From: a virus
Virus record (IMG/VR): IMGVR_UViG_3300032668_000053
Location: 1 to 41,022 of that record
DNA: 41,022 nucleotides
Direction: 5' to 3' (one strand)
The position numbers and the translations under genes were made by a program. Under the pieces are notes generated by a model, which made no database searches, had not been told where the DNA came from, and saw only the letters and a list, made by a program, of their open reading frames with translations. This document shows, piece by piece, positions 1 to 41,022 of the stretch (its first letter is position 1; the number at the start of each line of letters is the position of its first letter).

Positions 1-127
1 CGGCCGTCACGCGAACAACAGGAAAAGGAAGCTGCTTTTCGAGCCAATCAAGCCACGCGTAAACGCTCCCTGGTTCGTCTTGCGTGTCCGCGAAGATTGC
101 CGCTGTTGGCATCGGGGTAATCTCACC
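1..127. repeat. Terminal direct repeat, left copy (assembly overlap)
   Basis: Identical to 40896-41022. A 127-bp exact end overlap is what a de Bruijn assembler using k=127 leaves on a circular contig, so this is most likely one locus shown twice. The circle would be about 40,895 bp. It could also be a real short terminal repeat, but the length and its position inside a gene favour the artefact. Confidence 0.9.
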
Positions 128-259
128 GCACGCGGCCATAAGCGCCATTGTGCTGCTTTGGACTCCAGCGCCAAGGCTGATAATGTGGATAGGATTGCTC
201 TCGCAACCAACCGCGACAGCGGCAGGTTCGGAAACTGGTAAGATGGTGGTGCTTTTCAT
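1..259 (-). CDS. PAPS-reductase-like protein, N-terminal part (runs off the window edge)
   Basis: Starts at ATG 259-257, which overlaps the stop of the upstream gene as ATGA, and reads 86 codons to the window edge. After about 20 residues it has a PP-loop-like motif SLGAGVQSSTMA, then IFADTQDEPGSVYAWLDWLE and FPVVRVT. This is the pattern of phage 3'-phosphoadenosine phosphosulfate reductase/adenine nucleotide alpha-hydrolase proteins: an ATP- or PAPS-binding pyrophosphatase fold followed by an aspartate-rich segment. Reading on across the join (continuing at 40895 downward) the frame stops after about 18 more codons, at a TGA near 40861. The rest of the domain lies in another frame at 40316-40942. 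Substrate unknown; members have been linked to sulfur transfer or nucleotide modification. The domain call is good, the function is not established. Confidence 0.75.
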   Translation of the reverse strand, partial: MKSTTILPVSEPAAVAVGCESNPIHIISLGAGVQSSTMALMAACGEITPMPTAAIFADTQDEPGSVYAWLDWLEKQLPFPVVRVTA

Positions 260-576
260 AGAATTGTTTTGGTGTTGTGGCTGGCGCGCAACCGCTCGCC
301 TTTTCTCTGCGCCTGCTTCTGCCGTCGCCATTTCTCCCGCTGGCTGTTGAGTTGCGCCGCGGTGTGCTCCCGGATCGCCTTTGCCACGTCCGCAAGGGCT
401 GCGCCGATGGCCGGGGGCAGCATATAAGCCTCCGGCATGCCCACAAAGAACTCCCGGCGCAATTTGGTCAGCGCCTCAAGCCGCTGCATCTGCTCCGGAG
501 TGAACTTCGCGTCAATCGCTTCCTTCGCCGCCAGATCCCGAAACTCCCGCTCCCGCTCGCTCGTCCATTCGCTCAT
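256..576 (-). CDS. Hypothetical 106-aa charged protein
   Basis: No family recognised. The protein is mostly helical and charged: an acidic start (SEWTSEREREFRDL), a central hydrophobic stretch near residues 52-66 and a basic tail (REKWRRQKQAQRKGERLR). The start codon overlaps the stop of the upstream gene by ATGA, and its own stop overlaps the start of the PAPS-reductase-like gene in the same way, so it sits in a translationally coupled string. Probably a small cytoplasmic phage protein; role unknown. Confidence 0.7.
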   Translation of the reverse strand: MSEWTSEREREFRDLAAKEAIDAKFTPEQMQRLEALTKLRREFFVGMPEAYMLPPAIGAALADVAKAIREHTAAQLNSQREKWRRQKQAQRKGERLRASHNTKTIL

Positions 577-842
577 TTTTCACCCCCATTGATCGCATCA
601 TGCAGCACCCCATAAGCCTCCGCAACGCTCTTGTGCCGATCCTCCAGGGTAATCGGCCGCGGCCGAATCCAGGAGGGGTCCATGATCGTCCCTGATAACG
701 CCGCCCCAAGAAATTGCATTGCCACCGTGATGGCATTCTGCAACCGCAGAGCCTCGGCTTGAAACCTTTCTGCCCGATCATTTTCCCGCCTCTCGCGAGC
801 GACCGGGCTGAACACGATTGACCCCACCCGAAACGCACTCAC
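573..842 (-). CDS. Hypothetical 89-aa protein
   Basis: The GTG start at 842-840 forms a GTGA overlap with the preceding stop, which is why I prefer it over an upstream in-frame ATG at 887 that would add a low-complexity Gly-rich leader. The product has a basic, Glu/Arg-rich helix (PVARERRENDRAERFQAEAL) followed by a short hydrophobic helix and a C-terminal DRHKSVAEAYGVLHDAI segment. No domain recognised. It lies in the same coupled minus-strand run as its neighbours. Confidence 0.65.
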   Translation of the reverse strand: MSAFRVGSIVFSPVARERRENDRAERFQAEALRLQNAITVAMQFLGAALSGTIMDPSWIRPRPITLEDRHKSVAEAYGVLHDAINGGEK

Positions 843-1156
843 TTCGCCACCTCCTGCCCCACCGCCCCAACCACCCCCGCCAACCACCCCATCCCATCAG
901 CCTGGTCCCTCTCGCTGAGCCCCGCCGGGATCGCCTCCCGCACCATCAACCTCCCCCCCTCCGCCTTTACCGTGATCACCGCCGGCCCGTTGTAATGCGT
1001 CAGGCTCTCGATGATGAGCACCCACACCGACCGATACCCCGCCGGGATCTTGTAGGTCGGGTGAAGCTCCCGCCAGAATTCCGAGATCGGGACCCCATTC
1101 TCAGCCGCCCACGCATTGGCAGAAGCTTTCTCGCTTTCCATTAGTGGCCGATTCAC
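839..1156 (-). CDS. Hypothetical 105-aa protein
   Basis: Starts at GTG 1156-1154, overlapping the TGA of the upstream gene; an internal ATG (Met6) is an alternative. The middle reads as alternating beta strands (YRSVWVLIIESL, GPAVITVKAEGGRLMV), suggesting a small alpha/beta fold, with a Gly/Val-rich C-terminus. No family recognised. Coupled on both sides. Confidence 0.65.
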   Translation of the reverse strand: MNRPLMESEKASANAWAAENGVPISEFWRELHPTYKIPAGYRSVWVLIIESLTHYNGPAVITVKAEGGRLMVREAIPAGLSERDQADGMGWLAGVVGAVGQEVAK

Positions 1157-1518
1157 GATTCCCCCTTGTCCGCGGCCGCAATAGCCGACTTGAGGTTTTC
1201 CAGCGCCATCCCGCCCGATACCGGAGTCGCTTCACCCGGGATGCATGTCTCCAGCACCCGGCGCGCCGCGTTCATCATGTGCGACGTGATGCATGGAGAC
1301 ATCGGCCGGTCAAGCCCAGCCTCAATAATCTCCACGTCGACCATCTTTCCAGCGCTAAACCATGGCTCGTTGGCACACCCCGGATCGCCAGTGAGCTCAA
1401 TCGAACACATAACCCACCCGATCTGTTGCGCTGGGCTTGCGCCCCGCATGATCGCCAATGATGAAGGGGAGAATGTCCCGCCGCCTTGGGTTCTGATTAC
1501 TTGCAGTCTAAGTTTCAT
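1153..1518 (-). CDS. Hypothetical 121-aa protein, first gene of the leftward late unit
   Basis: I chose ATG 1518 (MKLRLQVIRTQ...) because a G-rich GGGGG lies a few bases upstream and the longer in-frame extension to 1593 looks like translated leader. The product has no recognised domain; it contains several beta-like segments and scattered cysteines. It is the most upstream member of the minus-strand series that runs through the join into terL and the structural genes, so its promoter should lie in the gene-poor stretch 1519-1954. Confidence 0.6.
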   Translation of the reverse strand: MKLRLQVIRTQGGGTFSPSSLAIMRGASPAQQIGWVMCSIELTGDPGCANEPWFSAGKMVDVEIIEAGLDRPMSPCITSHMMNAARRVLETCIPGEATPVSGGMALENLKSAIAAADKGES

Positions 1519-1954
1519 ATCCCCCAACCATACGCAATGTCCGCAGACAACGCAAGAACTTTCGCTAACTTTCTCACGCGGGGAACTTCCCACCGCCCGC
1601 CCTCCACAAAACCGTGCTACCTTTCCCCGCGAGTATCACAGATAGGGGTATGGGGGAAGTTCACACCATTCCCTACTGCCTTTGCCCCGCACTTTTGCAA
1701 ATTGCGTATTGGTGAGGATGGGGTGTTCCACGCAGAGGGTGGCGGGGGGTATGTTTCTGACCATTGCATCCGCATTGCATTGCATCTGCACTGCCGTCGC
1801 ATTGCAAGTCGTATCCCCCATTAGGGTGGTACTGAATTCCAATCCCTACCGCTTCACTGGGGTTATTTCGAGGGCGGCGTGAGATTATCCTTGCGTCAAC
1901 GGCCAATTCGTGCGAGGATACGGTCACGGTGTCAGTAACACCGGGAAACATCAT
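1519..1954. promoter_or_regulatory. Divergent intergenic region with GCATTGCA repeats
   Basis: No gene found in 436 bp between a leftward and a rightward gene. It holds a cluster of GCATTGCA-type motifs at about 1761-1806 (related to those at 2748-2828 and 3108-3132), an 11-bp palindrome GGGAACTTCCC at 1581-1591 with a partial copy near 1653, and a perfect 6-bp hairpin (CGGTGT...ACACCG, 1927-1943) just before the start of the rightward gene. Promoters for both directions are expected here, but I cannot point to convincing -35/-10 pairs. Confidence 0.45.
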
Positions 1955-2689
1955 ATGAAAACAGACAAGACAGTAACATACCCAGACCATGACCATGTCG
2001 CGCTTGAGTTGCGCGAGCTGTGCTTTGGTCGCAATCCTCGCACAAGCGAGGTAACCATCAATAGCGGCGGCGTGGCAGCCAAATGCGCGCGTGACATTGC
2101 ACTCTACAAAGGGGTTGATCCTTCACCGTCTCAAGTCGAGGAAGCGGCGCAAGCGGGCGTGGCTGCGGCATGGCAAGCGTTCATCACCGGGGACGCAAGG
2201 TCTATGAAGCGGATGGCCTATGCTGGCGCTAACGCCTCACTGCGGCGGGACGTGAGCGGCGGCATGGTGGGCGATAACAATTACCTCCCGTCGGACTATC
2301 GGCCCATCTACGTAGATTCCGACAAGGCGCGCGCGGAATCATGGGAGATTAGCCTTGCGAGCCTTAAGGCATGGGCCGAGGGCGGTGGGCAAGGCGAAGC
2401 GGACGAAAGCGAGCCAAGCCCTGGGCGTGACGCCTGGCGGCGCAAGCTGGCCAGCGTTCTGGACTTGAAGGGAAAGGGCATTGCTGCCGCTTCAGACCGC
2501 AAGCGATACGCTTTCTTATGCGGCATCATAGACGGGGGAACCATGCATGACAGTGCCGTGGCCGCCGGCTTCGGCGGTATCAAGTACGCGCTAGCGAGCC
2601 TTGACGGCGGACGCGTCTGGGAGCGGCTCGGCTTAACCAAGCCGCGCGGCCTATTCTGTGGATGGCGTGCCGCGGAGATAAGCCGCTAG
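1955..2689 (+). CDS. Hypothetical 244-aa protein, possibly DNA-binding
   Basis: Start chosen at ATG 1955 (MKTDKTVTYPDHDHVALELR) with GGGAAA about 7 bases upstream; an ATG at 1910 is in frame but sits before a hairpin. The N-terminal half is helical, including a repeated-helix look (AAQAGVAAAWQAFITGDARS). The C-terminal part (RYAFLCGIIDGGTMHDSAVAAGFGG...) resembles a helix-turn-helix: a helix, a short turn with GTMHDSAVAAGF, then a second helix. It stands alone between two repeat-rich regions and is followed directly by a strong intrinsic terminator, so it is a monocistronic unit. A regulator acting on the flanking repeats is a reasonable guess, not shown. Confidence 0.7.
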   Translation: MKTDKTVTYPDHDHVALELRELCFGRNPRTSEVTINSGGVAAKCARDIALYKGVDPSPSQVEEAAQAGVAAAWQAFITGDARSMKRMAYAGANASLRRDVSGGMVGDNNYLPSDYRPIYVDSDKARAESWEISLASLKAWAEGGGQGEADESEPSPGRDAWRRKLASVLDLKGKGIAAASDRKRYAFLCGIIDGGTMHDSAVAAGFGGIKYALASLDGGRVWERLGLTKPRGLFCGWRAAEISR

Positions 2690-2708
2690 GTCGCCAGATC
2701 CGCCATCA

Positions 2709-2732
2709 CGCCCGCCGTCAGGCGGGCGTTTT
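2709..2732 (+). terminator. Rho-independent terminator
   Basis: Perfect 8-bp GC stem CGCCCGCC/GGCGGGCG with a GTCA loop followed by TTTT, placed 20 bp after the stop codon of the 1955-2689 gene. Textbook arrangement for ending that transcript. Confidence 0.85.
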
Positions 2733-2747
2733 GCTGTACGGGGAAGC

Positions 2748-2848
2748 GCATTGCATCTGCATTGCACGCCATGGCGCGGGCGTTCCGCGCGCGCGAGCGG
2801 GGCGGCCGCATTGCATCTGCATTGCACGGGCGTTCCGCGCGCGCGAGC
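2748..2848. repeat. Two-copy composite direct repeat (GCATTGCATCTGCATTGCA plus a GC-rich box)
   Basis: GCATTGCATCTGCATTGCACG occurs at 2748-2768 and again at 2808-2828. Each copy is followed by a second identical 21-bp box (GGGCGTTCC followed by an alternating GC run) at 2778-2798 and 2828-2848, the first pair being separated by about 10 extra bases. Related GCATTGCA clusters lie at 1761-1806 and 3108-3132. The arrangement resembles iterons or operator arrays. Confidence 0.8.
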
Positions 2849-2862
2849 CACCAGAAAAACCC

Positions 2863-2977
2863 CCTAATCGGCGATTTCCCGATTCACCCTCCGGTGGGAT
2901 GGCCCCACCTCTCCCTAATCGGGGTTTTCAGCTTTCACCCTCCTAATCGGCCATTTCTGCGGTGGGACCATCCCACC
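2863..2977. repeat. Imperfect 51-bp tandem repeat with two 17-bp palindromes
   Basis: CCTAATCGG occurs at 2863, 2914 and 2942, and TTCACCCTCC at 2883 and 2934, giving a period of 51 bp for the first unit pair. Two related 17-bp palindromes, GGTGGGATGGCCCCACC (2893-2909) and GGTGGGACCATCCCACC (2961-2977), are spaced 68 bp apart. Paired palindromes like this are typical of repressor or initiator binding sites. Confidence 0.7.
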
Positions 2978-3161
2978 GATTACAAACACCAGGTATTGAC
3001 AGCCTGAAAAAACGGGCGAACCATGGATTATTCCGAATCGAAGCCCATCGGGCGAGAGAGAACGCTTTTAGCGTATCTCCCTGATAACCCGAATCACCCC
3101 TGAGCAGGCATTGCAAATGCATTGCAAATGCAAGGTTTTACCGATGTCCAAAAAGTGATAA
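2978..3161. promoter_or_regulatory. Gene-poor regulatory stretch
   Basis: Contains a perfect -35-like TTGACA at 2996-3001 without a clear -10, a 26-codon ORF at 3023-3103 (ATG to TGA) with no supporting signal, a small hairpin ACGC/GCGT near 3062-3074, and a tandem GCATTGCAAATGCATTGCA motif at 3108-3132 lying just past the stop of the minus-strand gene ending at 3162. I do not see a confident gene. Confidence 0.35.
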
Positions 3162-3698
3162 TCAGATGTCCAAAATTTTGCAATCGTCGCAAACGCGGCA
3201 GGACGGGGGATCTATTCCTCCATCGGCTGGCTCGTCGGGTTTCGGGGCGGGTAGCTGCTTGGGGGATGCGAGGATTTTGCGGGCGTCAGCGAAGGCGCCT
3301 GGGGGCAGGGAGACCTGGACGTTGACCTGGGTGGCGTTGCCGGCGGCTCGCTGGTCGCGTTGCTGGGAAAAATCTCGGAATCGGCGTTCGAGCAGCCAGA
3401 CTTTTGCCGGCATGGTTTTGAGGGTGGTTTTGCTTATTTCGTCCAGAATTGGTTCAAGGGCGGCCGCGGTTTGCTCGTCGAAATACGCCTGGGCGCCGGG
3501 GTCTTTTTCGAGCTGGTCGGACCACCAGACTGGGGTGAGCCCCTTGCGTTCGAGGGCGAGTGCGTAGCGGAGCGGCATTCCGAGTCGGACCATGCGATCT
3601 GCGACGTGGTCAATTACCTCGTGGGTGACGGTGTCGAGCTCGGCTTTTCGGAATCGCTTGCCGTGGATCCGTTTCCCCGATTTGTAGAATTCAGCCAT
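3162..3698 (-). CDS. terS: Putative small terminase subunit
   Basis: A 178-aa protein with the features of DNA-recognition terminase subunits: a helical N-terminal half (THEVIDHVADRMVRLGMPLRYALA then a helix with WWSDQLEKDPGAQAYFDEQ) that suits a helix-turn-helix plus oligomerisation helix, followed by KVWLLERRFRDFSQQ and NATQVNVQVSLPPGAFADARKIL, a C-terminal block often seen in small terminases. A Pro/Cys-rich tail follows. Start ATG 3698 (MAEFYKSGK); an upstream GTG at 3713 is possible. On the circle it is about 5 kb from terL, further than usual, and separated by other genes. In packaging it would bind the pac/cos site and load TerL. Family call is from pattern and moderately sure. Confidence 0.6.
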   Translation of the reverse strand: MAEFYKSGKRIHGKRFRKAELDTVTHEVIDHVADRMVRLGMPLRYALALERKGLTPVWWSDQLEKDPGAQAYFDEQTAAALEPILDEISKTTLKTMPAKVWLLERRFRDFSQQRDQRAAGNATQVNVQVSLPPGAFADARKILASPKQLPAPKPDEPADGGIDPPSCRVCDDCKILDI

Positions 3699-3898
3699 GG
3701 GGCAATGTCGCACGCTGGAGCGCTTACCTCAAGCACAGCGAATGTGTATCAGCGTGATGCGATTTGTGTAGTGGCATTATCCGTGCCAACCCCCGCTTGC
3801 TACACAATAAATCTTACGTCATGGTGCAAATAAATCTTGCGTGATGCGATAATATTTCTTGCAATGCGTAGTGGGGTGTGAGAAACTATAGGTGAGAT
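3699..3898. promoter_or_regulatory. Divergent promoter region with three 22-23-bp spaced repeats
   Basis: Between divergent genes. AATAAATCTTACGT (3806-3819), AATAAATCTTGCGT (3829-3842) and a weaker copy AATATTTCTTGC (3851-3862) are spaced 23 and 22 bp, about two helical turns, in an AT-rich patch of an otherwise GC-rich genome. An inverted repeat TTGTGTAG/CTACACAA (3764-3771 and 3800-3807) lies alongside, and TTGCTACACA (3797-3806) recurs in the other divergent region at 9727-9736. Likely operator and promoter region; exact promoters not assigned. Confidence 0.5.
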
Positions 3899-4174
3899 AT
3901 GAATAGTGAACAAATCGAAATGGACCAACACGATCGGGACAACTTTTATCGTGGGTTCATGGCCGCGGCGGGGATCGTGTCGCGCGCCTATGCCGTCGAG
4001 GCGTGGTACACATTCGCGAAACGACTCGGTCAAGCCGAGCAAGCGCAAATCGAGGCCTGCGGAGAGGTCGCGGGGCGGGCTCAGGGGCGGGCTCAGGGGC
4101 GCAAATTCGCAAAGCTCCGCCGGCGACAAATCATGATCTCGGACCCGGCCCGACCGGGAGAAAGAAAAATATGA
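3899..4174 (+). CDS. Hypothetical 91-aa protein, first of a ladder of tiny ORFs
   Basis: ATG 3899 is preceded by AGGTGAG, a reasonable ribosome site. The product starts acidic (MNSEQIEMDQHDRDNFYRGF), has a helical centre, and carries a short internal duplication GRAQGRAQGR encoded by a 12-bp repeat near 4075-4100. Its C-terminal ISDPARPGERKI resembles the body and tail of the next ORF, and the DNA for this part (4130-4148) is repeated with 2 mismatches at 4225-4243. No family recognised. Its stop overlaps the next start (ATGA). Confidence 0.6.
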   Translation: MNSEQIEMDQHDRDNFYRGFMAAAGIVSRAYAVEAWYTFAKRLGQAEQAQIEACGEVAGRAQGRAQGRKFAKLRRRQIMISDPARPGERKI

Positions 4175-4290
4175 AAAACTCAGTTCGAACATATATGAAG
4201 ATCAACTACGAAGAGGATCGGAGCATCGTGATCTCAGACCCGGACCACCGGCTGGCCAACCAAGCCCGCGAGGGCAGGAAGGAAATATAA
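4171..4290 (+). CDS. 39-aa micro-ORF related to the tail of its neighbour
   Basis: ATG 4171 overlaps the preceding stop by ATGA. The product shares ISDP..R...R.K.I with the end of the upstream protein, suggesting a partial duplication. The codons for its last residues (RKEI) form AGGAAGGAAATA, which would serve as the ribosome site for the next ORF. Too short to classify. Confidence 0.45.
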   Translation: MKNSVRTYMKINYEEDRSIVISDPDHRLANQAREGRKEI

Positions 4291-4291
4291 T

Positions 4292-4414
4292 ATGGAATTA
4301 TCAAAACTAACCGCGCTTCGCCCGTGCCGAGAATCGCTCGACTGGCTCCGATCTCTCCCTGGAAAGACCGAAACGATCGTGCTGCGACAAGCCGCGCAAA
4401 GGGGGGAAATATGA
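4292..4414 (+). CDS. 40-aa micro-ORF
   Basis: ATG 4292 begins one base after the previous stop and is preceded by GGAAGGAAATATAAT. The product MELSKLTALRPC...QRGEI is helical with a Trp-Leu pair (DWLRSLPG). Its stop overlaps the next ATG (ATGA), and the GGGGGGAAAT coding its tail is again a plausible ribosome site. No known family; support is position and coupling only. Confidence 0.4.
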   Translation: MELSKLTALRPCRESLDWLRSLPGKTETIVLRQAAQRGEI

Positions 4415-4458
4415 TATCCATAAGCCCCCAAGAATACGCGCGGGAGGTGGCATCGTGA
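4411..4458 (+). CDS. 15-codon coupling ORF
   Basis: ATG 4411 overlaps the previous stop, and its TGA overlaps the GTG start of the 87-aa gene that follows. It reads MISISPQEYAREVAS, with a GGGAGGTGG purine run inside it that would be the ribosome site for the next gene. It may simply be a translational relay rather than a functional peptide. Confidence 0.3.
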   Translation: MISISPQEYAREVAS

Positions 4459-4718
4459 ACGCACACGAAATGCGCTGCGAGAAGTGCGCGGGGGCGGGGG
4501 TTGTCCCGGTGCGCGGGAAACTTTTGGGCTGCCTTCAGGCGGTCGAATCGCTCGGTCGGGCCACGCTCGGGCCGGTTTGCGAGCGGACGGGGCAACTCAA
4601 GCCCGCGGTGATCTGGAGGTTGGGAAAACTCTACCGCCAGGGGGCGCTCAAGCGGGAGCGGGCGGGAAACACCTGGGTCTATTGCCCAGTGCATCGGGGG
4701 TCGGCACCAGCCCCTTAA
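4455..4718 (+). CDS. Putative winged-helix protein with N-terminal CxxC
   Basis: GTG start at 4455 in a GTGA overlap, with GGGAGGTGG upstream. The 87-aa product has an N-terminal MRCEKCAGAGVVPVRGK cysteine pair, then LQAVESLGRATLGPVCERTG, a helix-turn-helix-like pair, and LKPAVIWRLGKLYRQGALKRERAGNTWVY, which reads as a recognition helix followed by a beta wing. This is the arrangement of small winged-helix regulators. The last 71 bp overlap the 3' end of the convergent gene at 4648-4929. Likely DNA-binding, target unknown. Confidence 0.6.
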   Translation: MNAHEMRCEKCAGAGVVPVRGKLLGCLQAVESLGRATLGPVCERTGQLKPAVIWRLGKLYRQGALKRERAGNTWVYCPVHRGSAPAP

Positions 4719-4929
4719 GCTTGGCAATGTCAGCCTCGAACTGGCGCACGGCCAGGCGCAAACACTCGGAATCGTGGCGGGCTTTCTCCAGCTCTGGGAG
4801 AATAGCCTTGAACATGAGCCACGCTCCCTGTTCTCCTTCGGGCGATGGTCCATTTGGCATGGTGGGCGATAGTTTGATCCATAGGCGCCCGAATTTGGCG
4901 CGTTGATCGGGTGTGATTGGTTCAGTCAT
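4648..4929 (-). CDS. Hypothetical 93-aa protein
   Basis: Starts at ATG 4929 within the last codons of the helicase gene (8-bp overlap), reading MTEPITPDQRAKFGRLW. A helix with regular heptad spacing (FKAILPELEKARHDSECLRLAVRQFEADIAKLKG) suggests a coiled coil. The 3' end converges on and overlaps the plus-strand gene by 71 bp, so one of the two tails is probably under weak constraint. Last gene of the leftward early unit. Confidence 0.55.
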   Translation of the reverse strand: MTEPITPDQRAKFGRLWIKLSPTMPNGPSPEGEQGAWLMFKAILPELEKARHDSECLRLAVRQFEADIAKLKGLVPTPDALGNRPRCFPPAPA

Positions 4930-6268
4930 TGTGTCGTTTCCTTGGTTTAGGTGTTTCGTCGGGAGGCACGCGGGCCGCATCGGCAAATCGCGTGAATTCA
5001 GAGTGAAATATCAGCGGAATCTTGAAACCGCGGGCGCCGTTTCGCTGCTTTTTGATGACCAAATCCACCTCGCGGACGGTTGGCGGTTCGTCGGCGGTCT
5101 CATCAGCGGTCTTTTCGGTCAGCACCCACACGTTATCCGCGTGTTGGCCGATGGCTCGGGATTCGCGCAATTTTCCATCGTCATTGAGTTGGCTCATGGT
5201 GATGACGTGGCAGCCCGTCTCTTTGCTCAACTGCATCAGCCCTAACGTGACGGCGGAAATCTCCTGCTCCCGGTTCCCTCCGCGTCCGACCCCGCATTCG
5301 ATTAGCTGAATATAATCAAAAATGAACAGCTTGATCCCGTGCTGTGACCACATTCGGCGTGCCTTGGCGCGTGCGCGGGCAATGCTCATTGGCCGGCTGA
5401 TGACGTGTAGGTTGCTGGCGCCGATGGCAATCGAGGCTCTCCCCAGGGCGTCGAAATCGCCCTGAACCCAATCGCCCGCTTTGCGGAGGTTGACCCGGGC
5501 GCGGCTGGCTAGCATCCGCTCGACCAGGCTTGCGGCGGTCATCTCGAACGAGAAAACCCCCACCGGAAGCCGAAGCTCAAGCGCAACGTGCTCGGCCAGG
5601 TTCATCGCCAAGGAAGTTTTACCGACCGACGGGTAGGCCGCGATCACAGTCAGGTCTCCGGCGATTAGTCCGCTGGTAGCCCGGTCCAGGTCGCGCAGGC
5701 CGGTGGAAAGGCCGATTAGGGCGTCGCCCCGGTTCCGACGGTCCTCGATGGAATTGATAGCCTCGGTCACCAGGGACCGGATCGGCGTCTCCTCCCCGTC
5801 GCTGGACCGCTCATTGCGGACGGCGAGCACGTCACGCTCAATGCCGTCCAGAATGTCGGTCACCGTGTCGCCCGTCCCGTCGTAAATCTTGGCCGCGGCC
5901 TCAATGCACACGCGCAGCATCCGGCGGCCGAGGTATTTCTCGAGGACGATTCCAGCCCAATAGTCCAGGTTGGCCGGAGAGGGTGTGCAGGCGGGTAGGG
6001 AGGACAGGTAGGCATGACCGCCGCATTCCTCGAGCTTCCCGGCCGTCTTGAGGGCTTCCGCGACCGCGATCAAGTCCCCCGGCTGCCGGCGATCCCACAT
6101 CGCGGCCATGCAGCCGAATATGCCCTGGTGGCGCAGGTCGTAAAAGGACTCGGCGCCAGCGGGAAGGAGTTCGATGGCGCGAGGGATGCACGCCTGGGGC
6201 TCAATCATCAGGCATCCGAGGATACCAGCTTCGGCTTCGGGGGAATGGGGAGGTAGGCGGTCGTTCAT
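4922..6268 (-). CDS. dnaB: Replicative DNA helicase, DnaB family
   Basis: A 448-aa protein of normal DnaB length. N-terminal domain (about 1-150) starts LPPHSPEAEAGILGCLMIEP, the usual DnaB opening. The RecA-like core has Walker A AYPSVGKTSLAMNL (about 210-223), the SFEM segment that follows it in DnaB, Walker B LFIFDYIQLI, and later TMSQLND and an arginine-rich end. It would form a hexamer that unwinds DNA at the phage fork and recruits the host primase and polymerase; no phage polymerase or primase gene was seen, so host enzymes are needed. Starts at ATG 6268, 2 bp after the upstream stop. A likely loader/initiator is encoded just upstream at 6517-7272. Confidence 0.95.
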   Translation of the reverse strand: MNDRLPPHSPEAEAGILGCLMIEPQACIPRAIELLPAGAESFYDLRHQGIFGCMAAMWDRRQPGDLIAVAEALKTAGKLEECGGHAYLSSLPACTPSPANLDYWAGIVLEKYLGRRMLRVCIEAAAKIYDGTGDTVTDILDGIERDVLAVRNERSSDGEETPIRSLVTEAINSIEDRRNRGDALIGLSTGLRDLDRATSGLIAGDLTVIAAYPSVGKTSLAMNLAEHVALELRLPVGVFSFEMTAASLVERMLASRARVNLRKAGDWVQGDFDALGRASIAIGASNLHVISRPMSIARARAKARRMWSQHGIKLFIFDYIQLIECGVGRGGNREQEISAVTLGLMQLSKETGCHVITMSQLNDDGKLRESRAIGQHADNVWVLTEKTADETADEPPTVREVDLVIKKQRNGARGFKIPLIFHSEFTRFADAARVPPDETPKPRKRHND

Positions 6269-6270
6269 GG

Positions 6271-6513
6271 TCAGTTGGTTCTTGCTTTGTATGTTGCGTA
6301 AAGCTCTTCACACCAGTATCTTACCTCGACGTTCAAATCAGCCATTTTCGCGGCGGCTTGTTTCGGTGGAAGGCGTCCAATAGATCGGATTTCGGAGAGA
6401 ACACTATACAAACCGGCGTAAAACGATTGCTTCGCCAGCAACATCGCGTGTTCATTTGCTGATTCTTTCGGAAAGTGCTTGATGTACATTTCCCACATTT
6501 CATTCGCGTTCAT
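6271..6513 (-). CDS. Hypothetical 80-aa protein
   Basis: Begins at ATG 6513, 3 bp after the upstream stop, and ends 2 bp before the helicase start. The product (MNANEMWEMYIKHFPKESANEHAMLLAKQSFYAG...) is helical, with a C-terminal helix VEVRYWCEELYATYKAR. A small helical protein sandwiched between a putative initiator and DnaB could be a replication accessory, but there is no domain evidence. Confidence 0.65.
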   Translation of the reverse strand: MNANEMWEMYIKHFPKESANEHAMLLAKQSFYAGLYSVLSEIRSIGRLPPKQAAAKMADLNVEVRYWCEELYATYKARTN

Positions 6514-6516
6514 AGG

Positions 6517-7272
6517 TTAATAATCCGGCCCGTTGGGTTTTTTGTGGTTTCTGGCACGGTCAAGGGTTGGCCCCCACTTGGAAAGCAGGGAGATGACCGA
6601 TTGGGGAAAGTACTCCGGTTCGTTCCTCTTGAACCGTTCCAGCTTCGGAAACTCAGGGCGCCAATCGCGGCGGGACACCTCGATCAGCAGCCGCTCTTCC
6701 TCGGGGTCCCATCGGGTTCCTTCGGGGCGTTTGAACATGGAGTTGAGCTTGAGTTGAAGATCCCTTGCTCCGTTGGCATTTCCCTTGTTCGGCTTTCCTG
6801 CTGGAAATTCGACACATTCACCCACCGCCGCCGGGGGCGTGGACGTATGATCGATGGCGGGGACGGGGACGAGGACCGGGGACGGGGAAGGCAGGATTCC
6901 GCCGAAAGTTGCTGCGGTTTGCTGCGGATTAGGGTTGGCGGGCCATTTTTCCCGGCATCCCTCGCGGATACGTTCCGTCCACTGAGTAACTTGCACCACT
7001 TTCTTTCCGTCCACTTCGTAGCACTCGATCAGGAAATTTGCTGCAAGTTGCTGCAACATTCCCGCGACTTGCTGCAAGGTTACAACCTTGTCCGGGTGTT
7101 TGTCGTTCCAGACGGACCAGCAGGCGCCAAGCAGAACGGACGGGCGCCCGTCCACCCGGCCGTAATCGTCCACTTGGGTAAGGATGCGGACGTAAAAGTT
7201 CTCCGCCATTTCATCGCAGGAGTTCCACCGCTCGCTGTTGGTTAGGCCGGGTTTAAGGAATCTTTGGGGCAT
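6517..7272 (-). CDS. Putative phage replication protein (initiator or helicase loader)
   Basis: 251 aa, start ATG 7272 (MPQRFLKPGLTNSERW). The N-terminal block KPGLTNSERWNSCDEMAENFYVRILTQVDDYGRVDGRP with VLLGACWSVW is a typical opening of phage replication proteins that lie next to DnaB, where it forms a winged-helix-like domain. A Pro/Thr-rich linker (about 130-170) leads to a C-terminal helical part with RDWRPEFPKLERFKRNEPEYFP and a basic tail, possibly the helicase-contact region. An ATG at 7386 is in frame, but that extension would read through a 13-bp inverted repeat that looks like leader RNA. Role inferred from pattern and position. Confidence 0.6.
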   Translation of the reverse strand: MPQRFLKPGLTNSERWNSCDEMAENFYVRILTQVDDYGRVDGRPSVLLGACWSVWNDKHPDKVVTLQQVAGMLQQLAANFLIECYEVDGKKVVQVTQWTERIREGCREKWPANPNPQQTAATFGGILPSPSPVLVPVPAIDHTSTPPAAVGECVEFPAGKPNKGNANGARDLQLKLNSMFKRPEGTRWDPEEERLLIEVSRRDWRPEFPKLERFKRNEPEYFPQSVISLLSKWGPTLDRARNHKKPNGPDY

Positions 7273-7298
7273 AGGGACAGGCTCTTTCGGTTCCCTGG

Positions 7299-7363
7299 GT
7301 TCCGTGGTCCACAGCAATGTGTGACGATCGCAGCACAGGACGGGCCTGTCTGGACCACGGAAC
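7299..7363 (-). promoter_or_regulatory. Branched inverted repeat in the leader of the replication gene
   Basis: A perfect 13-bp inverted repeat (GTTCCGTGGTCCA at 7299-7311, complement at 7351-7363) encloses a second small stem ACAGG/CCTGT (7335-7339, 7345-7349). In the minus-strand transcript it ends about 27 bases before the ATG at 7272. The ACAGG element could also pair with the CCTGTC just before the start codon. Candidate leader RNA switch, protein-binding site or single-strand initiation structure. Confidence 0.5.
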
Positions 7364-7392
7364 GCAAGGAACAAAATATGCTGCAAAAATCG

Positions 7393-7659
7393 TCACAATC
7401 CCACCCTACCTGATTTGCGCTCGGGCGTCAAGGTTTCGTGGCGCCTTCCCGATCCCGTTCGCCGGCAGTCGCCGGTCACGTCGGCTTTCTCGGATTCGAG
7501 GTATCGGCAACGGTGGCAAATAGCTTTTGTGGTTCCCGCGGTTTCCTCGGTTGCGGGACGACCACAATCGCAAAACTTCATCTCCGCCCTTGTCCTGCGC
7601 TTGTCCTGACGGTTCCATGACTCAGGCCAGGTTGGGCGGGATCTCGCTCCTCGGTTCAT
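7393..7659 (-). CDS. Small zinc-binding protein
   Basis: 88 aa from ATG 7659, or 62 aa from ATG 7581 (MKFCDCGRPATEE). The core has CDCGRPATEETAGTTKAICHRCRY, two Cys pairs that would hold one zinc ion, followed by a basic tail. The upstream start is supported by a 22-bp sequence around it (7656-7677) that is repeated exactly around another start codon at 17347-17368; the downstream start has GGCGGAG too close to the ATG. Function unknown; probably nucleic-acid binding or a protein adaptor. Confidence 0.6.
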   Translation of the reverse strand: MNRGARSRPTWPESWNRQDKRRTRAEMKFCDCGRPATEETAGTTKAICHRCRYLESEKADVTGDCRRTGSGRRHETLTPERKSGRVGL

Positions 7660-7677
7660 AGTTCAGTATCGTTAAAG
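7656..7677 (-). repeat. 22-bp direct repeat overlapping a start codon (copy 1)
   Basis: Reading on the minus strand, CTTTAACGATACTGAACT followed by ATGA is identical to 17347-17368 on the plus strand. Each copy ends in the start codon of a zinc-type small protein. It contains GATACT 5 bp before the ATG, which could be a -10 box for a leaderless transcript. Confidence 0.75.
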
Positions 7678-8022
7678 GTCCATAATCGGCTGGACGCTTC
7701 CGTCCGGGTTCACGTTGTCAAATGGAAGGGAAGCCAAAGGTTCGTTTCCGTCCCATCCGCGAGGCCACGTCTTGGAGTTGATGAGGTCAACAATTCTCCG
7801 CTCTTCCTCGTCGTTGATGAGATCCACACAGGCGCGAGTCTGGATGTCCTTTACCGCCGCAAGCCCCCACCATCTGGCATCAAACGTCAGCGGCCCCATA
7901 CGGCACGGGTTGGACACAAGGCTGCCATCCTGGCGCGTTTCAGTCCCGTCTTTTCGGAGCCTGTTCTTTGGTCGCTTCAACTCCGCATACACAGCACGAA
8001 GCTCCATCAGCGGGGAGGACAC
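7672..8022 (-). CDS. Hypothetical 116-aa protein
   Basis: GTG start at 8022 preceded by AAGAGA. The product begins MSSPLMELRAVYAELKRPKNRLRKDG and has an Asp/Glu-rich middle (DLINDEEERRIVDLINSKTWPRGW). No recognised domain. Member of the leftward early unit, few bases after the previous gene. Confidence 0.55.
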   Translation of the reverse strand: MSSPLMELRAVYAELKRPKNRLRKDGTETRQDGSLVSNPCRMGPLTFDARWWGLAAVKDIQTRACVDLINDEEERRIVDLINSKTWPRGWDGNEPLASLPFDNVNPDGSVQPIMDL

Positions 8023-8028
8023 TCTCTT

Positions 8029-8283
8029 CTAACTCCCAACCTCCTCCTCCTCGATCCTCTCCACCTTCACATCCGTCCAATCCGGCACCACCGGCACCTG
8101 GCGCCCGAGTGGCACATCGATGACACACACCCGCGCCGTCCCCGCCGGCACCGGTGGCCAGCTCGCCCACGCCGCCAGGTCCCAACGGCCATTCACCACC
8201 GCCTGACAATCCGGCGCCGAAAAATAAGCCGGGAACGTCACCTGCACTGTCGCCCCGCCGCATATAGGTGTGGTTGGGTTCAT
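8029..8283 (-). CDS. Hypothetical 84-aa protein
   Basis: Start chosen at ATG 8283 with CAGGA close upstream and little overlap with the DUF5131 gene; ATG 8322 would give 97 aa and a 32-bp overlap. The product is beta-rich (ATVQVTFPAYFS, ARVCVIDVPLG, VPDWTDVKVERIEEEE) with an acidic C-terminus. No family recognised. Confidence 0.55.
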   Translation of the reverse strand: MNPTTPICGGATVQVTFPAYFSAPDCQAVVNGRWDLAAWASWPPVPAGTARVCVIDVPLGRQVPVVPDWTDVKVERIEEEEVGS

Positions 8284-8290
8284 TATCCTG

Positions 8291-9223
8291 TCAGACTCCC
8301 AAAGTGTTTGCTGTCGTTTCATGCCCTATGATTTTACCACTGGCTGGCAACTCCTTCATGTTCCAATACTCAGCCGGGATGAGACCTTGTTGGCCGGGGA
8401 GTAAGGCGCAGTCTTGCTTGACCCACACCGGGACACCAGCGGCCTTGCACTGGATGGCTACGTTCTGTATAGCCCCAACGGTGCATGGCCATCCTCCACC
8501 TTTCGCCTCCCGGCGTTTCGCCCCCGACTCACCGCCAACAACAACCCAGTCGATCCCGTGCAACAAGCATTGGCGGCCAACTCCCAATCCGCACCCGATA
8601 TCATGCTCGCTGGTGAACTGAATCGGCTCCAGGATCGGCTCAACGCTCAACCAGCGGATCTTCGCTGGGATGGACAGCAACTCCGGTATCCGTTCATCGG
8701 CCATCGCTTGGGTTCCACATGTGACGCCGATCCAGACATTGGCGGGAGATTGACCGTTCAGCCACATTTCGGACCAGTTGTAGGTTGACTCAGCCATGGG
8801 TGCTTTGCGGGATTCAGTAACGCGCTGCCACCACAATTCCGGCCGCTTCGTAAGCAGCAAAAAGTCCAGACGCGAGCACGTCCGAATAACCTCCAGGAAG
8901 TCGGCCAGCCACTCGATTGGCACTTGAGGATCGAGCCAGTCCATGAGCGACGGGAAGATGCGGGGGCGGGTTGGCCCTGCAACGCGAGGGCGCCCCGTGT
9001 AATCCGGCACGTAAGCGGCCTTCGCCTTGCGATCCCATCGCGGGATCTCAGTCCAAAACCCCTTGCTCCGCACCCTCGGGGATTTGTCCCCCCACCCGGC
9101 CCATTTTCGTTTGAGGGTCAACTCGCGGGCGTAACAGTGGGCGCATTCCGCGCTGACCTCGGTGCAACCGAACCATGGGCTAGCCGTGCTGTCCGCCCAA
9201 GAAATCTTTGTGCTTTCGCTCAT
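8291..9223 (-). CDS. Phage Gp37/Gp68 family protein (DUF5131)
   Basis: 310 aa from ATG 9223, which overlaps the upstream stop as ATGA. It opens with ISWADSTASPWFGCTEVSAECAHCYAR, the signature of DUF5131: a tryptophan-rich lead and a CxxxxxxCxxC cysteine cluster, resembling a radical-SAM-like iron-sulfur site. Further family features are FPSLMDWLDPQVPIEWLADFLEVI, LLLTKRPE, WIGVTCGTQ, RWLSVEPILEPI and WVVVGGESG, then VWVKQDC near the end. Widely distributed in phages; the biochemical role is not established, a radical-type modification enzyme is suspected. All expected blocks are present, so it looks intact. Confidence 0.9.
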   Translation of the reverse strand: MSESTKISWADSTASPWFGCTEVSAECAHCYARELTLKRKWAGWGDKSPRVRSKGFWTEIPRWDRKAKAAYVPDYTGRPRVAGPTRPRIFPSLMDWLDPQVPIEWLADFLEVIRTCSRLDFLLLTKRPELWWQRVTESRKAPMAESTYNWSEMWLNGQSPANVWIGVTCGTQAMADERIPELLSIPAKIRWLSVEPILEPIQFTSEHDIGCGLGVGRQCLLHGIDWVVVGGESGAKRREAKGGGWPCTVGAIQNVAIQCKAAGVPVWVKQDCALLPGQQGLIPAEYWNMKELPASGKIIGHETTANTLGV

Positions 9224-9426
9224 ATCTTCGCTCCGAACGGCGGTCGGCCGGGTTTCCCCTTGCGCCAGGGCTTCGTCCCATATCGGGCGTGGTTGCGGGC
9301 GTTTTGCCTGGCTGCGCACTTGCCGCAATTCGCGGCATCCTTTCGGACCCGCTCCTTTTTGCGCCCACAGGTATTACACCGGCCATCGGACAGGCGAGCC
9401 AACTGCCATTCGCGCTGACGACTCAT
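9220..9426 (-). CDS. Small zinc-finger-like protein
   Basis: 68 aa from ATG 9426 (ATGA overlap with the upstream stop). Contains CNTCGRKKERVRKDAANCGKCAARQNARNHARYG, two Cys pairs in a strongly basic context, followed by a basic tail KPWRKGKPGRPPFG. Such proteins are probably DNA- or RNA-binding. Coupled to the DUF5131 gene downstream. Confidence 0.65.
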   Translation of the reverse strand: MSRQREWQLARLSDGRCNTCGRKKERVRKDAANCGKCAARQNARNHARYGTKPWRKGKPGRPPFGAKI

Positions 9427-9653
9427 TCGCTCCACTCCTTCACGATTTTGCCACCCTCGATCGTCAAAACGCTTTCCATTTCGTTCTTGTCCAGGTCCAC
9501 GGTAATGCCAAGGGACATCTTGAGCATCGGCTTTTCTTCCTCGCCGGCCTCAAGCGAGGCGGCACGGGCAACTTTGAGAATATCTTCCTTGCGGTCGTTA
9601 ATAAGGCCGCGCAGATCGTCACAGGCGAAGTTGGTTACTTGATCGAGGTTCAT
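9423..9653 (-). CDS. Hypothetical 76-aa protein, first gene of the leftward early unit
   Basis: I take ATG 9653 (MNLDQVTNFACDDLRGLINDRKEDIL); ATG 9698 is in frame but would place the start inside the promoter region. The product has an N-terminal helix followed by beta strands (MLKMSLGITVDLDKNEMESVLTIEGGKIV), an ordered small alpha/beta fold. Acidic. No family recognised. Confidence 0.6.
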   Translation of the reverse strand: MNLDQVTNFACDDLRGLINDRKEDILKVARAASLEAGEEEKPMLKMSLGITVDLDKNEMESVLTIEGGKIVKEWSE

Positions 9654-9884
9654 AATTTCATTCTGAGTTGACTTTATAACGTTTCGGCTATGACGCAAGA
9701 ACTATTTTGACTTTACGCTAGATGCGTTGCTACACACAACCGACAACCCGCTTTCTAACGCCTACTTATCCACACCACTCTAAACGAAAGAAACATTCGT
9801 ATCCTGCGCTACATTGTGACAAATGGGAGGACAACGAAGATTTCTCTTGGCAGCCGGTAGTACGCCGTGATACCGTATGACCAC
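9654..9884. promoter_or_regulatory. Main divergent promoter region, candidate origin
   Basis: About 230 bp between the leftward replication unit and the rightward recombination unit. Contains a perfect DnaA-box-type TTATCCACA (9766-9774), two copies of TTGACTTTA on the plus strand near 9667 and 9708, and TTGCTACACA (9727-9736), shared with the 3699-3898 region. AT content is locally higher. Divergent early promoters are expected here, and an origin is plausible but rests on a single DnaA box. Confidence 0.4.
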
Positions 9885-10211
9885 ATGAAAGTTGAAACCG
9901 AAAAGATGCACTCGCCTACGCCATGGGGATTGGTGCTCGGAATGTATCCGACACCAGCAATCATTCGTTCGAAAGAATCTTGCGACGGTCCGGTAAGGAT
10001 CGCGGAAGTGTTCCATTCAGCGAGTTATGCGGCCAATGCTAACGCCAGATTGATCATTCGCGCCGTCAATTCCCATGAGGCGCTCGTAACGGCCATAACC
10101 AATATTTCCAGAATCAATCGTCACGAGGAATTGACGTTTGACCAAAAAGAGCGGCAAATCGATCTGGAAGTGACCCATGCCCTTGCCTCCGCTGAAAGGT
10201 GGGTGTCGTGA
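9885..10211 (+). CDS. Conserved phage hypothetical protein (108 aa)
   Basis: Start ATG 9885 (MKVETEKMHSPTPWGLV); a GTG at 9867 is also in frame. The HSPTPWGL opening and the later NANARLIIRAVNSHEALVTAITNI match a common pattern in small phage proteins (a T-P-x-W start and an ARLIxxA...LxxAL helix), whose function is unknown. First gene of the rightward unit; its TGA overlaps the GTG of the next gene. Confidence 0.7.
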   Translation: MKVETEKMHSPTPWGLVLGMYPTPAIIRSKESCDGPVRIAEVFHSASYAANANARLIIRAVNSHEALVTAITNISRINRHEELTFDQKERQIDLEVTHALASAERWVS

Positions 10212-10384
10212 AAAAGCCGCTCGCCCTTCCGGCAATCAGCTTCCGGCCAACGCCGGATGTCGCCAAGCTCCTGGAACGAGAAGTAAAACAACCCTGGTTT
10301 CTACATCGCAGCCATGCGATCAATGCCGCATTGCTGCGGGCGCTGGGAACCGACATCCGCAAGAACCGGAGGGCCGCAAAGTGA
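10208..10384 (+). CDS. Small ribbon-helix-helix-like protein (58 aa)
   Basis: GTG start 10208 in a GTGA overlap. AISFRPTPDVAKLLEREV reads as a beta strand plus first helix, and HRSHAINAALLRALG as the second helix, the arrangement of the RHH DNA-binding fold; the tail is basic. May regulate the unit. Its stop overlaps the GTG of the ATPase gene. Confidence 0.55.
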   Translation: MKKPLALPAISFRPTPDVAKLLEREVKQPWFLHRSHAINAALLRALGTDIRKNRRAAK

Positions 10385-11352
10385 GCGCGTTCACTATCGC
10401 CCCCGCCACCCGACAGTCTGTCAAGCCGCTCATTGGCCTGTATGGCAAATCGGGCGGCGGCAAGACCCTCTCCGCTCTTTTCCTCATGCGTGGCATCGTT
10501 GGCGCCAAAGGCCGCATCGTTGGCGTTGACACCGAGAACGGGAGAATGAGTATGTTCGCGGACCTGGTTCCTGGCGGATATGCGACGGGCAGGATCAATC
10601 CACCGTTCACCCCGGATGCCTACTGGGATGCCATCCAAGCCGTTTCGGACGTGGCAGACGGCATCGTGATTGACTCGTTCACGCACGAATGGGCTGGTGA
10701 AGGAGGGGTGTTGGATGCCCACGAAACCTATATGGAAGGTAAGGGGGAGAGCTATTCCGCCGCCGCTTGGGCTCGCGCCAAGATGCCACACAAGCGCCTG
10801 GTCGAGCGGTTGCTCCGGTTGGACAAGCCGCTAATCGTCTGCCTGCGCGGGGAGGAAAAAACCCACTTCGACCGGGACGCTCAGACAAAGAAGATGACGG
10901 TTTACACAGACAAATTTACGACCCCAATCAGTGACCCGCGCTTTATATTTGAGATGACCGTCCACGCCGAATGCTATCAGACCAAAAATGCATCCGGCTA
11001 CCTGGAAGGGGGCTATCTCCGCATCACGAAAATTCCAGCCCAGGTCATTCCCCACTTTACCCCGCAAGGCCAACAGGTAACAATCGCCCACGGCGAATCC
11101 CTTGCCCGTTGGTGCCAAGGCGGATCGGCTACCGATCCGGTTGCTACCAAGACACCCATTGACCCGATCAAGGTCATGAAATCTCGCCTTTGGAAAGCGA
11201 CGGCCGCGATCCATAATCAGAAGCCCGACATGTTGGTTGCGTGGCTCCGCACCAACAAAATCATCTCTGAGACTGATAGCCTTGAAAGTCTCACCGTCGA
11301 GCAGTTGCCCGACGTGATCGACAAGGTTGACATTCAACTATCCCAATCGTGA
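10381..11352 (+). CDS. AAA_24 / Sak4-like RecA-fold ATPase
   Basis: 323 aa from GTG 10381 (GTGA overlap). Walker A GLYGKSGGGKT at about residues 18-28, IVGVDTENGR shortly after, Walker B DGIVIDSFTHEW, and LIVCLRGEEKT with a following KKMTVYTDKF. This is the AAA_24 pattern of phage nucleotide-binding proteins, including the Sak4-type single-strand annealing/recombination proteins. It is next to a RecE-like exonuclease, which supports a two-component recombination system: the exonuclease makes single-stranded ends and the ATPase promotes pairing. The C-terminal 80 residues are specific to this protein. Confidence 0.8.
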   Translation: MSAFTIAPATRQSVKPLIGLYGKSGGGKTLSALFLMRGIVGAKGRIVGVDTENGRMSMFADLVPGGYATGRINPPFTPDAYWDAIQAVSDVADGIVIDSFTHEWAGEGGVLDAHETYMEGKGESYSAAAWARAKMPHKRLVERLLRLDKPLIVCLRGEEKTHFDRDAQTKKMTVYTDKFTTPISDPRFIFEMTVHAECYQTKNASGYLEGGYLRITKIPAQVIPHFTPQGQQVTIAHGESLARWCQGGSATDPVATKTPIDPIKVMKSRLWKATAAIHNQKPDMLVAWLRTNKIISETDSLESLTVEQLPDVIDKVDIQLSQS

Positions 11353-12281
11353 TCCAAAACGCAAAAGTAGTCGGTGAAAACATCTCCCCCGAGGTCTATG
11401 CCAGGCAGGAACCCGGCATCGAGCGGGGCAACCCTCAATTCGTAATGAGCCGCAGCGAGTTAATGGCATTTGCCAACTGCCCGCACAAGTGGCTAAAGGT
11501 CGGCTCTGGTTTCGAGCGCAATGACGCGAGCGAGTGGGGAAGCGCGATTGACTGTCTGCTTCTCACGCCGTCTCGATTCGAGATTGATTTTCTGGTCAAA
11601 CCGGCCACATACCCGGACGCCAAGACAGGGGAGCCTAAGCCGTTTACGGCCTCGTCTAACTGGTGCAAGGAGTGGCTCGCCAAAAACGACGACGGTAGCA
11701 AGACGCTTATCAAGGCCGATGAATTTGCGCGAATGCGGGAGGCGATCCTCGCGTTCGGTGACTCACGGGAGGTAATGGCCATCCTACCCAAGGCGAAAAA
11801 GCAGGTCATGTGCGTGGCTGAGTGGAACGACCGCGCCACCGGGATCACGGTCCCGATCAAGGTGCTGTTGGATTTGGTTCCCGATGCGTCCGATCCTCAA
11901 TTCGGAAAAGTGCTGTTCGATTTGAAAACCACAACGAACGCCAGCCAAGAAGCATGGCAAAGCAAGGTGTTCAAAATGCACTATTGCGAACAGGCGGCCT
12001 TGTTCCTGGACGTTTACCGGGCAGCAACGGGAGAGGACCGGCTGGAATTCTGGCATATTGTTCAAGAGGATGAGCCTCCCTATGAGGTCGCCATCTGGCC
12101 GCTGTCCACCGGGGCCGACGGCGAAACCGCCGCCAGCGTTGGCTTTGTCGGACTCGGCCGGATGAAATATGAGTCGGCCATGGAACGTTACTGCCAATGT
12201 CTCAAGACTGGCATTTGGCACGGCTACAACCCGAACAGCCAGACCTACCTGGAGCCGGCGCTCTGGATGATCAACAAATAG
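11349..12281 (+). CDS. PD-(D/E)XK exonuclease, RecE/exonuclease VIII-like
   Basis: 310 aa from GTG 11349 (GTGA overlap). The N-terminus has MSRSELMAFANCPHKWL, the cysteine-containing opening common to this exonuclease group, then WGSAIDCLLLTP. The nuclease core shows VPIKVLLDLVP and VLFDLKTTTNAS, where D and the following DxK supply the metal-binding PD-(D/E)XK residues, then a CEQAALFLDVY helix. Expected to degrade one strand of double-stranded DNA, working with the Sak4-like ATPase encoded just upstream. Confidence 0.8.
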   Translation: MIQNAKVVGENISPEVYARQEPGIERGNPQFVMSRSELMAFANCPHKWLKVGSGFERNDASEWGSAIDCLLLTPSRFEIDFLVKPATYPDAKTGEPKPFTASSNWCKEWLAKNDDGSKTLIKADEFARMREAILAFGDSREVMAILPKAKKQVMCVAEWNDRATGITVPIKVLLDLVPDASDPQFGKVLFDLKTTTNASQEAWQSKVFKMHYCEQAALFLDVYRAATGEDRLEFWHIVQEDEPPYEVAIWPLSTGADGETAASVGFVGLGRMKYESAMERYCQCLKTGIWHGYNPNSQTYLEPALWMINK

Positions 12282-12360
12282 CCTTTCCCCGCTACGATCC
12301 GGTTAATCGTGTGTAAACTAGCTCCGGGCCACGACCGCGGGGACCAACCAACAACGAAAT

Positions 12361-13635
12361 ATGACAACTGATAAACCCATCGAGTGCGAACTCGTTCCTG
12401 AAACCGACAAGCTGGTTAAGTACGCCAGCCAAACCGGACTTGAGCCAACCACAACCACCAGCCTGGTCGAGGCGTTCAAACCGATCTTCGCCAAAGCGCA
12501 AACCGCCCTGGTCGCCGCCCGCGGCGTTGCCGAATCGGTGAAGGATGCGACGTGCGTCCGGGAGATCAAACAGTCCCGCGCCTGCCGACTGGAGATCCGC
12601 AAGATCCGGCTGGAGTCCGACGAAACCCGCAAGCGCCAGAAGCAACACGCCCTGATCTACGGGCGAGCCGTGGACGGGTTCCACAACATACTCATGGCCG
12701 ACCTGTCCCCCGTCGAGGCCGCGCTACAGGAGGCCGAGGACGTGGCGGAAAGGGCCGAGGCTGCCCGGATGGCTGCGCTGAAAGATGCCCGCGAGAAGGA
12801 GTTGGCTCCTTACCTGGACATGTCCGGCCTGGGTGGTGACTTGTCCCTGCTTGACGAAGGCGCGTATTCCAAGATGCTCGCCGACGCGAAGCTGTTGCAC
12901 CAGGCGAAGATCGACGCGGCCGCCAAAGCGGAGGCCGAAGCGAAGGCCAAGGCGGAATCCGACAAGGCCGAGCGTGAGCGCATCGCCGCCGAGAACGCGC
13001 GGCTGAAAGCGGAAGCCGATGCCCGCGAGGCGCAAGCCAAGAAGGAGCGCGAGGAAGCCGCCCGCCTGTTGGCTCAGGAACGCGCCGCCGCCGAGGCGGA
13101 AGCCAAAAAGGCGCGAAAAGAACGTGAGGCGTTAGAGGCCAAAGCGAAGGCCGAGAAGGATGCCGCCGAGGCCGCCGCTCGCGCGTTCGAGGAAAAGGCT
13201 CGCAAGGAGCGCCAGGAGGCCGCCGAGAAAGCCCGCAAGGAACGGGAGGAACTGGAAGCCAAAGCCCAAGCCGAACGCAAAGCTGCGGCCAAGGCCGCCC
13301 GCCTCGCCGCCGAACAGGCCGCCCGCGAGCGCGCCGCCGCCGAGGTGGAAGCCAAAAAGGAACGCGACCGCCTCAAGGCCATTGCCGATGCTGCGGAAGC
13401 GCGGGAGAAGGCTGCCCGCGAGGCCGAGGCGCGGAAGGCCGCCGAAGATGCCGCCGCCGCCCGCAAAGCCGCTGCGGCCCCCGACAACGCCAAGGCGAAG
13501 GCGTTTGCCGCCACCCTCCGCGCCCTGCCGTTGCCCAAGTTCGCCACGTCCAAAGCGTTCGATTCCCTGCCGAAGCGGATCGAGGCTTTGGCCCAGTGGA
13601 TCGAGGCTCAGATCCAGGAAGGGGGTTTGCTGTGA
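12361..13635 (+). CDS. Long Ala/Glu/Lys-rich coiled-coil protein near recombination genes
   Basis: 424 aa from ATG 12361, about 80 bp after the nuclease gene with no clear ribosome site. Residues 1-150 form a helical head with IKQSRACRLEIRKIRLESDETRKRQKQHALIYGRAVDG, resembling DUF1351-type phage proteins found beside recombination genes. Residues about 175-385 are an almost uninterrupted run of EAKAKA/ERE/AAAEA repeats, a long coiled coil. A short C-terminal globular part (FAATLRALPLPKF...RIEALAQWIEAQIQ) follows. May bind or scaffold the recombination proteins; function unproven. The low-complexity DNA creates long open frames on the other strand that I discount. Confidence 0.7.
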   Translation: MTTDKPIECELVPETDKLVKYASQTGLEPTTTTSLVEAFKPIFAKAQTALVAARGVAESVKDATCVREIKQSRACRLEIRKIRLESDETRKRQKQHALIYGRAVDGFHNILMADLSPVEAALQEAEDVAERAEAARMAALKDAREKELAPYLDMSGLGGDLSLLDEGAYSKMLADAKLLHQAKIDAAAKAEAEAKAKAESDKAERERIAAENARLKAEADAREAQAKKEREEAARLLAQERAAAEAEAKKARKEREALEAKAKAEKDAAEAAARAFEEKARKERQEAAEKARKEREELEAKAQAERKAAAKAARLAAEQAARERAAAEVEAKKERDRLKAIADAAEAREKAAREAEARKAAEDAAAARKAAAAPDNAKAKAFAATLRALPLPKFATSKAFDSLPKRIEALAQWIEAQIQEGGLL

Positions 13636-13889
13636 GCACCAGGGAACAAGTAGTAGAAATCGCCGCAAAATGCAGACAGCCCAAACGCGTTCTGATCGCT
13701 GAACTGCTGGAGAGCAACCGCATAATCTTCGCAGACCGAGAACAGATCGATCGGCTTGGCCGATTCTCCGATGGAATGAAGCAGCTTCAGAAAGAATCAA
13801 AGGAGTTGGGTGCCAGGATTGACGAACTCGGCAAGCGGATCGATCAATTCGAGGCTGAGCTTGCCAAGCTGGAAAAGGGGGAGAAATGA
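13632..13889 (+). CDS. Hypothetical 85-aa coiled-coil protein
   Basis: GTG 13632 overlaps the previous stop. The product starts STREQVVEIAAKCRQPKRVLIAELLESN and ends in a heptad-like segment (KQLQKESKELGARIDELGKRIDQFEAELAKLEKG), so it is a small coiled-coil protein. Its stop overlaps the next ATG. No family recognised. Confidence 0.65.
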   Translation: MSTREQVVEIAAKCRQPKRVLIAELLESNRIIFADREQIDRLGRFSDGMKQLQKESKELGARIDELGKRIDQFEAELAKLEKGEK

Positions 13890-14062
13890 TCGCGATCTAT
13901 TTCACCCTCCTGTTGTGGGCGCTGACGTGCTCGGCGGTTCTGGCGCTTTACTTTCGCCACCGCGATCAAAAGTGTCCTCTTTGCCGCACGCGCCATGACC
14001 CGGCGCACTGTCCGCGCGAGTACGTCGAGCCTCTTCTGAAAAACCTCAACAAACTGCACTGA
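13886..14062 (+). CDS. 58-aa single-span membrane protein with Cys/His motif
   Basis: ATG 13886 overlaps the previous stop as ATGA. Residues 2-22 (IAIYFTLLLWALTCSAVLALY) form one membrane segment with a short exposed N-terminus. The rest is CPLCRTRHDPAHCPREYVEPLL, a CxxC...HC arrangement that could bind zinc. The gene fills the space between its neighbours exactly. Function unknown; possibly an inner-membrane anchor or exclusion-type protein. Confidence 0.6.
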   Translation: MIAIYFTLLLWALTCSAVLALYFRHRDQKCPLCRTRHDPAHCPREYVEPLLKNLNKLH

Positions 14063-14069
14063 ATAACCT

Positions 14070-14393
14070 ATGTCTGACAAAATTGAAATCAAACCCGCAA
14101 TCTGGATCGGGGAAGTCATCTACTCAACACTGAAAGCCGCAAAGATTGCCAAGCTACAGCAAATCCTTCCCGATGGCATCGGAAGCCGCGAGGACGCCGC
14201 CAGGGCCATCATGGAAAACGCCGGGGATGTTGCCGAAGTGTTGACGACCCACCCCGAGACCGCCCCGGCGCCGAAGCGCAAATACGTTCGCAAGATCAAG
14301 TCGGTCGCCGCGGAACCCGCCCGGCTGAAATCGGACGCCACCCGATTTCCCCGAACGGAGAACCACGTCGAGGCGGGAGGGACCAATGCCTAG
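14070..14393 (+). CDS. Hypothetical 107-aa protein
   Basis: ATG 14070, 7 bp after the previous stop. N-terminal half is a mixed alpha/beta start (IEIKPAIWIGEVIYSTLKAAKIAKLQQIL) and a helix GSREDAARAIMENAGDVAEVL; the C-terminal half is a Pro/Lys/Arg-rich flexible tail (APAPKRKYVRKIKSV). The tail suggests nucleic-acid contact. Ends 8 bp inside the next gene. Confidence 0.6.
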   Translation: MSDKIEIKPAIWIGEVIYSTLKAAKIAKLQQILPDGIGSREDAARAIMENAGDVAEVLTTHPETAPAPKRKYVRKIKSVAAEPARLKSDATRFPRTENHVEAGGTNA

Positions 14394-14763
14394 CATGACC
14401 AGCCAAGAGTATGAGGCTTATCTGAGTCGCGCCGGGGGGCAACGGGCGTCGGCCCCTCCCGATGCGATTCAGCGCGAATCCGACCTGCACGATCAAATCA
14501 TGGCCGACATCCGCCGGCGGGGTTGGCTTGCCGTTCACTCCCGGATGGACATGGCTACCACTACGGCCGTCGGCGTTCCTGACTTTGTGATCATGGGCGA
14601 CAAAGGCCGCATCTGGTGGATCGAGTGCAAAGCGAAGCGCGGTAAGCTCGAACCGGAGCAACTGGCGTTTCACGCGCAGGCCGCCAGGCTCGGCCACAAG
14701 GTTTCCACCGTTTGGAACTTCACCGAATACCTTAACGCCATCACCATACAGGAGGCCGAATGA
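14386..14763 (+). CDS. VRR-NUC domain nuclease
   Basis: 125 aa. After a flexible N-terminal 30 residues, ESDLHDQIMADIRRRGWLAVHSRMD gives the first helix and strand, VGVPDFVIMGDKGRIWWIECKAKRGKLEPEQLAF carries the catalytic G-x-PD...ExK core (PD at about 68-69, E and K in WIECKAK), and GHKVSTVWNFTEYL is the last strand and helix. This matches the VRR-NUC branch of the PD-(D/E)XK superfamily, found in phages as a stand-alone module and thought to act on branched DNA such as Holliday junctions. All expected residues are present. It follows the recombination genes. Stop overlaps the next ATG. Confidence 0.9.
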   Translation: MPSMTSQEYEAYLSRAGGQRASAPPDAIQRESDLHDQIMADIRRRGWLAVHSRMDMATTTAVGVPDFVIMGDKGRIWWIECKAKRGKLEPEQLAFHAQAARLGHKVSTVWNFTEYLNAITIQEAE

Positions 14764-14912
14764 CCAAATATGCACTGCGCCGCCTCTCTGACGGGTTGTA
14801 TGACTCAATGACCGATCCGAGTTGGATCGGCAGAGTTTCACCACGCCTGATGTTGAAATTGGGCTCGCTTTCGCCTGAAAATGTGGCTAAATGGAAGGGG
14901 GCGGTAAAGTGA
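14760..14912 (+). CDS. Hypothetical 50-aa protein
   Basis: ATG 14760 overlaps the nuclease stop (ATGA) and its own TGA overlaps the GTG start of the DUF6745 gene. Product MTKYALRRLSDGLYDSMTDPSW..., basic and aromatic with no recognised domain. Support is coupling on both sides. Confidence 0.5.
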   Translation: MTKYALRRLSDGLYDSMTDPSWIGRVSPRLMLKLGSLSPENVAKWKGAVK

Positions 14913-16168
14913 TCACATCCCTAACGCAAGAACAGATGAGACGATTTCCCGAGTTTGTGGAAAAGTGGAAGGCCATTGGCCTTTCTACCGAACCCGCCAA
15001 TCGAAAAGAGGCAGAGATCGGCGTGGTAGAGGCTTATAAAGCTGCTGGTCTTGATGCTCCTAAAATCGTGTGGTGCGGCTCCCCAATGTCGCAAGGATTG
15101 GTACGGGCCATCGTTTTTAACTGCGTCCCGAGTGAAGTCCGGTCTTCCGTCAGGGCTTCCGTCGGGGCTTCCGTCTGGGCTTCCGTCGGGGCTTCCGTCA
15201 GGGCTTCCGTCGGGGCTTCCGTCGGGGCTTCCGTCGGGGATTCCGTCTGGGATTCCGTCGGGGCTTCCGTCAGGGATTCCGTCGGGGATTCCGTCAGGGA
15301 TTCCGTCGGGGCTTCCGTCTGGGATTCCGTCGGGGATTCCGTCAGGGATTCCGTCGGGGCTTCCGTCTGGGATTCCGTCTGGGCTTCCGTCAGGGATTCC
15401 GTCAGGGCTTCCGTCTGGGATTCCGTCAGGGCTTCCGTCGGGGATTCCGTCAGGGCTTCCGTCGGGGATTCCGTCGGGGATTCCGTCTGGGATTCCGTCG
15501 GGGCTTCCGTCAGGGATTCCGTCAGGGATTCCGTCTGGGATTCCGTCGTGGCTTCCGGTTATGGTCAGCACGATGCTGGATGGCTGTCCTTCTATGATTA
15601 TTTTCGGCGGGTCTGTGATTTGGACGAACAGACACAAAAGCTTTTGGGGATATGGAGGATTTCTCGAAACGCCGGGTGGTGGTTGCCTCACAAAAAGATG
15701 TGTTGGGTGTCTGAACGCCACAACATCTTGAACCGGGATTCCCAAGGGAGACTCCACAAAGATGGCGGGGCGGCATTAGCTTACCCGGATGCGTGGGAGA
15801 TTTATGCTCTCAACGGGGTCAGGATGATGCGAGAGCACGTCATGACCCCGGCAGAGAAGTTGGACCCCAAGAAGGTGCTGGCCGAGTCCAACGTTGAGGT
15901 CCGCCGAGAATTGATCCGCAAGATTGGCATGGAGCGGTTCATGGATGTTTGTCCGCATAAACGGTTGAACCTACAAGGAAATTACGAATTATTTTCCATC
16001 GAATTGACTCCTGAATTGAAGGATACTCGATGGCTCAAGATGTTGAACCCCTCGATTGGGGTTTGGCACGTTGAAGCGGTTGCCCCGGAGTGCTCCACGG
16101 TGCAGCAGGCGATCAACTGGCGAGCGGGCCAGAAGGAAACCAACTGGGAGCCGGAGACATTGACATGA
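14909..16168 (+). CDS. DUF6745 protein with 34 tandem (A/D)SV(R/G/W) repeats
   Basis: 419 aa from GTG 14909 (GTGA overlap); an ATG at 14891 is in frame. Residues 1-78 (TQEQMRRFPEFVEKW ... IVWCGSPMSQGLVRAIVF) match the start of DUF6745, where a W-C-x-SP motif precedes the repeats. Residues 79-214 are 34 four-residue units, each encoded by 12 bp. The C-terminal part has GQHDAGWLSFYDYFRRVC, NAGWWLPHKKMCWVSERHNILNRDSQGRLHKDGGAALAYPDAWEIYALNGV and ESNVEVRRELIRKIGMERFM, all DUF6745 hallmarks. Function of the family is unknown; the repeats probably form a stacked beta structure. The partner gene downstream (16165-16563) overlaps by 4 bp. Confidence 0.9.
   Translation: MITSLTQEQMRRFPEFVEKWKAIGLSTEPANRKEAEIGVVEAYKAAGLDAPKIVWCGSPMSQGLVRAIVFNCVPSEVRSSVRASVGASVWASVGASVRASVGASVGASVGDSVWDSVGASVRDSVGDSVRDSVGASVWDSVGDSVRDSVGASVWDSVWASVRDSVRASVWDSVRASVGDSVRASVGDSVGDSVWDSVGASVRDSVRDSVWDSVVASGYGQHDAGWLSFYDYFRRVCDLDEQTQKLLGIWRISRNAGWWLPHKKMCWVSERHNILNRDSQGRLHKDGGAALAYPDAWEIYALNGVRMMREHVMTPAEKLDPKKVLAESNVEVRRELIRKIGMERFMDVCPHKRLNLQGNYELFSIELTPELKDTRWLKMLNPSIGVWHVEAVAPECSTVQQAINWRAGQKETNWEPETLT
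15143..15550 (+). repeat. 34-copy 12-bp tandem repeat inside the DUF6745 gene
   Basis: Unit GMTTCCGTCDGG (M=A/C, D=A/G/T). Across 34 copies nearly all variation is at two bases: the second base of the Asp/Ala codon and the first base of the Gly/Arg/Trp codon. The first and last units differ slightly (TCT start, GTG end). The TCC GTC core is constant even at the silent third positions. There is no stop in any frame, which creates spurious long ORFs in other frames. Confidence 0.95.
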
Positions 16169-16563
16169 ACGATATTCCAAATGACCATTATTCCAGCCTT
16201 GATTGTGTGGCTGGAGTTGGGTGCAAAGTAACCGTTGAAACAGTCCATAAGATGAAAACTAAACTGCAACAGGGGGACGTGATCCTCCGTAAAATCGAAA
16301 CCCTTCCCACGGGAGGGAAGTCGGTCTCTAAAGGCCGATGCGTCCTGGCCGAAGGCGAACACACCGGCCACGCCCACGTTGTTGAAGATGACGGGGCGGA
16401 GTTGATCCAGATCGGGGAGAAGATGATCCTGCGACTGGGCAAATCTGCCACGGTCGTCCACGAAGAACATAATCCGATCGTGCTGGATTCCGGCGTATGG
16501 GAAGTTGGACGGGTGCAGGAGTTCGATTACTTCGCGCAGATGGCTCGTAACGTGGCTGACTGA
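16165..16563 (+). CDS. Conserved DUF6745-associated protein with TGHAH motif
   Basis: 132 aa from ATG 16165, 4-bp overlap with the DUF6745 gene. Central beta-rich part reads LQQGDVILRKIETLP, then CVLAEGEHTGHAHVVEDDGAELIQ and ATVVHEEHNPIVLDSGVWEVGRVQEFDY. From memory, a protein with this EGExTGHAH and HEEH pattern often sits beside DUF6745 genes. The clustered His/Glu residues (TGHAH and HEEH) suggest a metal site in a small beta-barrel or cupin-like fold; that part is inference. It may process, or assemble with, the repeat protein. Confidence 0.75.
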   Translation: MNDIPNDHYSSLDCVAGVGCKVTVETVHKMKTKLQQGDVILRKIETLPTGGKSVSKGRCVLAEGEHTGHAHVVEDDGAELIQIGEKMILRLGKSATVVHEEHNPIVLDSGVWEVGRVQEFDYFAQMARNVAD

Positions 16564-16564
16564 T

Positions 16565-16699
16565 ATGAGCAGGCCGCGAAAATCCGCGCTGACTCACTTC
16601 GCGCCGCCCTCGCCCTGTCCGAAAGGGGGCAGGGATGAACTTTCACCGGGGAACCCCGCGCACGGTAACGGGCGGGCGGATGGATTGTCGCCGTCATAG
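16565..16699 (+). CDS. Possible 44-aa ORF within a structured-RNA region
   Basis: ATG 16565, 1 bp after the previous stop, TAG at 16697-16699. The Pro/Gly/Arg-rich product (MSRPRKSALTHFAPPSPCP...) has no resemblance to a folded protein, and the DNA contains a GNRA-loop hairpin and one arm of a 10-bp inverted repeat. I consider it more likely to be untranslated or poorly translated RNA. Confidence 0.2.
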   Translation: MSRPRKSALTHFAPPSPCPKGGRDELSPGNPAHGNGRADGLSPS

Positions 16700-16783
16700 T
16701 TCCCCGGTCTATTTACGCCAGCCGTGAGCCTTTTTCCGTTAGCTCACGCAGCCCCTTGTCGGGGGCCTAAGCTGGCGCGTTTT
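16613..16783 (+). ncRNA. Candidate structured RNA: hairpin and two branched elements
   Basis: Three consecutive foldable elements without a convincing gene. (1) 16613-16634: a CCCTGTCC stem closed by a GAAA tetraloop. (2) 16645-16708: perfect 10-bp outer stem ACCGGGGAAC/GTTCCCCGGT enclosing CCCG/CGGG (16655-16672) and GGCG/CGCC (16675-16692). (3) 16716-16777: outer stem CGCCAGC/GCTGGCG enclosing CGTGAGC/GCTCACG (16723-16748) and GCCCC/GGGGC (16751-16766), followed by TTTT at 16780. Element 3 is a clear three-way junction. Could be a regulatory or accessory RNA, or a branched terminator/leader for the zinc-ribbon gene at 16853. Not similar to any RNA family I know. Confidence 0.45.
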
Positions 16784-16852
16784 CCCCATGCAATCGGGCT
16801 TCCAACCCCGATACCCCGCCAGCGCTCCCCAGTTGGAACGGGACATTGACCT

Positions 16853-17044
16853 ATGCCTGAATTTGACACCGAACACCGCGACGAGGCCGTATGTCCGCAC
16901 TGCGGGCACGTAGGCGAATGCAGCTATGAGCTATTTGGCGATTTTGAGGATTATGCCGAAACTGAAACGGTATGCAACCAATGCGACAAGCCGTTCAAGG
17001 TCAGGTTGCATATCACGGTCACCTACACCACCGAAAAACTATGA
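16853..17044 (+). CDS. Zinc-ribbon protein (63 aa)
   Basis: ATG 16853. Contains CPHCGHVGECSYELF and, 26 residues on, CNQCDKPFKVRLHITVTYT: two CxxC knuckles separated by an acidic loop, the classic zinc-ribbon layout, ending in a beta strand. Role unknown; probably a small nucleic-acid- or protein-binding module. Its stop overlaps the next ATG (ATGA), so it is coupled to the next gene. Confidence 0.75.
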   Translation: MPEFDTEHRDEAVCPHCGHVGECSYELFGDFEDYAETETVCNQCDKPFKVRLHITVTYTTEKL

Positions 17045-17205
17045 CCAAGAAAACCCTCGAACACCGCCTGAAGGTGGCTATGGACGTGCTCCGGGACATT
17101 GCCGATTCCAGGCCGCGAACCCACCACGTCCGGTATGCCGCGTCGTTCGTCGCCCTCATGGACGCCCTGGACACCGAAGCGGCAAAGCGAAAGAGGAATC
17201 CATGA
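17041..17205 (+). CDS. Hypothetical 54-aa protein
   Basis: ATG 17041 overlaps the zinc-ribbon stop. Helical, basic product (MTKKTLEHRLKVAMDVLRDIADSRPRTHHVRYAASFVALMDAL) with a KRKRNP tail. No family recognised. Stop overlaps the ATG of a possible 41-aa ORF. Confidence 0.55.
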   Translation: MTKKTLEHRLKVAMDVLRDIADSRPRTHHVRYAASFVALMDALDTEAAKRKRNP

Positions 17206-17327
17206 ACCGAGGAACGGGACCACGCGCACAGGGGTCCATGGGGGGATTATTTCTCGCGCGGATTCGTCCGATTAGTCGCGAGCCCTGCCGCCTTGTGGCG
17301 GTGGGAAAGCCCCGCCGGCCAACCTAA
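17202..17327 (+). CDS. Possible 41-aa ORF overlapping a hairpin-rich stretch
   Basis: ATG 17202 overlaps the previous stop, but the product (MNRGTGPRAQGSMGGLF...) is Arg/Gly-rich and the DNA contains four hairpins. The first 12 bases, ATGAACCGAGGA, are the same as those at the start of the 7393-7659 gene. Either a small coupled peptide or untranslated RNA. Confidence 0.25.
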   Translation: MNRGTGPRAQGSMGGLFLARIRPISREPCRLVAVGKPRRPT

Positions 17328-17343
17328 AAGCCGGTCGGCGGGG
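17216..17343 (+). ncRNA. Candidate structured leader RNA with four hairpins
   Basis: Four stems in 128 bp: GGACC/GGTCC (17217-17237); CTCGCG/CGCGAG (17253-17282) enclosing CGGA-TTCG-TCCG; CCGCC-TTGT-GGCGG (17288-17301); and CCCCGCCG/CGGCGGGG (17310-17343), extendable by three more pairs with one wobble. The last stem ends just before the 22-bp repeat that carries the next start codon, so this may be the leader of the 17365 gene or a terminator-like barrier before a new promoter. Confidence 0.4.
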
Positions 17344-17346
17344 ACA

Positions 17347-17368
17347 CTTTAACGATACTGAACTATGA
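17347..17368 (+). repeat. 22-bp direct repeat overlapping a start codon (copy 2)
   Basis: Exact match to 7656-7677 (minus strand), ending in ATGA of the 17365 gene. Contains GATACT at 17354-17359, five bases before the ATG. Likely a promoter or translation control element used at two places. Confidence 0.75.
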
Positions 17369-17727
17369 GCCTACCGCAAACCAAGCGGCTCACTCAATGG
17401 AATGAGCGAAACCGCAACCTGATTCAATCCTGCTGGTCCGGCACCGCTCCCAGGTCCAAGGCCATCAAGGCGGCCTGTCTCGAATGCGTTGGGGAGGATG
17501 TGGACGCTGTGCGCGAGTGCGCGGACACCTGCTGCCCCCCCTGGCGCTATCGGCCGTTCCAGGTCCGAAATTCTAAGGGCGCTATCCGTGAGACGCTGAA
17601 CCGCGTGTCCCGAAAGCTCAACCAGGAACGCGCGCCAGGCCACCGGAGGTGTGCCGTGAGAACCTACCTCCTAATCGTCTCCCGCCATAGCGCCGTCCTC
17701 AACGGGAATGGCCACGTGATGCGATGA
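17365..17727 (+). CDS. Phage Cys-rich small protein (120 aa)
   Basis: ATG 17365, set within the 22-bp repeat. The core KAIKAACLECVGEDVDAVRECADTCCPPWRYRPF matches a common phage pattern (AIKAxCxxC...C....CPLxPxR-like) in which four cysteines bind zinc. A basic helix (RETLNRVSRKLNQERAPGHRR) follows. Function unknown. The stop overlaps the next ATG (ATGA). Confidence 0.7.
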   Translation: MSLPQTKRLTQWNERNRNLIQSCWSGTAPRSKAIKAACLECVGEDVDAVRECADTCCPPWRYRPFQVRNSKGAIRETLNRVSRKLNQERAPGHRRCAVRTYLLIVSRHSAVLNGNGHVMR

Positions 17728-18065
17728 AGCACGAAAAGTGCGAAAAGTGCGAAAACACCACTGCGCCCTGGCGCATTGGCCAGGTCGCGTCGTATCTATT
17801 CCGCCGCTGGTTTGGCCGCGCTCCAGACCGCAGCTTCCTGGTGTGGTCCGGCAACGCCGCCAGTGCGCGGGACCGCCGCGGAAACTGCATCACGTTGGAG
17901 CAACGCCACTGGCCGAGCAAGGCCCTCGTCCGCCAACCCCCGCTGCCATTGGTCCGATACGACTTAACCGCCGCACCCGTCGAACCTACGCCCGAACAAT
18001 TCGGACTCGCGGGAGCAATCGAGTTGGCTCTGGCCAAAATCGAAAAGGCAAAGGTGATGGCGTGA
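17724..18065 (+). CDS. Hypothetical 113-aa protein with N-terminal CxxC
   Basis: ATG 17724 overlaps the preceding stop. N-terminus MKHEKCEKCENTTAPWRIGQVASYLFRRWFG: a CxxC pair followed by an aromatic, basic segment. The rest is Pro/Arg-rich with a C-terminal helix FGLAGAIELALAKIEKAKV. A partial zinc knuckle that could pair with another subunit; no family recognised. Stop overlaps the next GTG. Confidence 0.55.
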   Translation: MKHEKCEKCENTTAPWRIGQVASYLFRRWFGRAPDRSFLVWSGNAASARDRRGNCITLEQRHWPSKALVRQPPLPLVRYDLTAAPVEPTPEQFGLAGAIELALAKIEKAKVMA

Positions 18066-18193
18066 AATACTCCGATTTTCTGGCTACGAAATCAATCTCG
18101 GAAGTGGTTGGGGAGGTTTTGTGTACACGACAAGGCGCGGCAGGTTGCGCCGCCGCGCCCGTCTCGGATTCTCTAGCGCCAGAGATTAGGTGA
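18062..18193 (+). CDS. Hypothetical 43-aa ORF at the end of the rightward unit
   Basis: GTG 18062 in a GTGA overlap. Product VKYSDFLATKSISEVVGEVLCTRQGAAGCAAAPV..., last gene of the unit, overlapping the convergent peptidase gene by 8 bp. It contains a strong hairpin (18134-18159). Weak support. Confidence 0.4.
   Translation: MKYSDFLATKSISEVVGEVLCTRQGAAGCAAAPVSDSLAPEIR
18134..18159 (+). terminator. Possible terminator hairpin between converging units
   Basis: Perfect 8-bp stem GGCGCGGC/GCCGCGCC with a 10-base loop, lying where the rightward unit meets the leftward late unit. No T-run follows on either strand, so if it ends transcription it is atypical. Confidence 0.35.
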
Positions 18194-18722
18194 TCGTGCT
18201 GCCCGCGGGCGCCAGCCGCAGCGACACGGCGAGCATCCCCGGATGGACCGCCCCAGGTTCGATGCGAACGAGCAACGGAGCGCCGATGTCGCGGCAGTCC
18301 TTGGCGACGAGTTCGGAGCAAAACAGCCTTCCTCCCGGCCTGGGGGCCTGCTTGGTCAGGAAAAAAAGTACGTCACGGTAATCATAAGGCATCCCGAATT
18401 GCCCGTCCAAGATGAGGATCAGCTGGCGTTCCTGTTCCTCGGTCAACCCTGGCGTGAACTGGAACAGGTCAACCGGAGTTTTGTCCGTGTGCTGCGTCGA
18501 GATGCTTGGCGAGCACTTAACGCCCCCGCTCCATGCCTCAACGCACGTCCCCGCGTCAAAGCATGGCAGGCGAGTTAGAGCGCCTGCCTGAGCCATGTCC
18601 CGCGCAAGGCGGGCGGTCGTGGTGTCGAATACGAAACCGGCATGGCTGTATTCCGAGCGTGTGATCCACTCGATCAGCTTCGAAGGCCAGAATGACCGGC
18701 CTTTGAACAGGGCGATGATCAT
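18186..18722 (-). CDS. YiiX/NlpC-P60-like cysteine peptidase or amidase
   Basis: 178 aa from ATG 18722, which overlaps the upstream stop as ATGA; the frame is open much further upstream but that part is antisense-like. IIALFKGRSFWPSKLIEWITRSEYSHAGFVF provides the His of a circularly permuted papain-like fold, CVEAW lies at the acidic position, and GMPYDYRDVL ... RLFCSELVAKDC provides the catalytic Cys. This order (His first, Cys late) is that of the YiiX/permuted NlpC-P60 group. Located at the end of the late unit with membrane proteins and lipoproteins, it is a good candidate for the peptidoglycan-degrading lysis enzyme, though no separate binding domain is seen. Confidence 0.75.
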   Translation of the reverse strand: MIIALFKGRSFWPSKLIEWITRSEYSHAGFVFDTTTARLARDMAQAGALTRLPCFDAGTCVEAWSGGVKCSPSISTQHTDKTPVDLFQFTPGLTEEQERQLILILDGQFGMPYDYRDVLFFLTKQAPRPGGRLFCSELVAKDCRDIGAPLLVRIEPGAVHPGMLAVSLRLAPAGSTIT

Positions 18723-19243
18723 GGATTTAAGGTTTGATGCCAGCGCAGGTTCATTTCCTCGAAGGCCGCGAGGCCCTGGGCTGTGACGAGGAAGTTGGTT
18801 CCCTCCGGCACGATCCACCTGGGAGTCGGCATCGGAGGCACCAGGCGATCCCCGAATCGCTGGCAAAGGTTGGTGTACCGTTCCGCAAAGAACGGGGTCA
18901 CAAGGAAGCCATTCGTTCCGGCTGCCAGGATGCCGGAATTGGCCACGCCGCTGTCTAGGGATGGCCCGCCAGGCGTCACGATGGGCGGGGCGATGGTGCA
19001 GCCCACCAGAGCGCACAGGATGGCCAGGGAGGCGCACAGGACGCGCAGCGCGGCCAAAGCGGACGTGTTTCCGGCCTCGGCGGCGTCCACCAGGGCGAGC
19101 ACGGCATCCTTGTGGGTCTGGAGTTGTCGCGCCTGCTTGGCCTGGACTTGGGCGGGGGTGTTTTCCTCGGCCTGTAGCTGGAGGCCCACCTTGAGCGCGT
19201 CGTCAGCCAGGGAGACTGCGGCGGTGGCAATGTCGGCGGCCAT
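18719..19243 (-). CDS. Hypothetical 174-aa protein with internal membrane/lipobox-like segment
   Basis: ATG 19243. Residues 1-60 are a helical soluble part (LQLQAEENTPAQVQAKQARQLQTHKDAVLALVDAAEAG). Residues about 68-82 (LCASLAILCALVGC) form a hydrophobic segment ending in an LVGC box of lipoprotein type, followed by TIAPPIVTPGG and a proline-rich outer part. A lipobox normally sits at the N-terminus, so this is unusual: either a membrane-spanning protein or a fusion of a cytoplasmic gene to an old lipoprotein. Position suggests the lysis or envelope cassette. Ends by overlapping the peptidase gene. Confidence 0.6.
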   Translation of the reverse strand: MAADIATAAVSLADDALKVGLQLQAEENTPAQVQAKQARQLQTHKDAVLALVDAAEAGNTSALAALRVLCASLAILCALVGCTIAPPIVTPGGPSLDSGVANSGILAAGTNGFLVTPFFAERYTNLCQRFGDRLVPPMPTPRWIVPEGTNFLVTAQGLAAFEEMNLRWHQTLNP

Positions 19244-19246
19244 AGG

Positions 19247-19750
19247 CTACTTGGGGGCGCCCGCCAGCCCCGACGTGATGCCGCTGTACAGCGCATGGGC
19301 GATCGCCAGCGAGATTTGCCCGGCGACACCTTGCCCGTACTTGGCGAGCAACTGCTGTTCGAGCGCAGACGCCATGCCAATCAAAGGGGCGACTTCCTGC
19401 CCCAAAGTTGGGTTGCTGGACGCGCCGATGAGTTGCAACGCCTGAGCCGTGGTCGTGGCATTGGCGCCGTTGAGCACACCGCCGAGCGCCACTTGGACGT
19501 TTTGGAGGATGGGGACCACGGATTGGTCTTTCTGGATGGCAACCGACGTGCCGATGGCGGCGGCCGACTGGATGACGGCGCAATCGAGGGCGAGGTTATT
19601 GGTGTTGACCGTGGTGGTGACAGTCCCGGTTGGGCTGGTGGTTTTGGTCGTCACGCAACCGGCGGCTAAGGCCAGCGAGAGGGCGACGACCAAGGCCGAC
19701 GCGATAAAACCGGCTCCATTGTGGGCTTCGCGCCCGTTTCGATAGTGCAT
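19247..19750 (-). CDS. Putative lipoprotein (167 aa)
   Basis: ATG 19750. A basic N-terminus then IASALVVALSLALAAGC, a signal peptide with lipobox LAAGC near residue 32, then a Thr-rich linker (TTKTTSPTGTVTTTV). The mature part is Ala/Gln/Leu-rich and helical (AAAIGTSVAIQKDQSVVPILQNVQVALGGVL...). Likely anchored to the outer face of a membrane after Sec export. Could be an outer-membrane spanin-type lysis component or a superinfection-type lipoprotein; it is longer than typical o-spanins. Confidence 0.65.
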   Translation of the reverse strand: MHYRNGREAHNGAGFIASALVVALSLALAAGCVTTKTTSPTGTVTTTVNTNNLALDCAVIQSAAAIGTSVAIQKDQSVVPILQNVQVALGGVLNGANATTTAQALQLIGASSNPTLGQEVAPLIGMASALEQQLLAKYGQGVAGQISLAIAHALYSGITSGLAGAPK

Positions 19751-19752
19751 AA

Positions 19753-20031
19753 TTATCCGAGAGATGCCGGCGGGTTGGCTGGTTCCCCGGTTGCCGGCGG
19801 GGTCGGGGAAAGTGAACCCTTCGGGATTTCCGAATGGTTGGGGACCGCGGGGGGCGTCGGGTCAATCTTGCTGGGCGAGTTTGTGCCAAGCCAGATGCCC
19901 GCCATGACGCCACGAATACCCTTCCCGAAATAGAGGGCGTGCAGCGCCCGGGTGATGTAAGGAGACAGGGCCAGGAACAGGAGCGCCGTTCCCCGCCACT
20001 TTTCCGGGATCAGGCTGATGACGTTATCCAT
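19753..20031 (-). CDS. Putative holin-like small membrane protein (92 aa)
   Basis: ATG 20031. Hydrophobic segments at about 14-32 (TALLFLALSPYITRALHAL) and 38-50 (IRGVMAGIWLGTN), then a long Pro/Ser-rich, probably exposed tail. Size and setting next to the peptidase suggest a holin, but the sequence is not diagnostic; many small phage membrane proteins look similar. Confidence 0.5.
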   Translation of the reverse strand: MDNVISLIPEKWRGTALLFLALSPYITRALHALYFGKGIRGVMAGIWLGTNSPSKIDPTPPAVPNHSEIPKGSLSPTPPATGEPANPPASLG

Positions 20032-20062
20032 GGGGTCAGTTTACCCCACCGGGCGCCAGGCG

Positions 20063-20410
20063 TCAAGGCGGGTCTGCCGCCGCCCGAATGCCGCCCGACT
20101 GAATGCCGATGGCAGATCCGCGGGCCGGCGCCATGTGGATCGACTCTCGCGCCGGGGGCACCTTGATCGCCGGGTTGGCGATTTGAAGGGCGGCCGTCCA
20201 CGCTTCCTGATCCTGATAAACCCAATCTCCCGCGGCGTGGCGAGCGAAGTCGGCGCGAATGGCTCGCTGTTCGTCGAGGATCTTCATTCCGAAAACCGTT
20301 GTCGATACGGTAGCAGAGATGGCGGCAACGAAGATCGCGACGGCGATCTTGGCTTGGACGGTGAGCCCGGTCTGGTCGTTCAGGGTGATATTCTGAGATT
20401 CGTGCTTCAT
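20063..20410 (-). CDS. Single-span membrane protein (115 aa)
   Basis: ATG 20410 overlaps the upstream lipoprotein stop (ATGA). Residues about 17-40 (VQAKIAVAIFVAAISATVSTTVFGMKIL) form one membrane segment following a short polar N-terminus, then a charged stretch (DEQRAIRADFARHAAGDWVYQDQEAWTAALQ) and a flexible tail. Layout is compatible with an inner-membrane spanin or an antiholin-type protein; the partner lipoproteins are nearby. No family recognised. Confidence 0.55.
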   Translation of the reverse strand: MKHESQNITLNDQTGLTVQAKIAVAIFVAAISATVSTTVFGMKILDEQRAIRADFARHAAGDWVYQDQEAWTAALQIANPAIKVPPARESIHMAPARGSAIGIQSGGIRAAADPP

Positions 20411-20883
20411 TTTGGCTTTCTGGCTAGGCTGGCGGTTGGGCACCAGTCGGGCACGCAGGGCGCCCCGGTGAGTTTGTCGGTTGCGGTCCCTCCAAGGATG
20501 GTCCATTCGGGGTGAACCCACACACCGTTAACTTGGGTTCCCTGCGTCCATGACGCGGTTCCCAGTTGGTTCCAGGAGCCGTCGTAACTGGTGAGTGTGG
20601 ATGCCCACGCGGTGATCGAGCAATCGCTGGTCCCGAAATAGAACGTGTCAGCGGTCGAGCAGACATTGGAGCAAGTGTAGGTCCCCCACGCCGGGCTTTG
20701 CGAAAAGGTATGCTGCACGTTATTGGTGCAGACGACCTTGACGCAGTTTGTCGAGCCATCATACCCGCCAGATATTGAGAGAACATTATGATTGCTGGCG
20801 ATCCTGGGTTGAGGAGTTGTCGGCGTTGGGCTGATCGAGCAACCGGCCAGCAGGCAGGCTAGGAGGATAGAGAGGTATTTCAT
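20407..20883 (-). CDS. Putative lipoprotein with Cys-rich outer domain (158 aa)
   Basis: ATG 20883 (MKYLSILLACLLAGCSISPT). A short signal peptide with lipobox LLAGC at residues 11-15, then a Pro/Thr linker, then a beta-rich, Trp/Tyr-rich domain (SISGGYDGSTNCVKVVC, TYTCSNVC, SDCSITAWAS, ASWTQGTQVNGVWVHPEW) with several cysteines that would be oxidised outside the cytoplasm. The upstream in-frame ATG at 20943 is discounted because it hides the signal peptide. Encoded immediately after the fibre gene, so it may act at the cell surface or with the fibre. Confidence 0.65.
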   Translation of the reverse strand: MKYLSILLACLLAGCSISPTPTTPQPRIASNHNVLSISGGYDGSTNCVKVVCTNNVQHTFSQSPAWGTYTCSNVCSTADTFYFGTSDCSITAWASTLTSYDGSWNQLGTASWTQGTQVNGVWVHPEWTILGGTATDKLTGAPCVPDWCPTASLARKPK

Positions 20884-20953
20884 AATCAATGGTGGTCCAT
20901 ATACCGTGACCGCCTCCCGAAACTCTATGGGGCTATTGAACATCGGTCACTGC

Positions 20954-23659
20954 TCATCGCCGCCATGTGGCCGACATGATGGCGCTCGGGGCAGCAAATG
21001 CCCCCGAAACATTGTTTGATAACATCCAATTGGCGGTCACGCCGAAGGGGATAAAAATGGGAGTCGCGAGGGTGATATTCGTCGACGTCTGCCCAGGCAA
21101 GATCGAAAAGGCGTAGGCGTTAAGCCCGTTGGTGCGCAGAAGGACGCTGATGTTGGTCCCAGCGCCACACGCGGTCTGGAGCGTCATTGTCACCCCAACG
21201 AGCGACAGGTTGTCGAGCATCGCTTTTGTGTTCGGCTCGTAACTGGTGCATACGCTGGCCGGGCCTCCCAGCGGGTAGGTATAATATGTGGTAGTCCCCC
21301 ATGTCGCCCCACTAGATGCGTAGATGATCGGCGCGCAAAAGGTCGTATTGGTCAACCCGGCCGCGCTGCCCGCAAATCCGGAGGCTGACACGCTCCCCGC
21401 CACCGCTACATTCACCCACTGTTGATTGCTGGAGTTGGCGTTGGTCTGTCCCCTCAACACCTGGACGAACCCCCCGCCTCCATTGGTGAATCCGATGTCG
21501 ATTTCATTCGTCCCATACTGTCGAATGATCGCGTCGTTCGCGGTGCCGCTCAAGGTCACCTGGGCGGCCGTGGCGGTGCCGCTGACCAATAGGTTACCGC
21601 CGATCCCGAAATTATTGGTGTTCGTCCCGCTTCCGCTCGTAAACTGGGGCGTGGAGATGGAACCGACCAGGTTCGTCGCGTTTAGGTTCGTCAGCCCGGC
21701 GCCGGTGCCGATGTGCGACCCGACGTAGTTCGAACTGGAAATGCCGGCGGGAAGATTCGTTGCAGATAACAGTCCCCAAAAGTTTGTGGCATTGATGGCA
21801 TTGGTAGCGGATGGAATATTGGTGAGTCCCGCTCCGGTTCCTATAACCGCCCCATAAAACGCATCCGCAATTCCGTACGTAACTACTGCTAGACCGTCGG
21901 TAGAAATCAGCGAAGACGGAACCACCATGTCCCGTAAAGTTACCAGAGTGCCCGCGCCACTTGCTTTGATGGCTGTGAAGTTTGTTCCACCCGTCCCGCC
22001 AATCAGCCGGCAATTCTGCATACTCACAGTCGCCCCGGAACCGGCCGACACTGAATATTGAAATCCTTGATTGCCCGCCCCAGTGCCATTCTGTGCGGTA
22101 AACGTGCAGTTCCTGAGATACCAATAGGAAGCGCCGTTGCACTCGATTGCCCGAGCGGGATCTCCTGAGTATTGGGGCGGCAAAGAGCCGTCCGCTATAA
22201 TCTCAGAGTCGGACACAACGGTTAGACATCCCACGATACCGCTTGCCCCATTCGGATGCCAGTTGTCGTAAGCACTGGTGATTTTGGTGTGTTCCACCAG
22301 ATTGGTAAAGTTTGCAGTGTTGGCAAAATAGATGTTGTCGCCAGGTCCGATAAGATAACAGTAGTGAAGCCCAAGTGATCCATTGGTGGCCTTGTTCATT
22401 TGGAACGTTCCGCCAAACGCCAAAGATGCCAGCGTTTGTTCGTCAATGGTCAATCCCCACACGTTCACGCTGGCGGAATTTGTGAGCCAAATCCGGGGAG
22501 CATTGAACCCGGCGCCTGAAGCGTTGGTGAGGGAAAGGATAGCGCCCGGCCCAACTAGGGCAACCGTGTTTGTCGGAAACATCGGAGCGCCGTAGAAGTG
22601 ATTTCCAGGCAACATCCATACCGCTCCAGTCCCCGAGGGCAGTGCAGACAGCGCATAGCCAACATGCAATGCGGGGTGAGTTGAGTCCCCCAAGACCGAG
22701 GCTCCATCGTTCCCGTTTGTGGGGTCAACCCACATCGTGGCCGGCCCCCAATACTGTCCGACCAGGGCGTTGCTCACAGACACCGGCATCGCATAGACCG
22801 GAGCGCCGTAATTGGTGAACGCGCCGGCGGGCGTAAAGGCGGCCGCATTCGTCAGCACCGTGGACGGCAGCCCCGACCACGGTAATCCATACCCGCCCGC
22901 CAGGTTCGCCGTCACGGGGCCGGTGATGGTCACCGCTCGCGCCGGGTTGTCTCCAATGTCAATCGCGACTCGGTCGGTTCCGATGAGCAATCCGCTGGAG
23001 TCATAAAGCAGGGTTGCGCCAGAGGACGACTCGACAACCGGCGATCCGTTTAGCCTCAGGCCATCGGCCCCCAGCACCATGGCAATTCCTGTGTTGGTTA
23101 TGGTTATTGCATTATTGGTCTGATTAAGAAACTCCACCCCACTTTGTCCGTTGGTGATGCCATTCGACGGAAATCCGCTCCCGGCGTTTATAACCGGATT
23201 CTGCGCCGTCCCGGTGATCGTGATGTTTGTGCCGGCGGTGACAGCCAGCACCCCGGCAGGAAGGTTCGTGGGCAAGTACCCCGGCGCATTGGTCACAAAC
23301 GACATGAACGGAACCGGGCCGGGGCCAAAGTTCGTCGTCACGTTCATGTTGAGGGTGTAACCGATATTATCGATCAGCACCTTGTATTGGCCGGTGTAAA
23401 GGTTCGTCGTCCAGGCGTTCGTTTGCCCCGGAAGGTAAAGCGGTATCCCGGTGACCGCCCCGCCATTCCACGGTTGAACGAGGCTGTTCCGCGCCAGCGA
23501 GATGGTGAACCCATAGGCTTGCGGCGTGCCAGTGAAATAGGTGCTTTGGAACGTGACCCAAATATTGGTTCCCTGCCCGATGGCCAGAAAGGGCCAGAGC
23601 AGCGCGGCGACCAGAAGCGATTTCACGAACTTCATTTTGGAAACATTCACGGTTTTCAT
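20954..23659 (-). CDS. Large tail fibre or surface protein with signal peptide and beta-helix
   Basis: 901 aa from ATG 23659, or 893 aa from ATG 23635, which opens MKFVKSLLVAALLWPFLAIGQ, a clean Sec signal peptide. Residues about 300-620 contain MWVDPTNGNDGASVLGDSTHPA and repeated short strands typical of a pectate-lyase-like right-handed beta-helix. The C-terminal third has the motif GTGAGLTNL at least twice with NATNL spacers, a pattern common in Verrucomicrobiota surface and phage-fibre proteins. Asn/Thr/Gly-rich throughout. Position after the tail genes fits a receptor-binding fibre, but a fibre would not normally need export, so it could instead be displayed on the host. See findings. 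Confidence 0.75.
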   Translation of the reverse strand: MKTVNVSKMKFVKSLLVAALLWPFLAIGQGTNIWVTFQSTYFTGTPQAYGFTISLARNSLVQPWNGGAVTGIPLYLPGQTNAWTTNLYTGQYKVLIDNIGYTLNMNVTTNFGPGPVPFMSFVTNAPGYLPTNLPAGVLAVTAGTNITITGTAQNPVINAGSGFPSNGITNGQSGVEFLNQTNNAITITNTGIAMVLGADGLRLNGSPVVESSSGATLLYDSSGLLIGTDRVAIDIGDNPARAVTITGPVTANLAGGYGLPWSGLPSTVLTNAAAFTPAGAFTNYGAPVYAMPVSVSNALVGQYWGPATMWVDPTNGNDGASVLGDSTHPALHVGYALSALPSGTGAVWMLPGNHFYGAPMFPTNTVALVGPGAILSLTNASGAGFNAPRIWLTNSASVNVWGLTIDEQTLASLAFGGTFQMNKATNGSLGLHYCYLIGPGDNIYFANTANFTNLVEHTKITSAYDNWHPNGASGIVGCLTVVSDSEIIADGSLPPQYSGDPARAIECNGASYWYLRNCTFTAQNGTGAGNQGFQYSVSAGSGATVSMQNCRLIGGTGGTNFTAIKASGAGTLVTLRDMVVPSSLISTDGLAVVTYGIADAFYGAVIGTGAGLTNIPSATNAINATNFWGLLSATNLPAGISSSNYVGSHIGTGAGLTNLNATNLVGSISTPQFTSGSGTNTNNFGIGGNLLVSGTATAAQVTLSGTANDAIIRQYGTNEIDIGFTNGGGGFVQVLRGQTNANSSNQQWVNVAVAGSVSASGFAGSAAGLTNTTFCAPIIYASSGATWGTTTYYTYPLGGPASVCTSYEPNTKAMLDNLSLVGVTMTLQTACGAGTNISVLLRTNGLNAYAFSILPGQTSTNITLATPIFIPFGVTANWMLSNNVSGAFAAPSAIMSATWRR

Positions 23660-23671
23660 GGTAAAGTCAAG

Positions 23672-24715
23672 TTACACCAGCGTCCAAGTCGGGTTTGCGG
23701 CAGCCCACTCTCCGGGAGATTGTCCGACCACGACCACCACCGTTGCCCCAGCGCGATCCCATGCCGCCACGGGCTCTGATGGACCTCCAGAGAACCCGGC
23801 CGGCTGCGGGATCTCTATCCATTCACCGGCGTTCGCAATTCCCCAACCTCGAAAGGCGCAAGTCATGGCCACGCTGGACACCTCGGCAAACCAGTAGAAC
23901 ACGGGGATCGTAGTCGCAGTAAACCGCGTGCGCCAAAGGCTCCATGTCGAGTTCCACCCCGGAGAGGTATCGTCCGGGTTGTTGGTCCAACCGGAGAACC
24001 AGGTCGTTTGCTCGGAGTAAACCGCATCGAACGGGGAATATCCACCGCCGCCGCCCGAATACCCGTTGTAGTCATGTCCGCCTATGACCAGCAGGGGGCC
24101 GGAGTAGGCATTGAGCGGGTTGGCGCTTCCTGTGCCAGAACTTATGGCCGATCCGCCCCATCCGCTTCCGGGGAATGTTCCGGCCACGTATGGCCCCTCC
24201 GCATTGGGGGTAGCCTCGTTCAGTGTGAACACCGCGGATTGGCCCGCGGTTAGTCCGGAGAACGATCGGGCTGCCATGATGCCCGACACCCAAGAGAAGT
24301 CTGGATCGCGCGGAGATGATAAGGTGGCGGTGATCCCGCCGGTACCGTGCGCGGTCGTTGGCGAGTCAATGGTCCACGGCGATCCGATGCCCGTCGATGC
24401 CCCCCAATATTGCGTGGTGTCAGGGGCGACGGCGTCATAACCTGAGATGGCGCCGAACGGCGGCGATGCCGTTGCGGTCCCGCCAACCGTCCACCCGCTT
24501 CCCTGATAGTTCGCTAGCGTAGGGGTCGCCACAATCTGAAGGTAGCGTTGCAATCCGCCGCCCGAAAACGGAGGGATGCCCCAGTCCTGCTTTATGACCT
24601 GGATTTGCTCGACCTGTATATCCGTTCCATAAAGGTCTCGCGTGAACATTCCAAAAGGCCGCACGTAGCCCCCATCGGGCGAGCGAAGAAATGTCGGCTT
24701 GCTGAAAAGTGCCAT
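23672..24715 (-). CDS. Putative tail or virion protein (347 aa)
   Basis: ATG 24715. Starts MALFSKPTFLRSPDGGYVRPFGMFTRDLYG without a signal peptide. Rich in Gly, Ser, Thr, Trp and Tyr with short strands, typical of distal tail or baseplate-region proteins of siphoviruses. No family recognised. Sits between the two preceding structural genes and the fibre gene in the late unit. Confidence 0.6.
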   Translation of the reverse strand: MALFSKPTFLRSPDGGYVRPFGMFTRDLYGTDIQVEQIQVIKQDWGIPPFSGGGLQRYLQIVATPTLANYQGSGWTVGGTATASPPFGAISGYDAVAPDTTQYWGASTGIGSPWTIDSPTTAHGTGGITATLSSPRDPDFSWVSGIMAARSFSGLTAGQSAVFTLNEATPNAEGPYVAGTFPGSGWGGSAISSGTGSANPLNAYSGPLLVIGGHDYNGYSGGGGGYSPFDAVYSEQTTWFSGWTNNPDDTSPGWNSTWSLWRTRFTATTIPVFYWFAEVSSVAMTCAFRGWGIANAGEWIEIPQPAGFSGGPSEPVAAWDRAGATVVVVVGQSPGEWAAANPTWTLV

Positions 24716-24716
24716 G

Positions 24717-25910
24717 TCAGGAAGTTATTGCGGGGTCCCACGCCCAAAAGCGAGGAACCATTTCGAACGGCGTGAACAGGCTTCCGCCGCCCCAGGTTGG
24801 GCCGGCGCCATTATTCGCCATCCCCACATTGAACGCGCGGAAGACCTGTCCGACGATGATTTGCGGGGTGATCTTCTGATAGGTGGTATGCGCCACGGAA
24901 TAGGCATCAGTCCAGTCAGCTTTTCGCTTTTGGCTGCCGATAGTGTAGGTGTAGGTCACCGTGCCGACGTTGTCGATCGTCTCGGATGTATGCTGTGAGG
25001 GCCGGAGCTCCCAAGGCAGCGCCACGTCATAGACACCCCCATCATAGTTGATCGTGCCGGTCCCGGTGTCATAGAGGTACGCCTGAACGCAGTCGGCCGA
25101 GTTCGTTGACATCTGGTAGAATGCGAAGGTTGAGAAACCGCCCCCGCTTCCTCCGCTCGGATCGAAGTCCGAACACAGGTATTGGCGAATCGTCGGCGCG
25201 ATGGGCCCGACGACCCCGTTTGTGATCCCCGCCCCGAACCCGCCAACGCTGGTATCCACGATCCCGATCATGGCGTGGCTTCCATCCTGGACGGGTGCCG
25301 ACGCCCAGGGCGATACCCCCGCCCACGGTGAAGCGGTATGATCCCACGAATTGGGCGACGTGGCTCCCGTCAGAACCGGGTGCGTTGGAGAGGAAAGGTC
25401 GTTGTAGCTGGTGGCCGTTGGGTCTGGCCCCCAAAGTATGCGGGCGGCGCTGCCGGTCCATTCTAGCCAAACGTAGAGCGTTCCCGGCATCCCAGGCGAG
25501 TCGGGCTCTGGCAGGGCGATGTCAAACCCGTTGGCGAACACCATTTGAGACGGCGTGGTGTCCACGGTCGATCCATCGGTGCCGGCCGCATATCCGACGC
25601 CCAGGACGTGCCCGCCATGAACCCGGTAGATGAACCCGCATTGCGCCCCGGAACCGTTCCCATTGGAGGTCAAGAACCCGGTGGGGATGATTGCAAACGG
25701 ATGCAGCCGCCCAAGGTCCACCAGCGGGCGCTTGAACTGCGCCGCCTGGCGCGTCATGACCGACGCGGTATCGATCAGGTTCCCCTGCGCGCGCGCCAGA
25801 GCGTTACCGCGGTGCCAGTCGTAAGCCGGGTTGCGGCGGTCTCGTGGCGAAGCCAGCCGGCTCCCCTCGAATCCAAGGGGCTGCTGTGCGCGTGGAAGCG
25901 GGTTGTTCAT
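24717..25910 (-). CDS. Putative tail or virion protein (397 aa)
   Basis: Starts at ATG 25910-25908, sharing one base with the upstream stop (TGATG); the longer frame to 26051 is not needed. The N-terminus is basic (NNPLPRAQQPLGFEGSRLASPRDRRNP), followed by beta-rich, Gly/Trp-rich sequence, e.g. GTLYVWLEWTGSAARILWG and PWELRPSQHTSETIDN. No recognised domain. Likely part of the tail tip. Confidence 0.6.
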   Translation of the reverse strand: MNNPLPRAQQPLGFEGSRLASPRDRRNPAYDWHRGNALARAQGNLIDTASVMTRQAAQFKRPLVDLGRLHPFAIIPTGFLTSNGNGSGAQCGFIYRVHGGHVLGVGYAAGTDGSTVDTTPSQMVFANGFDIALPEPDSPGMPGTLYVWLEWTGSAARILWGPDPTATSYNDLSSPTHPVLTGATSPNSWDHTASPWAGVSPWASAPVQDGSHAMIGIVDTSVGGFGAGITNGVVGPIAPTIRQYLCSDFDPSGGSGGGFSTFAFYQMSTNSADCVQAYLYDTGTGTINYDGGVYDVALPWELRPSQHTSETIDNVGTVTYTYTIGSQKRKADWTDAYSVAHTTYQKITPQIIVGQVFRAFNVGMANNGAGPTWGGGSLFTPFEMVPRFWAWDPAITS

Positions 25911-27040
25911 CAGAACGGGGCCGAGACCGATAGCGGGTCGGGTGGCGGCAGCGGATAGGGTGAGGGGTTTTGGCTGTAAATGAACTTGTCCCAGTGCGAG
26001 TAGGGTGCCCCAAGCCACGTTGAGGTGACAGCAAACCAAGTGCGCTCCCATACCATTGGCATGTCAGCCAAGCGAAGCCACGAAATTTGCGTTTTTCCGC
26101 TCGCCTGTCCGTTGTCGGAATAGAGCTGGGGGTTGAGCGCCGCCATGCGGGTGAAGATGGTGTTGGATGTGTTGGCGGATTGGGGGTTGTCCAAATTCCA
26201 GTAAAAGAACGGCAGGCCGCCAGCCAAGATCGGGTCTTGAATTCGGCCGCCCGGGTCTAGCGAGACCGGCATCCAATAGAATTGCGTCAATTGAACCCGA
26301 AAGCCGGGAAGGTAAAAAGTGCTCTCCCCTATGAACATCCGCTGCATCAGCTCATAGGCCGCGACGAAATGCTGCTGGCTCGATCCATTGTCGGCCCCGC
26401 TTTGGGTATAAACTCGCGCTGCGCCAGGATCGGTTGCCCCTTCGGGATAGGTGCTGGCGATGTGGATCGTGTTTCCTGGCTCGATTTCCCATGTCCCTGC
26501 GGTATGGGGGATGGTTTGGATCGCGCCAGCCATTTGCTGGAAACTGGTGAAGCTGATAGCGCCGGCTGCGCTTCCGGCTTGCGACCGCTCTTGCCCGGTC
26601 AGGAACGCATACCTCGGATGCTTCATCAAGTCCGGGTTGAGTTCCACCGCCTCGATCCTGAATTGATCGGGGGGCGTGTCGAAAGAGATTCCCTCTTGCA
26701 CCATGATGATCCGGCAACGATCCGCCCGCAGCCTTTGGCTCGTGCAAGTCAGGATCTTCCAAACGTTGTTCGCGGTGTCCATCACCACGGTTCCGCGGCC
26801 AAACGATTGGAGGATGACCTGTGCCGAAGTTGGGTCGCATTGGAACGTGTGCCGCGCGGTGCATTGCTCCCCCCGCTCGATTTCGGGCGAGTCGGGATCT
26901 TCCTCGAAAAACAACCCCCCAGCACTTCCAGAGACAGAGATGGTCCCGGAAGGGGTCGGCGTCCCGATGGTCATGCCGTCAATGCTTTGGCTGCCATCGG
27001 CTCTATCCAAGCCCACCGGGGGCCACAGGGTTGGGTCCAT
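25910..27040 (-). CDS. Putative tail or virion protein (376 aa)
   Basis: ATG 27040. Has an N-terminal Gly/Ser segment, then CTARHTFQCDPTSAQVILQSFGRGTVV and CRIIMVQEGISFDTPPDQFRIEAVELNPDLMKHPRYAF, beta-rich with ordered loops, and an aromatic C-terminal half. The pattern suggests a distal tail or baseplate hub protein, but no family was recognised. Follows the Ig-like-domain gene by 3 bp. Confidence 0.6.
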   Translation of the reverse strand: MDPTLWPPVGLDRADGSQSIDGMTIGTPTPSGTISVSGSAGGLFFEEDPDSPEIERGEQCTARHTFQCDPTSAQVILQSFGRGTVVMDTANNVWKILTCTSQRLRADRCRIIMVQEGISFDTPPDQFRIEAVELNPDLMKHPRYAFLTGQERSQAGSAAGAISFTSFQQMAGAIQTIPHTAGTWEIEPGNTIHIASTYPEGATDPGAARVYTQSGADNGSSQQHFVAAYELMQRMFIGESTFYLPGFRVQLTQFYWMPVSLDPGGRIQDPILAGGLPFFYWNLDNPQSANTSNTIFTRMAALNPQLYSDNGQASGKTQISWLRLADMPMVWERTWFAVTSTWLGAPYSHWDKFIYSQNPSPYPLPPPDPLSVSAPF

Positions 27041-27043
27041 AGG

Positions 27044-27676
27044 TTATGTGACGGTCAAGCGAGCGCTGGCGCTATTGGTGCTGCCCTGAGAGTTGGTGAG
27101 CACGATTCGAACATAGGGGCTGCCATCACCGGCAACCCAACTCGATCCGGGGGTCACCACCAGTCCGGTCGGCGTTCCGGTGGTGGTCAAGGTTGTCGTT
27201 CCAGCCGAAAACGACCCGCTGTAATTCGTCTCCGTGAAATGCGTCGGGTTGCTCCCGCTGAAGTTGGTCCACGTCGAGTTGTCGGGCGAATACTGCCAAA
27301 CGTAGGTGCCTGAAAGCTCGCTGGTGAACGTGGCTCCGAACTTTCCAGTCGTCGAGTTGTGAACCGCTGACATCGCCACGGGCGCCGCGGTGACAATTGG
27401 GGGCCAGGTGAGCGCCGGGACGAGCCCGACAAAGAGGGAGATGAGATCCGCCTTGGCAATGGCGCAAGTCGTTCCTCCCTTTACCAGAGTCAAGCCCGAG
27501 TCCGTCATGGTGAAATACCGACCGCTCTGAGGATTTGTCGAATCCAGAAAGGTCGTTTTTTGCACCGGCTGATTGAAGCTGGTCCCCGAGGCATTGAGGA
27601 CAAGGGCGATCCCGGTGACGGTGCTATTGACACCGGAAGTTACTGCGGTTGGGGTGGTTGCAAGATTTTGGCTCAT
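27044..27676 (-). CDS. Virion protein with Ig-like domain (210 aa)
   Basis: ATG 27676 overlaps the tape-measure stop (ATGA). N-terminal half is a soluble part with ALVLNASGTSFNQPVQKTTF. The C-terminal 110 residues (KFGATFTSELSGTYVWQYSPDNSTWTNFSG ... SPYVRIVLTNSQGSTNSASARLTVT) show the YxWQYSxD...V.LTNSxG.xxS pattern of bacterial Ig-like/Y_Y_Y-type beta sandwiches used as virion decorations for weak carbohydrate binding. Probably attached to the tail. Confidence 0.6.
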   Translation of the reverse strand: MSQNLATTPTAVTSGVNSTVTGIALVLNASGTSFNQPVQKTTFLDSTNPQSGRYFTMTDSGLTLVKGGTTCAIAKADLISLFVGLVPALTWPPIVTAAPVAMSAVHNSTTGKFGATFTSELSGTYVWQYSPDNSTWTNFSGSNPTHFTETNYSGSFSAGTTTLTTTGTPTGLVVTPGSSWVAGDGSPYVRIVLTNSQGSTNSASARLTVT

Positions 27677-29340
27677 GGCATATTCGGTTGAAAGGCCGCG
27701 GGTGTTCCACCTCTGGCCCATTGGGCGACGATGGCCCCGGTATTGGCGGCGATCTTTGCGGTGTTCTGCGCGGTTTGTCGCGCGAAGTCGGTTCCCCCCA
27801 TTCCGCCATTGGAAATCAGGCCCATGCGCTCCCAAGCGCTTTCATGGCCCCCCGTTCCCATTCCGCCAAACCGACCAAACTTTTCCCCCTTGCTGTCCAA
27901 CCCGTAGAACCGCGCAAGGGCATCATGCGCCGCCTTATAGTTCTCCCCCATGCTGCTGGTGGGGTGCATGAGCTTGGCATAGATCGCCGCGATGAACGAT
28001 TGGATCGCCACGTTCAAGGCATTGATGCCATGAAGGAGTTGGGCGAAGGCGTCTATCGGTTTGATGATGGCGTATTTGATGGCCGCGAAAGCCATCTTGA
28101 TTTCGGGGGATAGGGATTGCGTCAGGTCGGCAACTGCCGCATGCCATTCTGAGGACAGGACCGAAGACTCCATGGAGAGGTCATGCATCGCCGTTGCGCT
28201 TTGCGCCAGTCGCTCCGAGGCATAGGCGGTTTCTTCCGCCATGTGGTTGATGTCTTCGGTGAGGTTGACGATTGCCTGGCGCTCCGCTTGTCCAAGGCCC
28301 GCATTGGTGCCAAGAAGTTGGCCGGCCAATCCACCGGGGCCGGCGAACTTGCGCCCGCGTCCAAACTGACCGTTCATCAGGAGGCGATCCGCAAGGTCAT
28401 CAGGCAGTCCAACCGCGCCAAGAACCATCTTGATTTGTGAATACTTTCCCGTGCTCGTGCCCGTGCGGGCCGCGCCAACGTAGATCTGACTCCCGCGCTC
28501 AACCGCCTGCTCGAGCTGGCGGAAGGCTGACTTGAGCGCCATTGAGGCAACCTCCAGGGCGGTGAAGGCGACCGCCATGCCAGAGACTCCGCCGGCACCG
28601 AAGATGCCGTTGGCTATGCCGCTTCCGCCGCCATTCCCGCCGCTAAAGATCCGACCAAGGCCGGGGAGCGCATTCGACAACATGCGGCCGCCCATCCAAG
28701 GCGAGAACGCCCCAACCACTACCCCCGCCGCGGCCTGCTTCCAATTGACGCCCTGCTGGCCGATGACCGGGGGAGGGTTCTTGATTGCCAGTGCGGTGTC
28801 GCGGGCTTGCTGCTTGGCGATGGCGGCGTTGATCTTGGCGTCGCCCATGGCCATGGTCGCGGCATGCTGGATCTGCGCCCCGGTGGCTGTCGGGCGAACT
28901 CGGGAAAGGCTTTCCATCGCCTCAAAGCGGGCTTGTTCAGCCTCTTTGGCGGCCACGGCACCAGCCTTTACGATTGCCGACGCGAGGGCGATTTTAACCG
29001 TCGAGCCAATTCCCGCGGCAGACGATCCCGCACCCATTGCGGCAGCCAAACCGGGATTCTTGGCGAGCACACTTGCCGCGATAGCCGCCGGGTCAATGGG
29101 GATTCCATGCCTACCCGGTTGCCACCTTGCGCCCACGCCAGATGGCCGTGGAGAACCGGACGGCGCGGACGGCATCACAGGGCTAGAGCCAACCCCGACG
29201 CTCAACCCGCCCATTCCCTGCATCGCCGCCTTGAGCTTGTTGACTTCGGTGATGAGCGCGGAGACTCCACCGGCGGCCCCTTTTGCGGCAGAGCCGATGG
29301 CTTGCAGATTTGACGCGCTCAGTTCAACCGACTCGGCCAT
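27673..29340 (-). CDS. Tape measure protein
   Basis: 555 aa from ATG 29340, directly after the tail-chaperone ORFs, which is the usual place for the tape measure gene. Alanine-rich helical N-terminus (SASNLQAIGSAAKGAAGGVSALITEVNKLK), Gly/Ala-rich hydrophobic stretches in the middle (MAVAFTALEVASMALKSAF), helix QAIVNLTEDINHMAEETAYASERLAQS, and an Asn/Thr-rich tail. Short for a tape measure; by the usual rough scaling (about 1.5 angstroms per residue) the tail would be near 80 nm or less. Sets tail length and is usually released into the cell envelope during DNA injection. Confidence 0.7.
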   Translation of the reverse strand: MAESVELSASNLQAIGSAAKGAAGGVSALITEVNKLKAAMQGMGGLSVGVGSSPVMPSAPSGSPRPSGVGARWQPGRHGIPIDPAAIAASVLAKNPGLAAAMGAGSSAAGIGSTVKIALASAIVKAGAVAAKEAEQARFEAMESLSRVRPTATGAQIQHAATMAMGDAKINAAIAKQQARDTALAIKNPPPVIGQQGVNWKQAAAGVVVGAFSPWMGGRMLSNALPGLGRIFSGGNGGGSGIANGIFGAGGVSGMAVAFTALEVASMALKSAFRQLEQAVERGSQIYVGAARTGTSTGKYSQIKMVLGAVGLPDDLADRLLMNGQFGRGRKFAGPGGLAGQLLGTNAGLGQAERQAIVNLTEDINHMAEETAYASERLAQSATAMHDLSMESSVLSSEWHAAVADLTQSLSPEIKMAFAAIKYAIIKPIDAFAQLLHGINALNVAIQSFIAAIYAKLMHPTSSMGENYKAAHDALARFYGLDSKGEKFGRFGGMGTGGHESAWERMGLISNGGMGGTDFARQTAQNTAKIAANTGAIVAQWARGGTPAAFQPNMP

Positions 29341-29506
29341 GTTTTAATTTCTCCAGTCTTTCGATTTCTTGCCCGACGTAGCCCTTGGCGCCTTCCTTGC
29401 GCTTCATGCCCTGGCGCTCGCACGCCACCGCCATGTAGCATAGCCCCTGGATTATGGGGAGTTCGTCCTTTACGAATTCAAAGGACATCCCCGGAAACTC
29501 TGCCAT
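29324..29506 (-). CDS. Tail assembly chaperone, downstream (T) part reached by -1 frameshift
   Basis: The ATG-initiated portion is 60 aa (MAEFPGMSFEFVKDELPIIQGLCYM...). In this frame, without a stop, coding continues upstream to the slippery site at 29566-29573, where the preceding ORF can shift into it. Its stop lies 17 bp inside the tape-measure gene. The product is a helical module (GLCYMAVACERQGMKRKEGAKGYVGQEIERLEK) of the kind found as the GT extension of siphovirus chaperones. Confidence 0.7.
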   Translation of the reverse strand: MAEFPGMSFEFVKDELPIIQGLCYMAVACERQGMKRKEGAKGYVGQEIERLEKLKHGRVG

Positions 29507-29523
29507 CAGAGTCCCTTCGTAGT

Positions 29524-30090
29524 TCAGCTTCCAGCCGAGGCCGTCTTCTGTGCCCCGGCTTCCCGAAAAAAAATGGTCTCGCCCTTCTCTTCCATCGCGC
29601 TGGCATAGGCGACCACCGTATCCCAGGACTCTTTGATCTTGGCCATCACCATGGCCAGAACCATGGAGACGAGCGGATCTTCCCACGCATCCCCGATTTC
29701 ATCCTGGCAGGTGGCACGAAACGATTCAATCCCAAGCTCCAGCAGGGCGTTGCACTCGCGTGGGGTATGGGTGAACAGATAGCACGCCTGCCACTGGTCG
29801 GATCGCGTCATCTTGGACAGGTCGAACTCGGCCGCCCCGGAGGCGACCTTGTCCACCGAGAACGCCACGAGCGGGGAGTTGATCGTCGTCAGCCTGTCCC
29901 AGTCGCTCGACACCACGGAGCGAACGGAGATGCCCGTGTCGCCAACCGGGGTTGACTTCGGGCCAAACGCCCGAGCGGTGGGGCCGGGGCATGGCGTGAC
30001 ATTGGCGCGGTCAATGGAATGGCCGCGCTGTTGAAGCTCTTCCGCCCGTTGGACAATCTCAGGCTGAATCGGAATCCGAGGTTCGTTCAT
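29524..30090 (-). CDS. Tail assembly chaperone, upstream (G) part with slippery site
   Basis: 188 aa from ATG 30090. After an N-terminal arm, QWQACYLFTHTPRECNALLELGIESFRA and EDPLVSMVLAMVMAKIKESWDTVVAYA form the helical core usual for chaperones that coat the tape measure during tail assembly. Near the end, the codons ATT TTT TTT sit over a T8 run (A8 at 29566-29573 on the plus strand). A -1 slip on T TTT TTT joins 175 residues of this frame to 80 of the next, giving a 255-aa fusion. This copies the lambda G/GT layout exactly: chaperone, frameshift extension, then tape measure. Confidence 0.75.
   Translation of the reverse strand: MNEPRIPIQPEIVQRAEELQQRGHSIDRANVTPCPGPTARAFGPKSTPVGDTGISVRSVVSSDWDRLTTINSPLVAFSVDKVASGAAEFDLSKMTRSDQWQACYLFTHTPRECNALLELGIESFRATCQDEIGDAWEDPLVSMVLAMVMAKIKESWDTVVAYASAMEEKGETIFFREAGAQKTASAGS
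29566..29573 (-). promoter_or_regulatory. T8 slippery sequence for programmed -1 frameshift
   Basis: On the minus strand the reading is ATT TTT TTT CGG. A -1 slip re-pairs both tRNAs perfectly on T TTT TTT and enters the frame that runs to 29324 without a stop. It lies near the end of the chaperone ORF and immediately upstream of the tape measure gene, where such sites are expected. Confidence 0.75.
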
Positions 30091-30096
30091 ACCCGG

Positions 30097-30546
30097 TTAG
30101 TTCGCGGTGTTGATGAGCGTGAACGACTTCCCGGTGATGGCGAACCCGCCTTCCTGCTTTCGCGCGTAGTCGCCCTTCGTTCCGGTGCAAATGCACGTCG
30201 CCGTCGCCACGCCGTCAAGCGGGTTGAGGAAGGTCAGCGTATCGCCCGCGGTGGGCGGTTCCCACACAGCCGAGTTAGCGTTGTCCACGAGGTTGATGTC
30301 GAAGTCGCCGCCGTCCTTGATCATGAGGAAGATCGCCGTCAGGCCGCTACCATTCTCGATCTTGATCTCTTCGTTCCTCTCACCAAAAGACAGCGACTTG
30401 ATCAGTGAGGTCGAGAAGCTGCCGACTTTGAAAAGGTCGGTTCCCCAAACCAGCGCAAAGGTATTGCCCGCCGGGGCCGCAACTGTGACGCCGCCGGGAT
30501 TCTGGCTGGCGACCCCCATTCCCGTCCGTGTTCCTGCGTATGGCAT
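30097..30546 (-). CDS. Putative tail tube/major tail protein (149 aa)
   Basis: ATG 30546. Beta-rich protein with NTFALVWGTDLFKVGSFSTSLIKSLSFGERNEEIKIEN, DGGDFDINLVDNA and AVWEPPTAGDTLTFL; the strand-rich layout with an N-terminal Gly/Ala leader suits a small tube protein, and it is encoded just upstream of the chaperones where the tail tube gene normally lies. The neighbour at 30568-30966 is an alternative candidate. No family match made. Confidence 0.55.
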   Translation of the reverse strand: MPYAGTRTGMGVASQNPGGVTVAAPAGNTFALVWGTDLFKVGSFSTSLIKSLSFGERNEEIKIENGSGLTAIFLMIKDGGDFDINLVDNANSAVWEPPTAGDTLTFLNPLDGVATATCICTGTKGDYARKQEGGFAITGKSFTLINTAN

Positions 30547-30567
30547 ATTGTGCTCCTATGGTGGCGA

Positions 30568-30966
30568 TTAAGCGCCGGTGTTGATGGATGCGAGCCAGGT
30601 GAACAAACCGCCCGCCGTGCTCGATAGAGTAATCTTGGTGACCGTGGTGATGGCGCTCGAAGCCGTAATGGCTGCCGACGCCGTCGCCGCGCTGGGGTAG
30701 ATGATTCCCACCCCGGCCGCCAGCGTAATGGTTGCCCCAAGGGTTGCCCCGCTGTAAACCTTGACCGTCACGTCGCCAACGCACTGGATCGCCAGGCCGG
30801 CCAACTGAGACACGGTGAACGCAACATCCTGCTCGATATTGGTCGCCCCCGGCGAAAGCGTTGTGATGACATTGGCCTCTCCGGCATTCGTGATGGCGAA
30901 ATTGTAGGTCACCGACCCCGCCCCGGCGATATAGGACGTGCGGACTTGATGTGCGATATTGCCCAT
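30568..30966 (-). CDS. Putative structural protein (132 aa)
   Basis: ATG 30966. Short hydrophobic-polar strands (TSYIAGAGSVTYNFAITNAGEANVITTLSPGATN, AIQCVGDVTVKVYSGATLGATITL) in a Thr/Ala-rich beta protein, without signal peptide. Could be a tail or decoration protein; one of two candidates for the tail tube. No family recognised. Confidence 0.5.
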   Translation of the reverse strand: MGNIAHQVRTSYIAGAGSVTYNFAITNAGEANVITTLSPGATNIEQDVAFTVSQLAGLAIQCVGDVTVKVYSGATLGATITLAAGVGIIYPSAATASAAITASSAITTVTKITLSSTAGGLFTWLASINTGA

Positions 30967-30978
30967 AATTTTCGATGG

Positions 30979-31473
30979 TTAAAACTGCTGGTACATTGGC
31001 CTCAGCGTCCCCACCGCAAACCGGATGCGGTAGGAGTCCGAGAGCATCCCGAATTCTTTCCCAAAGTGATCGAACCCGCGGTAGTAGATCGTCTTTTCGG
31101 TGCCCAGGATGAGCGACCGAACGATCTCGACCAGGTCGTCAAGGAGTTGCAGGAACGGGTCACCACCTCCGACGCCCTCAGTTAGCCCGGCGCCACGGTC
31201 CACCTTCAGGCCGCGCCCGCGACTCAGGATGACGGAAAACTGCCGATCAACCATGCCGGTGACCTCGCCGCCGGCGAAATTCGACCGGGCCTCCTCGCCG
31301 TCCACCATGATGAGCAACTTGGGCGCCCCCTCGCGATTGCTCACCGTGGCCCAAGCTGCCTCCAGATTTGGAACCACGGCGACCTTGGCGTTCAGATGAT
31401 CAACCGCCCAGGCGATCAACTGATCGCTCAGGAACTGGACCTGCTCAACGATGGTGATGGCGGGCTCGCTCAT
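30979..31473 (-). CDS. Putative tail terminator/completion-type protein (164 aa)
   Basis: ATG 31473 overlaps the previous stop (ATGA). Opens MSEPAITIVEQVQFLSDQLIAWAVDHLNAKVAVVPN, then strands PKLLIMVDGEEARS and RQFSVILSRGRGL and a helix PFLQLLDDLVEIVRSLILG, ending with YRIRFAVGTLRPMY. The alternation of a long helix, three strands and a helix fits lambda gpU-like tail terminators, and its position between the connector and tail-tube genes fits too. Pattern-based call. Confidence 0.5.
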   Translation of the reverse strand: MSEPAITIVEQVQFLSDQLIAWAVDHLNAKVAVVPNLEAAWATVSNREGAPKLLIMVDGEEARSNFAGGEVTGMVDRQFSVILSRGRGLKVDRGAGLTEGVGGGDPFLQLLDDLVEIVRSLILGTEKTIYYRGFDHFGKEFGMLSDSYRIRFAVGTLRPMYQQF

Positions 31474-32357
31474 AGCGACGTCACCTCCAGGCGGTTTCGC
31501 TCCACCACGGCGAACCCAGGAGAGAAGGCGCGCGGCCAATCCACGTCCAGATCAATCTCGCCCTGGCCGATGCGGATCAGGAGTCCGGGATGCGTCGGGG
31601 TGCCCCGCCAGCTTTCGGCATCAGCCTTGAATGGGTTTTCCTCGCCGGGCGCCAGCCTCCGCTTGTAAAGCGCCTCGCAAACGAACGCCGTGCAGGCCAT
31701 CTGCACCTTGGACGGCAAGTAACTCCCGCCGCCGACCAGGCCAACCACATCGCCGCGCTGGTAATGTGCGCCGCCAGCCGTCACCGAAACAGTCTGAACG
31801 GAGAACGGGGCTGTCGAGTTGAACGTGACGGTCAGGGCCGCTCCAGACGCAGGAGGATTCCCGCAGCGCCCCTGATAGCCGCCCAAGACCGTGTTCACCG
31901 TTGCCGGCGCCACGAGGTAATACCCACAATGTCTATCGGGATTGTGCTGGTCTCCAAGTTGGCGAGCTTGAACGGTGAGTATTGCCCCATTGGAATCCAC
32001 GGTGAGGACCGTGAAAGTCCCCACCGTGAACCGGCGTGCGTAGGGCGGGCGATAAGTCGGGGAAAGGTAGGAATCAACCTCAAGCTGGCAAACTGAGATC
32101 AACTGATTGAGTACCGGAGCGGAGAATGTTCCGGCGCTTGTGTCATCGGTGGCCTCGCCCAAAGTTTGGGGGCCTCCAATGAGACTCTGAACGACCTCCT
32201 GAGTCGTGTAAGGCTGTGTGACAGCCTGGGTCAGCGGAAAGTCGTGGATGCTGGCGAGCCCTGACGATACAGTAAAGGACTGCCGCCCAAGGTATGGGTA
32301 TGGAAACCCACACCCAAGCGCGCCCTCTCCGTAATCACATCCGGGATAGCCAAACAC
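31470..32357 (-). CDS. Head-tail connector protein, gp36/DUF1320-like (295 aa)
   Basis: ATG 32357. Core features are VLNQLISVCQLEVDSYLSPTYRPP, with the helix typical of Mu gp36-like adaptor proteins, and ALYKRRLAPGEENPFKADAESWRGT near residue 245. Between them is an insert of about 120 residues, a beta-rich segment not expected in the short family members. The first 60 residues are an extra Gly/Tyr-rich arm. Expected to sit between the portal and the tail. Family match is moderate. Confidence 0.6.
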   Translation of the reverse strand: MFGYPGCDYGEGALGCGFPYPYLGRQSFTVSSGLASIHDFPLTQAVTQPYTTQEVVQSLIGGPQTLGEATDDTSAGTFSAPVLNQLISVCQLEVDSYLSPTYRPPYARRFTVGTFTVLTVDSNGAILTVQARQLGDQHNPDRHCGYYLVAPATVNTVLGGYQGRCGNPPASGAALTVTFNSTAPFSVQTVSVTAGGAHYQRGDVVGLVGGGSYLPSKVQMACTAFVCEALYKRRLAPGEENPFKADAESWRGTPTHPGLLIRIGQGEIDLDVDWPRAFSPGFAVVERNRLEVTSL

Positions 32358-32363
32358 ACACGT

Positions 32364-32819
32364 TTATTCCCAAGTCCAGTCAACCGTCAGGGCGGAGGCG
32401 GTGTTGTCGCCGGCCGCCGATCCGGTGGCGATGGCGATGCGGAACGGCCCGCGAATCGTCGGCGGGATCGGAATGTCGAACGTCTTGGCGAGCGATCCGG
32501 TCGTGGCGACGCCGGCCAGCGAATACTGGACCAGCGGGTTCGTGTTGGCGTAGGCCCCCACAGTCGAGGTTGCCCCGGTGCCAACCCCAACTCCGGTTAC
32601 CAAAGCGTCCTGCAGGGTGAACGTGATCGGGCCGTTGGCGGTGACATCGGTATGATTGGCCAAGGTTGGCACCTTGACCCGAATGCGACCGAGCCGCCAG
32701 GCGTTGCTCGCCAGGAAGTTCGTTCCGGGAGCCACGACGCCAAGGTCGATGGCGCTGACGTAAGCCGTCGCGGAGGCGGCGGGGAAAGCGACCGTTACGG
32801 AGAGAGCATTGTCTTGCAT
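32364..32819 (-). CDS. Putative virion protein (151 aa)
   Basis: ATG 32819. Starts MQDNALSVTVAFPAASATAYVSAIDLGVVAPG and continues as strands (RIRVKVPTLANHTDVTANGPITFTLQDALVTG, FRIAIATGSAAGDNTASALTVDWTW). A beta-sandwich-type protein, perhaps a capsid decoration or head fibre. It follows the capsid gene and the signal-peptide protein. No family recognised. Confidence 0.5.
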   Translation of the reverse strand: MQDNALSVTVAFPAASATAYVSAIDLGVVAPGTNFLASNAWRLGRIRVKVPTLANHTDVTANGPITFTLQDALVTGVGVGTGATSTVGAYANTNPLVQYSLAGVATTGSLAKTFDIPIPPTIRGPFRIAIATGSAAGDNTASALTVDWTWE

Positions 32820-32823
32820 ATGA

Positions 32824-33210
32824 TTACGGTTGGCCGATGGCGATGTACTGCAGGCTGTAGGTGTTGGTGTTGCCCGCAGCGTAAACGAAGTTGCTGGTCG
32901 TGGTGAGACCGGGGATGACCCCCACGATGTTGGTGGCGCAATACCCGATCATCGTGCTGGTCACATTGGTGGTCGCGTTCAGCGGGGTCACGAAGACGGC
33001 CGGGACCGCGTTGAACGCCGTGGCGAAGGCGTTGGTCGAGAGGCCCGCGTTGCTCTGGTACATGTTGATCGTTCCAACCTGGAACTCCAGAGCGGTGGTA
33101 GCGTTGTAAGCGCGCCAGGTCGTCAACGGGGTCGTGGTGGACAGGACGCCGGCGGCGAACACCGTGGCGACCACGGCGATGATTGCGATTGCGGCAAGAA
33201 GTTTCTTCAT
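32824..33210 (-). CDS. Exported protein with lectin-like fold in the head module (128 aa)
   Basis: ATG 33210 opens MKKLLAAIAIIAVVATVFAAG, a clear Sec signal peptide (KK then about 15 hydrophobic residues and an Ala-type cleavage site near residue 20). The mature part is a small beta-rich domain with AFATAFNAVPAVFVTPLNATTN ... NTNTYSLQYIAIG, recalling H-type lectin or fibre-tip domains (FxxxFxxxPxVxVT). An exported protein between the capsid gene and a virion gene is unusual; it may be displayed on the host surface or act as a virion decoration. Confidence 0.6.
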   Translation of the reverse strand: MKKLLAAIAIIAVVATVFAAGVLSTTTPLTTWRAYNATTALEFQVGTINMYQSNAGLSTNAFATAFNAVPAVFVTPLNATTNVTSTMIGYCATNIVGVIPGLTTTSNFVYAAGNTNTYSLQYIAIGQP

Positions 33211-33219
33211 GGTGATTCC

Positions 33220-34272
33220 TTAATACGCGGTCGGCGCTTTGCCAACCTGGATGGAGTCGGTGGGGATGATCGGGATTCCGCCAGCGGTCGGCAGCGAGGT
33301 CGGCCAGGGCGCCACAGGGGCCGCCCCGCCACTGTTCTGATTGCCCGGAGTGCCGGCATTGGCGAACAGGGTGGTCGTGCGGGACCGTTGCAGCGTGTAG
33401 ATCGCGCGCTGGCTGGCGAAGCACTTGGTCGGCTTCTGATCGATCGGGAACTTGGCCCACAGGGCCGCAACGAGCGAGTCGTTGAGGGGATAAGTGGCAT
33501 TCGCGCTCGCGGTGGCTCCGGTGGTGGCGTCCACGTTCTTGATCACGCCCACCGAATAGTAACTCGCGGACGAGATGCCGATGAAGCCGAACACGTTGGC
33601 GCACCAGGCGCGGAAGACCTTGCCTTGGGCATCGGCCACGCGCTGGGGATACCAAGGGTTCATGCGGAGACCCTGGCCGGCACCGAACAGCCAATGGACA
33701 CCCTGCGCGCCCTCGCGGACGAACCAGACGCTTTCGTTGGTGGACGTCGAGGTGTTGTTTCCGCCGTTGGCGTCAACCACCAGATCGACCGCCGCATTGG
33801 TGCGGGGGTCGATCTGTTGCTGTGCGGTCACCAGGAAGTCAGCCAACCCAGGGCAGCCAAGGGAGTCGTTCAAGGTGCCCTGATAGAACTGCAAGCCGAG
33901 GTCGATCGCTTTGGCGCGCATGGCGCCAACAGCCTCTTCGGTCATCAGCTTGCCGCGAGAATCGCCTTCGCCTTCGGCCGCGTCCAAGGTCGCCTCATCG
34001 ATCTGCATCTGAGCATCGAACGGGAAGCAGTTGAACCGGGTCTGGTCGTAGGTGCTGGCGCCCAGGAGCGTGCCGGAGTTCACCTTGCGGAAAGCGCGTC
34101 CGGCGTGGATCGCCTTTCGGATGCGAGCCAAGTAGCTCGTTCCGGCGATGACGCGACCGGTGATCTGCTCGACCTCCGGGGCGACGTTCACCACCGCCTC
34201 AACGAGACCGACAACATCGTCGGTATGCTCGCGCGCGGCGATGTCTTTGATTGTGAGATATTGGTCAAGCAT
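33220..34272 (-). CDS. Major capsid protein
   Basis: 350 aa from ATG 34272, directly following the protease gene. Opens MLDQYLTIKDIAAREHTDDVVGLVEAVVNVAPEVEQ, an N-terminal arm and helix followed by beta strands, then SGTLLGASTYDQTRFNCFPFDAQMQIDEATLDAAEGEGDSRGKLMTEEAVGAMRAKAIDLGLQ with the long spine-like helix and GRVIAGTSYLARIRKA. This is the layout of HK97-fold coat proteins of a group often found with Mu-like portal genes. Would form the icosahedral shell. The first residues appear short, as expected if the scaffold is encoded in the upstream protease gene. Confidence 0.8.
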   Translation of the reverse strand: MLDQYLTIKDIAAREHTDDVVGLVEAVVNVAPEVEQITGRVIAGTSYLARIRKAIHAGRAFRKVNSGTLLGASTYDQTRFNCFPFDAQMQIDEATLDAAEGEGDSRGKLMTEEAVGAMRAKAIDLGLQFYQGTLNDSLGCPGLADFLVTAQQQIDPRTNAAVDLVVDANGGNNTSTSTNESVWFVREGAQGVHWLFGAGQGLRMNPWYPQRVADAQGKVFRAWCANVFGFIGISSASYYSVGVIKNVDATTGATASANATYPLNDSLVAALWAKFPIDQKPTKCFASQRAIYTLQRSRTTTLFANAGTPGNQNSGGAAPVAPWPTSLPTAGGIPIIPTDSIQVGKAPTAY

Positions 34273-34280
34273 AGGTCAGG

Positions 34281-35186
34281 TTAGCTAACCGAGTTGCGGT
34301 CGGGGTATTGAGCGTCCCAAATGGCTTGCGTTCGGGCCGCTCCGGTGAGTCCGGTGGTATCGGGCTGCCCACCCTTGGCGTCGCTCTTGGCGATGAGTGT
34401 GCGCGACTTCAGCGGCACGATGGGAGAGTTGGCCGCCAAAAGTTTCAGCGTGCCCAGGTCAAGCTTGGCGAGTTCGTCGGCTTTGTAGCCGACGTTCGTC
34501 TCCGGGTTGATCGGGGCGCGGCCATCGTTTGCCATCTTGGCAATGACGTCGTTCTTGAGGTTGGCCTCGGTGGCGGCCTGGGTGGCGGTGATGGCCCCCT
34601 CCAGCTTTGTGATCTTGGCCTCAAACGAGGACATATCGGGCGCAGCTGGCGCGGGTCGTTTCTCGAGGGCATCCAACCGGGCGATCAAACCTTCGATCAG
34701 ACCGGGCAACGCCTCGACCTTGGCGAGTGTTTCGGGGGTCATATTTTGTTCAGGGGACATCGTGTCGCACTTGGCGATTGAAAAAGAGCACTCCGGGTTG
34801 GTTGGCCGGTCGACGATGCTGATTTCCGTCATGATCAGTCGTGTAATGGCGTTCCCGGATTTGGCCAGGACCCGTCCACCGATAGAGAAGCCCTTATAAA
34901 CACCAGCCAGGACTTTCTTGACGGCCTCTGAGTCAACAATCTTGGCGCGGAGGCTGGTCTTGCCATCGTCGGATACGGAGCATTTGAGCGCGGTTCCAAC
35001 GGCGCTTGGCTCATGCATCTCGCGGATATTCGCCCAGCGCATGAAGCCGGGAATGGCCTCACGGAGGGCGTCCGCCTTTGCAATTTCGCCTTGGCCGTCG
35101 AGGATTTCACTGGACGCGGTGCCCTCGATGATTACCGAACCATCGGTTTGGGCCTCAAACTTTTCAATCGTTCCAGACAACTTCAT
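34281..35186 (-). CDS. Prohead protease fused to scaffold (XkdF-like)
   Basis: 301 aa from ATG 35186. The first 150 residues read GTIEKFEAQTDGSVIIEGTASSEILDGQGEI, REMHEPSAVGTALKC and KGFSIGGRV...TEISIVDRPTNPECSF. The His in MHEPSA, the Ser in GFSIG and the downstream D-R-P strand are the expected catalytic features of Peptidase_S78_2/XkdF serine proteases. From about residue 150 a helical Ala/Glu/Lys-rich part (TPETLAKVEALPGLIEGLIARLDALEKR ... AKITKLEGAITAT) looks like the internal scaffold, to be cleaved during maturation. Protease and scaffold in one gene, immediately before the capsid gene, is a standard layout. Confidence 0.8.
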   Translation of the reverse strand: MKLSGTIEKFEAQTDGSVIIEGTASSEILDGQGEIAKADALREAIPGFMRWANIREMHEPSAVGTALKCSVSDDGKTSLRAKIVDSEAVKKVLAGVYKGFSIGGRVLAKSGNAITRLIMTEISIVDRPTNPECSFSIAKCDTMSPEQNMTPETLAKVEALPGLIEGLIARLDALEKRPAPAAPDMSSFEAKITKLEGAITATQAATEANLKNDVIAKMANDGRAPINPETNVGYKADELAKLDLGTLKLLAANSPIVPLKSRTLIAKSDAKGGQPDTTGLTGAARTQAIWDAQYPDRNSVS

Positions 35187-35255
35187 TCGTCAAGTGAGCA
35201 ATAAGGCGGGGCTTTCGATTTGGCAAACGATCCGGTTCGTAGAGTTCGCATAATC

Positions 35256-35292
35256 TTGACAGGGATTGGGGAGTTGGGGTATCGTTTGGATA
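35256..35292 (+). promoter_or_regulatory. Candidate promoter for the opposite-strand gene
   Basis: TTGACA at 35256-35261, 18 bp spacer, TATCGT at 35280-35285. The predicted start of transcription would be at or next to the ATG at 35293, so the transcript would be leaderless. It lies in the 106 bp between the diverging protease and 35293 genes. Confidence 0.55.
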
Positions 35293-35772
35293 ATGAACTT
35301 TGCTTTTCAGCAACAGCTTGAGACCTTCGATATTTCAACCATCACCCCCAATCACGTCATCATTCTCCGGGTCGATCCATCCGCGATTGACCGCCAGGAA
35401 CTTGATCCGTTCCTCAAAAAGCTCCCCACGGGCTGTCTCGTCATGTGGCTCAAGCCGGGGGCGGAGATTCAAAACCTAGACCGGAGCGCCATGAACCGAT
35501 TCGGCTGGTATGACTCCGGCCAGCTCGTGGAGGCGGCGACCATGCAAGAGTCCGGGATCAAATTGCTGGCCGCAATCGGATGGGACGTTGATCGGGTTCA
35601 GCGGGCGGTTGATCCGGCGATCAAGGATGATGCGGTCAAGGAGGTCGCCGCGGCAGCCGAACAAGTGGGCGGGCGCCAATCGTGGAACATGTCGGCTAAG
35701 GAGCGCCGGGAAGCGTTACGGAAGCGGTATTCTAACACTCCACGCCCGACCGTTCCACCACCCAACGCCTGA
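35293..35772 (+). CDS. Opposite-strand gene inside the late operon (159 aa), moron-like
   Basis: ATG 35293 (MNFAFQQQLETFDISTITPNHVIILRVDPSAIDRQELDPFLKKL). The product is a small alpha/beta-type protein with GCLVMWLKPGAEIQNLD and a helix KLLAAIGWDVDRVQRAV, then a basic Arg/Pro-rich tail. It is the only plus-strand gene inside the leftward structural run, has its own promoter candidate and no ribosome site, and its end overlaps the convergent HTH gene by 41 bp. The pattern is that of an added gene expressed separately (moron). Function unknown. Confidence 0.65.
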   Translation: MNFAFQQQLETFDISTITPNHVIILRVDPSAIDRQELDPFLKKLPTGCLVMWLKPGAEIQNLDRSAMNRFGWYDSGQLVEAATMQESGIKLLAAIGWDVDRVQRAVDPAIKDDAVKEVAAAAEQVGGRQSWNMSAKERREALRKRYSNTPRPTVPPPNA

Positions 35773-35923
35773 TTCCCGCCCGCCTGGCGCTCGGGATCTT
35801 CCCCATCCGGCACATCCTGGCCAGCATCTCCGTTGAGCACCCGCGGATCTTAGCCGCCAGCGACAGCGGTATCAGATTGTTTACTCTTTCCGCCCGCAGG
35901 ATCGTTATCGTTGCCTTTGTCAT
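35732..35923 (-). CDS. Small helix-turn-helix (excisionase/MerR-type) protein nested past the portal gene
   Basis: 63 aa from ATG 35923, overlapping the portal end by 74 bp and the plus-strand neighbour by 41 bp. After a basic start, NNLIPLSLAAKIRGCSTEMLARMCRMGKIPSARRAGIRRWVV gives a two-helix HTH followed by a strand, the pattern of HTH_17/excisionase-type DNA-binding proteins (LSLxxAAK...GxS...LxRMxRxGKIPxxR..G..RWxV). Probably expressed with the late operon; a control role is inferred. Confidence 0.6.
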   Translation of the reverse strand: MTKATITILRAERVNNLIPLSLAAKIRGCSTEMLARMCRMGKIPSARRAGIRRWVVERSGVEC

Positions 35924-37403
35924 TGGTGTCGGGGAGTTCGATTCGTTCGACTTTGAAGCCCATCGTATCGGAAATCGCCTGCTCGCTGTCATCGCCGGCC
36001 GGTTGCCATCCGGCATTCTTGAGATCCACCAGCGTCTTAGCGAAGAGCGCCCGGTTTCCGGGAGATGAGCCGCCCCAGCAAGGGATCACGTTTCCCCTGT
36101 AGCCATTGAGGCGCAGCCATGGATGAAAGATTTGGTCTGCCGCCGTGCTTTTGAGGCGGGTATTGTCCATCTCACGCCATTCGTCTTTCACGTCGCTGGA
36201 CAGGTCGGCCATTCCGCTGCCGAGTCCGGTGTTTTTGGCCGAAGTCGAAAGCTCGTGCCCCAAAATGCCTTTGGTGATTTGCGAGTGGCAGAAGTTGACA
36301 TATTTCTCGAAACCATCGGCGCCCCCGCTCACCGCAGCCTGGATAAGCTCGATCTTGGCCTCCTTGTTCACGATGATGGCCCCACCGCTAACCGTCGTCC
36401 CGGCGTTGAACGTCTTTTCGAGCAGGTCCACGATGTTCTTGTCGCTCGTGTTTGCATAGCCCACCACGAATGGCCTTCCGAACCGGAACATGTAGGACGC
36501 AAACCAGTCCCGGCCGAGCGTGGACAGCAGCCACCAGAACAGCACCGGCCGCAGGTCACCACCGAACGTGTCACGAAAGCTCGTGATAATGTTCCCGCGG
36601 TGGATGATGTGCCGCATCGGGTCAGGCTTGTAGGTCTGCCCCAGGTCCCAATTGACTTGTCCGTTCACCAGCACATCGTAGAACCGCATGTCGGGCTGCC
36701 AATCGTCGGCATTCCACCAGAGGGTGTTCTCGATCTTGCCATCGGGGCCGGGCGTCGGGCCCCCATTGTAGGGGCGCGCGCCGCTACCGAGCATGTTCAT
36801 TCCCGGCTGCATTGGCTCTGTTCCGAGCGACGCCTGAGACAGCGACCAGAAGGCGATCCGGTAGCAGTAGAGCGCATAGTTGACCGGGACGATCTTCTTC
36901 AGCCGGTAGGCAACCGGGGATGAAAACGGCGAGTCAGCCGTGTTCACCGCCTCGTAAATCTTCTCCGCGGCGCTCACTGGGTACACGCTCCCCACCTGAA
37001 CGTGCAGCATGCCGTCAAGCCAGTTCGAGCAGGCGTTGACCATCTCAGCGCAGAGCTTGGCGGCCTGCACGTCATCCTGATTGGCCCGGTTGGCCGGCTG
37101 GATCACGAGCGGCTTGCCCAGGACGGCGATCAGGCGCTTGGAAATCTCGCCCCGGACGTGGAGCGAGTTGCAAATCATGTCCCGATAAAGGCTGAATAGC
37201 AGGTAGGTATCGCCGTTCTCCGCGGTGCGTAACGCCCCCTGAACGCTGGACATTGTTGCCGAGGTGCCCCATTGGGGGGCCTCACCCCACCCGGAGAGTC
37301 GCGCCTTGACCGATTGCGGGAGCATTCTTCCCAGCATGGCCACCGCCATGTCCTGGGCCTGTTGCTGAAGCGTGCGGTCTGGTTTGGTGAAGGGGAGTTT
37401 CAT
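35850..37403 (-). CDS. Portal protein, Mu gp29-like (DUF935)
   Basis: 517 aa from ATG 37403 (ATGA overlap). N-terminal FTKPDRTLQQQAQDMAVAMLGRMLPQ, then GEAPQWGTSATMSSVQGALRTAENGDTYLLFSLYRDMI, where the portal body begins, IGKPLVIQP-type strand (LGKPLVIQPANR), LWWNADDWQPDMRFYDVL, GRDWFASYMFRFGRPFVVGY, NCHSQITKGILG (FCHSQITKGILG) and a Gly/Asp-rich C-terminus. These match the DUF935/Mu-type portal family. Forms the dodecameric ring at one vertex where DNA enters and the tail attaches. The C-terminus overlaps the nested HTH gene. Confidence 0.8.
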   Translation of the reverse strand: MKLPFTKPDRTLQQQAQDMAVAMLGRMLPQSVKARLSGWGEAPQWGTSATMSSVQGALRTAENGDTYLLFSLYRDMICNSLHVRGEISKRLIAVLGKPLVIQPANRANQDDVQAAKLCAEMVNACSNWLDGMLHVQVGSVYPVSAAEKIYEAVNTADSPFSSPVAYRLKKIVPVNYALYCYRIAFWSLSQASLGTEPMQPGMNMLGSGARPYNGGPTPGPDGKIENTLWWNADDWQPDMRFYDVLVNGQVNWDLGQTYKPDPMRHIIHRGNIITSFRDTFGGDLRPVLFWWLLSTLGRDWFASYMFRFGRPFVVGYANTSDKNIVDLLEKTFNAGTTVSGGAIIVNKEAKIELIQAAVSGGADGFEKYVNFCHSQITKGILGHELSTSAKNTGLGSGMADLSSDVKDEWREMDNTRLKSTAADQIFHPWLRLNGYRGNVIPCWGGSSPGNRALFAKTLVDLKNAGWQPAGDDSEQAISDTMGFKVERIELPDTNDKGNDNDPAGGKSKQSDTAVAGG

Positions 37404-37609
37404 GGGGTTTCGTAGATTTCGAGCAAGATCGGCTCGTTGGTGTTTGGGCAAAGAGCCCAATGGGTGAACCGATCAATGGGGTTCTTGAACCGCCTGAACG
37501 TGATGATGTGATCCTCGCCGCACCTGGCACACGTTTTTACAGGCATGTGCCTAATCTCAGGTTGGCGCTTCGGGATCGCGCCGAATCCCCGATCGTTATG
37601 GTCTGTCAT
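37400..37609 (-). CDS. Small zinc-type protein between portal and morphogenesis genes (69 aa)
   Basis: ATG 37609 overlaps the upstream stop and its TGA overlaps the portal ATG. Contains MPVKTCARCGEDHIITFRRF ... HWALCPNTNEPILLEIYE: CxxC plus one more Cys and nearby His residues, so one zinc ion could be bound. Function unknown; a small head-module accessory. Confidence 0.55.
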   Translation of the reverse strand: MTDHNDRGFGAIPKRQPEIRHMPVKTCARCGEDHIITFRRFKNPIDRFTHWALCPNTNEPILLEIYETP

Positions 37610-38076
37610 ATCATCATCTTGTCGAGTGCGCCTTGCGCGGCCTTGCGGACCTCACGATCGGCGTAATTGGTGAGCGTGCCCGCGTTGATAGGGAAGAACC
37701 CGCGCCGTGGGAGACGTTGCGCGCCGTGCTGATGCTCACTCGCGTAGTCGGACCCAGCCAACACCACCACCCGATCATGCCCCCATTGGGCGAGGTTAAT
37801 GGATCGGATCATCGCGCCGCCAAGCACCAGCTTTGGGGGGCCAAAATACCCGATCTCCTTCTGGTATCGCGGGGAAAGTGGCCGCCAGTCGTTTGGCCGA
37901 TGCTGGCCATTGGGCCCGAATGTGGACCGGGAGATCTGCAGGAAGCGGTTCCCCATCGCCTCATGAATCTGCGCCTGGCCCTGTTCGTTGAGCGCGGATG
38001 CCAGCTTGTTAAGGCTCGCAACCGTCAGCCCGCCCGCAAGGCGAAGTTTCAGATCCAGCGATACCCGAGTGTTCAC
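37606..38076 (-). CDS. Virion morphogenesis protein, Mu gpG-like (156 aa)
   Basis: ATG 38076. Helical N-terminus VASLNKLASALNEQGQAQIHEAMGNRFLQISRSTFG, then FGPNGQHRPNDWRPLSPRYQKEIGYFGPPKLVLGGAMIRSINL and ASEHQHGAQRLPRRGFFPI. The W.PLS..Y.....G.P.LVLSG..M..SI pattern, followed by P.R.F.P, is that of Phage_tail/virion morphogenesis proteins (PF05069-type; also gpG-like in Mu). Helps assemble head or tail connection. Starts 20 bp after the terL stop. Confidence 0.7.
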   Translation of the reverse strand: MNTRVSLDLKLRLAGGLTVASLNKLASALNEQGQAQIHEAMGNRFLQISRSTFGPNGQHRPNDWRPLSPRYQKEIGYFGPPKLVLGGAMIRSINLAQWGHDRVVVLAGSDYASEHQHGAQRLPRRGFFPINAGTLTNYADREVRKAAQGALDKMMI

Positions 38077-38096
38077 TGGCGCATTGTCGCACCAAA

Positions 38097-39878
38097 TTAC
38101 TGGATTGGCAAGCCCCCTGACTTTTCCGCCAGCATCAGCAACTCATACCGGCTCGGCTCGCGGCTTACTGACGCGAACACGTCGATCACGTCTCCCTCAG
38201 GCGCCCCCAGCCGATCCCATGGCTGGCGCGCGGACAGCGCGGTGTTCTGCCACCCTGGAGATTCCTTGGATGCGTTTACCGCCACCGCAGCCTTGATTAG
38301 CCCGCTTGAAAACCCGCCATGCGGCATCATGGCGCCGAACACCGCATCGGCCCGATCTGGAGATTGAACCCCACGCTTGGCCATGTCCGGCTTGCTCTCG
38401 ATGTAGAGCTTTTCCTTGCCCGCCTTGGTCACCCGCTTTCGGTTGAGCATTTGGCCGCGGGTCTTCTGGTCAATGTCCAGAACTACCGTCCGCGCGGTAA
38501 TCTGCTTGCTGCCCTCATACCAAATCTCAGACCCAGCGGATCCGTACCGCTCGTTCGACGGCACGCCGTCGTTGTTCACTCGAGTCAGACACCACCCCAT
38601 GGTGTCAAGGGCGTCCATCACCAGCTTTCCTCCGCCGCCCTCATCCCCGGAGATTTGGTGCGCCTCAAGCCCCAGGCGCTGCCAATGGGCAATGAAGGTC
38701 TCGCACACGCCGGGGGTTGGATTCTTCGGACTCGCCACCAAATGATCATTGTGGAACGCCACCGGGAGGGTGATGACGTTACCGCGCCGCAACGCCATCG
38801 TGTTTTCCGCTCCGCCACTCGACCAGGCGAAGTCGCAGAAAGCATGCACGTCGCCGGTTTCCTGGCGCGGAGGCGGGTTGGCTATGCATTCGTCCAGCGC
38901 CGGCCCATTGATGACCGAATCCTCGACCAGCGGCATGAACTCATGGCCCAGAATGGATTCCGCAAAGGCCGGGAAGTCTTTCCAGTCGTCCTTGATCTGC
39001 TTGATTTCATCCGGGGAAATGTGCGAGCAATCCTCGGCCCACAACTCGACCCTTCGGTAGCTGTCGTCCTTCCGCATCGCCTCATAAAACCAGCCATCCT
39101 CATGGCCGGGAGATGACATCAAAACCAGAAGCTGCGGACGAATTCGGCCGACCAGCACCTTCTTGAGCCATTGCGCCGACGTCTTGGCCTCGTCCACAAT
39201 CCAGATCAATGGCTGGTTGGGAAGCTCCCCATGGTCGCCTTCCGCGCGACCCGGATCGTTCGTCGTGATGCAGGTGAGAAACCCCTTGCGCCCGGTGGGT
39301 GCGTTTCCTTTGAATTGGGCAACCTCGATATAGGGGGTCTCGTACCACTTCCACGCGTAGGAAAACCCATCTCCGGGGCTCGTCTGAGTGAAGCGCGCGC
39401 GGAACTGTTCGAGCGCCGGCCAAATCTGCGTCTCAACCTGCGTCCAGGCGCCCGAGGTGATTTTGATCTTGGCCAGGGGCCAGATGTGAAACAGCCAAAT
39501 CACGAGCGCCGGCAGGCACCTCGCCGTCTTCCCGCCACCATTGGCCGCCATCAGCGCAACGCGACCCGGCGGCCCCGGCCGCCGCCCTCCGACATTGGTG
39601 TTTCCGAACGACTTTCCGAGTTCCGAGGCGCACACCTCGAGAAACTGCCGCTGCTTGGCGTAAAGCGTCTCCCCGCGATCAACCCCGTCAACAAACCTCG
39701 GCCAGAGAATCAATTCCGCGAAGTCGGCCGGGTTGGCGGCGGCTTTCGCAAGCGTCATCCCCGGATGATCGTCTTCGGCCCTCTGCCCACCGGCCCCAAG
39801 AATAGCCGCAGCCTTATCAACTTTGCGCGGTCTGCCCCGCTTTCCGTGCCTGCCAATTGCAATTACTGGGGTGCCCAT
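38097..39878 (-). CDS. terL: Large terminase subunit
   Basis: 593 aa from ATG 39878. Basic N-terminal tail (RHGKRGRPRKVDK) and linker, then the ATPase: Walker A MAANGGGKTARCLPAL at about 111-126, Walker B LIWIVDEAKTSAQWL at about 229-243, and LVLMSSPGHEDG downstream as the coupling segment. C-terminal RNase H-like nuclease: HAFCDFAWSSGGAENTMALRRG (first acidic residue), HQISGDEGGGGKLVMDAL and SPDRADAVFGAMM (last acidic residue). These are the parts of the packaging motor that cut and pump DNA into the prohead. Full length, intact. Preceded on the genome by a 13-bp inverted repeat. Confidence 0.9.
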   Translation of the reverse strand: MGTPVIAIGRHGKRGRPRKVDKAAAILGAGGQRAEDDHPGMTLAKAAANPADFAELILWPRFVDGVDRGETLYAKQRQFLEVCASELGKSFGNTNVGGRRPGPPGRVALMAANGGGKTARCLPALVIWLFHIWPLAKIKITSGAWTQVETQIWPALEQFRARFTQTSPGDGFSYAWKWYETPYIEVAQFKGNAPTGRKGFLTCITTNDPGRAEGDHGELPNQPLIWIVDEAKTSAQWLKKVLVGRIRPQLLVLMSSPGHEDGWFYEAMRKDDSYRRVELWAEDCSHISPDEIKQIKDDWKDFPAFAESILGHEFMPLVEDSVINGPALDECIANPPPRQETGDVHAFCDFAWSSGGAENTMALRRGNVITLPVAFHNDHLVASPKNPTPGVCETFIAHWQRLGLEAHQISGDEGGGGKLVMDALDTMGWCLTRVNNDGVPSNERYGSAGSEIWYEGSKQITARTVVLDIDQKTRGQMLNRKRVTKAGKEKLYIESKPDMAKRGVQSPDRADAVFGAMMPHGGFSSGLIKAAVAVNASKESPGWQNTALSARQPWDRLGAPEGDVIDVFASVSREPSRYELLMLAEKSGGLPIQ

Positions 39879-39882
39879 ATTT

Positions 39883-39957
39883 AGCGCCCCCGCCGCCAGT
39901 AAAGGTAATATGACCGCAGAGGATGCGAATTGAAGCCAGAAGATCGGCGGGGGCGCT
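39883..39957. repeat. 13-bp perfect inverted repeat upstream of terL
   Basis: AGCGCCCCCGCCG (39883-39895) pairs with CGGCGGGGGCGCT (39945-39957), with 49 bp between. It begins 5 bp before the terL ATG on the minus strand and would form a strong stem in the late transcript or a symmetric site in DNA. No T-run follows. A packaging-site or regulatory element is possible. Confidence 0.7.
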
Positions 39958-39974
39958 CTATCATCGCTGGCAAC

Positions 39975-40215
39975 CTACCAGCAAAGCCTTGACGACGCAA
40001 GCCAGGCATGCGATCTTGCCTGCGTCTGAGTATTCATGTTGGGTCGGCCTTGTCTCATGTCGGATGCGTATCTGGCTTCGCCGGGGGCCGCGCCGCCGTG
40101 TCTGCGTAGCCATTCCTTTATAATCGAGTAGCGTAGGAATTCGGTGCGGTTGCGATGTGTCTAGGATGGTGGTTTCGTCGGGACGTAGTCGGATAGTTAC
40201 GGTGGTGCTTTTCAT
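39975..40215 (-). pseudogene. Ribbon-helix-helix gene split by a +1 frameshift and short deletion
   Basis: ATG 40215 (MKSTTVTIRLRPDETTILD) gives a perfect RHH beta strand and first helix start. The second half of the same fold, HRNRTEFLRYSIIKEWLRRHGG, is coded in the +1 frame immediately after (break near 40155-40162) and runs to TAG at 39975. In intact family members about five to seven residues separate these parts; here they are missing. In frame 0 the sequence continues to 39963 without homology. Gene order: between the PAPS-reductase-like gene and terL. Either a broken regulator, an assembly error, or a ribosomal frameshift. Confidence 0.65.
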
Positions 40216-40315
40216 AGGTTGTTGTAGTGGATAAACTTGATTGCCTTTTGGAATTGTCGGCGCGTGATGCGGGCCTCGAATCCGCGGCCTTTGAGGTAGA
40301 TATTTCGCTCGCGCG

Positions 40316-40942
40316 TCATACTCCGCACATTCCTTCGCACTCGTTAACGAACATGTTAAGCTGTCCTCGGTCCTCTTCCGTTGAAAAGTCCACTTCGGAA
40401 AGGGGTTTGCAGGAACGGTGAAGAAAAAGCGTAGAATTGATACTGGCGTTCTTCTTACCATCGCTTTCTTTGACCGCCCGCTCGAACTTTGCCGCCCGCT
40501 CGAACTCGGCCGGCTCATCCCGCTTGAGCTTTGCCCATTCAGCATTATTATGAAACGGGCAGAACACACATGCAGAGCGCGGCGGCCTTGGGTGGCCATG
40601 AGACTCCATCCATCGGAGGCAGTCTTGCCGGTTCATTCTCGCATCAATTAGCGGCCATCGGTTTTCCTGCCAGGGTTCACGACTTTCTTTCATGCGATAA
40701 ATTTCGTCCAGACTGATCCCGATCCACTGCATTACAGTTATAGTATTCTGGCCGCGCTTTATTCCGGCCAGCTTTCGCACAGCCTTGCGAATCGGGTCAA
40801 TTTTGAAATCTTGCGTGCATCGTCGTTGCCTTATTTTCCCTATCTTATTTTTCGCGCTCAGGGTAAAAAACGGAATGTCGGTTTTTGTGAACTTACGGCC
40901 GTCACGCGAACAACAGGAAAAGGAAGCTGCTTTTCGAGCCAA
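40316..40942 (-). CDS. PAPS-reductase-like protein, C-terminal part (different frame from the start)
   Basis: The recognisable domain begins near 40905 (DGRKFTKTDIPFF) and reads RQRRCTQDFKIDPIRKAVRKLAG, MQWIGISLDEIYRMKESREPW, RMNRQDCLRWMESHGHPRPPRSACVFCPFHNNAEW and DRGQLNMFVNECEGMCGV. The RxCTxxFKIxPI, QWIGISxDE and SACVFCPFH blocks are strong family signals, with cysteines for substrate or iron-sulfur binding. The ATG at 40942 is not believed to be the true start, as its first residues read another frame of the N-terminal coding region. Residues between FPVVRVT and this part appear to be missing. Confidence 0.8.
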   Translation of the reverse strand: MARKAASFSCCSRDGRKFTKTDIPFFTLSAKNKIGKIRQRRCTQDFKIDPIRKAVRKLAGIKRGQNTITVMQWIGISLDEIYRMKESREPWQENRWPLIDARMNRQDCLRWMESHGHPRPPRSACVFCPFHNNAEWAKLKRDEPAEFERAAKFERAVKESDGKKNASINSTLFLHRSCKPLSEVDFSTEEDRGQLNMFVNECEGMCGV

Positions 40943-41022
40943 TCAAGCCACGCGTAAACGCTCCCTGGTTCGTCTTGCGTGTCCGCGAAGATTGCCGCTG
41001 TTGGCATCGGGGTAATCTCACC
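40896..41022. repeat. Terminal direct repeat, right copy (assembly overlap)
   Basis: Exact copy of 1-127. Part of the same PAPS-reductase-like gene; marks the circle join. Confidence 0.9.

Follow-up and report, generated by a model that had tools for sequence, protein, structure and literature searches.

Judging from its predicted folding, the gap that separates the DUF6745 module from a zinc-ribbon-like gene in a 41,022-base virus record (the window, i.e. the whole stretch of DNA analysed) is a candidate structured RNA unlike every Rfam 15 family. The structured gap (16613-16783) was read on the + strand, as were the genes on both sides. Upstream lie the DUF6745 gene (14891-16168, +; PF20530, E 6.5e-25) and the second gene of the module, a member of the phrog_27831 family (16165-16563, +). 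Downstream, in the same direction, follows the zinc-ribbon-like gene (16853-17044, +), which encodes 63 aa with CPHC...CNQC (phrog_6504, PHROG E 5e-12). A Mu-type portal is encoded in the same phage genome.

In the initial annotation the gap held no gene that convinced, and the annotation had named a conserved protein in the frame at 16565-16699 as an observation that would count against an RNA. Measured by the codon usage of the phage itself, this frame of 44 aa obtained a coding score of -8.8 bits, and its second-position GC was 0.68 compared with 0.35-0.53 in the neighbouring gene calls. The negative score bears out the absence of a gene, gives no sign of such a protein and rules out a protein-coding explanation of the gap. 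Comparison with the covariance models of Rfam 15 yielded no match in the window at the gathering cut-offs and, at a relaxed threshold (E up to 10), only two chance matches, both outside the element; the pRNA model for the phi29-type RNA was matched at neither threshold. This agrees with the earlier description of the element as different from known families.

Folding of the gap and its elements

To compare folding with shuffled controls, as the initial annotation had proposed, both strands of 16613-16783 were folded against dinucleotide shuffles. The + strand reached -83.3 kcal/mol, whereas the shuffles averaged -67.6 ± 4.4 (z = -3.6), and the reverse complement gave a z of -3.2, so that both strands lie below their controls. 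Energy does not discriminate between the strands, because the reverse complement comes close to the + strand, which is usual where stems consist mostly of Watson-Crick pairs. When the whole record was scanned in segments of 171 nt, 16613-16783 had the lowest energy relative to shuffles among 409 segments of the + strand and ranked third over both strands.

Three foldable elements had been described in this region, followed by a T4 run, and all of these were present. The first, hairpin 1 (16613-16634, +), consists of CCCTGTCC and GGGCAGGG around GAAAGG and has 8 bp including one G-U. It folds at -15.1 kcal/mol with a z of -4.0 on the + strand (0/300 shuffles as low) and is weaker on the - strand (z -2.3). 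Its description as a GNRA-capped stem holds for the stem but is ambiguous for the cap, as the loop in the predicted fold is GAAAGG and becomes GAAA only if a bulge is allowed. The second element is a branched unit (16645-16708, +; inverted repeat I9), in which a perfect 10-bp outer stem (ACCGGGGAAC/GTTCCCCGGT) encloses two hairpins, exactly as annotated. Its fold has a z of -2.4, with 7 of the 300 shuffles as low. A perfect 10-bp inverted repeat alone is not rare: six with such spacing occur in the window versus 2.9 +/- 1.6 in shuffles, which is about a twofold excess.

The third element, at 16716-16777 (+), is a clean three-way junction with the 7-, 7- and 5-bp stems that had been reported, all of them perfect. 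P1 (16716-16722/16771-16777, +) and P2 (16723-16729/16742-16748, +) have 7 bp each, and P3 (16751-16755/16762-16766, +) has five Watson-Crick pairs plus one U-G. The strands that connect the stems are 0, 2 (CA) and 4 (CTAA) nt long. A descriptor of such a 7/7/5 junction matched the + strand of the window only once, at this position. Whole-window shuffles contained any such junction in 7/400 cases, and none with all three stems that long was found on either strand of 1.27 Mb of DNA from related phages and prophages; these figures are generous, because the descriptor was defined after the junction had been seen.

Either strand of the junction folds (z -3.7 on + and -4.4 on -). This would suit a DNA-level element, i.e. 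a replication, recombination or protein-binding site in which the palindromic arms act as DNA. We consider such a role improbable, since hairpin 1 is clearly better on the + than on the - strand and a better candidate for a control region lies at 2690-3161. That region carries iteron-like repeats (GCATTGCATCTGCATTGCA twice, with related GCATTGCA-like copies near 3110) and a long inverted repeat, GGTGGGATGG...CCATCCCACC, together with a long hairpin and the strongest minus-strand fold of the record. From its sequence it is a candidate origin or control region.

It is also conceivable, although unlikely, that the gap has no RNA function, being a GC-rich stretch that folds well by chance and was chosen for folding well. 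About 1% of the segments of the same genome show a comparable energy gain over shuffles, and many gaps had been inspected for the initial annotation. Moreover, both strands fold, no conservation was found, and the entire gap (16565-16852) has a z of only -1.7. This has to be weighed against the finding that none of the 200 shuffles reached the energy of the region, and against the scarcity of the 7/7/5 junction in the whole-window shuffles, which here lies beside two other good stems.

Flanks of the DUF6745 module and search for relatives

The T4 run (16780-16783, +) is part of CGTTTT at 16778-16783 and starts two bases past the junction stem; it is not a canonical intrinsic terminator tail, in which the T run immediately follows the GC stem. 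No terminator was called on the + strand within 16000-18000. The DUF6745 and phrog_27831 genes form a recurrent adjacent pair, in either order, in about 25 fetched phage loci (the pair loci being window 14891-16563 and L004-L038, L084 and L085); a literature search returned no paper naming DUF6745. The flanks of the module in the other phages averaged -1.3 kcal/mol against shuffles, compared with a genome background of -1.0. As they are no more structured than background, the idea that the RNA is part of the DUF6745 module was rejected. An exception is L084, where a different, single long imperfect hairpin with a T-rich tail (1912-1978, TGTCCGCACG...CGTGCGGACA) is located directly 3' of the phrog_27831 gene. 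With its flank it has a z of -3.9, and by sequence it resembles a terminator or a processing site bordering the module.

The presence of this T-tailed hairpin at the same place, together with the stable GC-rich stems that precede CGTTTT in the window, raises the question of whether the element is concerned with termination, attenuation or the formation of an RNA end. The branched hairpins and the T4 run would then terminate, pause or trim the transcript where the module finishes on its 3' side, with neither a ligand nor a function in trans. We regard this as possible but doubtful, given the missing terminator call, the shortness and two-base offset of the T run and the unstructured 3' flanks of the other modules.

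Relatives of the element were sought with a covariance model built from its single sequence. Such a model reaches close relatives only, and its negatives therefore mean that no near copy is present in the searched DNA, not that a family is absent. No second copy was detected in 50 records reached via the module or zinc-ribbon proteins, in 47 terminase-related records plus three Akkermansia phages, or in 12 genomes carrying terminase relatives. No credible one appeared in 384 class genomes or 320 order genomes of the Verrucomicrobiota (some are in both sets). Weak matches in two genomes (L186 and L187) were at the level expected from 384 genomes; they overlap long open frames, disrupt the branched unit or lose many of the pairs, and were judged to be chance. 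A match at 3139-3155 of L002 was rejected as well, as a 650-aa open frame of the other strand spans it and the sequence around it folds poorly. Searches of the gap with blastn and nhmmer against 87 loci returned the window itself only. In 50,697 phage records, blastn found chance 21-mers only for the gap and nothing for 14000-19000. A scan of IMG/VR with the P2 pattern gave 16 matches, which is near a rough chance estimate; none had a convincing P1/P3 context or matched the model, and they were set aside.

Scans with the capsid, the AAA protein and DnaB as single proteins revealed no close phage relatives. The large terminase (38097-39878, -) is 29-31% identical to those of Akkermansia phages; the closest terminases are 33-39% identical, and identity was at most 39% among the IMG/VR matches returned. 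By these sequence comparisons the phage is an orphan among the searched records. Of 15 terminase relatives in genomes, 12 reside in contigs whose label is Akkermansia (ten cases) or Verrucomicrobia subdivision 3 (two cases), and from the terminase gene alone the host phylum is probably Verrucomicrobiota. The zinc-ribbon family was not found in 50 related records. The regions upstream of two distant zinc-ribbon relatives, in L086 and L087, were without structure.

The initial annotation had proposed a phage-encoded RNA or leader. The significant fold, the lack of a gene and the lack of an Rfam match support this, but the failure to find a homologue and the nearly equal opposite strand do not. 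One form of the proposal is a discrete small RNA that is made during infection and acts in trans, for example by regulating RNAs or proteins of the host or by serving as a decoy for them. The compact, self-contained folds, the length of about 170 nt and the terminal T run would fit such a molecule. There is nevertheless little chance that this is its nature: a promoter-like site is lacking at the 5' end, since the sole + strand call, at 16445-16473, matches 9/12 positions and chance alone would give 0.5 such matches, and a search of about 100 virus records and about 700 genomes of the host phylum yielded no homologue.

Predicted extension towards the zinc-ribbon gene and alternative pairings

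Folding of the downstream sequence indicated that the structured stretch is longer than 16613-16783. The folds annotated there are present, but the feature runs on to about 16842 and stops 10 nt short of the start codon at 16853. The sequence 16700-16852 has a z of -3.5, 16784-16852 alone has -1.9, and 16613-16852 taken as one unit has -2.4 (1/200 shuffles as low). Two more hairpins are predicted in this part. Hairpin 4 (16793-16812, +), from the fold of 16700-16852, pairs ATCGGG with CCCGAT around the loop CTTCCAAC. Hairpin 5 (16815-16842, +), from the comparison of states and their energies, pairs CCCG+CCAGC with GTTGG+CGGG. Further downstream, 17206-17364 is a second hairpin-rich gap, with CCCCGCCGGCC/GGTCGGCGGGG around a 12-nt loop and CCGCC-TTGT-GGCGG; its z is only -1.5.

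GCTGGCG, which is the 3' strand of P1, has a second possible partner within hairpin 5, CGCCAGC (16817-16823); this 7-mer arises in 0.7% of the shuffles of 16784-16852 (a post hoc figure). The loop sequence TTCCAAC of hairpin 4 is complementary to GTTGGAA (16832-16838), which overlaps hairpin 5, and such a loop pseudoknot appears in 0.12% of the same shuffles, again post hoc. In the putative pseudoknot, a 6-bp and a 7-bp stem would be joined by loops of 1, 0 and 19 nt, which is an H-type geometry. The nested fold has an energy of -53.7 kcal/mol, compared with -46.9 when the alternative P1 pairing is enforced (about 7 kcal/mol worse). With the pseudoknot strands kept open it is -46.4 kcal/mol, and the duplex of the pseudoknot helix contributes -7.3. 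The pseudoknot is not predicted to win, because this duplex at best only levels the nested fold before any pseudoknot penalty is applied. Switching of P1 between its two partners is thus possible on sequence grounds but not predicted. With respect to the two exclusive folds that mark a riboswitch or leader, one of which controls the downstream gene, the alternative pairings are rare in the post hoc shuffles, but their stability falls short of that of the nested fold or, in the most favourable case, approaches it. A more ambitious proposal is a new class of phage RNA, a modular leader whose junction senses a ligand or protein and signals, through the CGCCAGC/GCTGGCG pairing and the pseudoknot, to the start codon of a zinc-ribbon gene in a phage that makes no use of Shine-Dalgarno sequences. 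We judge this very improbable.

The start region of the zinc-ribbon gene at 16853 is without a Shine-Dalgarno sequence. In the window, a Shine-Dalgarno-like 4-mer is found at about 5/22 gene-call starts, approximately the chance number, so there is no enrichment, and many starts read TATG or ACCTATG. These start-codon contexts suggest that initiation in the phage is Shine-Dalgarno independent. One gene with a TTG start encodes a DUF5131 protein in the left arm (8291-9328, -; Pfam E 1e-49).

Taken together, the reading that we tentatively prefer is that the gap is a cis-acting structured stretch of a polycistronic + strand mRNA, placed after the DUF6745 module and before the genes that follow it. 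The co-directional run of genes, the absence of a notable terminator or promoter call and a structure that reaches the initiation region of the zinc-ribbon gene make this the best-supported reading. The transcript would fold into hairpin 1, the branched unit and the three-way junction, followed by two hairpins that end 10 nt before 16853, and the structure would separate expression of the downstream genes from that of the upstream module. Most likely it would tune how easily translation of the zinc-ribbon gene begins, because the ribosome footprint takes in hairpin 5 on an mRNA that lacks a Shine-Dalgarno sequence; structure close to the start codon may be a natural control point in a phage without enrichment of that sequence. 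It may also shield the transcript or slow the polymerase. We infer the transcription of the gap, the relevant strand and every functional step of this cis-acting model. Arguing against it are the lack of a second copy in the searched DNA, the minus strand that folds almost as well, the unstructured upstream regions in L086 and L087, the module flanks that are unstructured on average and the 1% of segments with a similar energy gain.

Comparison with known systems

At present the element is a well-defined candidate, the interest of which hinges on finding close phage relatives. Should it be confirmed, Verrucomicrobiota phages of a lineage that has been sampled poorly would gain a new structured RNA, and control of genes on mRNAs lacking Shine-Dalgarno sequences could be tested on it. 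The pRNA of phi29 (Rfam Phage_pRNA), also borne by a phage, is about 170 nt long and has a three-way junction. The candidate shares these features, but it has no Rfam match, adjoins a DUF6745 module and belongs to another kind of phage, the genome of which encodes a Mu-type portal. Like GOLLD, ROOL and HEARO, which are large structured RNAs of phages or metagenomes, it would be an orphan, intergenic, phage-borne structured RNA, although much smaller and again without a match in Rfam. With intrinsic terminators it shares a GC-rich stem followed by T residues; it differs from them in that the stem is branched and only four T residues follow, with an offset of two bases and no terminator call. 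Compared with riboswitches and protein-binding leaders, the candidate matches no described family, is not 5' of a known metabolic gene and has an alternative P1 that is about 7 kcal/mol worse, but it resembles them in its branched fold 5' of a gene, its alternative partner for the closing stem and its possible pseudoknot near the start codon.
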